From a virus, in the IMG/VR virus record IMGVR_UViG_3300043399_000151, positions 1-37,652 of that record: DNA of 37,652 bases. One strand, 5' to 3'. Both the position numbers and the translations under genes were made by a program. Below, piece by piece: positions 1 through 37,652 of this stretch. Positions within the stretch are counted from its first letter, which is position 1, and every line of letters begins with the position of its first letter. Under the pieces are notes generated by a model. The model searched no databases, was not told the DNA's origin, and saw only the letters and a program-made list of their open reading frames with translations.

Positions 1-127
1 GCGCTACCGGCTCTGGCGACTACGCCGGGGTGACATTGGACAAGGTAATGTCACTGTCCAAGTCCAAGGGCGGTTATGAGATTGTTTCCTCGCTGCCTTC
101 TACCGAGTTGTTTGAAGGTAGGGTCGT
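1..127. repeat. Terminal direct repeat, left copy (circular closure)
   Basis: These 127 bases are identical to 37526-37652. The tail-tip gene continues in frame across the join, so the repeat marks a circularly closed assembly rather than two real genomic copies. A length of 127 is also a common assembler k-mer size, which fits an assembly overlap. The unique genome is then 37,525 bp. Confidence 0.95.
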
Positions 128-407
128 TTACCTTACTACTGATGACAAACTATACCGTTACACCGGCAGCGCCTGGACTAAAGCCGTTGATGGCCTTGAT
201 CTTGTAGCCAACTCAGTCACAACCAACGCCATCAATACTGGCGCTGTAACGGCTGCTAAGATCGATGTCACCAGCTTGTCTGCAATCACCGCAACGATTG
301 GGACGTTGCGGACAGCTACCAGCGGCGCTCGCACTGAGATCCAGGACAATTTGATTGAGGTATACGACGCTTCAAACGTCAAGCGCGTCCAGATAGGTGT
401 TTGGTAA
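3..407 (+). CDS. Tail-tip / central fibre protein (gpJ-like), C-terminal part
   Basis: This is the 3' end of the gene that starts at 35371. Joining 35371-37525 to 1-407 gives one uninterrupted frame of 853 residues. The C-terminal part here includes a segment like those near the end of many gpJ-type proteins, with a predicted helical stretch (NSVTTNAINTGAVTAAKI) followed by a small beta module ending in VQIGVW. In the family this protein sits at the tail tip and contacts the host surface. The stop TAA overlaps the ATG of the next gene at 407, which implies coupled translation. The GTG at 30 is not a real start; it is merely the first start-type codon after the cut. Confidence 0.9.
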   Translation, partial: ATGSGDYAGVTLDKVMSLSKSKGGYEIVSSLPSTELFEGRVVYLTTDDKLYRYTGSAWTKAVDGLDLVANSVTTNAINTGAVTAAKIDVTSLSAITATIGTLRTATSGARTEIQDNLIEVYDASNVKRVQIGVW

Positions 408-706
408 TGCCACAAGGCTTGCGCGTCTGGAATAGTTCTGGGAACCTCATCATTGATGTGAGCGATAGAATTATGACTGTACTGGGGCGTATTGAGGTCA
501 ATTCCTCTACCCCAAGCGGTACAGTAACAGTGAGCGATGCTAGATTGGCGCTTGGGCAACGCTGGTATTTCAAGACATCGACTAGTGGCGGCTGGGTGGG
601 TGCCTGCGACGTAACGGTAACAATGACATCATCATCAATTACTGTTACAGTGACAAATTCCACATTGATCCCGGGTCCTCTGTACATAACTTATGGAGTT
701 TATTGA
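407..706 (+). CDS. Small tail-tip accessory protein
   Basis: A 99-residue protein beginning MPQGLRVWNSSGNLIIDVSD, starting at the ATG that overlaps the gpJ stop codon (TAATG). A TTG lies two codons upstream in frame, but the ATG fits the overlap better. The N-terminal pattern GLRVWxxxGNLIIDxSD is typical of short beta-rich proteins placed after gpJ genes in siphoviruses (DUF6453-like, from memory). It recurs twice in the next gene product. No enzymatic residues are visible. A small structural subunit attached to the tail tip is the likely role, inferred from position and module sharing. Confidence 0.7.
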   Translation: MPQGLRVWNSSGNLIIDVSDRIMTVLGRIEVNSSTPSGTVTVSDARLALGQRWYFKTSTSGGWVGACDVTVTMTSSSITVTVTNSTLIPGPLYITYGVY

Positions 707-708
707 GC

Positions 709-1473
709 ATGACGGCAGGAATCCAAGTTTTTAATAACTCTAATACAATTGTGATTGATTCAGAGTCGATCAACTTTGTGCTGCATTCCAAAGGGTCGAT
801 TACAACGCAAACTCCACCGGCAGACCAGCGCCTTTTCCCTAGTGGAACGGGGATGGATGCCTATCGATACATCTCATATTATTGCACCAGCATTGGCGTG
901 ATAAACCTCTACGGCGCTCCTGACGGCGGTGTATTTGCCGTTCAATGCGCCTCCAATGTTGCTCCGGTAAACTTCTCTTACCCGCTCACCAGCAGTTTTG
1001 GCGCTTTCCTGACTGTAGGATGTGAAGGGGCAGTAGGCACAACTGTCAACTGGTGGTACTTCCTGCCTGTCAACAAAATGGGGCCTTCAACTGAGGGTGC
1101 TGGCTTAAGGGTATTCTCTACAACTGGCCAAATTGCTTATGATAGCGGCTATCTGCCAATTAAGTATGTAGATTCTAAATCGGGGCCAGGGTCACCGGGC
1201 AATAACGCAACTGGAGGGCCGTTTACATACACAAGTGGCAGAAGCTACGCTTTGATCCTTTCGTCATGCGGAGGATACATGGGCGGTAAACAGCGCGCTA
1301 CGGGCATTTACGATTATGTCCACATAGGTGTCGGTGGCAGGGTCAGCAGCAATGTTGTGTATACTGCCGATGTTGTTGGGCAGTCTGAGGGTTACAACCT
1401 ATACAGCGGAACCCCGTACAACCCGATATACCTATCGTGGAGCGTCATAGTGGTTGATGTAACCGATCTATAA
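709..1473 (+). CDS. Tail-tip accessory protein with duplicated module
   Basis: A 254-residue protein starting at ATG 709. A GGAG lies about 10 bases upstream, and a TTG at 703 is the alternative start. It carries the module of the preceding gene product twice: AGIQVFNNSNTIVIDS near residue 3 and AGLRVFSTTGQIAYDSG near residue 130. Each copy is followed by a region rich in Gly, Ser and aromatic residues, consistent with beta structure. There is no signal peptide or membrane segment. It probably arose from the smaller neighbour by duplication and extension. A tail-tip or receptor-contact role is inferred from position only. Confidence 0.7.
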   Translation: MTAGIQVFNNSNTIVIDSESINFVLHSKGSITTQTPPADQRLFPSGTGMDAYRYISYYCTSIGVINLYGAPDGGVFAVQCASNVAPVNFSYPLTSSFGAFLTVGCEGAVGTTVNWWYFLPVNKMGPSTEGAGLRVFSTTGQIAYDSGYLPIKYVDSKSGPGSPGNNATGGPFTYTSGRSYALILSSCGGYMGGKQRATGIYDYVHIGVGGRVSSNVVYTADVVGQSEGYNLYSGTPYNPIYLSWSVIVVDVTDL

Positions 1474-1476
1474 TGC

Positions 1477-1504
1477 TTGCCAAAATCCGCCATTTTGTGA
1501 TACG
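1477..1504 (+). promoter_or_regulatory. Weak candidate promoter with small hairpin
   Basis: TTGCCA (1477-1482) and GATACG (1499-1504) are 16 bases apart in the 53-base gap before the spike-base gene. The perfect inverted repeat CAAAAT/ATTTTG (1481-1486 and 1492-1497, loop CCGCC) overlaps it. The -10 match is poor. It could instead be a minor RNA structure within the late transcript. Confidence 0.2.
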
Positions 1505-1526
1505 ACAGTGAGGACAGGAGAACGCC

Positions 1527-1799
1527 ATGCCTTATAATCGCCAAGACTTTACCAGCGGGGCCGATACGTTTGGCTTTTCTGGGGCCACCATCTCACTGGC
1601 TGGCGGGGATGTTAACATCAATGATACGGTGAAGGCCATTGTGGTTTGCGCGACTGGCAATGTGGTGTTTCGCCCGGTTGGCTCAGGTGCTGACATTACG
1701 ATGAGCAGCCTGCCTGCTGGCTACATCATTCCTTATCACTGCTCGGTCATTCGTCAGACTGGAACCACTGCAACGCTTGCCACCATTATCGGGCGGTAA
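1527..1799 (+). CDS. Spike base protein-like (RCAP_rcc01079-type)
   Basis: A 90-residue protein with AGGAG upstream of ATG 1527. The order of motifs VKAIVVCATGNVVFRPVGSG, then SSLPAGYIIPYHCSVIRQTG, then TTATLATIIG matches the small spike-base family first known from the Rhodobacter gene transfer agent, which forms the base for head or tail spikes. The hallmark is a short beta domain with a value-display strand followed by PAG(Y/T)I(I/L)P and a closing TGTTAT strand. It lies directly upstream of the tail-fibre gene, so it may anchor that fibre. The family is recognised from memory and was not searched. Confidence 0.65.
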   Translation: MPYNRQDFTSGADTFGFSGATISLAGGDVNINDTVKAIVVCATGNVVFRPVGSGADITMSSLPAGYIIPYHCSVIRQTGTTATLATIIGR

Positions 1800-1802
1800 G
1801 CC

Positions 1803-2999
1803 ATGTTCGGCATCAGCCTGGCGCGGATCAGCCTTTTGACCGGATCGTCTTTGGGCGGCGGCGTTGGAGTCAGCGCGACACTTGATCTTAATTTCCGAGG
1901 GCAAGGATACTCTGCTGCTATGGCTGGCTACACCTTCAACCAACTCATCGACTTCACCCGCACGACTGCCGGGACTTACGTTGACAGCACTGGCAAGATT
2001 GTCTCGACGCCTGCCTCGCGGAACCTACTTTTGGTGACGCAAGAACTTGATAACGGCGCTTGGACTAAATCAGGTTCTAGCATCACGGCGAACGCAGTTG
2101 CCGCGCCGGACGGAACGCTGACTGCCGATAAGATCAACGAAGATACCAGCTTTGCCGAACACAAGGCTTCGCAATCGGCCACTGTTGCAGCCGGAAGCGT
2201 TACGCTTTCAGTCTATGCCAAGGCGGCAGGGCGCGGCTTTTTGGCAATCCGCGAAAACATCAACGGGACGTTTGTAAACACGTTCTTCAACCTTGCTACG
2301 GGCGCGGTTGTCAGCACTGGTGCAAGCAGAACCTCTAGCATCTCTTCCGTGGGAAGTGGTTGGTATCGCTGTGCTGTTACAGCCACTAGTGCAGGCGGGT
2401 CCGTAAACTGCGGCTTTGACGTTTCGAGCAATGGATCTGACGTTGTTTACACCGGCGACGGCACCTCTGGCATCTACGTCTGGGGCGCACAGCTAGAGCA
2501 AGCCTCTGCCGCGACCGACTACACCCGCAACAACGGCGGCGTGTTCCCGCCGCGCCTAGACTACGATCCGGTCACGCTGGCACCCAAGGGGCTGCTGGTG
2601 GAAGAGCAGCGGACGAATTTGTTCACGTATTCGGAGCAGTTTGATAATGCTGCTTGGGCAAAGACTAACGTTGCGGTTACGGCCAACAGCGCCGCCTCGC
2701 CATCTGGAACGACAACCGCAGACACGCTTGCGGCTACTAGTGCAAATGGCACCGTAACGCAGGCGATCAGCACAACCGCGATTGCAATGACCTATTCGGT
2801 CTATCTCAAGCGCAAGACCGGAACTGGTGGTATCCAGATCACCGCAGACGGTTCGACTTGGGTAACACAGACAATTGATAGCACGAACTGGACGCGCTGC
2901 ATCGTGACGCAAACGGCGCTTGCCGGAACGACCAGCCCCGGCATTCGCATTGTTGCTAGCGGGGATGAGGTGTTTGCTTGGGGGGCGCAATATGAATAG
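1803..2999 (+). CDS. Tail fibre / adhesin, N-terminal part (split gene)
   Basis: A 398-residue protein starting at ATG 1803, three bases after the previous stop. It holds two tandem copies of a carbohydrate-binding-like beta domain. Copy 1 is at about residues 74-240 (RNLLLVTQELDNGAWTKSG to VYVWGAQLE-type end) and copy 2 at about 271-398 (TNLFTYSEQFDNAAWAKTN to VFAWGAQYE). Proteins with this architecture normally continue from WGAQ(L/Y)E straight into a domain beginning SFATSYIPT. Here that continuation lies 690 bases downstream at 3686 in another frame, with an antisense HNH gene between. The first TAG at 2997-2999 is therefore probably a new stop created by the insertion. Whether the truncated protein works alone, together with the second part, or after RNA splicing cannot be told from the sequence. 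Confidence 0.75.
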   Translation: MFGISLARISLLTGSSLGGGVGVSATLDLNFRGQGYSAAMAGYTFNQLIDFTRTTAGTYVDSTGKIVSTPASRNLLLVTQELDNGAWTKSGSSITANAVAAPDGTLTADKINEDTSFAEHKASQSATVAAGSVTLSVYAKAAGRGFLAIRENINGTFVNTFFNLATGAVVSTGASRTSSISSVGSGWYRCAVTATSAGGSVNCGFDVSSNGSDVVYTGDGTSGIYVWGAQLEQASAATDYTRNNGGVFPPRLDYDPVTLAPKGLLVEEQRTNLFTYSEQFDNAAWAKTNVAVTANSAASPSGTTTADTLAATSANGTVTQAISTTAIAMTYSVYLKRKTGTGGIQITADGSTWVTQTIDSTNWTRCIVTQTALAGTTSPGIRIVASGDEVFAWGAQYE

Positions 3000-3636
3000 C
3001 CCCGGCATGAACCCTAGTGTGGCAACCCCGGCAAAGGGTAATCAGGTTATCCAGCGCATTGTTTCGCAACCGACGCTCTGTTGTCGTTCCTTTTCCGTCG
3101 ATATGGTGAACGTGAAGATCGTCCTTTGTGCCGCAATACTGGCAAGTGCGATTGTCTCGCTCCAAAGCCTTTTCGCGGTTCCCGTCGAAATCGTAGTTAT
3201 CTCTGGCGCGCTTGGCGTATTCAGCAACCTTGTCACCGTTGGCTTTCAGCCAATCACGGATTTTGTTGACCTCTTTGACCCGCTGGCATTCGGGGCATCG
3301 CTTTTGTGGGCCGGAGCGGTATTCAAAATCATCGCCGCATTCGGGGCAAAACAAAATCGCGCCAACTTCGACAGCGCCACTTTTCCGCCGCAGATTGCGA
3401 AGGGCCTCGGTATTCTTCTGGGCGCGGTATCCCGGCATACAACTTTGGCAAGCCCGCTGGTGGCTCCCTGTCGGTTTGTAAGTGCTGCCGCAAACAACGC
3501 AATCGCGCACTTTAAAGCCGCTTCCGGTCTGCCCATGAGCGGCAAGCGCACAGAGTTTGCATCGCTTCATATTTGGAGATGTTCTGACAATCTGCTGCGA
3601 GCAATCTGGGCAAGTGATCGTTCCGTAAACCTTCAC
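2956..3636 (-). CDS. HNH homing endonuclease with three zinc fingers (antisense)
   Basis: A 226-residue protein from a GTG start at 3636, with GGAG seven bases upstream on the minus strand. Three CxxC...CxxC units occupy the N-terminal half (near residues 9-30, 45-65 and 94-115). A C-terminal HNH nuclease follows, with CQYCG, the catalytic-type HVHHIDG, an Asn in DNLITLC and the closing CRGCHTRVH. Such enzymes cut DNA and spread their own gene. The gene lies on the opposite strand to its surroundings, and its last 15 or so codons run into the 3' end of the fibre gene (44-base antisense overlap), so its C-terminus is partly antisense fibre sequence. It is the likely cause of the fibre gene split. 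Confidence 0.88.
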   Translation of the reverse strand: MKVYGTITCPDCSQQIVRTSPNMKRCKLCALAAHGQTGSGFKVRDCVVCGSTYKPTGSHQRACQSCMPGYRAQKNTEALRNLRRKSGAVEVGAILFCPECGDDFEYRSGPQKRCPECQRVKEVNKIRDWLKANGDKVAEYAKRARDNYDFDGNREKALERDNRTCQYCGTKDDLHVHHIDGKGTTTERRLRNNALDNLITLCRGCHTRVHAGAIHIAPPKQTPHPR

Positions 3637-3685
3637 TTTTCAACTCCAATCAATTTCTTTCGCAACATAGCAGGGAGTCGCAACA

Positions 3686-4225
3686 ATGGCTAGCTTCGCA
3701 ACGTCATATATCCCCACGCTCGCCTCACAGGTCACGCGCACGGCTGACGTTGCGACGATCACGGGGGCGAACTTCTCGCAGTGGTATAACCAGAGCGAGG
3801 GGACGTTTGTGGTGGAAGCCGCATCAGCCAGTGCAAGCCAAGACGGTAAGTTCCTATCACTTACGGACGGGACAGCCAGTGGCCAAAACAACAGCATTAC
3901 GCTGGATGTCGGATCGTCTGGAAAAACTCGGTTTTTTGTTACTACTTCTGGCACAGTTCAAGCTGTTTTCGTGAGTTCGGCAACTTATACGCCAAATAGC
4001 GTGATTAAAATTGCTGGTGCATATAAGCAGAACGATTTTGGCGGAACTACAAAAGGCGAAGCTATTACGACTGACACGACAGGTAGTGTGCCAAGTGTAA
4101 GCGTGATGGAGATTGGCTACCATCGGTATGGTTTACCGTTGCAATGGGTTAACGGCCATATCCGGTCTGTGCGCTACTATCCGACTAGGCTCCAAAATTC
4201 ACAGTTGCAGGCGCTTACGGCATGA
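3686..4225 (+). CDS. Tail fibre / adhesin, C-terminal part (split gene)
   Basis: A 179-residue protein with its own ATG and AGGGAG (3672-3677), eight bases upstream. It begins MASFATSYIPTLASQVTR, the standard continuation after the WGAQ(L/Y)E end of the preceding fibre domain. It then reads as a concanavalin/LamG-like beta-sandwich, with FSQWYNQSEGTFVVEA early and GHIRSVRYYPTRLQNSQLQ near the end, a typical C-terminus of this domain. Removing 2997-3688 would fuse the halves in frame (...AQYE-ASFATSY...). The available ribosome binding site suggests the half can be made as a separate polypeptide. It presumably takes part in surface recognition together with the first part. Confidence 0.75.
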   Translation: MASFATSYIPTLASQVTRTADVATITGANFSQWYNQSEGTFVVEAASASASQDGKFLSLTDGTASGQNNSITLDVGSSGKTRFFVTTSGTVQAVFVSSATYTPNSVIKIAGAYKQNDFGGTTKGEAITTDTTGSVPSVSVMEIGYHRYGLPLQWVNGHIRSVRYYPTRLQNSQLQALTA

Positions 4226-4228
4226 GGA
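4214..4228 (+). repeat. Imperfect direct repeat, left flank of HNH gene 4222-4764
   Basis: CTTACGGCATGAGGA here and CTCACGGCATAAGGA at 4753-4767 agree at 13 of 15 positions. Each copy encodes a C-terminal LTA, a stop codon and an AGGA element. The pair brackets the HNH gene, as expected if insertion duplicated or regenerated the fibre gene end and the ribosome binding site of the next gene. Confidence 0.6.
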
Positions 4229-4764
4229 AAATGAACTTCACGCCAGAGCGCATTGCTGCTTTTTGGGGCCGGGTTGATAAAACCAGCGACCCTAACGGAT
4301 GCTGGACTTGGCAAGGCGCTAAGTTCTCAAACGGATATGGCGCGTTCCAGTTGGGCGTGGGCAACACGGTTCGCGCCCACCGTATGTCATATGTGCTGCA
4401 CAATGGGTTTTTCGATGACGCGCTAGTGGTGTGCCACAAGTGCGACAACCGTGAGTGTGTAAACCCTGACCACCTGTTTGTCGGGACTAACGCAGACAAT
4501 TCTGCGGACATGAGTAGAAAGGGGCGCGCAGCAAGGCTCTATGGAGCCAAAAACGGTTGCTCAAAGCTGACTGAAAGCGCGGTTCTGTCAATCTATCAAG
4601 ACCCGCGCACTAACCGGGAAATCGCCGCTGATTATGGCGTGGCACCCTCACTGGTGAGCCTAATCCGTCACCGCAAGGTTTGGGGTGAGACGACCAAGCA
4701 CCTTCCGCCTCACGAACGACGCAAACCGGGAGCGGGCAGCAGTGCTGTTCGCCTCACGGCATAA
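4222..4764 (+). CDS. HNH homing endonuclease with C-terminal HTH
   Basis: A 180-residue protein whose ATG overlaps the fibre stop (ATGA); the ATG at 4231 is an alternative. The start CWTWQGAKFSNGYGAF and the block AHRMSYVLHNG, VVCHKCDNRECVNPDHLFVG are diagnostic of phage HNH endonucleases of the HNH_3 type (His at the first H, Asn in CVNPDHLF, His in DHLF). The C-terminal third (KLTESAVLSIYQ, then REIAADYGVAPSLVSLIRHR) is the usual DNA-binding helix-turn-helix. The gene sits exactly at the 3' end of the fibre gene, and its own end resembles the fibre end, which suggests insertion as a free-standing homing gene. It is probably translated with the late operon. Confidence 0.9.
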   Translation: MRKMNFTPERIAAFWGRVDKTSDPNGCWTWQGAKFSNGYGAFQLGVGNTVRAHRMSYVLHNGFFDDALVVCHKCDNRECVNPDHLFVGTNADNSADMSRKGRAARLYGAKNGCSKLTESAVLSIYQDPRTNREIAADYGVAPSLVSLIRHRKVWGETTKHLPPHERRKPGAGSSAVRLTA

Positions 4765-4767
4765 GGA
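4753..4767 (+). repeat. Imperfect direct repeat, right flank of HNH gene 4222-4764
   Basis: Partner of 4214-4228. This copy supplies the stop codon of the HNH gene and the AAGGAG (4763-4768) that serves the TTG start at 4776. Confidence 0.6.
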
Positions 4768-4775
4768 GATAACCC

Positions 4776-5072
4776 TTGGCAGACTATTATCTCAAGGCCG
4801 CAGACGAAGCCGTCATGAACGCCGCGCTGGTGGACGCTGGGCTGGCCTATCTGGACGAGGACGCGCTGGTTCCGGCACCGGGCGTATCGCTGGACGTTAT
4901 CGGCCCGATTAGCCGTGTCATCGGCTATGACGATGAGGGCGAGCCTATCGTGCAGGAATATCCTGAGTGGCACGTAAATGTGCGCTGTGGTGGCCTTAGC
5001 GAGGAACAGGAAGCTGCGCTTGCTGGCTTGGTCATTGTTCCGCCTGAAACGCCGTTCCGGGTGTGGGCATAG
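4776..5072 (+). CDS. Conserved phage protein of unknown function
   Basis: A 98-residue acidic protein starting at TTG 4776 with a strong AAGGAG seven bases upstream; no nearby ATG fits as well. It begins MADYYLKAADEAVMNAALVDAG and ends PPETPFRVWA. There are no membrane segments, Cys pairs or catalytic motifs. Similar short proteins, in which a beta strand pattern like PISRVIGYDDEGEPIVQEYP is followed by a C-terminal helix, often lie between fibre and lysis genes in tailed phages. A fibre-assembly chaperone or a tail cap is possible, but nothing in the sequence proves either. Confidence 0.7.
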   Translation: MADYYLKAADEAVMNAALVDAGLAYLDEDALVPAPGVSLDVIGPISRVIGYDDEGEPIVQEYPEWHVNVRCGGLSEEQEAALAGLVIVPPETPFRVWA

Positions 5073-5098
5073 GCTGACTTTGAACTTAGGGGGCGACA

Positions 5099-5314
5099 AT
5101 GGACGATCACGACATCTGGGAACACATTCCTGAGGGGATAAAGCATATTCTGGATGTCCTGTCTGTTGGCACAATGTTGGGGACTTTGTTTCAAATGCTG
5201 CCGAACATTGCTGCCTTGCTGACGATCATTTGGACGAGTCTCAGGATTCTTGAGACTGATACGGTTCGGAATATGACCAAGAGGAGTAATGATAATGGCG
5301 AAGGGCAACTTTGA
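5099..5314 (+). CDS. Holin-like small membrane protein
   Basis: A 71-residue protein with AGGGGG upstream of ATG 5099. A hydrophobic stretch, about residues 22-49 (LSVGTMLGTLFQMLP...AALLTIIWTSLRI), is followed by ETDTVRN and a hydrophilic tail. This PxIAALLxIIWTxLRIxETDTV layout is common in small proteins directly before phage endolysins and is usually called holin. The gene overlaps the endolysin start by about 20 bases, as in typical lysis cassettes. The expected role is a timed lesion in the inner membrane. A second small membrane protein follows the endolysin, and which is holin and which antiholin cannot be told. Confidence 0.65.
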   Translation: MDDHDIWEHIPEGIKHILDVLSVGTMLGTLFQMLPNIAALLTIIWTSLRILETDTVRNMTKRSNDNGEGQL

Positions 5315-5840
5315 GCCAAGCCTGAAGGAAGTCCTTCTTCACGAAGGTGGGTATTCAAATCACCCAAAGGACCCTGGCAAAGCGACCAACCTTGGCGTGA
5401 CCCAAGCCGTCTATGAAGATTGGATCGGGTACAAGGTCAACGAGGCGATTATGCGCAAGTTGACCGTCGATCATGTGCGCACTCTCTACAAGGTCAGGTA
5501 CTGGGACGCGATCCATTGCGATGATCTGCCGATCGGGCTTGACCTGTGCGTCTTTGACTTCGGTGTCAACGCAGGCACTTCCCGCTCTACTCGCTATCTC
5601 CAGCGCATGGTTGGGGCAAAGGAAGATGGCGTGATTGGGCCACGCACTCTCTCCAGAGTTCGCCAGATGGCCAAGGACATTGGCATCTCTGGCTGCATCA
5701 TGCGTTACCAAGATATGCGCCGTGACTACTACAGGATGCTCAAGCACTTCCCAACATTTGGTAAAGGTTGGCTGCGGCGCGTAAAGGAAGTCGAGCATAC
5801 TGCACTCAAGATGATCCCGAAAGGAATGGACCATGCTTAA
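5295..5840 (+). CDS. Endolysin, glycoside hydrolase family 108 (N-acetylmuramidase)
   Basis: A 181-residue lysozyme-like enzyme expected to cleave the N-acetylmuramic acid-N-acetylglucosamine bond of peptidoglycan. The family signature HEGGYSNHPKDPG, with the catalytic Glu near residue 17, is followed by TNLGVT. The mid-protein motif LDLCVFDFGVNAG and a C-terminal helical part matching the peptidoglycan-binding domain of the family also fit. The length is normal for GH108. ATG 5295 is preferred over ATG 5289 because GAGGAG (5281-5286) then has an eight-base spacing instead of two. There is no signal peptide, so release depends on the holin. Confidence 0.92.
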   Translation: MAKGNFEPSLKEVLLHEGGYSNHPKDPGKATNLGVTQAVYEDWIGYKVNEAIMRKLTVDHVRTLYKVRYWDAIHCDDLPIGLDLCVFDFGVNAGTSRSTRYLQRMVGAKEDGVIGPRTLSRVRQMAKDIGISGCIMRYQDMRRDYYRMLKHFPTFGKGWLRRVKEVEHTALKMIPKGMDHA

Positions 5841-6000
5841 TTTTGTCCTGCACCGTCTGCGCGAGCCTTCTACCTATGCTGGTCTGGCTGGCCTTGCCGC
5901 TGCTCTTGGCGTTGCCGAGCCGATCTATCAGGCCGCTGCTGCTGTTGTCATGGCGATTGCCGGTCTTGCTGCCATCCTACTTGGTGAACAGGCCAAGTGA
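5833..6000 (+). CDS. Small membrane protein, second holin/antiholin candidate
   Basis: A 55-residue protein whose ATG lies inside the endolysin 3' end. It starts MLNFVLHRLREPSTYAGLAG, followed by two Ala/Gly-rich hydrophobic stretches (about residues 15-28 and 33-51) around an EPIYQ turn, and ends GEQAK. The REPSTYAGLAGL motif is common in very small lysis-cassette proteins of Gram-negative phages. The gene overlaps both neighbours by a few bases, so translation is probably coupled. It is a likely holin or antiholin; hydrophobicity and position are the only evidence. Confidence 0.7.
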   Translation: MLNFVLHRLREPSTYAGLAGLAAALGVAEPIYQAAAAVVMAIAGLAAILLGEQAK

Positions 6001-6218
6001 TTAAGTTCCTGACTGCCCTGCTGGATGTAATCCAAAAGGTTTTCGCCTTTCTGGATCAGCATCATTGGAAGCAGCAGGGCCGTCAGGAAGCCATTAAGCA
6101 AGCGGAGAAAGAGATTGAAGAGCAAATCTCCCTGGGTGAGGCCGCTGTCTCTATCCCTGATCCTGATCGGACTGAGCGGCTGCGCAATAAATACGACCGA
6201 TCCCGTTCCGCTCAATAG
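5997..6218 (+). CDS. Inner-membrane spanin subunit (Rz-like)
   Basis: A 73-residue protein from a GTG start overlapping the previous stop (GTGA). The N-terminus, about residues 1-18 (MIKFLTALLDVIQKVFAF), is amphipathic to hydrophobic. A charged alpha-helical stretch with coiled-coil character follows (QEAIKQAEKEIEEQ). The o-spanin gene starts inside it in another frame, the classic Rz/Rz1 layout. The expected role is to span the periplasm with its lipoprotein partner and fuse inner and outer membranes at the last step of lysis. It is shorter than lambda Rz, and the membrane segment is not ideal, hence the moderate confidence. Confidence 0.6.
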   Translation: MIKFLTALLDVIQKVFAFLDQHHWKQQGRQEAIKQAEKEIEEQISLGEAAVSIPDPDRTERLRNKYDRSRSAQ

Positions 6219-6354
6219 CTACTGCGCTATTGCCAAACCAATCTTCTACGACACCAAATTGGACAGTCCTGAGACTATCGCTGAGATAGAGGCCCATAAC
6301 AGTAAGTTTGAATGTATTTGCAACCATGACTGCTCGCAGGAGCTAAAGCAATGA
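6115..6354 (+). CDS. Outer-membrane spanin lipoprotein (Rz1-like)
   Basis: A 79-residue protein from a TTG start within the i-spanin gene. A basic N-terminus (MKSKSPWVRP) is followed by a hydrophobic core and the lipobox LSGC, with Cys at about residue 23, so processing by signal peptidase II and lipidation are expected. The mature part has a pair of Cys near the C-terminus (CICNHDC). Together with the nested layout over the i-spanin gene, this identifies a spanin pair and therefore a Gram-negative host. It ends in an ATGA overlap with the metallophosphoesterase gene. Confidence 0.78.
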   Translation: MKSKSPWVRPLSLSLILIGLSGCAINTTDPVPLNSYCAIAKPIFYDTKLDSPETIAEIEAHNSKFECICNHDCSQELKQ

Positions 6355-7514
6355 TCGAGTTTGACGATAAATTGCTGGAGTTCGCGGCTCCGAAGCAGAA
6401 AGAATATCTCATAGCATGGCGGGATATTGGCAGCATTCGTAAAGCCGCTGAAGTTCTCGGAATCCACCATAAAAATATCACTAGAGCCTTTAAACAAGTC
6501 AAAAAGAGAGCCGCCCAAAACGGCTACTCACCAGATCATGACATGACCCACATTGTGCCAGATGGCTATGTGGTGAAAGGTGTCTCTACCTACTACGACA
6601 AGGACGGCATTCCGGCTGGTCAGTGGGTCAAGTCTAGCCTCAAGCATGAGGCGCTCCTAGAGGCGCTCAGAGAGGCCGTAGATGCTCTCAAGGAAGAGAT
6701 AGAGCCGGTCGATCCAGTTGCTGCCCCAGGCATGACCGAGGAGGCTCTATGCAACCTTTATACCTTTACCGACTATCACCTTGGAATGCTCGCATGGCAT
6801 GAAGAGGGCGGTGAGGATTGGGACTTGGCTATTGCCGAGCAAACGCTGATGCGGTCCTATTCCTACATGATCGATAGCAGCCCGCAGGCATCACATGGCA
6901 TCATCAATATACAAGGTGACTTCATCCACACGGACGGCAAGACCCCGGTAACGCCGTCACATGGTCATGTGCTGGACGCTGATAGCCGCTATCCAAAGAT
7001 ACGCCGCGCTGCGATCCGCATCATCCGCGAAATGGTTCGCATGGCACTTGGACGGCATGACACGTTGCATTTGGTCATTGCTGAAGGAAACCATGACGAA
7101 GAAGGCTCTGGCTGGCTGTCGGACATGATGGCGGTGTTATACGACAATGAGCCGCGCCTGACCGTCGATACTGGCTCGCTGCCCTTCTACTGCCACCGCT
7201 GGGGCAAGGTGATGCTCGGCATCCACCACGGGCATAAGGTCAAGAACGAGAATTTGCCCCTGCTATTCGCGGCTCAGTTCCCAGAGATTTGGGGACAGAC
7301 CAAGCGCCGCGAAATTCACTGCGGCCATCGCCACCACCGCGATGAAAAGGAATATAACGGCGTGACCGTTGTCCAGCATCCGACCCTAGCAGCCAGAGAT
7401 GCCTATGCGGCTCGCGGTGGCTGGATCGCAGACCGTGCAGCCTGGGCGATAACATACCACCGCGAATATGGGCCGGTGGGCAGGATTATGGTCACTCCTG
7501 AGATGGTGCGTTAG
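6351..7514 (+). CDS. Metallophosphoesterase with N-terminal helix-turn-helix
   Basis: A 387-residue protein. Residues about 12-55 resemble a helix-turn-helix (RDIGSIRKAAEVLGIHHKNI), suggesting DNA binding. From about residue 135 a calcineurin-like metallophosphoesterase follows, with metal-binding motifs in order: FTDYHLG, GDFIHTDG, GNHDEEG, HHGHK and GHRHHRD. It should hydrolyse phosphoester bonds using two metal ions; DNA, RNA or nucleotides are possible substrates. Genes of this layout recur near lysis or packaging genes of phages, but their role is not established. It overlaps the o-spanin stop and is the last gene of the plus-strand late operon. The next gene converges on it with a 23-base overlap. 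Confidence 0.85.
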   Translation: MIEFDDKLLEFAAPKQKEYLIAWRDIGSIRKAAEVLGIHHKNITRAFKQVKKRAAQNGYSPDHDMTHIVPDGYVVKGVSTYYDKDGIPAGQWVKSSLKHEALLEALREAVDALKEEIEPVDPVAAPGMTEEALCNLYTFTDYHLGMLAWHEEGGEDWDLAIAEQTLMRSYSYMIDSSPQASHGIINIQGDFIHTDGKTPVTPSHGHVLDADSRYPKIRRAAIRIIREMVRMALGRHDTLHLVIAEGNHDEEGSGWLSDMMAVLYDNEPRLTVDTGSLPFYCHRWGKVMLGIHHGHKVKNENLPLLFAAQFPEIWGQTKRREIHCGHRHHRDEKEYNGVTVVQHPTLAARDAYAARGGWIADRAAWAITYHREYGPVGRIMVTPEMVR

Positions 7515-7656
7515 CAGGGATAAAGAGCCGCACCTCAAACTCCTGCCCCTTATAATCAAACCGGAACCGGGCGATGTGATCTGGAACGAACAGGCGCAGC
7601 TTGTCCGCGTCTTCCAGTATCCGCCAGCCCTAGCCCTCTGCGTCCATATCTATCAT
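7492..7656 (-). pseudogene. Small coupled gene with in-frame amber codon
   Basis: An open frame of 54 codons on the minus strand beginning with an ATG that overlaps the stop of the upstream gene (ATGA). It reads MIDMDAEG, then TAG at 7630-7632, then continues as GWRILEDADKLRLFVPDHIA and on to EVRLFIPANAPSQE before TGA. The part after the amber codon looks like a normal folded protein, and no ATG, GTG or TTG follows the amber soon enough to restart it. It may be a recent nonsense mutation, a read-through gene or a sequence variant. Amber codons terminate other genes here (for example at 7514 and 6218), so genome-wide recoding of TAG is unlikely. Function unknown. Confidence 0.55.
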
Positions 7657-7877
7657 TTGCGGTAATCCCTTGCTTCAATCGCAGCGCCGCACTGCGTCAG
7701 GCCCAATCTCCTAAGCCATTTGACGATCATCGCAACCTCCAGGTTAACGGCTTCCCTGATCTCAAGTGCGCGTAGCCCGTCCTGGGCGGCTTGTGGTCCT
7801 TCAAACCAGTGGACTTCATCGCCTGTGCTGATCCAGTATTTTTCATCCAGTTCAGAATATCGAATCTCAAGTTTCAT
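7653..7877 (-). CDS. Small protein of unknown function
   Basis: A 74-residue protein starting MKLEIRYSELDEKYWIS and ending AIEARDYRK. The first half looks like a small beta sheet (WISTGDEVHWFEGPQAA) and the second half is helical. AAGGAA lies a few bases upstream, within the end of the preceding 31-residue gene, which it overlaps. Its own stop overlaps the start of the amber-containing gene. It is not recognised. Position places it at the promoter-distal end of the minus-strand accessory cluster. Confidence 0.7.
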   Translation of the reverse strand: MKLEIRYSELDEKYWISTGDEVHWFEGPQAAQDGLRALEIREAVNLEVAMIVKWLRRLGLTQCGAAIEARDYRK

Positions 7878-7969
7878 TTTCGTTTCCTTAATCCGCAGTC
7901 ATAGCCATAAACAAACCCCGCAGCGGCGAACAGCAGGGCGAGTGCCAATCCGATCAGGTCAGTCAGCAT
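7874..7969 (-). CDS. 31-residue single-pass membrane protein
   Basis: This ORF is very short but linked on both sides. Its ATG (7969) lies within the end of the Lar-like gene, and its TGA overlaps the ATG of the next gene (AAAATGA). It reads MLTDLIGLALALLFAAAGFV, then YGYDCGLRKRK: a membrane helix followed by a positively charged tail, so the C-terminus is predicted to be cytoplasmic. The perfect fit between two genes argues that it is real. Role unknown. Confidence 0.65.
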   Translation of the reverse strand: MLTDLIGLALALLFAAAGFVYGYDCGLRKRK

Positions 7970-8327
7970 CGCGCCCTCCGAACTTGCCCATGCCTAGCTT
8001 TACGATTTCCAACGCTTCCAAAACGTAAGTTATGGCCTCATGGCGGTTGTATGTTTCGTCTGCCAACGGGTCTGCTTTGTCGCGCTTTTGCTCATAAACG
8101 GAAATGCGCTCGTCAAGCATCGCGACTATCTCCCCCACGACCTCGGCGCGGGCTTGGTGGCGGGTGTTCCATGCCGCGATGGCGGCCTCTTTGTCGGCTC
8201 GTTCTATGCCGATGTAGCCAATCACTTTGCAGCGGTGGACTAGACGCCAAAGTCCCAGAATGCGGGTTGCGTCATGGATTTCCGCCTCACCCCCGCAAAA
8301 CGGGCATGGCTTGAGTTCAACTTGCAT
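7959..8327 (-). CDS. Lar-like restriction alleviation family protein
   Basis: A 122-residue protein with AGGAAG six bases before the ATG. The N-terminal half fits the Lar family: LKPCPFCGGEAEIHD, then HRCKVIGYIGIERADK, then EAAIAAWNTR. The family is named after the Rac-prophage protein that reduces type I restriction of incoming DNA. Most phage members are known only by this zinc-ribbon-like fold. The second half (EVVGEIVAMLDERISVYEQK) is an added helical region of unknown role. It is part of the overlapping minus-strand cluster. Confidence 0.75.
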   Translation of the reverse strand: MQVELKPCPFCGGEAEIHDATRILGLWRLVHRCKVIGYIGIERADKEAAIAAWNTRHQARAEVVGEIVAMLDERISVYEQKRDKADPLADETYNRHEAITYVLEALEIVKLGMGKFGGRDAD

Positions 8328-8343
8328 CGCGGGCTTCCTTGTA

Positions 8344-8769
8344 TTAGAGCAGGACTTCGGCTGCTTCCTGCGCCAGAATTTCAGCAGTGTTGCGGTGGCG
8401 TTCAGGTATCAGCCCAAATTCGAGCGCGTTAGCCCACCCATCGCGGGACTTATCCAAAGCCCCCGCCAGCGTCTCGGCCAGCGCCTTCCACTTGGCGAGT
8501 TCGGCTGCTTGCTCGGCCCGCCCCTTCGCCTCACGCTCGTTGCCATAGGCTTCGATCACGGCAGCGGCGGCATAGTCGCTGTCGACTAAGCGTCCATTGT
8601 ATTCAATGGCTTCTGCCTCGGCCTCCCGCCACACTTCCACCGCAGGGCGTAGTTCACTGGTCATGGCTCTCTCCAAGGGCTGATCTTCAAGCCATTTGCC
8701 GCAGTCTGCGCAGCGACGAGATTCTGGTGGGCAAAATTCCCATGCTTCATGCTGGCACTCACTGGTCAT
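8344..8769 (-). CDS. Two-part accessory protein: Cys-rich module plus helical module
   Basis: A 141-residue protein. Residues 1-35 hold a zinc-ribbon-like cluster (CQHEAWEFCPP, then RRCADCGKWL). After PLERA comes a second unit that itself begins with Met (MTSELRPAVEVWREAEAEA) and continues as a long helical region. The second unit resembles a stand-alone accessory protein of other phages, which makes an in-frame fusion or an internal start likely. The start overlaps the stop of the upstream gene (ATGA). Function unknown. Confidence 0.65.
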   Translation of the reverse strand: MTSECQHEAWEFCPPESRRCADCGKWLEDQPLERAMTSELRPAVEVWREAEAEAIEYNGRLVDSDYAAAAVIEAYGNEREAKGRAEQAAELAKWKALAETLAGALDKSRDGWANALEFGLIPERHRNTAEILAQEAAEVLL

Positions 8770-9080
8770 GGCTTATCCTTCTCTGCGCGGATTGCGGTGG
8801 CAATGTCGGTGCAGGCATCGTTGAATATGTCTGGCATTTGATCACCGTCCCTGTCCGCTGCGATAACGGTGCTGATCGGGAACTTCTCTTCCTCCGCAAT
8901 CACCGCCGCACGTTCCAGCCCTGCGGCGTAGGCGGCTTGGCGGGTGTCGGCTATGAAGTCAGCGATAACCCTTGCAGCGCGTTCTTCACCCTCGCCGGGG
9001 ATGCTCTGGCCGCCATAGTCGAATGCAGCCTGTATCCAGACAGCCCTTGCCGCCTTCCGATCCTCGTCAGTCACGGTCAT
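8766..9080 (-). CDS. Accessory protein of unknown function
   Basis: A 104-residue, largely helical acidic protein starting MTVTDEDRKAARAVWIQAAF. AGGAG (inside the 3' end of the upstream gene) precedes the ATG at good spacing. Repeated small-residue helices such as EERAARVIADFIADTRQAAY are common in phage proteins of this class, which lack a known fold. It overlaps both neighbours, consistent with one polycistronic message. Confidence 0.65.
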   Translation of the reverse strand: MTVTDEDRKAARAVWIQAAFDYGGQSIPGEGEERAARVIADFIADTRQAAYAAGLERAAVIAEEEKFPISTVIAADRDGDQMPDIFNDACTDIATAIRAEKDKP

Positions 9081-9342
9081 GGTCTGCTCCTTTCACGATG
9101 GCGAGGCCATGCATCGCAAGCGCCTTGCGCAGTGTTGCGGCAAATGCTTCGGCTACCCATTGGCTATCATCGGCTGCTAGTTCGCGCACAGCCAGCACAA
9201 GCCGGTCTTGCACTGGGTCGATCAAGTCAGCGTCCTCTGCGATCAGCCGATCCATCGCGGCGTGTGTGCAGGATTGTGGGTTCCAGCATTTATCAGGCGA
9301 CGTTGCTGGACAACTCCGGCAGAAATTAAGCTCCTCACTCAC
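9067..9342 (-). CDS. Cys-rich accessory protein
   Basis: A 91-residue protein from a GTG start, with AAAGGAG upstream inside the end of the preceding gene. The N-terminus carries four Cys (NFCRSCPATSPDKCWNPQSC), a probable zinc-binding knuckle, followed by helices and the C-terminal GLAIVKGADHDRD. The AIVKGA codons contain the ribosome binding site of the next gene; the same arrangement occurs at the end of the gene before it. Function unknown. Confidence 0.65.
   Translation of the reverse strand: MSEELNFCRSCPATSPDKCWNPQSCTHAAMDRLIAEDADLIDPVQDRLVLAVRELAADDSQWVAEAFAATLRKALAMHGLAIVKGADHDRD
9084..9103 (-). repeat. Gene-junction repeat with ribosome binding site, copy 2
   Basis: Second exact 20-base copy, placed the same way: it encodes AIVKGA near the end of the 9067-9342 gene and provides the ribosome binding site for the ATG at 9080. 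The copies are 262 bases apart. Confidence 0.75.
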
Positions 9343-9616
9343 GGCCTGCTCCTTTCACGATGGCGGCGGGGGAAAGCGCGAGTATGTCCTTAGCGTCCAG
9401 CACCGCCCTCCACTGGCTATTTGCCTCCTTCGCAGCCGCCTCCAGTGCCAGCCTAGCGCCTTCCTCCATCAGCGCGGGGGCTGCGGCGCGGGCATCCTCG
9501 CGGAAGCCGTCCTTCACTTGGGAAAACTCTTCCTCCCAACTTATTTCGGCACACAGGTCATCACAAACCCGCGCATGGATCGCTCTCGCAGCGGCCTCTA
9601 TCGCTTCGTTGGTCAT
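9335..9616 (-). CDS. Accessory protein of unknown function
   Basis: A 93-residue helical protein starting MTNEAIEAAARAIHARVCDD with GGAGG upstream. The opening EAAARAIH and the mid-protein EDARAAAPALMEE resemble a family of small phage and prophage proteins seen in many Alphaproteobacteria and Pseudomonas phages, all without a known role. It ends AAIVKGAGRE; the terminal codons include the repeated ribosome binding site element. Confidence 0.65.
   Translation of the reverse strand: MTNEAIEAAARAIHARVCDDLCAEISWEEEFSQVKDGFREDARAAAPALMEEGARLALEAAAKEANSQWRAVLDAKDILALSPAAIVKGAGRE
9346..9365 (-). repeat. Gene-junction repeat with ribosome binding site, copy 1
   Basis: Twenty bases identical to 9084-9103. 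On the minus strand it encodes AIVKGA at the end of one gene and contains AAAGGAG, which serves the GTG at 9342. Confidence 0.75.
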
Positions 9617-10218
9617 TGCTTCCCCTCCAGTGCGGCGGCGATAAATGCGTCAATGCACCCTTCGCATGGCTCATACATCCAAGCCCCGTGGGCGCAGCGA
9701 TCATGCTTGCTAGATGTCATATCCATGCGCCAAGGCTTACCAAGGGGGCGAGGCATTGTGCCATCCGCAATCTGCGTCAACACCTCCCGCAGCCGCTCGA
9801 TCTCGCGGGCTTGGGTTTCGATTAGGTCCAGCATTTCAGGGGCGGCTGCCATTAGGCGGGCATTAGCTTGCGTTTCGGCTTCAGACCGAAGTTCGGTGGG
9901 CCAAAGAAGCTGCGCTATCGGAATAAGGTCCGAGCCATCCAGTTGGCCGCTATCAACTTGCGCAATGAATGGATTGGCTGCCCATGGCCCCGGCGTATGG
10001 CCCTTGCACTGCTCCACCAGCGCCTTTGCTTCGTCAGTCATGGCTTTTCCCATCCATCCTTGATGGTGTCCGTAGTCGCGGGGTTCCGTAACCCATGTTG
10101 TCTTTCCGCATATGTCGCAGGGGCCGGTATGCCACGTTGCGATATGGCACTCCCTACGCCCCCACTTGTCGCCGCAGTCGGAGCATATCCACGCGGGGTA
10201 TGGCTTGCGCTTAGTCAT
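9613..10218 (-). CDS. Two-part accessory protein: zinc ribbon plus Ea22-like part
   Basis: A 201-residue protein. Residues 1-58 form a zinc-ribbon module (CSDCGDKWG, then ATWHTGPCDICGKTTWVTEP, ending near DYGHHQGW) known as a small stand-alone phage protein. Directly after WMGKA a second unit starts with its own Met (MTDEAKALVEQCKGHTPGPW) and runs into NARLMAAAPEMLDLIETQAR, typical of ead/Ea22-like phage proteins. A C-terminal pair of Cys (CAHGAWMYEPCEGC) may bind metal too. The ORF is continuous, so either a fused protein or two nested products is possible. Function unknown. Confidence 0.7.
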   Translation of the reverse strand: MTKRKPYPAWICSDCGDKWGRRECHIATWHTGPCDICGKTTWVTEPRDYGHHQGWMGKAMTDEAKALVEQCKGHTPGPWAANPFIAQVDSGQLDGSDLIPIAQLLWPTELRSEAETQANARLMAAAPEMLDLIETQAREIERLREVLTQIADGTMPRPLGKPWRMDMTSSKHDRCAHGAWMYEPCEGCIDAFIAAALEGKQ

Positions 10219-10579
10219 GGCCCACCTCGACGATCTTCAACCCACGGGCTGCGAGGGCGGCGCTGATCTTTGCGCATTCTTCCCGCGCGTCGTCTATGTA
10301 GTTGCCGGGGAACGCTTCTAGCCACGCCTCAACCAGCGGGTCGGGCTTGGCGATGATGAAGGGGGTGAGAGAGCGCGGTGCCCAATCACCGTGCGGAAAT
10401 GCGCGCTCAATGGCATCGCTCACTTCCTGCCGAAAGGCTTCGTGCTGTTCGATGGCGCGGGCATGGGCAACGATGGACGCGCGCAGCGACAAGTCCAGCG
10501 CCATGCGGTCGAAGTGATGCACAGAACGGCCAGCGCACTGGCAGGCGTGTTCTAGGGCTTTGGGGTCGATGTCAGTCAT
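10211..10579 (-). CDS. Accessory protein of unknown function
   Basis: A 122-residue protein taken from the ATG at 10579, which overlaps the upstream stop (ATGA). The frame is open further upstream, but that part would lie wholly inside the preceding gene. It begins MTDIDPKALEHACQCAGRSV and has a mostly helical body (HARAIEQHEAFRQEVSDAIE) followed by a C-terminal GLKIVEVGHD. No recognisable domain. Confidence 0.65.
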   Translation of the reverse strand: MTDIDPKALEHACQCAGRSVHHFDRMALDLSLRASIVAHARAIEQHEAFRQEVSDAIERAFPHGDWAPRSLTPFIIAKPDPLVEAWLEAFPGNYIDDAREECAKISAALAARGLKIVEVGHD

Positions 10580-10860
10580 ACCATCAACCCCCGTGCCTTG
10601 CAGGCTTGTGCCAAATGATGGGGTGCAAAACCACGCGTACCAGCCGCCTGGTCGTACTGGCGGCACAGCTTACGCAGATGCTCCTCGCTGGCCCTCAGTT
10701 CCTTACGCAGCTTCTCATGCTTGGCGAGCGCAAAGGCAGCTTCGATCAAAACTTCAGTTTCTTTGGTGTCTTCAAGAACAGTCATGTTAGTCTCCATATC
10801 AATCTTTATGTCCTCATCCTGAGCGTTCACTTTAGGCTTGTCAAACATTTTTTTCGGCAT
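10576..10860 (-). CDS. Coiled-coil accessory protein, first gene of the minus cluster
   Basis: A 94-residue protein starting MPKKMFDKPKVNAQDED. The central part (KHEKLRKELRASEEHLRKL) is strongly helical with coiled-coil spacing, and the C-terminus looks like a small folded patch (GTRGFAPHHLAQACKARG). GGGGAAA precedes the ATG. As the first gene after the divergent gap at 10861-10894, it is probably nearest to the promoter of the cluster. Function unknown. Confidence 0.65.
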   Translation of the reverse strand: MPKKMFDKPKVNAQDEDIKIDMETNMTVLEDTKETEVLIEAAFALAKHEKLRKELRASEEHLRKLCRQYDQAAGTRGFAPHHLAQACKARGLMV

Positions 10861-10865
10861 ATGCT
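10838..10865 (+). promoter_or_regulatory. Candidate sigma70-type promoter for 10895-11743
   Basis: TTGTCA (10838-10843) and TATGCT (10860-10865) are separated by 16 bases that include a T-run. The start point would fall near 10872, giving a short leader before the AGGAG at 10885. It overlaps the start of the divergent gene, so the two directions may compete. Confidence 0.4.
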
Positions 10866-10894
10866 TTCCCCATCAAACAGCAATAGGAGTAACC

Positions 10895-11449
10895 ATGCAA
10901 TATGATGATGCTACCGCTATGGCCTATGCCCTGGTGCGAGAGCATGGCACACCGGCTTACGTTCAGAAGCTGGTCAAAGACGCTTTTGGTACAGCCCCAT
11001 CGCTCAAGAAGATCGCACAAATGCGGGCAGATTACGTCAACAACGATCCGGCTTATCGCCGGTCATCGTACAATGCCCAGCCGATCCCAGAGGACTTTGC
11101 CGAGGTCGCACCTACAATGTGCAAGTACCAGTTACTGCGACATTACGGTGTGAAATGGTCGGGCACGATTGATCGCTGGTGCAAAGAATCAGGCGTGGAG
11201 GCGAAAAAATACGTCTCTCCAAAAAAGAACCGCCTATCCATGATGGGCCGGGTCCATGTTCCGGCCGAGTTCGTCAAGCCAAAGGACGAATATGAAGTGG
11301 CGGCTGATGTTCTGCGAAAAGAACGCTATCCTGTGAACCGTTGCAATGATAACGGACTCTATAATCCCACCGGCAAGTTCTGGCGTGTGGGCCGAAACGT
11401 ACTAACCCCTGAGCAACTACTGGAGAAAGCTGAACGCTATGGCCGATAA
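10895..11449 (+). CDS. Predicted DNA-binding protein of unknown function
   Basis: A 184-residue protein starting at ATG 10895 with AGGAG five bases upstream; an upstream TTG in frame has no such site. The N-terminal region (VREHGTPAYVQKLVKDAFG) and the central stretch (YQLLRHYGVKWSGTIDRWCK) resemble helix-turn-helix units. The rest is basic (VSPKKNRLSMMGR). It leads a three-gene plus-strand group facing two minus-strand operons, so a regulatory role is conceivable. It is not a recognised family. Confidence 0.65.
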   Translation: MQYDDATAMAYALVREHGTPAYVQKLVKDAFGTAPSLKKIAQMRADYVNNDPAYRRSSYNAQPIPEDFAEVAPTMCKYQLLRHYGVKWSGTIDRWCKESGVEAKKYVSPKKNRLSMMGRVHVPAEFVKPKDEYEVAADVLRKERYPVNRCNDNGLYNPTGKFWRVGRNVLTPEQLLEKAERYGR

Positions 11450-11597
11450 TGTCGAAGGCAGTCTGACTGCCGCAATGGAGAATGAGAAGAAAGCAATGGC
11501 AAATATGTCTAAGTTGCTGCTGAAGGCTCTGTGGCGTGAACGCGCAGATAAGCTGAATTTTGCAATGGCGGCTGGTCGCCAGGTGGTGCGCCCATGA
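11439..11597 (+). CDS. 52-residue helical protein
   Basis: Starts at an ATG overlapping the end of the previous gene and ends in an ATGA overlap with the next. It reads MADNVEGSLTAAMENEKKAM and then ANMSKLLLKALWRERADKLN, with a basic C-terminus. The even spacing and double overlap support it as real. No domain recognised. Confidence 0.65.
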   Translation: MADNVEGSLTAAMENEKKAMANMSKLLLKALWRERADKLNFAMAAGRQVVRP

Positions 11598-11743
11598 GCG
11601 CGGTAGGCTTGAACAGGATCAAGGAACTGCTGATCCGCGCCTTGTCACGCACAGAGGACGAAATCCCCAAAGGAGAGATCGAACATATTCTGCGCGTTAC
11701 TGAGGCCCAGATCGAAATGGTCCAGAAGGGTCTGGAGGATTAA
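11594..11743 (+). CDS. 49-residue helical protein
   Basis: Starts at an ATG overlapping the previous stop. It reads MSAVGLNRIKELLIRALSRT, followed by an acidic middle and a second helix (EHILRVTEAQIEMVQKGLED), so a two-helix hairpin or coiled coil is likely. Its stop overlaps the stop of the convergent gene by three bases (TTAA at 11740-11743). Function unknown. Confidence 0.65.
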   Translation: MSAVGLNRIKELLIRALSRTEDEIPKGEIEHILRVTEAQIEMVQKGLED

Positions 11744-12018
11744 AGAGAGGCCCGCATAGGCCAAATTCGCTTAACTTCTTCCTCAACAAATGGGCGTATG
11801 GCGCTGGGAATCTTACCTAATGCCATGCGCCTTTTTTCTTTGTCCGGCATAAGCACAAGCTGCTTGGCAGCATCGTAGATATAGAACGAGGCCCAACTGC
11901 GGATAGCGGGTTGAGCCTCATCCCATTTGACCTTGCCTGTCAAAAGATCATTTAATTGCTCGCTCGGCCACTTCCCAGGCACCACGCCTGATGCAGCCAA
12001 GAACAGATCAAACTGCAT
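11740..12018 (-). CDS. Small protein at the end of the replication operon
   Basis: A 92-residue protein starting at the ATG (12018) that overlaps the stop of the VRR-NUC gene; the open frame extends to 12063, but that part lies inside the nuclease gene. It reads MQFDLFLAASGVVPGKWPSE, with a helical middle (RSWASFYIYDAAKQLVLMPD) and a basic C-terminal helix. Its position after nuclease and helicase genes suggests a replication or recombination role, but no domain is recognised. Confidence 0.6.
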   Translation of the reverse strand: MQFDLFLAASGVVPGKWPSEQLNDLLTGKVKWDEAQPAIRSWASFYIYDAAKQLVLMPDKEKRRMALGKIPSAIRPFVEEEVKRIWPMRASL

Positions 12019-12427
12019 AACGATCCAGCCATTCTTCAAGCGCTTGCCACGCAGCAGCGGCACCTAGCGCCACGCAGGAAAATGCCCCAGCAGATTGCGC
12101 CGCTTCAAGATACTCTTGTTGGCCTGATTGCCACTTGCTCAAGGTGTGGTCTTGGCGCTTGAGTTCGCAGACAAATGAGACCCTAGCGGGAATAATGATG
12201 TCAGCAGCACCCTTGGTCATTCCTTCCGCTTGGTGCTTCATGACGGAACTAAATTGCCCGCCTATCTTCAAACCTTCGTTGCGCGGGTGCAGGGCAATTA
12301 CACCCCATGTTTCTGGGTATTCGCGGCGCAGCTTTGAAAAGAAAGATGCCTGTTCAACGCTCTCTTGCGGGCATTTACCCCTAAACGATGTGTCTCCAAA
12401 AACTGGAACATCTACATTAAATTTCAT
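12008..12427 (-). CDS. VRR-NUC family nuclease
   Basis: A 139-residue protein with the PD-(D/E)XK layout of stand-alone viral VRR-NUC domains: KGAADIIIP (Asp near residue 76), FVCELKRQD (Glu 88 and Lys 90) and the helix SKWQSGQQEYLEAAQSAG, where a conserved Gln lies. Such nucleases act on branched or damaged DNA and usually sit next to helicases. The gene overlaps the helicase stop by four bases, and the pair probably works together in replication or recombination. The N-terminal 25 residues (VFGDTSFRGKCPQESVEQAS) belong to the domain start. Confidence 0.82.
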   Translation of the reverse strand: MKFNVDVPVFGDTSFRGKCPQESVEQASFFSKLRREYPETWGVIALHPRNEGLKIGGQFSSVMKHQAEGMTKGAADIIIPARVSFVCELKRQDHTLSKWQSGQQEYLEAAQSAGAFSCVALGAAAAWQALEEWLDRYAV

Positions 12428-14244
12428 GCAGCCTTGTCCTTTATCGGTTCGGCATCTGCTGGCCGGTTGTATCCCAAGATGCGAAAGAATCCGCCGTCCT
12501 TTACATAACTGACTGTAAACGGGGTGACGGTTGCTCCGTTCGTAGCGTTATCAAACAAGGCCCAGTCGCGCATCCCTTTGGTATGCTTTGCATCCGGCAT
12601 ATGCCAAGTTGAAAAATGCCTGTATGGCGTGCGCCAATCTGCGCGGATGGTCCTATTTCCTTTTGTGCTGATCCCCTCACGAAACTTTACACTAATCACC
12701 TCATCAGTCTGCGGCCTGGTTGGATCGCGCTTCAGGGCTTGGAATTCAATTACCAGCTTTTCGTTCGGGTCCACGATCTCGGCTTTGCACTCGCAGCAAT
12801 ACCGCGCAGCAATATCATTTGGCGCTTCGCACTGCGGGCATTCCTTGCTGGTCCAGCGGTATCCGCACCGCTCATAACTTCCATTTGCTCCGGTGCGGGT
12901 CATCCCGAAGCAGCGCCTTCCATAATGAGCGGCTATTGGGCCATATTCGCTCATCAGGCGCTCGCCAAACACATCCAAGCAGTAGCCGTTCGCGTCAAAC
13001 TGATAGTCCTTGTAGTCTGGATTCAGGCTAAACTCGTTAATGTGCGAGCATTCTGGGCATTCAGCCTCGATAGGCTGTCCTCCACCAGCTTTGCCAGCTT
13101 TGATCTGCGGATTATAGATGTCTCCATCTGGGAAATGCCGCTCCACATTGTCGGCGTAGTCCAGCAGCAGGCTTGTATCCTTGCCATCATGCAAGCGCCA
13201 TGCTCGCCCCAATATCTGCTGAAGAAGAGCGGCGCTTTCCGTATAGCGAAGCAGCACAATGGTTTCGGTGTGGCTTACGTCAAACCCTGTTGTAAGCGTG
13301 CCGACGCTGACAAGATAGCGGAACTTTTGCGCCCTATACCGCTCAATAATCTCTTTGCGGTTCTTGGTCTCGCCAGTCACCAGTTCGCTATTGCCGGGAG
13401 GCAGGCTCGCCATGATCTCCTCAGCATGGCGCACGGTGGCAGCAAACAGCATTACCCCTCCGCTGCGATCCTGAGCCTGTCTCATTGCATCCGCAACGAT
13501 TGATGCAGTCTTCCTGCCATGCCCAACAAAGGCGCGCTCCACGGTGCCGTAATTGAGCGTTCCGTTGGGCAGCAGTTCTACCCCGCTAGTGTCGTATCCT
13601 TCAGCATTGATTGCGCCAATCTCCATTGGCGTGATGAAACCTTCGTCCAGCATTTCGCGTGCGCTGACCCGGTAAACGCATTTGGTGAAATACGGATCGC
13701 GGGTCACGTCATCACCGTTGACCTTGGCGTTCTCATCTCCAGGCCATATTCTGAACACATAACCGCTACCAAGCCGATATGGCGTGCCAGACAAGCCAAT
13801 CACACGCAATTTTGGGTTAGCCTCCCGCATGGTATCAATAATTGCGCGAATGGTTGGTGTCAGGCCATGGCATTCGTCCACGATCACAGCGCAAAAACCA
13901 TCTGATCCAGATCGGCAAAACCGGCTGATAGCGTTGCTCACTGTCTTGGGTGTGCCAAACACCACCACGTTGCGCGTAGACTTCTGACCAGCACTCGCGC
14001 TGAAGATGCTGGCTGGCTCGCCAGTCATCATATACTTTTCGTGGTTCTGCTTTACCAGTTCCGCACTTGGCGCAAGGCACAGCACCCGCTTGCCGCTGAT
14101 GCCGTGCAGCGCATGCGCAATCGCGGCGATCATGAACGACTTGCCTGCGGCTGGGGCAGCGTCGATCATGCAGGGATCAATCGACTGCCGCAGCCAAGCC
14201 AAAGCAGCGTCTACGGCTTTTTGCTGGTAGGGGCGGAGTTTCAT
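12424..14244 (-). CDS. Superfamily 2 DEAD/DEAH-type helicase
   Basis: A 606-residue helicase. RPYQQKAV forms the Q-like start; Walker A APAAGKS is at about residues 30-36 and the Walker B box DECH at about 123-126. GLSGTPYR is motif III-like. The C-terminal helicase half contains GFDVSHTETIVLLR and QILGRAWR with the arginine finger. Two Cys clusters follow (CPECSHINEF and CPQCEAPNDI...CCECKAE), probably zinc-binding. It should unwind DNA or branched intermediates with ATP. It is the largest gene of the minus-strand replication operon, between the exonuclease and the VRR-NUC gene. Confidence 0.92.
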   Translation of the reverse strand: MKLRPYQQKAVDAALAWLRQSIDPCMIDAAPAAGKSFMIAAIAHALHGISGKRVLCLAPSAELVKQNHEKYMMTGEPASIFSASAGQKSTRNVVVFGTPKTVSNAISRFCRSGSDGFCAVIVDECHGLTPTIRAIIDTMREANPKLRVIGLSGTPYRLGSGYVFRIWPGDENAKVNGDDVTRDPYFTKCVYRVSAREMLDEGFITPMEIGAINAEGYDTSGVELLPNGTLNYGTVERAFVGHGRKTASIVADAMRQAQDRSGGVMLFAATVRHAEEIMASLPPGNSELVTGETKNRKEIIERYRAQKFRYLVSVGTLTTGFDVSHTETIVLLRYTESAALLQQILGRAWRLHDGKDTSLLLDYADNVERHFPDGDIYNPQIKAGKAGGGQPIEAECPECSHINEFSLNPDYKDYQFDANGYCLDVFGERLMSEYGPIAAHYGRRCFGMTRTGANGSYERCGYRWTSKECPQCEAPNDIAARYCCECKAEIVDPNEKLVIEFQALKRDPTRPQTDEVISVKFREGISTKGNRTIRADWRTPYRHFSTWHMPDAKHTKGMRDWALFDNATNGATVTPFTVSYVKDGGFFRILGYNRPADAEPIKDKAA

Positions 14245-14255
14245 GTTCTTTATTC

Positions 14256-15137
14256 CTACCTCAAACCCCAGAAGCTGGTCGGCTCACCACGAAACGGTTC
14301 CAGATTGGCCTTCGGGCATAGTTTCTTGATTGCCTTGGCGTAGCTGACCGATCCCTGCTTCTGCGTCAGGGTCAGTTTGCGACCGCCAATGATGGCGTTC
14401 TTTTCGCCAGCGAGAGTGACCATCTCTGACAGCAGATCACGCTTGCGCTTTGCTAGGCGCTCCAATGACTCGTTAATCTCATCCCACTCCGCAATCATCT
14501 TGGCTGCTTCTGGAGTGTCGATCTCAACCCGCTTTGGAGCCAGGTACTCCTCTGCATTCTCTGCTAATTCGTGCAGAAACTCAGCATGGAACTGCTTCAA
14601 GATCGGCAGGTGCTCGTTAATCCAGTCTGGATCATAATCCACCTTATGGCATGATGTACTGTTTACGCTCCACTGGTAAAACCAGCAGTGCTTGGTGCGG
14701 GTGACATACATCTGCACTTGCATCTGCGCGTAGTAATGCGGCTGGTCTTCTGGTGTCTTAAACTCAGGCGCTTCCTCTTTGCGCAAGCCATAAGGACATT
14801 TGATCTCGATCAGGCCTCCATCGCTGACGTATCCGTCGGGACTGGCTCCGAGCCAATCCTCATGGATAATGAACGGCGCAGGCTTGCAGCGCAGGCCCTG
14901 TTCCATCTGAAACTCAACCATTGCACCGGATTCATTATGTGTTCCGTAGTCTGTTGCCACATTTCCGGTAAACTCGGTTGGCGCGCCTAGCGCAGCGCGC
15001 ACCATAGATCGCATGGCATCCGAGCGCTTCATGTATGGCGACAAGCCGAGGATCGCTCCAACGATAGACCCTGTGACGCGGCCTTTACGCTTTTCAAACC
15101 ACGCTTCTGTGCGCTGTTCTGGCTCAAAGTTTTCCAT
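14256..15137 (-). CDS. YqaJ-type exonuclease (lambda Exo superfamily)
   Basis: A 293-residue protein. The YqaJ signature is clear: RTEAWFEKRKGRVTGS at the start, LGASPDGYV with catalytic Asp near residue 101 and GGLIEIKCP with Glu 111 and Lys 113. The helix QPHYYAQMQVQMYVT carries the conserved Gln. It should resect double-stranded ends 5' to 3', giving single-strand tails for annealing or strand exchange. Together with the adjacent SSB-like protein and Sak4-like ATPase it forms a phage recombination module. The C-terminal part after residue 200 is helical (DEINESLERLAKRKRDLLSE). Confidence 0.92.
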   Translation of the reverse strand: MENFEPEQRTEAWFEKRKGRVTGSIVGAILGLSPYMKRSDAMRSMVRAALGAPTEFTGNVATDYGTHNESGAMVEFQMEQGLRCKPAPFIIHEDWLGASPDGYVSDGGLIEIKCPYGLRKEEAPEFKTPEDQPHYYAQMQVQMYVTRTKHCWFYQWSVNSTSCHKVDYDPDWINEHLPILKQFHAEFLHELAENAEEYLAPKRVEIDTPEAAKMIAEWDEINESLERLAKRKRDLLSEMVTLAGEKNAIIGGRKLTLTQKQGSVSYAKAIKKLCPKANLEPFRGEPTSFWGLR

Positions 15138-15163
15138 GCCTATATCTCCAATTGTTATCCTCG

Positions 15164-15183
15164 CCCCCGCCGTAAGGCAGGGG
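15164..15183 (-). promoter_or_regulatory. Hairpin between SSB-like and exonuclease genes
   Basis: An 8-bp stem with one G-U pair (CCCCTGCC/GGCGGGGG on the minus strand) and a four-base loop lies in the 62-base gap before the exonuclease start. There is no T-run after it on the minus strand, so it looks like an attenuator or RNA-stability element rather than a terminator. Confidence 0.4.
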
Positions 15184-15199
15184 TCCGGTAACGATTGGA

Positions 15200-15766
15200 T
15201 CAGAACGGAATGTCATCGTCTTCTACAGCAACACCAGGGGCGGGCTTGGGTGCAGGCTTATGGGCCTCAGTGCCGATACTGACAGCGGAGGTCTTCGGAG
15301 CAACGGCGCAAACCCAATTGCCGTCCATCTGCTGGCCATCACTGCCCTTCATGGACCAAGTCTTCACCTTGATGACCATCGCCTTGTTGCAGAGCGAAAG
15401 GGCAAGGTTATCGTCCGTTGGCGTACCCTGAACTCGGGCCAGCTTGCCACCAGCATTTGCGTCAATTGCTGCAAGCATACGCAGTGCCTTGTCACGCTTC
15501 TTGGCTGGGTCCTTTGCCTTGGGGTCATCATCCGTCACCCACAGCTTCTGGAAAATCTTACGGTTGGCATATGCTTCAGGCTTGGCGATAGACCAGCGCA
15601 GCGAGATGTAATTGTTAAACTCTCGGTCCTGCGCCCACTTAGCTTCATCAAGCATGGCAAGTACGCTGCTATCATCAGGGATCGGGGCAAGATTGCCACC
15701 CTCGATCTCAAAGTTACTGCCGGTTTGCGTGGCATCATCGCCATCGCTCAAATTCCAAAACGACAT
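15200..15766 (-). CDS. Single-strand DNA-binding protein (SSB-like)
   Basis: A 188-residue protein. The body contains NYISLRWSIAKPEAYANRKI, which fits the OB-fold-like DUF669-type phage SSB group. The C-terminus is acidic with a final aromatic residue (VAVEDDDIPF), the hallmark tail by which SSB proteins bind partner enzymes. Ala/Pro/Lys-rich linker sequence precedes the tail. It lies between the Sak4-like ATPase and the exonuclease, as in other phage recombination modules. It should coat single strands produced by the exonuclease and helicase. The family assignment is by features, not by search. Confidence 0.75.
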   Translation of the reverse strand: MSFWNLSDGDDATQTGSNFEIEGGNLAPIPDDSSVLAMLDEAKWAQDREFNNYISLRWSIAKPEAYANRKIFQKLWVTDDDPKAKDPAKKRDKALRMLAAIDANAGGKLARVQGTPTDDNLALSLCNKAMVIKVKTWSMKGSDGQQMDGNWVCAVAPKTSAVSIGTEAHKPAPKPAPGVAVEDDDIPF

Positions 15767-15778
15767 CTCTCAGTCTCC

Positions 15779-16627
15779 TTACGCAAAATCTTCGGGGTTG
15801 TAGTCTTCTTCGGGCTGCGTATCAGCCTTCGCCTTCCTGGCCTTGCTTGGCGCAGCAGGAAGATCAAAGAACTTGGCAAACGGGTTTTCGCCAGCCGCAA
15901 AGTCAAGCGGCTCAGTAATGCCAAAGCGGTTCTTGGACACGCTCGCAGCAGTAGCGTGGCAGATCACCTCACGGTCGCCATTGCTGACAATCTTCTTGCG
16001 GTCTCCATCGTCGCCCCGCAGTGCAGAGACCAAGCGAACGAATGCAACCATGTCCACGTCATCGACATAGGGCGGCAGGGATTTGTTCATCAGTCGCAAC
16101 GAATAGCGCGTGTAATCGTCCTGATCTGGTGGGCGCACAGCCTCAAGATCGGCGTGGCTGATAAACACCACTGCCATGTTCTTGCGCTCGTTCAGCAACC
16201 CAGCGCCCTTACGCAGCCGCTGGTGCATTGCAGCAACAGCAGCAGCGCCAGCACCATAACCACCAAGAGCCTGATTGATCGACTTGGCCCGCCCATCGCG
16301 GTCCATAACATCCTTGATGAAAAGCTGCTCGCAAGCGCTCACACTGTCTACAACCAGCGTCTTGTAGCTGTGGTCTTCCTGAAGCAGTGCCAAAAGCTGC
16401 GGCCACAGATCATCTGCTGACTTCAGCAGCGGGAAAGCGTCTGGGCGCTTGTCAGCAGGAATGGACATAAGACCATCCTCTGCGCGGATAACAATGGGGT
16501 TGGGGAAGGTGGATGCAAGACTCGTCTTGCCCGTTCCTGCATCGCCGCAGATCGTAATGACCGGCGCACGAGTCTCTGGTTTCTTAATGGTATTGAGAAC
16601 ACTCATAGTCATCGCTTTCTGGCACAT
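15779..16627 (-). CDS. Sak4-like RecA-fold ATPase
   Basis: A protein of up to 282 residues. ATG 16627 is the first start, and ATGs at 16612 and 16606 are alternatives; none has a strong ribosome binding site. Walker A GDAGTGKT is at about residues 28-35 and Walker B LVVDSV at about 91-96. FPNPIVIRAEDGLMSIP and AVVFISHADLEAVRPP fit the AAA_24/Sak4 group. Members promote single-strand annealing or strand exchange with an SSB partner. The C-terminus is acidic (EEDYNPEDFA). It is the first gene of the minus-strand operon, next to the divergent control region. Confidence 0.88.
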   Translation of the reverse strand: MCQKAMTMSVLNTIKKPETRAPVITICGDAGTGKTSLASTFPNPIVIRAEDGLMSIPADKRPDAFPLLKSADDLWPQLLALLQEDHSYKTLVVDSVSACEQLFIKDVMDRDGRAKSINQALGGYGAGAAAVAAMHQRLRKGAGLLNERKNMAVVFISHADLEAVRPPDQDDYTRYSLRLMNKSLPPYVDDVDMVAFVRLVSALRGDDGDRKKIVSNGDREVICHATAASVSKNRFGITEPLDFAAGENPFAKFFDLPAAPSKARKAKADTQPEEDYNPEDFA

Positions 16628-16666
16628 TGGCCTTATCCCGGCAGCGACGGGGTCACACGCTGCGGA

Positions 16667-16701
16667 TTGACATATCCGACATTAAAGGTAGCTTGTCAAG
16701 C
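16667..16701. promoter_or_regulatory. Divergent control region with candidate Cro operator
   Basis: On the plus strand TTGACA (16667-16672) is followed after 16 bases by TAGCTT (16689-16694). On the minus strand TTGACA (plus 16699-16694) is followed after 19 bases by TATGTC (plus 16674-16669). Each -35 overlaps the -10 of the opposite promoter. A perfect 11-base inverted repeat GCTTGTCAAGC (16691-16701) covers the edge of both and is a good candidate operator for the Cro-like protein. The surrounding gap 16628-16724 contains no gene. Confidence 0.5.
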
Positions 16702-16724
16702 AGGCTTTAACCCATGAGGAAAAA

Positions 16725-16883
16725 ATGACGACAAAAGAGGCTCTGGCGCTGTTTGATAACAGCTATCGAAAACTGGCAGAAGCACTTGGGATAACCGAGC
16801 AGGCTGTTCGGCAATGGGGTGATACCGTTCCAGAATTGCGGGTCTATCAGATCAAGGTTCTCAAGGGAGACACCAAGAAATGA
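16725..16883 (+). CDS. Cro-like transcriptional regulator (P22 type)
   Basis: A 52-residue protein, with AGGAAAAA just before the ATG. It reads MTTKEALALFDNSYRKLAEA, then LGITEQAVRQWGDTVPELRV. This has the same order as P22 Cro: a first helix, the helix-turn-helix LAEALGITEQAVRQWG, then VPELRVYQIKVL. It should bind the palindrome in its own promoter region and shut down divergent transcription. It overlaps the primase start (ATGA), so the two are co-transcribed. No CI-type partner is found. Confidence 0.78.
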   Translation: MTTKEALALFDNSYRKLAEALGITEQAVRQWGDTVPELRVYQIKVLKGDTKK

Positions 16884-19171
16884 GCCTGCACCGCGAGTTT
16901 ATAGAGGCTGGCTTTCGCATCTTTCCGCTGTGGCGGTTCAAGGACGGCGTGTGCGAGTGCGGAAATGTGGAATGCTCTGCTCTTGGCAAGCACCCCAGAG
17001 CATCAAACTGGCAGCATACCCCAGAATGGGATGATGAGCAGATTGAAACGATGGAAGAGTTCGGCCATCTCGACAGCGGTTATGGCGTGCTGTGCAAGGG
17101 CTTGCTGGTCATTGACGTAGATGCACGCAATGGCGGCGTAGAATCGTTTGAGAAGCTGTGCGCTGCCATCCCTGCTATTCGCGGGGCTGACTTTATTGTC
17201 AGCACTGGCTCAGGCGGTGGATCGCGCCATGTATATTACGCGCTGGAAGAATCTATTCCGCTTCTGTCCCATCATGCGGACTATCCTGGCATTGACTTTA
17301 AGAGCAGCGGTTTTGTTGTGGGGCCAGGATCGCGTCACCACAGCGGCAGTATCTATCAGGCTCTTGCTGGTTCTCCTTATGACATTGGCCCTGCGCCAAC
17401 CGCTTTGTTGGATATGCTGCGCAAGCCTGAGCGCCATCGCACTGAATATAACGGCAGCACACTAGACGTATCGCAGGACGATATTGCCGGGATGCTGTTA
17501 CATGTAACCAATGATGACTGCCACTATGACGATTGGGTAAAGATCGGCATGGCAATCCATCAGGCCACTGGTGGAACCGGCTACGAACTATGGCGCGCAT
17601 GGTCGGCGCAGTCTTCCAAGCATGACGAAAGCATGATGGAGAAGCGTTGGCACAGCTTTGGCAAGTCAGCCAACCCTGTCACAATTGGAACGCTGATTTA
17701 TCATGCCGAGCAGAACGGCTGGGTCATGCCTGTCACGTTCCACGAAGAAGCCGAGTTTGATATGCCCATGCCTGTGGCCCAAGAAGCCAAGGGCGATCTG
17801 CCGTTTGACATTGCTGGGGTTGATCTGACCAGTCCACCTGGGTTCGTCGGAGAGGTTGCGCGCTGGATTGAAAGCCAGTCCCGCCGGGAGCGCCGCCATC
17901 TTGCTGTTGCTACGGCTTTGACCGCCATCGGCAACGTCGGCGGTCTTCGCTACATGGATGCCCGCGACGGTGCCACAGCCAATCTGTTTGCGTTCTGCGT
18001 GGCGGGGTCCGGTACTGGCAAGGAAGCCATGAACCAGGCCATCTCCAAGATCCACCGAGTGGCTGGTCTTGCTCCTGCAACGCATGGCTCCATAAAGTCA
18101 GAGCAGGAGATTACCCGCAATCTCGTTCGCCATCAGGCAGCGCTCTACGTCATCGATGAGGTGGGTCACCTACTGTCAAAGATCGCTAATGCCCAGAAGC
18201 GTGGTGGAGCAGCATACCTTGAGGCCACCATTGGCGTGCTGATGTCTGCATACTCAAAGGCAAACAGTTTCATGCTACTGACGGGTGACGTAAAGGAGAC
18301 CGTCAAGGCTGAACTGCTGAAAGAGATCAGCCAGATCACTCGCAAGCTGGATGATGGGGCCAACACCTATCTTGAGCGGCGCTTGGACAGCTTGCAACAT
18401 CAAGTGGACAGCATCGACCACGGGTTGGAGCGGCCTTTCGTTTCGATGATTGGTTACACGACCCCGGTGATGTTTGACGCGCTGGTTGACTTTGAAGGAG
18501 CAACTAACGGGTTCTTCGGTCGCTCCGTAGTGTTCAACGAGCGTGACACCGCTCCTCCAACCAAGGCAAACTTCCGCGCACCGGCAATGCCGGAAAGCAT
18601 GGCTGCAACGATCCGGGTCATTGCGACTGGCGGGGAATACGACACGACCGAAAATGGCCGCGTGGAATACCTAGGCGACAGGGCCGAAATACCAACAGAT
18701 GCACAGGCTGACGCAATGCTTGAAGCAGCGCGCATCTGGTATGATGAGCAGGCTATGCTTCACCGGGATGGCACAGGCTTGGAGGCGCTCTATCTGCGGG
18801 CCTATGAACTGCTGTCGAAGGTGTCGCTTATCCTTGCCATACCGGAGCGCATCCGCACGGCAGAGCACGTCCGCTGGGCTTTCGCCTTGGTACGCCGAGA
18901 TGTCGAGGAAAAGATGCGGCTGGTTACTGCAAACGACCGCGACAAGGATGCACCTATTGAAGCCATGCGGGCGCGCATCGCAAATACATGCAGTGGCAGT
19001 GATGGGGTGACGGCTGGCGTGCTGTACAACAAGTTGCGCCCTCGCAAAAAGGAAGACGTAGACAAGGTGATCGCAGGCATGATCGCAGCCGGTATTCTTG
19101 AGCGGCTTGAGATCAAGAATGCCGGGAACGGCAAACCGACTGTGCGATACCGCTATGTTGGGGACGGGTGA
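16880..19171 (+). CDS. Primase-polymerase / helicase replication protein
   Basis: A 763-residue replication protein. The N-terminal prim-pol domain has VIDVD at about residues 77-81 with following NGG, STGSGGGSRHVYY near 108-120, and the GIDFKSSGFVVGPGSRH box near 137-153. A PriCT-like region follows at about 203-275 (DDWVKIGMAIHQATGG, ending PVTIGTLIYHA). The ATPase core, of DUF3987-like type, has Walker A AGSGTGKEA at 375-383 and Walker B LYVIDEVGH at 422-430. The C-terminus looks like a winged helix (GVTAGVLYNKLRPRKKEDVD). It should prime and unwind at the origin, which probably lies immediately downstream. It is transcribed with Cro. Confidence 0.9.
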   Translation: MSLHREFIEAGFRIFPLWRFKDGVCECGNVECSALGKHPRASNWQHTPEWDDEQIETMEEFGHLDSGYGVLCKGLLVIDVDARNGGVESFEKLCAAIPAIRGADFIVSTGSGGGSRHVYYALEESIPLLSHHADYPGIDFKSSGFVVGPGSRHHSGSIYQALAGSPYDIGPAPTALLDMLRKPERHRTEYNGSTLDVSQDDIAGMLLHVTNDDCHYDDWVKIGMAIHQATGGTGYELWRAWSAQSSKHDESMMEKRWHSFGKSANPVTIGTLIYHAEQNGWVMPVTFHEEAEFDMPMPVAQEAKGDLPFDIAGVDLTSPPGFVGEVARWIESQSRRERRHLAVATALTAIGNVGGLRYMDARDGATANLFAFCVAGSGTGKEAMNQAISKIHRVAGLAPATHGSIKSEQEITRNLVRHQAALYVIDEVGHLLSKIANAQKRGGAAYLEATIGVLMSAYSKANSFMLLTGDVKETVKAELLKEISQITRKLDDGANTYLERRLDSLQHQVDSIDHGLERPFVSMIGYTTPVMFDALVDFEGATNGFFGRSVVFNERDTAPPTKANFRAPAMPESMAATIRVIATGGEYDTTENGRVEYLGDRAEIPTDAQADAMLEAARIWYDEQAMLHRDGTGLEALYLRAYELLSKVSLILAIPERIRTAEHVRWAFALVRRDVEEKMRLVTANDRDKDAPIEAMRARIANTCSGSDGVTAGVLYNKLRPRKKEDVDKVIAGMIAAGILERLEIKNAGNGKPTVRYRYVGDG

Positions 19172-19429
19172 GGACTTAGTGGACTTAGTGTGGCTCACTA
19201 TCTCCTCACTATGTCTTTAATCCTTTAAAATCATACGTTTACGGAGGAGTTAGGGACATAGTGAGACTTCTCGGACAGATACAGATAAATCCCTTTAAAT
19301 ATGCCCTACAGATAGGGACCTAGGGATATAGCTTAGAGGCTTGTTTTTGAAGGATAAAATAAAATGAATCTATATATCTCTCTATCTCTCTATCTGATAC
19401 CCTTAAAGGTATAGAAACAAAAGGAAAAA

Positions 19430-19454
19430 GACATAGTGAGCGCTTCACTAGGTC
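19430..19454. repeat. Imperfect 25-base palindrome of the repeat family
   Basis: Arms GACATAGTGA (19430-19439) and TCACTAGGTC (19445-19454) differ at one position and are separated by GCGCT. The left arm is a copy of the element at 19255-19265. It may bind an initiator as a dimer or extrude as a hairpin. Confidence 0.6.
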
Positions 19455-19515
19455 CTCCTATGTCCTACTAGGTCCTTTCTGGGCATACTCCCGAATGGTG
19501 TGTGCAATTTCATTC

Positions 19516-19545
19516 TTGCAAAAAAAGAGAAGTAGCTAATATGTA
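19516..19545 (+). promoter_or_regulatory. Weak candidate promoter for 19572-22226
   Basis: TTGCAA (19516-19521) and TATGTA (19540-19545), spacer 18, lie at the downstream edge of the AT-rich region. Both boxes are imperfect; the genes may equally be read from the Cro/primase promoter. Confidence 0.3.
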
Positions 19546-19571
19546 GACGCTACTCAGCTATGGAGATTTTT

Positions 19572-19817
19572 ATGTATCAATTTGAAGACGCCTCACCGGA
19601 AATTTACAATCGTCGTTTTGGTAAAGCTAAAACCCTTGAGCGCATTGCGCTTGAAACAATTCCAACTGGCAAGCAGGTCGTTTTTCCCAAATCGGCTGTA
19701 TCAGGCGGGTCGCTGCGTGCTTGGGCATATCTCCTTGGTAAGGAGAGGGGCATCCGCCTTTCTGTGCGCTCTGTTGGAGATGAATGGATCGTTGCTGCTT
19801 TTGAGCGGGAATCTTAA
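19572..19817 (+). CDS. Small protein of unknown function
   Basis: An 81-residue protein taken from ATG 19572, which has GGAG six bases upstream; an in-frame ATG at 19560 has none. It reads MYQFEDASPEIYNRRFGKAK and then has a basic middle. IPTGKQVVFPKSAVSG leads into LRAWAYLLGKERGIRLSVRS, and a closing beta strand follows (DEWIVAAFERE). The general pattern, a short alpha/beta domain with many basic residues, would fit nucleic acid binding. It is the first gene after the presumed origin. Confidence 0.7.
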   Translation: MYQFEDASPEIYNRRFGKAKTLERIALETIPTGKQVVFPKSAVSGGSLRAWAYLLGKERGIRLSVRSVGDEWIVAAFERES

Positions 19818-19818
19818 C

Positions 19819-19908
19819 ATGGACCCTGCTCTCAGGGACTGGGTTTGGATCAATTTTGGATGGGATTTGGAAGGCCATGAATGGGCCGAAGATGACATCT
19901 GGTTTTAG
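19819..19908 (+). CDS. 29-residue acidic protein
   Basis: ATG 19819 directly follows the previous stop. It reads MDPALRDWVWINFGWDLEGH, then EWAEDDIWF: tryptophan-rich and strongly acidic. There is no clear ribosome binding site, so it would depend on coupling with the upstream gene. A charge-mimicking inhibitor peptide is conceivable, but nothing beyond composition supports it. Confidence 0.4.
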   Translation: MDPALRDWVWINFGWDLEGHEWAEDDIWF

Positions 19909-19922
19909 GAAGGAAGAGTAGG

Positions 19923-20441
19923 ATGGGTAAGCGATCAAACTTTGAACGAGTAGAGCGGGACTATTACCCGACACCGTATGAGGCTGTGGTGCCACTGCTG
20001 GAGCATCTGATACCGAATACATTCTTCGTCGAACCATGCGCTGGCGATGGGCGGCTGGTTGGTCATCTCTTGGAGCATGGGCATATCTGCATCTCGGCCT
20101 GTGACATCGAGCCTCGGCGTGACTGGATCGCCAAGGGTGATGCCCTCAAGGCCGAGATCGGAGTGGCTGACTGCTTCATCACCAACCCGCCTTGGGACCG
20201 GTGTATCCTGCATCCCTTGATCGATCATCTCTCAGCCCAGGCACCGACATGGCTCCTGTTCGATGCCGACTGGATGCACACCAAGCAGGCAGCGCCGTAT
20301 ATGGATCGGTGTGAGGCAATCGTCTCTGTGGGCCGGGTAAAATGGATCGAAGGATCGAAAATGACTGGCAAGGACAATTGCTGCTGGTATCTGTTTGCCA
20401 ATACCCCTAACAACCACACTGAGTTCTACGGGAGGAAGTAA
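19923..20441 (+). CDS. DNA methyltransferase-like protein (class I SAM-dependent)
   Basis: A 172-residue protein with AGGAAG upstream. Motif I FVEPCAGDG (about residues 35-43) should bind S-adenosylmethionine. Motif IV CFITNPPW (about 84-91) is the NPPW type found in N6-adenine and N4-cytosine DNA methyltransferases. DYYPTPYEAV at the start is also typical of phage members of this group. No target-recognition domain is obvious at this length. It could protect phage DNA from restriction or may be an incomplete, inactive form; no matching restriction enzyme is nearby. Confidence 0.75.
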   Translation: MGKRSNFERVERDYYPTPYEAVVPLLEHLIPNTFFVEPCAGDGRLVGHLLEHGHICISACDIEPRRDWIAKGDALKAEIGVADCFITNPPWDRCILHPLIDHLSAQAPTWLLFDADWMHTKQAAPYMDRCEAIVSVGRVKWIEGSKMTGKDNCCWYLFANTPNNHTEFYGRK

Positions 20442-20442
20442 G

Positions 20443-20706
20443 ATGGAAGCGATTAAGCCTAGGGAGTTTATTGAGGCTGGCGATCCAAGAGTGGTCCAGA
20501 TCGGCGGTGACCACTACCGGACAAAAGCCATACAGCCTTGGGATGCTATGGAAGCATGGATGACCAAGGAACAGTTCGCTGGCTTCCTGCGCGGTAATGC
20601 CATCAAGTATCTCGCTAGGGCTGGTTCCAAAGGTGATGCTGTGGTAGATTACCAGAAGGCGCGACACTACTTGGATAAGCTAATCGGGGTTCTAGAGAAT
20701 GATTGA
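20443..20706 (+). CDS. DUF3310 family protein
   Basis: An 87-residue protein from ATG 20443 with GGAGG seven bases upstream. The family core is complete: VQIGGDHYRTKAIQPWDAME, then EQFAGFLRGNAIKYLARAG, then DYQKARHYLDKLI. DUF3310 occurs in many phages as a small protein often annotated as nucleotide kinase, but its activity is unproven. The next gene starts within its last codons (ATG 20699). Confidence 0.9.
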   Translation: MEAIKPREFIEAGDPRVVQIGGDHYRTKAIQPWDAMEAWMTKEQFAGFLRGNAIKYLARAGSKGDAVVDYQKARHYLDKLIGVLEND

Positions 20707-20887
20707 TGACAGTGATGAAACTTGCGAAAACTGCCACTGGTATCGGGCAAGCCATGCTGGGACGCATGGGTATTGCCGCGTAAACCCTCCGGTGTTCACC
20801 AACCTTGATGATCGGGGGCATCCACGCTTCTTCAATCCAGTGGTGTCGCCGCATAACTTCTGCTCGCTCTGGGAAGAGGCTGACTGA
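20699..20887 (+). CDS. Cys-rich small protein
   Basis: A 62-residue protein. The pattern TCENCHWYRASHAGTHGYCR with a later HNFCSLWEEAD gives four Cys plus His, a probable zinc site. CxNCxWYR...YC..NPP is common in small phage proteins of unknown role. It overlaps the DUF3310 gene and shares a base with the next start (TGATG). Confidence 0.75.
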   Translation: MIDDSDETCENCHWYRASHAGTHGYCRVNPPVFTNLDDRGHPRFFNPVVSPHNFCSLWEEAD

Positions 20888-21609
20888 TGCTGGCGATGCA
20901 GATCGATACCAAGGGGTTTGACGAAAATCTGCGTAAGCTTGCTGAGATGCCAGACATCATTCGCAAGGCTGTTACCGGATCGCTATCAGACACCGTGAAC
21001 GATCTGCACGTTCGCCAGCAAATGGAAATGAAGCGGGTGTTCAATAATCCCACCCCGTATGTCATGCGCGGCCTGAAGAAGCGTTACCCTGGCGGCAAGA
21101 TGGGCCAAGGCGTTACCAAGGCCGGGACGTACTTTGAGTTCTTCCCGGTTGGGAAGTCGCCCGAGGATATTGTTAAGCCGCACGTGTTTGGTGGTGGCCG
21201 ACAGCAGAAGCGATCTGAGCGGCGCATCTCTGGACTGGGCTATAACCCCGGCGGATATACCATTATGGGTAATGATTATCCGAAGAATGGCTCTGGGGAC
21301 ATTTCTGGCGCTAGGTACACTCAGATGCTGCACCAGCTTGGTGCGCTTTCTCAGTTTGCTCGACAGTCCATGCCTAAAAGCCGTCAGAAGGACAAAAAGG
21401 GCCTATCCTATTATGTGATCCGCCGAGGCGGCGTTCCCATCGCTATTGGCGAACGTAATGGAACGTCTACGCGGATTATGCTTGTCTTCGCTCGAAACGT
21501 CCAATATCAGAAGCGTTACGACTATTTTGGCATTGGTGAAAAGCAGGTGGCGTACAGTCTACCGCTTCACTTCAACCGGATCGTCAATCGATATATGAGT
21601 AGGATGTAA
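20887..21609 (+). CDS. Minor tail protein Z-like protein
   Basis: A 240-residue basic protein from ATG 20887. The N-terminal helical region (RKLAEMPDIIRKAVTGSLSD) is followed by QQMEMKRVFNNPTPYVMRGL, the characteristic (F)(D/N)NPTPY(T/V) motif of prophage minor tail Z-like proteins. The rest is beta-rich with positive patches (KKRYPGGKMGQG; RRISGLGYNPGGY; FARNVQYQKRYDYF). In lambda the Z gene lies between FII and U and helps complete the tail end that joins the head. Here it is placed in the early/middle block upstream of the terminase. The family assignment is by motif from memory. Confidence 0.65.
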   Translation: MLAMQIDTKGFDENLRKLAEMPDIIRKAVTGSLSDTVNDLHVRQQMEMKRVFNNPTPYVMRGLKKRYPGGKMGQGVTKAGTYFEFFPVGKSPEDIVKPHVFGGGRQQKRSERRISGLGYNPGGYTIMGNDYPKNGSGDISGARYTQMLHQLGALSQFARQSMPKSRQKDKKGLSYYVIRRGGVPIAIGERNGTSTRIMLVFARNVQYQKRYDYFGIGEKQVAYSLPLHFNRIVNRYMSRM

Positions 21610-21610
21610 C

Positions 21611-21805
21611 ATGAACGATAACCTGATCCCCGATGGGCCTAATCATGCTGAGGCTTTAGCCCTACTCAACGATCTGATGCTGGTGTTGAGCAATGCCTCG
21701 CGCCAGGGTCTAGAGCGGCTGGATCAGAACGGTGAACCTATCTATGACTTTGCGTTCTGGTCGAACGAGTGTGCTAAAGTGGTTGGCATTAGAAAAGTTG
21801 CTTGA
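21611..21805 (+). CDS. Small protein of unknown function
   Basis: A 64-residue protein reading MNDNLIPDGPNHAEALALLN, then a helical middle and YDFAFWSNECAKVVGIRKVA. It starts one base after the gpZ-like gene. No domain recognised. A hairpin lies just after its stop. Confidence 0.65.
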   Translation: MNDNLIPDGPNHAEALALLNDLMLVLSNASRQGLERLDQNGEPIYDFAFWSNECAKVVGIRKVA

Positions 21806-21811
21806 CGACTC

Positions 21812-21833
21812 GGCCTAGCCTGATAAGCTGGCC
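21812..21833 (+). other. Intergenic hairpin without T-run
   Basis: GGCC-T-AGC and GCT-GGCC form a seven-pair stem with one bulged T and a seven-base loop. No T-run follows, so it is more likely an RNA processing or stability element than a terminator. Confidence 0.35.
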
Positions 21834-21859
21834 GCATTAAGAGTAAGAAAGGATTTAAC

Positions 21860-22030
21860 ATGGATAAGATCATTGGCGCAGGTATTGGTGTAGTTCTGGC
21901 TATCGGTATTCTCAACATTGTATTCCCTTCGCCTAACCTGGTTGGCTATGGGTGCGAAGGTGCAAGCGGTCCCATCTATGCATACGAAGAGTCTGACTTT
22001 CCAGTATGCAAGAAGATTGAGGCGCGTTAA
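21860..22030 (+). CDS. 56-residue membrane or secreted protein
   Basis: ATG 21860 with AAGGA seven bases upstream. It reads MDKIIGAGIGVVLAIGILNI, a membrane helix from about residue 4 to 22, then FPSPNLVGYGCEGASGPIY and a C-terminal part with a second Cys (FPVCKKIEAR). The two Cys could pair if the tail lies in the periplasm. A superinfection-exclusion or lysis-related role is possible, but only topology supports it. Confidence 0.7.
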   Translation: MDKIIGAGIGVVLAIGILNIVFPSPNLVGYGCEGASGPIYAYEESDFPVCKKIEAR

Positions 22031-22034
22031 TCAT

Positions 22035-22226
22035 ATGCATATCATCGCACATCTATCTCCTGAGCAGAGCCAAGCCATTGCATCTCTGTCTGCCAAGTTG
22101 TCTGATCTTCAGCAGCAGAAGCGTAAGCTTGAGCATGAACGAGCAGCAATGATAGCGCGACTCAATAGACCACACTTGGTCATTCGTAGTTGGATACGGA
22201 TGCAGCTTATCCGTTTGTTCAACTAA
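22035..22226 (+). CDS. Small coiled-coil protein
   Basis: A 63-residue protein from ATG 22035, four bases after the previous stop. The middle (SAKLSDLQQQKRKLEHERAA) is a clear coiled coil, and the C-terminus is basic and hydrophobic (VIRSWIRMQLIRLFN). The start lacks a good ribosome binding site, so coupling with the preceding gene is likely. It is the last gene before the terminator. Confidence 0.6.
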   Translation: MHIIAHLSPEQSQAIASLSAKLSDLQQQKRKLEHERAAMIARLNRPHLVIRSWIRMQLIRLFN

Positions 22227-22248
22227 GAACGCAATCGCCTTCACGCAT

Positions 22249-22395
22249 ATAGGGCTGGCCTTCGGGCTGGCCCTTTTTGTTTGCCTCACCCATGCAAAGG
22301 CCGTGCCAGACTGGCACATATGCAAGGACCGTGCCAAGCGGGTCCTCCCAGAGGGTTGCCGCCTGAGGGTGATTAGGACCACTTCGCAAATCTAG
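22249..22395 (+). pseudogene. Start-less ORF with signal-peptide-like beginning
   Basis: This frame reads IGLAFGLALFVCLTHAKA, then VPDWHICKDRAKRV, then LPEGCRLRVIRTTSQI before TAG. It looks like a signal peptide (cleavage after AKA) with a short Cys-containing mature part. There is no ATG, GTG or TTG in the frame back to the previous in-frame stop, and the terminator hairpin overlaps its 5' end. It may be a decayed gene, a frameshifted continuation of 22035-22226 or chance. Confidence 0.25.
22252..22278 (+). terminator. Rho-independent terminator
   Basis: GGGCTGGCC and GGCTGGCCC pair over nine positions (two G-U) around a TTCG tetraloop and run into TTTTT. It closes the early/middle operon 26 bases after the last stop codon. 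Confidence 0.9.
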
Positions 22396-22411
22396 AGTCA
22401 CGCATTGTCAG

Positions 22412-22440
22412 TTGACTAAGAACCCGATTGAGAATATGGT
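22412..22440 (+). promoter_or_regulatory. Candidate late-operon promoter
   Basis: TTGACT (22412-22417) and TATGGT (22435-22440) with the ideal 17-base spacer. Transcription would start near 22447, just before the HNH gene and the terminase, and 134 bases after the terminator. It is the only good promoter seen between the terminator and the structural genes. Confidence 0.6.
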
Positions 22441-22494
22441 TTGTGCATGAGATTGAACCCAAATCCACGACCGCCGCTTAGGGACCCAAACCCA

Positions 22495-23100
22495 ATGAAA
22501 ACATGCGAAAGATGCGGTCAAACAAAGCCAAAATCAGAATGGCCAAAGGAAGGTTATTCAGAAACTTGCGTTAGAACTGGCAAAACGACCAAATACTGTT
22601 GCTCAACGAAAATTCGTTCTCACGCTCAAAGAACAGAAGATATTGCATCACAATCAAAAATTTGCACATCCTGTGGGATCAGAAAGTCATTTAACGATTT
22701 TTCGCCAAACAAGGCAGCAAAAGACGGAAGGCAGACAACCTGTAAGCCATGCCGATCAGCGAAAGTCCATTCTGGCGAATGGAATGGGAATACGCGCCGT
22801 CAAGCAACGATTGATGAACGATCTGATGGAACCATCACATCAGAACTTATGAAAAAGCGGTTTTCCATCAAAATTTGTCCATGCTGCGATGGTTACATGG
22901 AGCGCGATGACAAGGTGCTTGACCATATTGTTCCGCTAAAACTTGGCGGCATGCATTCTGCCAGCAATGTTACAGTAATGTGCTGGAGTTGTAATTCGAC
23001 AAAAGCAGCTCATCATCCAAGTCGCTGGCTCCAGTTGCTTAAACCAGAGGCTGCTGCTAGAATGCGCGAACATTACAGTAAAATGGGTTTAACTTTCTAA
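22495..23100 (+). CDS. HNH endonuclease next to terminase
   Basis: A 201-residue protein taken from ATG 22495; a TTG at 22441 in the same frame would overlap the promoter start. Two N-terminal Cys units (TCERCGQTKPKSEWPKEGY and CTSCGIRKSFNDFSPNKAAK, each with later CxxC partners) precede an HNH nuclease: IKICPCCDGYM, DHIVPLKLGGMHSASN, CWSCNSTKAAHHP. HNH enzymes beside the terminase are common, and in some cos phages (for example HK97 gp74) they take part in DNA packaging. It may therefore assist packaging or be a homing gene. Base composition is more AT-rich than its neighbours by eye. Its stop overlaps the terminase start (TAATG). Confidence 0.88.
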   Translation: MKTCERCGQTKPKSEWPKEGYSETCVRTGKTTKYCCSTKIRSHAQRTEDIASQSKICTSCGIRKSFNDFSPNKAAKDGRQTTCKPCRSAKVHSGEWNGNTRRQATIDERSDGTITSELMKKRFSIKICPCCDGYMERDDKVLDHIVPLKLGGMHSASNVTVMCWSCNSTKAAHHPSRWLQLLKPEAAARMREHYSKMGLTF

Positions 23101-23549
23101 TGGCGGAAATGCGAAAACGGGCTGGAGAAGAGAGTATGATGCTCTCAAATGTCGTAGGCGTTTCTTACGACGAGGCCCGCACTCGCAAGATTAACGCAGA
23201 GGCCGAGATCGCTGAACTGGAGTTGCAGCGGATTAAGGCGACCATGTGCTTTACCGCTGATGTGGTAAAGGCCTGGGAGAGCGTTTTGCACGCCTGCCGC
23301 GCCAAGCTGCTTGCTGTCCCGGTTAAGATGGCACCTGTGGTGTCAGGAATATCTGACACTGCGACGATTAAGGATAGGCTTGAGGAGGCAATTCGTGAAG
23401 CACTGGATGAACTGGCGAACTATAACCCAACTGTCGATCCTGTCCGCACTGGCGCTGCACCAGCCGCTGCTGTAGAGGGTGAGGCAGAACCGGATAAGCC
23501 TAAGCGTGGCCGAGGTAGGCCGCGCAAGATCGATAAGTTGAAGGAATGA
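23100..23549 (+). CDS. Terminase small subunit (Nu1-like)
   Basis: A 149-residue protein. The N-terminal region with YDEARTRKINAEAEIAELEL and the helix DVVKAWESVLHACRAKLLAV match Nu1/phage terminase small subunits that follow this layout. A long helical middle supports oligomer formation. The C-terminus ends in the basic KRGRGRPRKIDKLKE, which contains an AT-hook-like GRP core and may add DNA binding. It should recognise the packaging site and load the large subunit. It overlaps the large-subunit start by four bases. Confidence 0.85.
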   Translation: MAEMRKRAGEESMMLSNVVGVSYDEARTRKINAEAEIAELELQRIKATMCFTADVVKAWESVLHACRAKLLAVPVKMAPVVSGISDTATIKDRLEEAIREALDELANYNPTVDPVRTGAAPAAAVEGEAEPDKPKRGRGRPRKIDKLKE

Positions 23550-25411
23550 TCCAACTAGACCCCACCATCCGCGCCGAAGCCATGGCGCAATTGGCTAGTG
23601 CAATGCGCCGCCTGACTCCGCCACCGCGTCTTAGCGTGGCTGAGTGGGCCGACAAGGAGCGGCGGCTGGACAGTCAATCGTCGGCAGAGCCGGGTAGGTG
23701 GTATACGTCACGCGCAGAGTACCAGCGCGGCATCATGGATGCCTGCTCTGACCCGGAAGTGCGCGAAGTCGTGGTGATGTGCGGCACGCAGTCGGGCAAG
23801 TCTGAGGCGATCCTCAACACCATTGGCTACCACATGCACCACGATCCTTGCCCGATCTTGGTGATGCAGCCTACTGTGGACATGGCGCAATCATTTTCAA
23901 AGGACCGCGTAACGGCTGGTCTAATCCGTCCCACCCCGTCATTGCGCGGGTTGGTTAATGATAGCAGGGCCAAAGATGCAAATAATACGACACTGCATAA
24001 GGTATTCCCTGGTGGCGCTCTATCTCTTGTTGGCGCTAACAGTCCATCTTCCCTTGCTTCTCGCCCTATTCGTGTTGTCTTATGCGACGAAGTGGATCGA
24101 TACCCTCCGTCTGCGGGTGAGGAAGGTGATCCAATCTCTCTGGCAAAGCGCCGAGCGGCTACGTTCTGGAACCGGAAGATAATTCAGGTATCGACCCCTA
24201 CCAACAAAGGGGCCAGCCGGATCGAAGACGCTTACGAAGAGACGGACCAGAGGAAATTCTACGTTCCATGCGTCCACTGCGATGCAGAGCAGCTTCTCAC
24301 ATGGTCAAACGTCCACTGGGAGGACGATAACCCAAAGACGGCGCGCTATCATTGCGCGGAATGTGGCTCGGCATGGACCGAGAGCGAGCGCCATGCGTCA
24401 GTGGCCCGTGGAAAGTGGGTGGCGCACAAGCCTTTCAATGGAGCGGCTGGGTTCTGGTTCAACGCGCTGTATTCGCCTTGGGTCGATCTGGTGGATACGG
24501 TCGAGGAGTTTCTCGCCTGCCGCAAAGACCCCATGCGCCTGAAGACCTTCGTCAACACGATCCTAGCCGAGACTTGGGAAGATCAGGGCGATGGCGTGGA
24601 TGACTACGCTGTGGCGAAGCGAAAGGAAGACTATGATGGGATTCCAGATGACGTTGTACTGCTTACTGCTGGCGTTGACGTTCAGGATGACCGCCTTGAA
24701 GTCGAAATTGTTGGCTGGGGCGCAGGCGAAGAAACCTGGCAGATAGATTATCAGGTGCTGTACGGCGATCCGTCCAGTCCGCAGCTTTGGGCGCGGCTGG
24801 ATGAGATATTGCTGGCGACCTATGAGCACCCGATTGGCGAACCCATGTTGATCCGCTCGACTTGTGTTGACTCCGGTGGTCACCATACGCGGGCGGTGTA
24901 CAACTATGCCAAGACCCGCGCAGGACACCGAGTGTTCGCCATCAAGGGGGTCGGCGGGGAGGGCAAACCGATTGTCGGAAGACCGTCGAAAAACAACGTC
25001 GGCAAGGTTCCGCTATACGCCATTGGCGTAGATACGGCCAAGGAACTGCACTATGCGCGGCTTAAGATCGATGAGCCGGGTCCAGGCTACTGCCACTTCC
25101 AAGCCAAGCGCGACGATGAGTATTTCAGACAGCTTACGGCTGAGAAGCAAGTCATCAAGTACCACAAGGGTTATCCGACCCGCACATGGATTAAAACAAG
25201 GACGCGAAACGAGGCTTTGGACGTTCGAGTCTACGCAATTGCGGCGTTTCACATATTAAATGTGAATATGGATAGCATTGTACGCCGGTTTTATGCTAAT
25301 GTGGAACGTAGGGCGGAACTCGCACCTGCGAAAGAGGTGGTTAAACCGCATCCTTTGGCCAAGCCCAAGCAAGGGCGACCAAAAGGTGGGTTTGCCAATA
25401 ACTGGCGCTGA
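23546..25411 (+). CDS. Terminase large subunit (lambda gpA family)
   Basis: A 621-residue packaging motor and nuclease. LSVAEWADKERRLD at the start is typical of the GpA family. Walker A CGTQSGKS is at residues 79-86 and Walker B VVLCDEVD at 177-184; VSTPTNKGASRI is the coupling motif. A Cys knuckle (CVHCDAEQ...CAECGSAW) lies in the middle. The nuclease half begins TAGVDVQDDRLEVEIVGWG, with further acidic residues at CVDSGG and LGVD-type IGVDTAKE. The family usually cuts at cos sites and makes cohesive ends, so the phage is expected to be of cos type; the site itself was not identified. Confidence 0.95.
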   Translation: MIQLDPTIRAEAMAQLASAMRRLTPPPRLSVAEWADKERRLDSQSSAEPGRWYTSRAEYQRGIMDACSDPEVREVVVMCGTQSGKSEAILNTIGYHMHHDPCPILVMQPTVDMAQSFSKDRVTAGLIRPTPSLRGLVNDSRAKDANNTTLHKVFPGGALSLVGANSPSSLASRPIRVVLCDEVDRYPPSAGEEGDPISLAKRRAATFWNRKIIQVSTPTNKGASRIEDAYEETDQRKFYVPCVHCDAEQLLTWSNVHWEDDNPKTARYHCAECGSAWTESERHASVARGKWVAHKPFNGAAGFWFNALYSPWVDLVDTVEEFLACRKDPMRLKTFVNTILAETWEDQGDGVDDYAVAKRKEDYDGIPDDVVLLTAGVDVQDDRLEVEIVGWGAGEETWQIDYQVLYGDPSSPQLWARLDEILLATYEHPIGEPMLIRSTCVDSGGHHTRAVYNYAKTRAGHRVFAIKGVGGEGKPIVGRPSKNNVGKVPLYAIGVDTAKELHYARLKIDEPGPGYCHFQAKRDDEYFRQLTAEKQVIKYHKGYPTRTWIKTRTRNEALDVRVYAIAAFHILNVNMDSIVRRFYANVERRAELAPAKEVVKPHPLAKPKQGRPKGGFANNWR

Positions 25412-25417
25412 GGGGTA

Positions 25418-26005
25418 ATGGCTAACCTTTTTGACGAAAGCAATGCTCCAGAAGGCGAACCGCTGAAGGTGGTCGTTGGCGACTTCATCCAGTGGAAGAA
25501 GTCAGCCCTTGCTGAAGCCTACCCGCCTGCAACGCACTCGGCCCAGTATGGGGCGCGTATCACGGCTGGCGGGTCAAGCGAAATTCAGTTGGTTGCTATT
25601 GAACGGGACGGATATTACCTTTTCCAAGTTCCCAGCGCCACCTCTGAGGCATTTACTCCCGGCTTCTATCACTGGCAACTTGAGGTCATCCAGACTTCAA
25701 GCGGAAACCGCCTCGTTGTCGAGCGCGGCGAATTTGAAGTCATTCCCGACCTTGATGTTAATAGCTCTGATCCGCGCACCCATGCCGAGATCATGGTGCA
25801 GAAGATTCAGTCGCTGCTGGAAGGCCGCGCTGACAAGGACGTTACCAGCTATTCTATTCAGGGCCGCTCTATCTCCAAGATGAGCATTGCCGATTTAATC
25901 CAGTGGCGCGACTACTACCGCAAGGAACTGGCCAAGGAGCGCCGCGATAACGCTATTGCGCTGGGTCGGCCCACCAAGACCACTATGAAGGTGCGATTCC
26001 TATGA
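25418..26005 (+). CDS. Head-tail joining protein, beta domain plus gpW-like part
   Basis: A 195-residue protein. The first ~115 residues look like a beta sandwich (VVVGDFIQWKKSALAEAYPP to ERGEFEVIPD), while the last ~70 match gpW: QKIQSLLEGRADKDVTSYSI, SISKMSIADLIQWRDYYRKE and a final KTTMKVRFL. In lambda, gpW is a separate 68-residue protein that closes the portal. Here it seems to be the C-terminal part of a longer protein. Position between terminase and portal is exactly that of gpW. It overlaps the portal start by four bases. Confidence 0.7.
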   Translation: MANLFDESNAPEGEPLKVVVGDFIQWKKSALAEAYPPATHSAQYGARITAGGSSEIQLVAIERDGYYLFQVPSATSEAFTPGFYHWQLEVIQTSSGNRLVVERGEFEVIPDLDVNSSDPRTHAEIMVQKIQSLLEGRADKDVTSYSIQGRSISKMSIADLIQWRDYYRKELAKERRDNAIALGRPTKTTMKVRFL

Positions 26006-27492
26006 GCCTGTGGCGCGAAATTCTAGGGCTACCCAACAAGGGCGCTGCGCCTGTGCGTAAGCGCTCCTATCATGCCGCTAACACTGGTCGGCTTTTTGCT
26101 GACTTCATGGCATCCAGCAAGAGCGCAGACAGCGAACTCAAGTCTGATCTTGTCACGATGCGCAACCGCTCGCGGGCACTGGCGCGTGATGATGTCTATG
26201 TCAAGCGCTACTTGTCCCTGCTTGAAACCAATGTGGTTGGCGACAAGGGTGTTACGCTTCAGGTCAAGGCCCGCAACACTGACGGCAGCCTTGATGTCAT
26301 CGGCAACAACATTATCGAGAACGCATGGTATGTGTTCGGCCTTAATGGCAACTGCACGGCTGACGGGCGGTTGTCGTGGGTCGATCTGCAAAAGCTGGTC
26401 ATGTCCACCGTTGCCCGTGATGGCGAAATCTTCGTCCAGATCGTTAAGAACAACTCGTTTGAGCATGGTATTGCCTTCCACCCGGTCGAGGCAGACCAGA
26501 TCGATGAGCAAAAGAACGAGCGCCTGCGCAACGGCAACGAAATCCGCATGGGCGTAGAAATGGACAGCTTCAAGCGTCCTATCGCTTATTGGGTGAAGCC
26601 GCGCCATCCTGGTGATTACGACTTTTCTTCCATCAGCCAGAACCCGTCTGTGCGGATTGAGGCCAAAAACATCATCCATGTTTACCGGCAGGAGCGGGCT
26701 GGGCAGACTCGTGGTGAGCCTTGGATGGCTCCTGCGATGAGCCAGTTGAAGATGCTCAATGCTCATCGCGAGGCTGAATTGGTGGCAAGCCGCATGGCAG
26801 CTTCCAAGATGGGCTTCTTCATCAGCGAGAACGGCGAAGACGCTCCTGCTGATGACTATGATAACACGGTTCCGATCATTGATGCCGAGCCGGGTACGTT
26901 CCACCAGCTTCCGGCTGGGGTAGACTTCAAGCCGTTTGATCCGAGCCATCCGGCTACTGCTTTCGCTGAGTTCCAGAAGGGCATCCTGCGCGGGATCGCC
27001 TCTGGCCTAAGCGTCTCTTACGCCTCGCTGTCAAACGACCTTGAAGGCACTTCGTACAGTTCCATCCGCCAAGGTGCGCTGGAAGAGCGTGATGCCTACC
27101 GCATGATGCAGCAGTTCCTGCTCGACCACTTTATTCTGCCTGCTTACTCTGCGTGGTTGCGCTACGTTATGGAGTTCGGGGCAGTGCCGATTCCGGCGAC
27201 CCGCTTTGAAAAGTTCTTCATGGCGACATCGTTCCGCCCGCGTGGTTGGCAATGGGTCGATCCGCAGAAGGAAGTGAACGCTGCTGTGACGGCCATGCAC
27301 AATGGCATTATGTCCATGCAGGATGTGTCGAACCAGTATGGCCGCGACATTGAGGAAACATTCAGCCAGTGGCAGCGTGACAAGGAACTGGCCGAGCAAT
27401 TTGGCCTAAGTCTTGCATTTGCCCCGTTTGGCGGAAACGAAGCGAGCAAGGGTGCTGTGGCACTAGAGGACGAAACCGATGGAAATGTCTGA
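26002..27492 (+). CDS. Portal protein (lambda gpB family)
   Basis: A 496-residue portal. Family features are RNRSRALARDDVYVKRYLSL, LETNVVGDKGVTLQ, then VARDGEIFVQIV, HPVEADQID, IIHVYRQERAGQTRGEPWM and the LEGTSYSSIRQGALEERDAY block near the C-terminal third. It forms the dodecameric ring at one vertex, through which DNA is packaged and ejected. It starts in an ATGA overlap with the gpW-like gene and overlaps the protease-capsid gene by 14 bases. Confidence 0.95.
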   Translation: MSLWREILGLPNKGAAPVRKRSYHAANTGRLFADFMASSKSADSELKSDLVTMRNRSRALARDDVYVKRYLSLLETNVVGDKGVTLQVKARNTDGSLDVIGNNIIENAWYVFGLNGNCTADGRLSWVDLQKLVMSTVARDGEIFVQIVKNNSFEHGIAFHPVEADQIDEQKNERLRNGNEIRMGVEMDSFKRPIAYWVKPRHPGDYDFSSISQNPSVRIEAKNIIHVYRQERAGQTRGEPWMAPAMSQLKMLNAHREAELVASRMAASKMGFFISENGEDAPADDYDNTVPIIDAEPGTFHQLPAGVDFKPFDPSHPATAFAEFQKGILRGIASGLSVSYASLSNDLEGTSYSSIRQGALEERDAYRMMQQFLLDHFILPAYSAWLRYVMEFGAVPIPATRFEKFFMATSFRPRGWQWVDPQKEVNAAVTAMHNGIMSMQDVSNQYGRDIEETFSQWQRDKELAEQFGLSLAFAPFGGNEASKGAVALEDETDGNV

Positions 27493-29467
27493 AGAACAGC
27501 CCGTATTGAGCGAAGACCCCGTTTCTGTTATAGTGGTGGATGCAGCCACTGAGGAAAACGGCGTGGACGATCTAGAAGAGCGCATGAAGGTCAAGATCGA
27601 AGTAGAGATCGACACCGACGGCGAGGGCGTGGACGAAATGGCCGATCCTGAAGGCGAAGTCGTATCTGTTGAGGACGTGCTTGAAGAAGCCGACCGCAAG
27701 AGCCAGATCGACCTGGAGCGTCGGGCCGATGCCCTTGATGCCCGTGCGATTGACGAAAAGACCCGGACTGTGAACATCGCGGTTTCTTCTGAACTGCCTT
27801 ATGCGCGTTCGTTCGGGGACGAAATTCTGGTCCATGAAGCCAGCGCCATTGATATGGCGTTTCTTGCTTCTGGCCGTGCGCCGCTACTGCTTGACCATGA
27901 TATGGAGAAGCAGATCGGCGTGATTGAATCTGTCGAACTTTCTGGCGACAAAGTGCTGCGCGCCAAGGTCCGGTTCGGGCGCTCTGCACTGGCTCAGGAG
28001 GTTTTTCAGGATGTTGTCGATGGTATCCGGTCGAATGTCTCGGTCGGCTATCGCGTCAACAAAATGGAGCGTTCCCCGACTGACAAAAACGCGTATTTGG
28101 TCAAGTCGTGGTCGCCCCTTGAGGTATCCGTAGTTTCTATCCCTGCTGACCCGTCAGTTGGCGTGGGACGTAGCGCGGCTGCTCTCGAACCCCAACCAAC
28201 CGTTGAACCATCCATACGAAAGGAAGCCAAAATGGCTGACGAAGTGAATCTGGATGCGGTTCGGGCCGAAGCTGCTGAAGCTGCTGCCCGCAATGCCGCT
28301 GCCATTATCGATCTCGGTGTGCGTCACAACAAGCGTGACCTCGCTGATGCTGCAATCAAGTCGGGCAAGAGCCTTGAACAGTTCCGTGGTGAACTGCTTG
28401 AAGTGATCGGCAACGACAAGCCGCTGGACAACAGCGAAATCGGTCTGTCGCAGAAGGAAAAGCGCAGCTTCTCCATCGTTCGCGCCATCGCCGCTCTCGC
28501 CAACCCCGGCGACCGCCGTCTGCGTGAAGCTGCTGCGTTTGAGTTTGCAGCCTCGGAAGCTGCTGCACAGCGCTATGGTCGCTCGGCTCAGGGCCTGATG
28601 GTCCCGGTTGACGTTCTGGGTGTCTGGAAGCAGCGTGACCTGAACACCTCGGATGACAACGAGATCGTTGCCACCAACCTGATGGCTGGTGACTTCATCG
28701 ACGTTCTGCGCAACTCGGCTTCGGTCATGCAGGCTGGCGCTCGCATGATGCCGGGTCTGGTTGGCAATGTTGCCATCCCGAAGAAGACCGCTGCTTCGGC
28801 AGGCGGCTGGATCAGCACTGAAGGTGGTGCGTCGAGCGAATCGGAGCCGACTTTCGGCACGGTCAGCCTGACCCCGAAGACTGTTGGTGCGTTCACCGAC
28901 ATGACCCGTCAGCTTATCCTCCAGTCGACCCCTTCGGTGGAAGCGCTGGTCCGTGATGACCTGACCCAGGCTCTGGCTCTGGCCATCGACAAGGGCGCTC
29001 TGGAAGGCACCGCTGCTGATGGTCAGCCGCGTGGTATCCTGAACACCTCGGGCGTGAACAAGCCGACCAGCTTCGCCGCTGCGGTCCCGACCTTTGCCGA
29101 AATGGTTGCGCTGGAAACGGCTGTTGCCGAAGACAACGCTCTGATGGGCAACCTCGCTTACATCACCGATGCTGCGACCTATGGCGGTCTGAAGACCAAG
29201 GCCAAGGACGCTGGTTCGGGCATGTTCGTGATCGAAAACGGTCAGGCCAACGGCTACAACGTGATCCGCTCGCAGCAGTGCACTGCCGGGAACGTCTACT
29301 TCGGTAACTTCTCGGACCTGCTGATCGGCATGTGGGCTGGCCTGGACCTGACGGTTGACCCGTACACCGCTTCGACCAGCGGCACGGTTCGCATCGTTGC
29401 TCTTCAGACGGTTGACGTTGCTGTTCGTCACGCTGTGTCGTTCGCATACAACAACGACGGCGTGTGA
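27479..29467 (+). CDS. Prohead protease - major capsid protein fusion (HK97 fold)
   Basis: A 662-residue protein from ATG 27479 with AGAGGA upstream. An acidic N-terminus (to about residue 85) is followed by a U35-type prohead protease (RTVNIAVSSELPYAR; LDHDMEKQIGVIES; SNVSVGYRV; SWSPLEVSVVSIPADP with the catalytic-type His and Ser region) to about residue 240. After a linker comes a helical delta/scaffold-like region from M252, then the HK97-type capsid (LMVPVDVLGVWKQR; IPKKTAASAGGWISTEG; PKTVGAFTDMTRQLILQSTP; DKGALEGTAADGQPRGI). Protease-capsid fusions are known in phages. An internal ribosome binding site allows the capsid part to be made separately. Codon use in the capsid part looks biased (mostly CTG, GGT, GCT, AAG), as in highly expressed genes. 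Confidence 0.93.
   Translation: MEMSEEQPVLSEDPVSVIVVDAATEENGVDDLEERMKVKIEVEIDTDGEGVDEMADPEGEVVSVEDVLEEADRKSQIDLERRADALDARAIDEKTRTVNIAVSSELPYARSFGDEILVHEASAIDMAFLASGRAPLLLDHDMEKQIGVIESVELSGDKVLRAKVRFGRSALAQEVFQDVVDGIRSNVSVGYRVNKMERSPTDKNAYLVKSWSPLEVSVVSIPADPSVGVGRSAAALEPQPTVEPSIRKEAKMADEVNLDAVRAEAAEAAARNAAAIIDLGVRHNKRDLADAAIKSGKSLEQFRGELLEVIGNDKPLDNSEIGLSQKEKRSFSIVRAIAALANPGDRRLREAAAFEFAASEAAAQRYGRSAQGLMVPVDVLGVWKQRDLNTSDDNEIVATNLMAGDFIDVLRNSASVMQAGARMMPGLVGNVAIPKKTAASAGGWISTEGGASSESEPTFGTVSLTPKTVGAFTDMTRQLILQSTPSVEALVRDDLTQALALAIDKGALEGTAADGQPRGILNTSGVNKPTSFAAAVPTFAEMVALETAVAEDNALMGNLAYITDAATYGGLKTKAKDAGSGMFVIENGQANGYNVIRSQQCTAGNVYFGNFSDLLIGMWAGLDLTVDPYTASTSGTVRIVALQTVDVAVRHAVSFAYNNDGV
28219..28234 (+). 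promoter_or_regulatory. Internal ribosome binding site and start for the capsid part
   Basis: AAAGGAAG (28219-28226) precedes an in-frame ATG (28232-28234) at codon 252 of the fusion gene, seven bases after AGGA. Translation from here would give a 411-residue capsid precursor with its own helical delta-like region and no protease. Confidence 0.65.
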
Positions 29468-29477
29468 TAATGGGGGC

Positions 29478-29503
29478 GGGGCGACTGGGAAACTGGTCGC
29501 CCC
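29478..29503 (+). other. Strong hairpin after the capsid gene
   Basis: GGGGCGAC (29478-29485) and GTCGCCCC (29496-29503) form a perfect 8-bp stem with a ten-base loop. The gap lacks a T-run, so it may protect capsid mRNA 3' ends or partly terminate transcription, setting capsid level above downstream genes. Confidence 0.55.
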
Positions 29504-29521
29504 TATCCTCTGGAGGTTTTA

Positions 29522-29809
29522 ATGGTATTGTCTACTAGTTCGTGGATCGACCCAAATTCGGAGACGGCAATGGCCAAGTATGAGTGCATTCGTGGCGTAG
29601 TGACCAGCAAGGGTCCAGTTGCTCCCGGCGAGATCGTCGAACTTTCGGATCATGAAGCCAAGATGCTCGCTGGCAAGTTTGTTCCTGCTAAGGATGCCCC
29701 TGCTCCTGTGGTTGCACCGGCAGAAATCCGCGTTGCAGAAGCACCTGAGATCGAACACCGCGATCCTGTGATCGAAGCGCCGAAGCGGGGCCGTCCGCGT
29801 GGCCGTTGA
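29522..29809 (+). CDS. Head completion / FI-like position protein
   Basis: A 95-residue protein from ATG 29522 with GGAGG five bases upstream. A second ATG at 29570 also has GGAG at good spacing and begins MAKYECIRGVVTSKGPVAPG, which is where the folded domain seems to start. The body is a small beta domain followed by DHEAKMLAGKFVPAKDAPAP. An Ala/Pro-rich linker leads to a basic end (PKRGRPRGR), an AT-hook-like motif. It lies between capsid and FII-like genes, where lambda has FI and D. Function by position only. Confidence 0.65.
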   Translation: MVLSTSSWIDPNSETAMAKYECIRGVVTSKGPVAPGEIVELSDHEAKMLAGKFVPAKDAPAPVVAPAEIRVAEAPEIEHRDPVIEAPKRGRPRGR

Positions 29810-30110
29810 GAGCGCAGACGATATTCTGGACTTCTTCGCGCTGGATGACTTCGCGGAGAACGCCACCTATACGCCGGTTGGTGGGTCGGCATCGACTGTG
29901 CAGGGCATCTTTGACGCTCCGCAGGCAAGCCGCAACGCAACCGACATGATGGACATTACGATCCCGGCTCCGCAGTTCGTTTGCCGCACGGTGGACGTTC
30001 CTAATGCTGCTGACGGTGACGCTATCGTCATTCGCTCTGTCAATTACCAGGTCCGGGTTGTGCTGACTGATGGCACAGGCGTTAGCACCCTTCTGCTGGA
30101 GAAGGTGTAA
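29799..30110 (+). CDS. Head-tail joining protein (lambda FII-like)
   Basis: A 103-residue protein from a GTG overlapping the previous stop. SADDILDFFALDDFAENATY is followed by GIFDAPQASR, then APQFVCRTVDVP, GDAIVIRSVNYQVRVV and DGTGVSTLLLEKV. This series matches the FII/head-tail adaptor family, which forms the ring between the portal complex and the tail. The length is normal for it. Confidence 0.85.
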   Translation: MAVESADDILDFFALDDFAENATYTPVGGSASTVQGIFDAPQASRNATDMMDITIPAPQFVCRTVDVPNAADGDAIVIRSVNYQVRVVLTDGTGVSTLLLEKV

Positions 30111-30553
30111 TGAGCCACGTTCGCACTCAGATCAGGAACCGGATTGCCACGTTGGTGACGGGCCTGCCGACCACTGGTGCGAACGTCTACAAGATGCGGA
30201 AGTACGCCTTGGATGATTCCAAGCTGCCTGCGATCTGCATCTACACTACAGATGAGAGCAGCAGCCTGATTACGATTGGCTCTCGCACTCTGCGCCGGGT
30301 CATCAACGTCATGGTCGAGGTGTTTGTTAAAGGCTCCAGCACGACCGTATCGGATACGATTGATGGCATTTGCATTTCTGTTGAAGAGGTTATTGCCGCT
30401 GACTTTGGCCTTAATGGCTTGGCCAAGTCCTGCATCCTGACTGCCACTGAAACCGATGTAAACATTGAAGGTGAACAAGGCATCGGTACTGCCCGATTGG
30501 TTTATGCCGTCGAATATGTTACAAGCATTGGCGATGTGGAGACTGCGCGATGA
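30110..30553 (+). CDS. Tail terminator protein (gpU-like)
   Basis: A 147-residue alpha/beta protein starting in a TAATG overlap. The layout is an N-terminal helix (RTQIRNRIATLVTGLPTTGA), PAICIYTTDESSS, then RRVINVMVEVFVKGSSTTVS, IDGICISVEEVIAADFGLNG and a final beta strand with RLVYAVEYVTSIGD. It is the common pattern of gpU-like tail terminators and matches their place between FII and the tail-tube gene. It should cap the tail tube at its upper end and bind the head. Confidence 0.8.
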   Translation: MSHVRTQIRNRIATLVTGLPTTGANVYKMRKYALDDSKLPAICIYTTDESSSLITIGSRTLRRVINVMVEVFVKGSSTTVSDTIDGICISVEEVIAADFGLNGLAKSCILTATETDVNIEGEQGIGTARLVYAVEYVTSIGDVETAR

Positions 30554-30681
30554 AGATGGTGCCTGTCTATAACGCCAATGGCGACAAAATTCTGGCTTGT
30601 GAGCCTGATCTGGCCTATTACCAGAGCATCGGCTGGAAGCCTGAGCAACCCAAATCAAAGCCCGCCAAGGAGACTAAATAA
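30550..30681 (+). CDS. 43-residue protein
   Basis: The ATG overlaps the stop of the gpU-like gene and its own TAA overlaps the next ATG. It reads MKMVPVYNANGDKILACEPD, then LAYYQSIGWKPEQPKSKPAK and ETK. A small beta hairpin with a basic Pro/Lys-rich end. Position and double overlap support it as real. Function unknown; a minor part of the head-tail joint is possible. Confidence 0.65.
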   Translation: MKMVPVYNANGDKILACEPDLAYYQSIGWKPEQPKSKPAKETK

Positions 30682-31079
30682 TGGCTACTCACACTGGCAG
30701 TGAAGGCACCGTCAAGGTGGGTAACACTGTGGTTGCAGAAATTCGCTCGTACTCTGTCGAAGAAACCGCAGACACGACCGAGGACACCACTATGGGCGAT
30801 AGCTACCGGACGCACAAGACGACCTTGAAATCATGGTCCGGGACAATTGATGTGTTCTGGGACGAGACTGACACCGGGGGCCAAGGAGCCTTGGTAGTTG
30901 GTTCTCAGGTTGCAGTACTTTTCTTCCCGGAAGGTGCAACCGCAGGCCAAAGCGAAAAATATCTGTCAGGTAACGCCATTGTTACCGGAAAGACGGTTTC
31001 GGCTAGCTTTGATGGCATGGTTGAATCGACAATCACGCTTCAAGGTAGTGGGTCGCTTGATACTCTCACTCTCGCGTAA
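30681..31079 (+). CDS. Major tail (tube) protein, copy 1
   Basis: A 132-residue protein with AAGGAG eight bases before ATG 30681. It has the beta-barrel pattern of tail-tube proteins: IRSYSVEETADTTEDTTMGD, THKTTLKSWSGTIDVFWDE, then YLSGNAIVTGKTVSASFDGM and a final VESTITLQGSG. The next gene encodes a close paralogue with an identical organisation. It should polymerise into hexameric rings along the tape measure. Confidence 0.88.
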   Translation: MATHTGSEGTVKVGNTVVAEIRSYSVEETADTTEDTTMGDSYRTHKTTLKSWSGTIDVFWDETDTGGQGALVVGSQVAVLFFPEGATAGQSEKYLSGNAIVTGKTVSASFDGMVESTITLQGSGSLDTLTLA

Positions 31080-31091
31080 GGACAGGAACCG

Positions 31092-31484
31092 ATGGCTACG
31101 CATACTGGCAGTGAAGGCACTGTTCGCGTTGGGGCAACCAACAACATTCTCGAAATCCGCTCGTACTCCGTCGAGGAAACCAGTGACACCACTGAGGACA
31201 CTTCGATGGGCGACACCTACCGGACCCACAAGACCACGCTCAAGTCGTGGTCCGGTTCGGTCGATGTGTTCTGGGACGAAATGGACACAACCGGGCAAGG
31301 CGCGCTCACGGTCGGCAGCGAAGTGACGGTTCGCTTCATGCCGGAAGGCGCGACGACCGGCGACATTTATCTCAGCGGTTCGGCCATTGTTACCGGCAAG
31401 ACCGTATCAGCCAGCTTTGACGGCATGGTTGAGTCCACCATCACCCTTCAGGGAACTGGCGCGCTGACTACCACTGCCGTCTAA
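31092..31484 (+). CDS. Major tail (tube) protein, copy 2
   Basis: A 130-residue paralogue of the preceding gene product, more than three quarters identical by eye, with the same MATHTGSEGTV start and VTGKTVSASFDGMVESTIT end. Differences cluster at residues 14-20 and about 72-95, which are probably surface loops. Many third-position changes separate the two genes, so both have been kept under selection for some time. AGGAAC precedes the ATG. The tail may contain two tube subunits, or one may be a special cap or decoration form. Confidence 0.88.
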   Translation: MATHTGSEGTVRVGATNNILEIRSYSVEETSDTTEDTSMGDTYRTHKTTLKSWSGSVDVFWDEMDTTGQGALTVGSEVTVRFMPEGATTGDIYLSGSAIVTGKTVSASFDGMVESTITLQGTGALTTTAV

Positions 31485-31504
31485 GAATTACAGGAGCATA
31501 ATTT

Positions 31505-31843
31505 ATGAGCATTGCAGAACGTATCAAAGCGCGTACCAGCCAGAAGCGGCATATTGATGTTCAGGAGTGGGGCGAAAATGGAAACCCTGAGCGGGTGTTC
31601 TACGGCCCACTCCTTGCAGGCGAACTGAATCGCATCCAGCGCAAGCACCCCTCGTTTCTCCAGAGCGCCTCGTTTGAGGGGATGGTCGATCTGATTATCC
31701 TGAAGGCCGAGAACGGTCAGGGGGAGAAGATGTTCACGCTTGAGGACAAGGCTATCCTTATGCGTGAAGAGGTTGAAGTGATCTCTCGCGTTGCCGCTGA
31801 GTTCATGAGCGGGACCAGCGCGGAGCAGGCGGAAAAAAACTAA
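31505..31843 (+). CDS. Tail assembly chaperone gpG-like
   Basis: A 112-residue protein with AGGAG eight bases before the ATG. VQEWGENGNPERVFYGPLLA, LNRIQRKHPSFLQSASFEGM and the helix VEVISRVAAEFMSGTSAEQA are typical of gpG-like chaperones, which hold the tape measure before tube assembly. The last codons GAA AAA AAC TAA contain the slippery site at which part of the ribosomes shift into the gpT frame. It precedes the tape measure gene, as in lambda. Confidence 0.88.
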   Translation: MSIAERIKARTSQKRHIDVQEWGENGNPERVFYGPLLAGELNRIQRKHPSFLQSASFEGMVDLIILKAENGQGEKMFTLEDKAILMREEVEVISRVAAEFMSGTSAEQAEKN

Positions 31844-31886
31844 GGGACGATCCGCTAAGGTACAATCTTATCACCTTAGCGGATCG
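31834..31886 (+). promoter_or_regulatory. Programmed -1 frameshift signal
   Basis: A AAA AAC (31834-31840) in the correct phase is followed after seven bases by a perfect 13-bp stem, CGATCCGCTAAGG (31848-31860) with CCTTAGCGGATCG (31874-31886), loop 13 bases. The zero-frame stop TAA directly follows the slippery site. Confidence 0.93.
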
Positions 31887-31998
31887 CCTTGGCAAAACCA
31901 TCGCAGAGATTGAAGAAATCTCTTTGGAAGAGTATACAGAATGGTGCGCCTACTTTAAGTTGAGCGAGGAAAGGCAAAAGCGTGGCCCAGGCAAATAA
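31840..31998 (+). CDS. gpT extension made by -1 frameshift (gpGT)
   Basis: In the -1 frame after the slippery site the reading continues LRDDPLRYNLITLADRLG, then KTIAEIEEISLEEYTEWCAY and FKLSEERQKRGPGK before TAA. The DP.R.NLITLA..LGKTIAEIE pattern and EW.AYF are the classic gpT signature. The fusion of 31505-31840 with 31840-31998 would give 164 residues. There is no start codon for this part on its own, so it is only made by frameshifting. It overlaps the tape measure start. Confidence 0.9.
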   Translation, partial: LRDDPLRYNLITLADRLGKTIAEIEEISLEEYTEWCAYFKLSEERQKRGPGK

Positions 31999-33667
31999 CC
32001 TCGACTTCAACATTGCCATGCACACCAAGGGCATGGAGCAGATTGCCACGCTGATTAACCGCGTGAATGCTCTGGAGGCTGAGACCAAAAAGCTGGCATC
32101 TGCCAATGCCGGTCTATCTGCATCTACAGATACTGTGATCCGTAATGGGACGCGCTACAACAATGCTCTTGATGCTCAGTCCAAGGCGCTGCGCAATGCG
32201 CGCCAAGGCACTCAGCAGATGGGGATGCAGATTAACGACTTTGTTACCTCCGTTTCGACGGGGGCAAGTCCAATCCAAGCATTTAACCAGCAGATCGGCC
32301 AAGTCGGTTACGCCATGTCCATGATGGGCGGCACGACCGGCAAGGTGGGGGAATTTCTGGCTGGCCCTTGGGGCGCGGCGGTTATGGTCGCGGCCATGGC
32401 GCTTGGCCCGCTCATTGGGAAGCTGTTTGAAACCAGCGACGAAATGAAAAAGGCTGAGAAGGCCGCGAAGGATTTGGACGCGGCGGTCGCAGCAAGAAAG
32501 GACTCTGAATATAGCCTGCGCCTCGCCTTGGCTGATACGGCAGCGGAGTACCGCGCCATTCGCAAGGAAATGGTCGCCAACGCCATGGCTGCGGTCAATG
32601 CGGCAGCGGTCGAACTGCGGGCGCGGCAAAAGGTTGTGTCTGGGCTTTTGGCTGAGCGAAGGGCGATGCAGGCCGAAGTGGCGGGCGCAGGCGGGATGCG
32701 GGCGCAGGCGGAAATGGGGACAGGGCAAATCCTTGACCGCCGCGCCAATACCACGGCGCTACAGGATGCTACCACTCTGCTGAATGGGCAGATTGCGGAA
32801 GTAGAACAACTGACCGCCAAGCTGAACGCGGCTACAGTGAATCTTGTCTCTGGCGGCGGGCCAAAGGGGAAAAGTGCGCGCAAGGCGGCGGCGACCGATG
32901 CGGAAAAGCAGGCAAAGAAGCTGGCGGAATCGGAAGTGCGGTGGGCGCGTTTCGCAGCCGGTGAGCGGGTCGAAGAATACGACGATGCGCGCAAGCGTGA
33001 CTATCAGGGCGCGGAAGCCTTCACAAAGCTTATTGCTGAACTGGACGCAAACGCAACCAAGCAGTCGATGGAGAACTTTCAGGAGCGCGCCAACGGCATT
33101 GCGGCCCTGACTGAAACACTGAGCGAGCAAACCGCGCAGCAGATCGACCGCCCGCTTGCCGAACTGGCAAACTCCTTCGCCGCCATCGGGGCGAGCGTGT
33201 CCGATGCGTTCAAGGGTATGCTCACCGGGGCAATGTCTTGGAAGGAGGGAATGCGGGGCATTATCAGTTCGGTAATCAACGAACTGTGGCGGCTTTATGT
33301 GGTGCAGCAGATTGTCGGGCTGGTGTCGTCTGGTCTGAAGTCGCTTGGCCTACCTCTGCCAAAAATCCCCGGCAATGCGAACGGCACCGTCAATTGGGGC
33401 GGCGGCATGACTTGGGTTGGCGAACGCGGCCCTGAATTGGTCAATCTCCCCAAGGGCAGTCAGGTCATTCCTTCGCACCGCGCACAGAACATGGCTGGCG
33501 GCGGCGTAACGGTAAATGTCGATGCGCGCGGCTCGGCTGACCCTGCGGCGGTCCGGCAGCAGGTCGAGGCTGGCATCCGTCAGGCCGCACCGGCAATTAT
33601 CGCAGCGGCCCAGCAGCGCACAGTGACTGGCCTGCGCCGTCCTAAGCTGGGTGGAGTGATGCAGTAA
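31982..33667 (+). CDS. Tape measure protein
   Basis: A 561-residue protein from a GTG with AAAGG upstream, overlapping the gpT frame. An N-terminal coiled-coil part (IATLINRVNALEAETKKLAS) and NDFVTSVSTGASPIQAFNQQ, typical of lambda-H-like proteins, are followed by a hydrophobic segment (GPWGAAVMVAAMALGPLIGK, about residues 128-148) and a long helical region. The C-terminal part has GNANGTVNWGGGMTWVGERG and PELVNLPKGSQVIPSH, the standard end of many tape measures. By the usual 0.15 nm per residue the tail would be roughly 85 nm long. Confidence 0.93.
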   Translation: MAQANNLDFNIAMHTKGMEQIATLINRVNALEAETKKLASANAGLSASTDTVIRNGTRYNNALDAQSKALRNARQGTQQMGMQINDFVTSVSTGASPIQAFNQQIGQVGYAMSMMGGTTGKVGEFLAGPWGAAVMVAAMALGPLIGKLFETSDEMKKAEKAAKDLDAAVAARKDSEYSLRLALADTAAEYRAIRKEMVANAMAAVNAAAVELRARQKVVSGLLAERRAMQAEVAGAGGMRAQAEMGTGQILDRRANTTALQDATTLLNGQIAEVEQLTAKLNAATVNLVSGGGPKGKSARKAAATDAEKQAKKLAESEVRWARFAAGERVEEYDDARKRDYQGAEAFTKLIAELDANATKQSMENFQERANGIAALTETLSEQTAQQIDRPLAELANSFAAIGASVSDAFKGMLTGAMSWKEGMRGIISSVINELWRLYVVQQIVGLVSSGLKSLGLPLPKIPGNANGTVNWGGGMTWVGERGPELVNLPKGSQVIPSHRAQNMAGGGVTVNVDARGSADPAAVRQQVEAGIRQAAPAIIAAAQQRTVTGLRRPKLGGVMQ

Positions 33668-34329
33668 TGGCTACGATTACCTTCCCATCCACGCCTAAGC
33701 CTCAGAGCATGGTTTGGCGGCTTGTGCAGCCAGCCCAGACCAATATCTCATCGTGGACAGGCGCTAGGCAGACGCTTGGCTCTAATCGCGGCTGGTGGGA
33801 ATGCGACATCACCATGCCGCCAGTGGTCAGCGAGGCCAGTGCGCGTCAGTGGCTGTCATTCATTGCCCAGACACAGGGACAGGTAAACGACTTCCAGATC
33901 AAGGTCAGCCCCAGCGAGCAGGCCAATAACTGGATGGCTCCGTTTACCAACCTGTCGCTCAACTTCCTCACTGGGTCTTATAGCGCCAATGCCACGGCTG
34001 ATGCTGGAGAGGCATTCGTTAAAGGTTCTGGGCAGACCGGACGCAGCCTCACTACATGGGGATGGTTGCCATCTACGACTGTGCTATATGCTGGTCAGCA
34101 TATCACTATCAACAATCAGCTATTGCGGCTTACCGCCGATGTTGTGGCGAATGCTGCTGGGGAGGCTACGATCAGCTTTGCGCCGCCACTTCGCGTATCG
34201 CCTGCAAACAATACGCCAATTGAGTTCCGCAATCCTTATGCGCTCATGTATATGACCGAGCAGATCAACGAGCCTATTGAGCCTGGTATGATCTACGGCT
34301 TTTCGTTTACGCTGCGGGAATCTTTCTAA
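33667..34329 (+). CDS. Minor tail protein (distal tail)
   Basis: A 220-residue beta-rich protein starting in a TAATG overlap with the tape measure stop. PKPQSMVWRLVQPAQTNISS, RGWWECDITMPPVVSEAS and AQTQGQVNDFQIKVSP fit a family of minor tail proteins found right after tape measures. The C-terminal IEPGMIYGFSFTLRESF is the usual closing strand. It probably forms the first ring below the tube (distal tail role), an inference from position. Confidence 0.75.
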   Translation: MATITFPSTPKPQSMVWRLVQPAQTNISSWTGARQTLGSNRGWWECDITMPPVVSEASARQWLSFIAQTQGQVNDFQIKVSPSEQANNWMAPFTNLSLNFLTGSYSANATADAGEAFVKGSGQTGRSLTTWGWLPSTTVLYAGQHITINNQLLRLTADVVANAAGEATISFAPPLRVSPANNTPIEFRNPYALMYMTEQINEPIEPGMIYGFSFTLRESF

Positions 34330-34970
34330 TGGCAATTGATAGTACAACCCAAGTTGCCCTTCAGTCTACCATCCTCAACTGGCGCGCGCTGCTGTATATT
34401 GATTTTCTCGGAGACACTCTGAGGGCCACTAGCAGCATCTACAATAAAACCATATCTGCATCAGGAGATGCAGAACTTGATGGGACATACATTGCCTATG
34501 GCATGGATATTATGGAGGTCGGCCCGGTCAAGCATAATGAGACTGGCTCTGACACAGTAACAGTCAATCTTAATGGCCTGGTCGTGAACACTGACTTGCT
34601 CAACGCGATTGGTGATCGCTCAAAGTGGCAGGGCCGCACTGCGCGTCTGTGGTTCTTTATAGCAGATCAAAATGAAGCCCAGGTTGGCTCTATTGTGCCA
34701 TACTACACTGGCTATATGAACGATGTGGTCATCAATGGATCAGCAAATTCTCAAACCATAACGCTGACTATTGAAAACTATTTGGCTTCGCTATCTGGCG
34801 CTCCAAACAAAACATATATGATGCAAAACCTGTTTGACCCTGGGGATTATAGCGCGTCAGCAAGTCTTGGTGCAGCCAACGGCATAGCCACTGGTACAAG
34901 CGCGGGCTACAATACGATGATGGGTGCAATCATGAGCGGCAAGTTTGGCGGCAGGATTGTCAACAAATGA
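34329..34970 (+). CDS. Minor tail protein (DUF2163-like position)
   Basis: A 213-residue protein sharing one base with the previous stop (TAATG). ILNWRALLYIDFLGDTLRAT, DIMEVGPVKHNETGSDTVTV and the later YYTGYMNDVVINGSANSQT, ITLTIENYLA series look like a tail hub/baseplate beta domain of the DUF2163-like type. The C-terminal third is Gly/Ala/Ser-rich. It lies between the distal tail gene and the peptidase-like gene, the usual place of hub proteins. The family call is tentative. Confidence 0.65.
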   Translation: MAIDSTTQVALQSTILNWRALLYIDFLGDTLRATSSIYNKTISASGDAELDGTYIAYGMDIMEVGPVKHNETGSDTVTVNLNGLVVNTDLLNAIGDRSKWQGRTARLWFFIADQNEAQVGSIVPYYTGYMNDVVINGSANSQTITLTIENYLASLSGAPNKTYMMQNLFDPGDYSASASLGAANGIATGTSAGYNTMMGAIMSGKFGGRIVNK

Positions 34971-35371
34971 TCGAACTTGAGCGTCTGTCCGATTGGGAAA
35001 CCCGCCTAGGCACTTACATTGAAAGTAAGCGTGATGAACCGTTTGCTTATGCAGTAAATGATTGCTTTTGTTTCTCTTTTGGTGCGGTAATAGCAATGAC
35101 CGGCACAGATTGCATGTTAGAATTTAGGGGGCGATATTCTAACGAGTTTGGGAGCCTTCGCGCCCTCAAAGAGATTGGCCAAGGCGATCTCGAAAGTACC
35201 TTGGATTACAAGTTTCCAGTTATTGAGATTGGGCAAGCACAGCGTGGCGATCTGGCATTCTTTGATGGAAGTGTCGGGGTAGTTATGGGTGAATTTGCTT
35301 GGTTTGTAGCTGAACAGGGTTTAGAACGAGTACCGATGTCCTTCTGGGACAAATGTTGGAAGGTCGGCTAA
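34967..35371 (+). CDS. DUF6950 / NlpC-P60-like tail protein
   Basis: A 134-residue protein starting in an ATGA overlap. The N-terminal SDWETRLGTYIESKRDEPFA and AVNDCFCFSFGAVIAMTG place a Cys where NlpC/P60-type tail peptidases have the nucleophile. GDLAFFDGSVGVVMGE carries the later beta core, but the usual His is not at the expected place (VGVVMG instead of HVGI). It may therefore be an inactive relative (DUF6950). In lambda, gpK sits here and acts in tail-tip assembly or cell-wall passage. Confidence 0.75.
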   Translation: MIELERLSDWETRLGTYIESKRDEPFAYAVNDCFCFSFGAVIAMTGTDCMLEFRGRYSNEFGSLRALKEIGQGDLESTLDYKFPVIEIGQAQRGDLAFFDGSVGVVMGEFAWFVAEQGLERVPMSFWDKCWKVG

Positions 35372-37652
35372 TGGGTTTTATCGTCGCTGGGATTGTTGGC
35401 CTTGCATCCATAATTGCACCGACGGCCATTGCTGGAGCCATCGGCGCTATTGGGATTACCGTAAGTGCTGCAACGATCACAGCCATTGGCGTGTCCTTGG
35501 CTCTGTCTGCGGTTTCCCAGCTTCTTCTGACACCGAAGGTGCCGGAAAGCCAACTGTCTCGCCTTAATGTTTCGCTTGACACCACAACACCGCGCAAAGC
35601 TGTGTTCGGCACTACGGCCTTGAATCTTGATTTGCGCTACCATGAGGCAAGCGGTGACGATCAAGAATATATTGATTACATCATCGCTGTCGCAGCGCAC
35701 AAAGTTAAGTCTATCGATGAAGTTTGGTTTGAGGAAAAGCAGGCTTGGACAGCTTCTGGTGGAGTGACCTCAACCTACGCCAATTACCTTTGGGTAGAAA
35801 CGCTAACTGAAGCCAGTGCATCATCGTATCTGACTGTCAATGCTGGTACTAAATGGGGTGCCAGTCAGCGCATGACTGGCTGCGCATTGGTGAAAATCCG
35901 CATTCGTCGTAGCGGCATCGACAAAGAGGTTGAAAGCCCGCTAGTCAACGCTCTGCCCAGTCGCGTCACTATTATCGGGGAAGGTGCGCCGCTCTACGAT
36001 CCTCGCAAGGATAGTACTGTAGTTGGCGGCTCTGGAACGCACCGGGCGGCCAATCAGGCAACTTGGGGGGTGTACACCAACCCAGACGATACCGACAATC
36101 CTGCGCTGCAATTGCTCTGGTGGCTCCTAGGGTGGAAAATCAACGATAAACTTTCGGTAGGTTGTGGGGTTCCTCCAGCCCGCATTGATCTTCAAAGCTT
36201 TATCGTGGCTGCCAACATTTGTGATGAAAATATAGCTTTGGCCAGCGGCGGTACGCAGAAGCGCTATCGAACTTCTGGGACGGCATCTGACTCTGATGAC
36301 CGTATGAATGTCATCAGCACATTTTTGGCCTGCATGAATGGGACGCTGCGCGATAGCAACGGCAAGCTGGCACTGACTATCATCAAGAATGATCTGTCAA
36401 ACTATGTCATGACACTTGATGATAATGACATGCTGGATGACTTTGAGTGGAGCCAGACTCGTGGCTTGACTGAAAGCTATTCCAAGGTCCGAGGCAGTTA
36501 TGTGGACCCATCACAAAACAGTCTATATCAGTTGGTGGATTACCCTGAGATAGAGGTAGTCGGGGGATCGCCTGACGGAATCGAGCGCGTGATGACGCTT
36601 GACCTTCCATATGTCGAGGACGGTCGCCGCGCACAGCGGATCGCCAAGCAAGTTCTCCAGCGCAATCAGTATCGCGGAACTTTTAGTGCTTCTTTTACGG
36701 CCAAGGCTTTGGGGTGCGACATTGGCGATGTGGTTCGTCTGACGTTTACGCCTCTTGGCTGGTCAAACAAACCATTTCGTGTAGTCAGCAAGGAAATCCG
36801 CTTTGATGGCCAAGTGCCACTCGTTCTGATCGAAGAAAATGCTGCAATTTATGCCTGGGATGCAGAGGATGTTGCACCTGTAACACCAGCAACTCCGACA
36901 ATTTATGACCCTTTGAAAAGCCCGATCATCAAGGGCATTACTGAAGCCAATGAATTGACGATCACTGGCTATCTGACAAATGAAGCGATCACAATTGCCG
37001 CTGATAGCCTAGGAAACGTGATTAGCTATAGCGGGGCCGTTGGTAGCTTCAAGGTTTACCAAGGCATCACAGATAAGTCTTCTCTTGCGTCATATAGCGT
37101 TGCTTCAACTGTGGATGCCACTGTAGCAATCAATGCTACGACTGGCGCGTACTCGGTCAGCAACCTTGCAGCCGAAAACGGGAGTGCAACTCTGCAAGCC
37201 GTTTTTGGTGGTGTTACGCTGCAAAAGGTTTTGAGCCTTTCTAAGGCCCGCCAAGGAAACATTGGCAACATCGGCCCTGCTGGGTTGAACGCTTATCTCA
37301 CCAAGGAATCCGTGCAGGTCTTTGCTTATGCCAATGGCGGCGTGGTTTCTTATGCGCCAACTGCGGGTGAGTTTAAGATATTTAGTGGCAATACGGATGT
37401 CAGTAGCAATTTCTCGCTTTCTACCGTAGACAATCCGCAAAGCCTGATCGTGGTTTACTCTGGCCGCAACTACCAAGTCACTGGCGGGTTTGATGCGGCG
37501 GAAGACAATGCCACGGTGACGATCCGCGCTACCGGCTCTGGCGACTACGCCGGGGTGACATTGGACAAGGTAATGTCACTGTCCAAGTCCAAGGGCGGTT
37601 ATGAGATTGTTTCCTCGCTGCCTTCTACCGAGTTGTTTGAAGGTAGGGTCGT
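35371..37652 (+). CDS. Tail-tip / central fibre protein (gpJ-like), N-terminal part
   Basis: The ATG overlaps the previous stop (TAATG). The frame is open to the end of the window and continues at base 3, giving 853 residues in all. The first ~50 residues are strongly hydrophobic and Gly/Ala-rich (GFIVAGIVGLASIIAP and GIGITVSAATITAIGVSLAL-like stretches), perhaps able to insert into membrane. The body has the gpJ-like order: RKAVFGTTALN-like region, QNDAT-type NPALQLLWWLLGWKIND, SDSDDRMNVISTFLACMNGT, LDDFEWSQTRGLTESYSKVR and GCDIGDVVRLTFTPLGW. It should form the tail tip and contact the receptor. Confidence 0.9.
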   Translation, partial: MGFIVAGIVGLASIIAPTAIAGAIGAIGITVSAATITAIGVSLALSAVSQLLLTPKVPESQLSRLNVSLDTTTPRKAVFGTTALNLDLRYHEASGDDQEYIDYIIAVAAHKVKSIDEVWFEEKQAWTASGGVTSTYANYLWVETLTEASASSYLTVNAGTKWGASQRMTGCALVKIRIRRSGIDKEVESPLVNALPSRVTIIGEGAPLYDPRKDSTVVGGSGTHRAANQATWGVYTNPDDTDNPALQLLWWLLGWKINDKLSVGCGVPPARIDLQSFIVAANICDENIALASGGTQKRYRTSGTASDSDDRMNVISTFLACMNGTLRDSNGKLALTIIKNDLSNYVMTLDDNDMLDDFEWSQTRGLTESYSKVRGSYVDPSQNSLYQLVDYPEIEVVGGSPDGIERVMTLDLPYVEDGRRAQRIAKQVLQRNQYRGTFSASFTAKALGCDIGDVVRLTFTPLGWSNKPFRVVSKEIRFDGQVPLVLIEENAAIYAWDAEDVAPVTPATPTIYDPLKSPIIKGITEANELTITGYLTNEAITIAADSLGNVISYSGAVGSFKVYQGITDKSSLASYSVASTVDATVAINATTGAYSVSNLAAENGSATLQAVFGGVTLQKVLSLSKARQGNIGNIGPAGLNAYLTKESVQVFAYANGGVVSYAPTAGEFKIFSGNTDVSSNFSLSTVDNPQSLIVVYSGRNYQVTGGFDAAEDNATVTIRATGSGDYAGVTLDKVMSLSKSKGGYEIVSSLPSTELFEGRV
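37526..37652. repeat. Terminal direct repeat, right copy (circular closure)
   Basis: Exact copy of 1-127; see the left copy. It lies within the gpJ-like gene and keeps its frame across the join. Confidence 0.95.

Follow-up and report, generated by a model that had tools for sequence, protein, structure and literature searches.

Introduction

Homing in T4-like phages is accompanied by co-conversion of the flanks, and in these phages mobE splits nrdA and mobA splits topoisomerase genes (PMC2988022). The described system closest to the locus reported here is the nrdA-a / mobE / nrdA-b arrangement of phage Aeh1, in which an HNH homing gene lies inside a phage gene, no intron is involved and the two parts are separate cistrons; the gene so divided, that of ribonucleotide reductase, is essential for the phage (PMC2988022). 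T4 genes 39/60 with mobA, and gene 43 of phage 25 with a seg gene, offer a further likeness in that gene fission has occurred beside a free-standing endonuclease (PMC2988022). Nuclease genes have also been reported at the boundaries of phage genetic exchange (PMC10448857). Here we describe a tail-fibre gene divided by an HNH gene on the opposite strand. The window is the whole stretch of viral DNA that was analysed, 37,652 nucleotides in length, and related loci are designated by L numbers.

Results

The window carries tailed-phage genes, among them terminase, portal, major head protein, tape measure and central tail fibre J. Its ends, positions 1-127 and 37526-37652, are identical over 127 bases, and the frame of central tail fibre J, running from 35353, exits the window end, with an apparent C-terminal part at 30-407. 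Because of the end identity and of the J frame lying across the ends, the sequence is probably that of a complete, circularly permuted genome.

The 5′ half of the fibre gene (1803-2999, plus strand) encodes 398 amino acids with carbohydrate-binding-type beta-sandwich domains, and ends with WGAQYE followed by a TAG codon. The 3′ half (3686-4225, plus strand) encodes 179 amino acids, starting MASFATSYIPT, in which a disordered lead of 21 residues precedes one laminin-G/CBM40-like domain. The sequence-only reading had seen here one gene that stops after WGAQYE and restarts at 3686, and both frames were confirmed. In the profile of PHROG 5939, a tail protein of 801 positions, the 5′ half matches positions 418-591 (E=1.8e-51) and the 3′ half positions 586-761 (E=7.5e-29), so that the profile match covers the two-domain region; since the two matches are contiguous, the halves follow each other within a single known protein. 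They are thus adjacent domains of one family, as that reading had supposed, and not unrelated domains. The gene is contiguous in relatives and forms two cistrons in the window, with neither intron nor intein. The named-phage matches of the 3′ half are cyanophage tail proteins of 33-37% identity.

Between the halves lies, as the sequence-only reading had stated, an HNH endonuclease gene on the minus strand (2956-3636; 226 amino acids, GTG start), which matches Pfam PF01844 (E=2.5e-8, above the cut-off) and PHROG 1271 (E=5.4e-20). The motif residues HHID, N and CxxCH are intact in the window protein and conserved across the aligned family; the protein also has several zinc-ribbon-like CxxC pairs and a Pfam double zinc ribbon match. 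As befits a free-standing HNH gene, related genomes present occupied and empty alleles at one site. The C-terminal tail of the protein that is antisense to the fibre (2956-2996), to which attention had also been drawn, is not conserved, and the HNH proteins of L023 and L025 end at the insert boundary without such a tail.

The inserted element extends over 689 bases, from 2997 to 3685; the stop codon of the 5′ half lies at its left edge, and its right edge abuts the start codon of the 3′ half. To its left stand the WGAQYE codons (2979-2996, plus strand), W-G-A-Q-x-E being invariant in 74 aligned intact homologues, an invariance that is partly imposed by the fixed bases of the search pattern. 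When the flanks of occupied loci are joined and aligned with empty alleles, the insertion point falls between the GAA codon of WGAQxE and the next codon. These alignments are free of gaps at the best-matched loci (L006, L020 and L023/L042), and other occupied/empty pairs show small compensating gaps. Split loci have ATGGCN at the position of GCNGGN in the empty alleles. The 692-base deletion proposed earlier (2997-3688) does restore one frame, but it leaves a linker one codon shorter than that of nearly all relatives, and an element of 689 bases fits better. Similarly, the flanks at 2986-3000 and 3679-3694 resemble each other in the window as had been claimed, but the resemblance is missing from the other split loci. 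A target-site duplication at these positions was considered and rejected, the resemblance being without counterpart in relatives.

A search with the 3′ half returned relatives with an uninterrupted gene (L002, L004, L005, L007 and L009-L011), which read through WGAQ.E or a close variant into the second domain, as well as four more split loci (L003, L006, L008 and L012). The intact junction WGAQxE-xxx-F.TSYIP occurs in at least 120 viral stretches, and 123 junctions were collected; a search for uninterrupted relatives had been suggested by the sequence-only reading. The viral collection was also scanned for the restart pattern of the split loci, namely ATG, two codons and F.TSYIPT (M..F.TSYIPT), and every one of the 10 stretches found in viral contigs adjoins an HNH gene. 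Two ORFs without an HNH gene, the arrangement named beforehand as evidence against an insertion, were found in none of them, and HNH-free relatives are uninterrupted. In bacterial genomes the sole match of the scan, L027, lies within a long frame of Prevotellaceae and was rejected as fortuitous.

The antisense HNH gene is carried by the window, L003, L012, L017, L019, L021, L023, L147, L149, L150-L153 and L155, with 45-62% identity between lineages. The loci of this family were gathered with the family alignment as query; with the single window HNH sequence as query, no match was obtained in the viral collection, and alignments were needed. Among named phages the only matches, of about 30% identity, are in haloarchaeal viruses. 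In the viral collection 14 loci (about 10 of them distinct) have an HNH with 50% or more identity to the window protein, and in all of them it is antisense in the fibre linker, 13 at the site of the window and one shifted 15 bases downstream, whereas HNHs at most 46% identical lie in the fibre linker at none of the six loci checked. The shifted case (L025, 905-1700; WGAQLEVGSFP before the stop, MGSSYIPT at the restart) indicates that the insertion point is not absolutely fixed within the conserved linker. A variant site was also observed in L156, with ...NAQLE ahead of the stop.

In five contigs (L006, L008, L018, L020 and L022) the identical base is occupied by an HNH gene in sense orientation. 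The HNH domains of the two invaders differ, that of the antisense gene being PF01844 and that of the sense gene PF13392 (HNH_3). Of the sense clade, delimited by an identity of 60% or more to its query, all five loci are at the fibre site, against none of the 25 loci checked with an identity of at most 48%. This clade is about 40% identical to T5 HegF, and the free-standing HNHs of the T5 F-TflVI / HNH_3 type are the family of the sense-strand invader; however, the genes overlapped by the T5 copies bear the annotation hypothetical protein or spanin, and the fibre-site clade, whose members are at least 60% identical to one another, was found only at the fibre site. In L006, L008 and L020 the stop of the fibre and the start codon of the HNH gene share bases, in the form GA-ATG-A, an overlap that resembles the UAAUGA of T4 nrdA/mobE. 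Judged from their sequences, two unrelated HNH families in opposite orientations converge on one base of the conserved linker.

The window has a second HNH gene, of the HNH_3 type (4222-4764, plus strand; PF13392, E=1.3e-10), which overlaps the stop codon of the 3′ fibre half as ATGA. The C-terminal half of the fibre therefore has HNH genes on both sides in the window. This second gene is missing from nine related split loci, where other genes directly follow the fibre, and we take it to be a separate insertion, not found at the related loci checked.

Inserts measure 484-493 bases with a sense HNH and 581-698 with an antisense HNH in relatives, and are HNH coding almost throughout, about 50 bases being spare in the antisense inserts. 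Ahead of the 3′ half of the window a Shine-Dalgarno-like AGGGAG (3672-3677, plus strand) has a duplex energy of -7.7 kcal/mol, within the strongest 1% of the 20-mers of the insert, which bears out the earlier claim that the downstream half has its own ribosome binding site. Such a signal precedes the 3′ half in most split loci; it is weak in L003/L012, and weak or absent in L021. The 3′ halves whose ends were read all have a start codon and are open to the usual C-terminus, and each hit of the site seems to have left both halves of the fibre gene translatable.

For the antisense HNH gene, a scan of the window for consensus sigma-70 promoters gave nothing ahead of it. A possible extended −10 element, TGCTATGTT (3664-3672, minus strand), conforms to the motif TGnTAnnnT, which 8 of the 10 distinct antisense leaders contain, compared with a rate of 12% in shuffled sequences, and which is weakly suggestive of a candidate promoter.

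The flanks differ in codon usage between split and intact loci. The FATSYIPT codons are AT-ending in split loci, their GC3 relative to the following 30 codons being −0.25 there and +0.19 in intact loci (Mann-Whitney p=9e-7, with loci that are not independent). The GAQ codons before the insert are GGAGCGCA[AG] in six of nine split loci (L003, L006, L008, L012, L020 and L021, which include both HNH types) against 2 of the 122 intact junctions listed; in the window these codons (2982-2990) are GGGGCGCAA. Co-conversion, selection for translation initiation or site immunity may each account for this recoding.

Several comparisons between loci bear on mobility. L013 and L020 share 92% identity confined to the HNH insert, about 25 bases upstream and 124 downstream, their immediate flanks being unrelated; such an island has the signature of a moved cassette. 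L018, with a sense HNH, and L023, with an antisense HNH, are 99% identical over a stretch that begins one base ahead of the restart codon and runs to +104, and therefore the same 3′ flank carries different elements. Further downstream the C-terminal module itself has been replaced, in L003 (5001-5519), L012 (5001-5525), L017, L019 and L023. Between L016 and L012 the identity is 94% as far as +115, no relation is seen from there to +462, and 88% identity follows, and L023 is identical to L017 to +103 and different beyond. The breakpoints of the swaps thus lie 100-120 bases after the restart codon, in phages 88-100% identical on both sides. Values of dN/dS for the 3′ halves say little about selection, owing to mosaic modules and saturation at synonymous sites.

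In the AlphaFold2 model of the intact homologue L002 (74 sequences, mean pLDDT 87) two beta-sandwich domains are seen. Mapped onto this model, the break comes after residue 175, where the last strand (166-176) of the first domain is ending; a linker with pLDDT <50 and the second domain follow. The 3′ half of the window was modelled with a pTM of 0.75, residues 1-21 having pLDDT <50 and the remainder being folded, and its Foldseek matches are CBM40 and laminin-G domains (E ~1e-7). The location of the break between modelled domains, together with the folded 3′ half, makes each half a predicted folding unit, and what would be lost is the covalent link. The 5′ half is related to the head spike fibre Rcc01080 of RcGTA (PDB 6tb9, E=7.5e-31), in which the junction is unsplit within a single chain (WGAQLEAGA..IPT..TR.AD). 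E217 gp45, Pa193 gp46 and tail fiber protein gp17 (9occ), solved relatives of the upstream fibre domain, are likewise single uninterrupted chains.

Discussion

We propose, with considerable confidence, that insertion of homing endonuclease genes at a fixed linker site makes the fibre gene a gene in pieces, with two cistrons. Comparison among loci shows that the gene is split, that this recurs at one and the same site and that two families are involved; it also shows the empty alleles, the break at a domain boundary and the signals for initiation. In the model, a free-standing HNH gene would insert on the opposite strand into the inter-domain linker WGAQxE / xxF[AP]TSYIPT. The left edge of the element supplies the stop of the upstream half, and its right edge the ribosome-binding site and the ATG-GCN start of the downstream half. 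The endonuclease would very probably cut or nick the uninterrupted linker of other phages, and repair from the occupied copy would copy the element into the cut linker. The linker, conserved as it is in phages that are otherwise unrelated, could serve both as target and as the short homology for repair. HNH_3, a second and unrelated family, uses the same base in the sense orientation. Cleavage and homing by the HNH proteins are what we infer from these arrangements, and both halves would be translated and be present together in virions. The models show no means of keeping a loose C-terminal domain on the fibre, since the predicted break lies in a flexible linker.

That the insertion inactivated the fibre and left the 3′ half as a decaying remnant is unlikely. 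The gene structure implies that the covalent link between the two domains is gone, and a phage may tolerate selfish genes such as those of HNH proteins even when they are costly; however, decay does not agree with 3′ halves that are all open to their usual C-terminus behind a start codon, nor with the exchange of intact C-terminal modules into genes already split (L016/L012 and L023/L017/L019). Quite improbable is that the fibre had been two genes beforehand and that HNH genes then entered between them, although an order of events of this kind has been put forward for phage 25 and is considered for gene 43 of T4-like phages (PMC2988022). The restart-pattern scan gave no two-ORF locus without an HNH gene, and the nearest empty relatives, L088 for L023 and L114 for L020, are uninterrupted genes. 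A self-splicing intron, whose removal from the mRNA would give a single full-length fibre in the manner of the ICP1 tape-measure gene, would fit the fact that group I introns often house HNH genes and that spliced phage structural genes are known (PMC10448857). We regard it as very improbable: no group I or II intron core around the HNH ORF was matched by Rfam in the window region and eleven related loci, the HNH frame nearly fills the sense inserts and leaves only some 50 bases in the antisense ones, each 3′ half has its own ATG and most a Shine-Dalgarno sequence, which would be needless under splicing, and the site is the only feature common to the two unrelated inserts. Finally, ribosome bypassing or frameshifting across the insert, for which T4 gene 60 is a precedent with 50 bases bypassed near the mobA insertion, is barely conceivable for a gap of 484-698 bases with a gene inside and independent initiation signals at the 3′ halves.

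Within the proposed homing insertion, the reason for keeping the split is a separate matter. It may be, though we put this forward as doubtful, that the split is kept because the C-terminal receptor-binding domain becomes an exchangeable separate module, whose exchange the HNH genes promote; a cut in the linker would then start a repair by which a new C-terminal module could arrive along with the HNH gene. The insertion site does adjoin the point of receptor-module swapping. However, intact L088 shows a like change of module past the linker, so that module exchange there is general and is not proof of HNH action. Should module shuffling of this kind prove true, two selfish gene families would be drivers of host-range module shuffling, and the locus lends itself, as a natural system, to the question whether the exchange of receptor-binding domains is driven by homing endonucleases. 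If the two-chain fibre works, then a virion fibre tolerates fission at its linker.

In the titles and abstracts of the open literature we found no described case of a fibre gene split by an HNH gene; subscription journals may hold such reports. The homing endonuclease cases of PMC10448857 are interrupted tape-measure and terminase genes with splicing, and the term 'tail fiber' is absent from its text; the fibre locus is nevertheless like those exchange boundaries in that swaps of its C-terminal module set in about 100-120 bases beyond the insert. T4 39/60 and phage 25 gene 43 differ from it in being single lineages, with the endonuclease gene in sense orientation and enzymes as the divided products. 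In comparison with Aeh1 nrdA, the host gene here is a structural gene of receptor type and not an enzyme, the HNH gene is antisense, and the break falls in a flexible linker, whereas the halves of the known split enzymes reassemble; moreover, two HNH families share the one site in the fibre, across many unrelated phages. Genes in pieces made by endonucleases are known from a few phage enzymes, and here the target is a host-recognition protein. What this locus adds to the known systems is that the host gene encodes a fibre, that the HNH gene is antisense and that two families converge on a single conserved linker.
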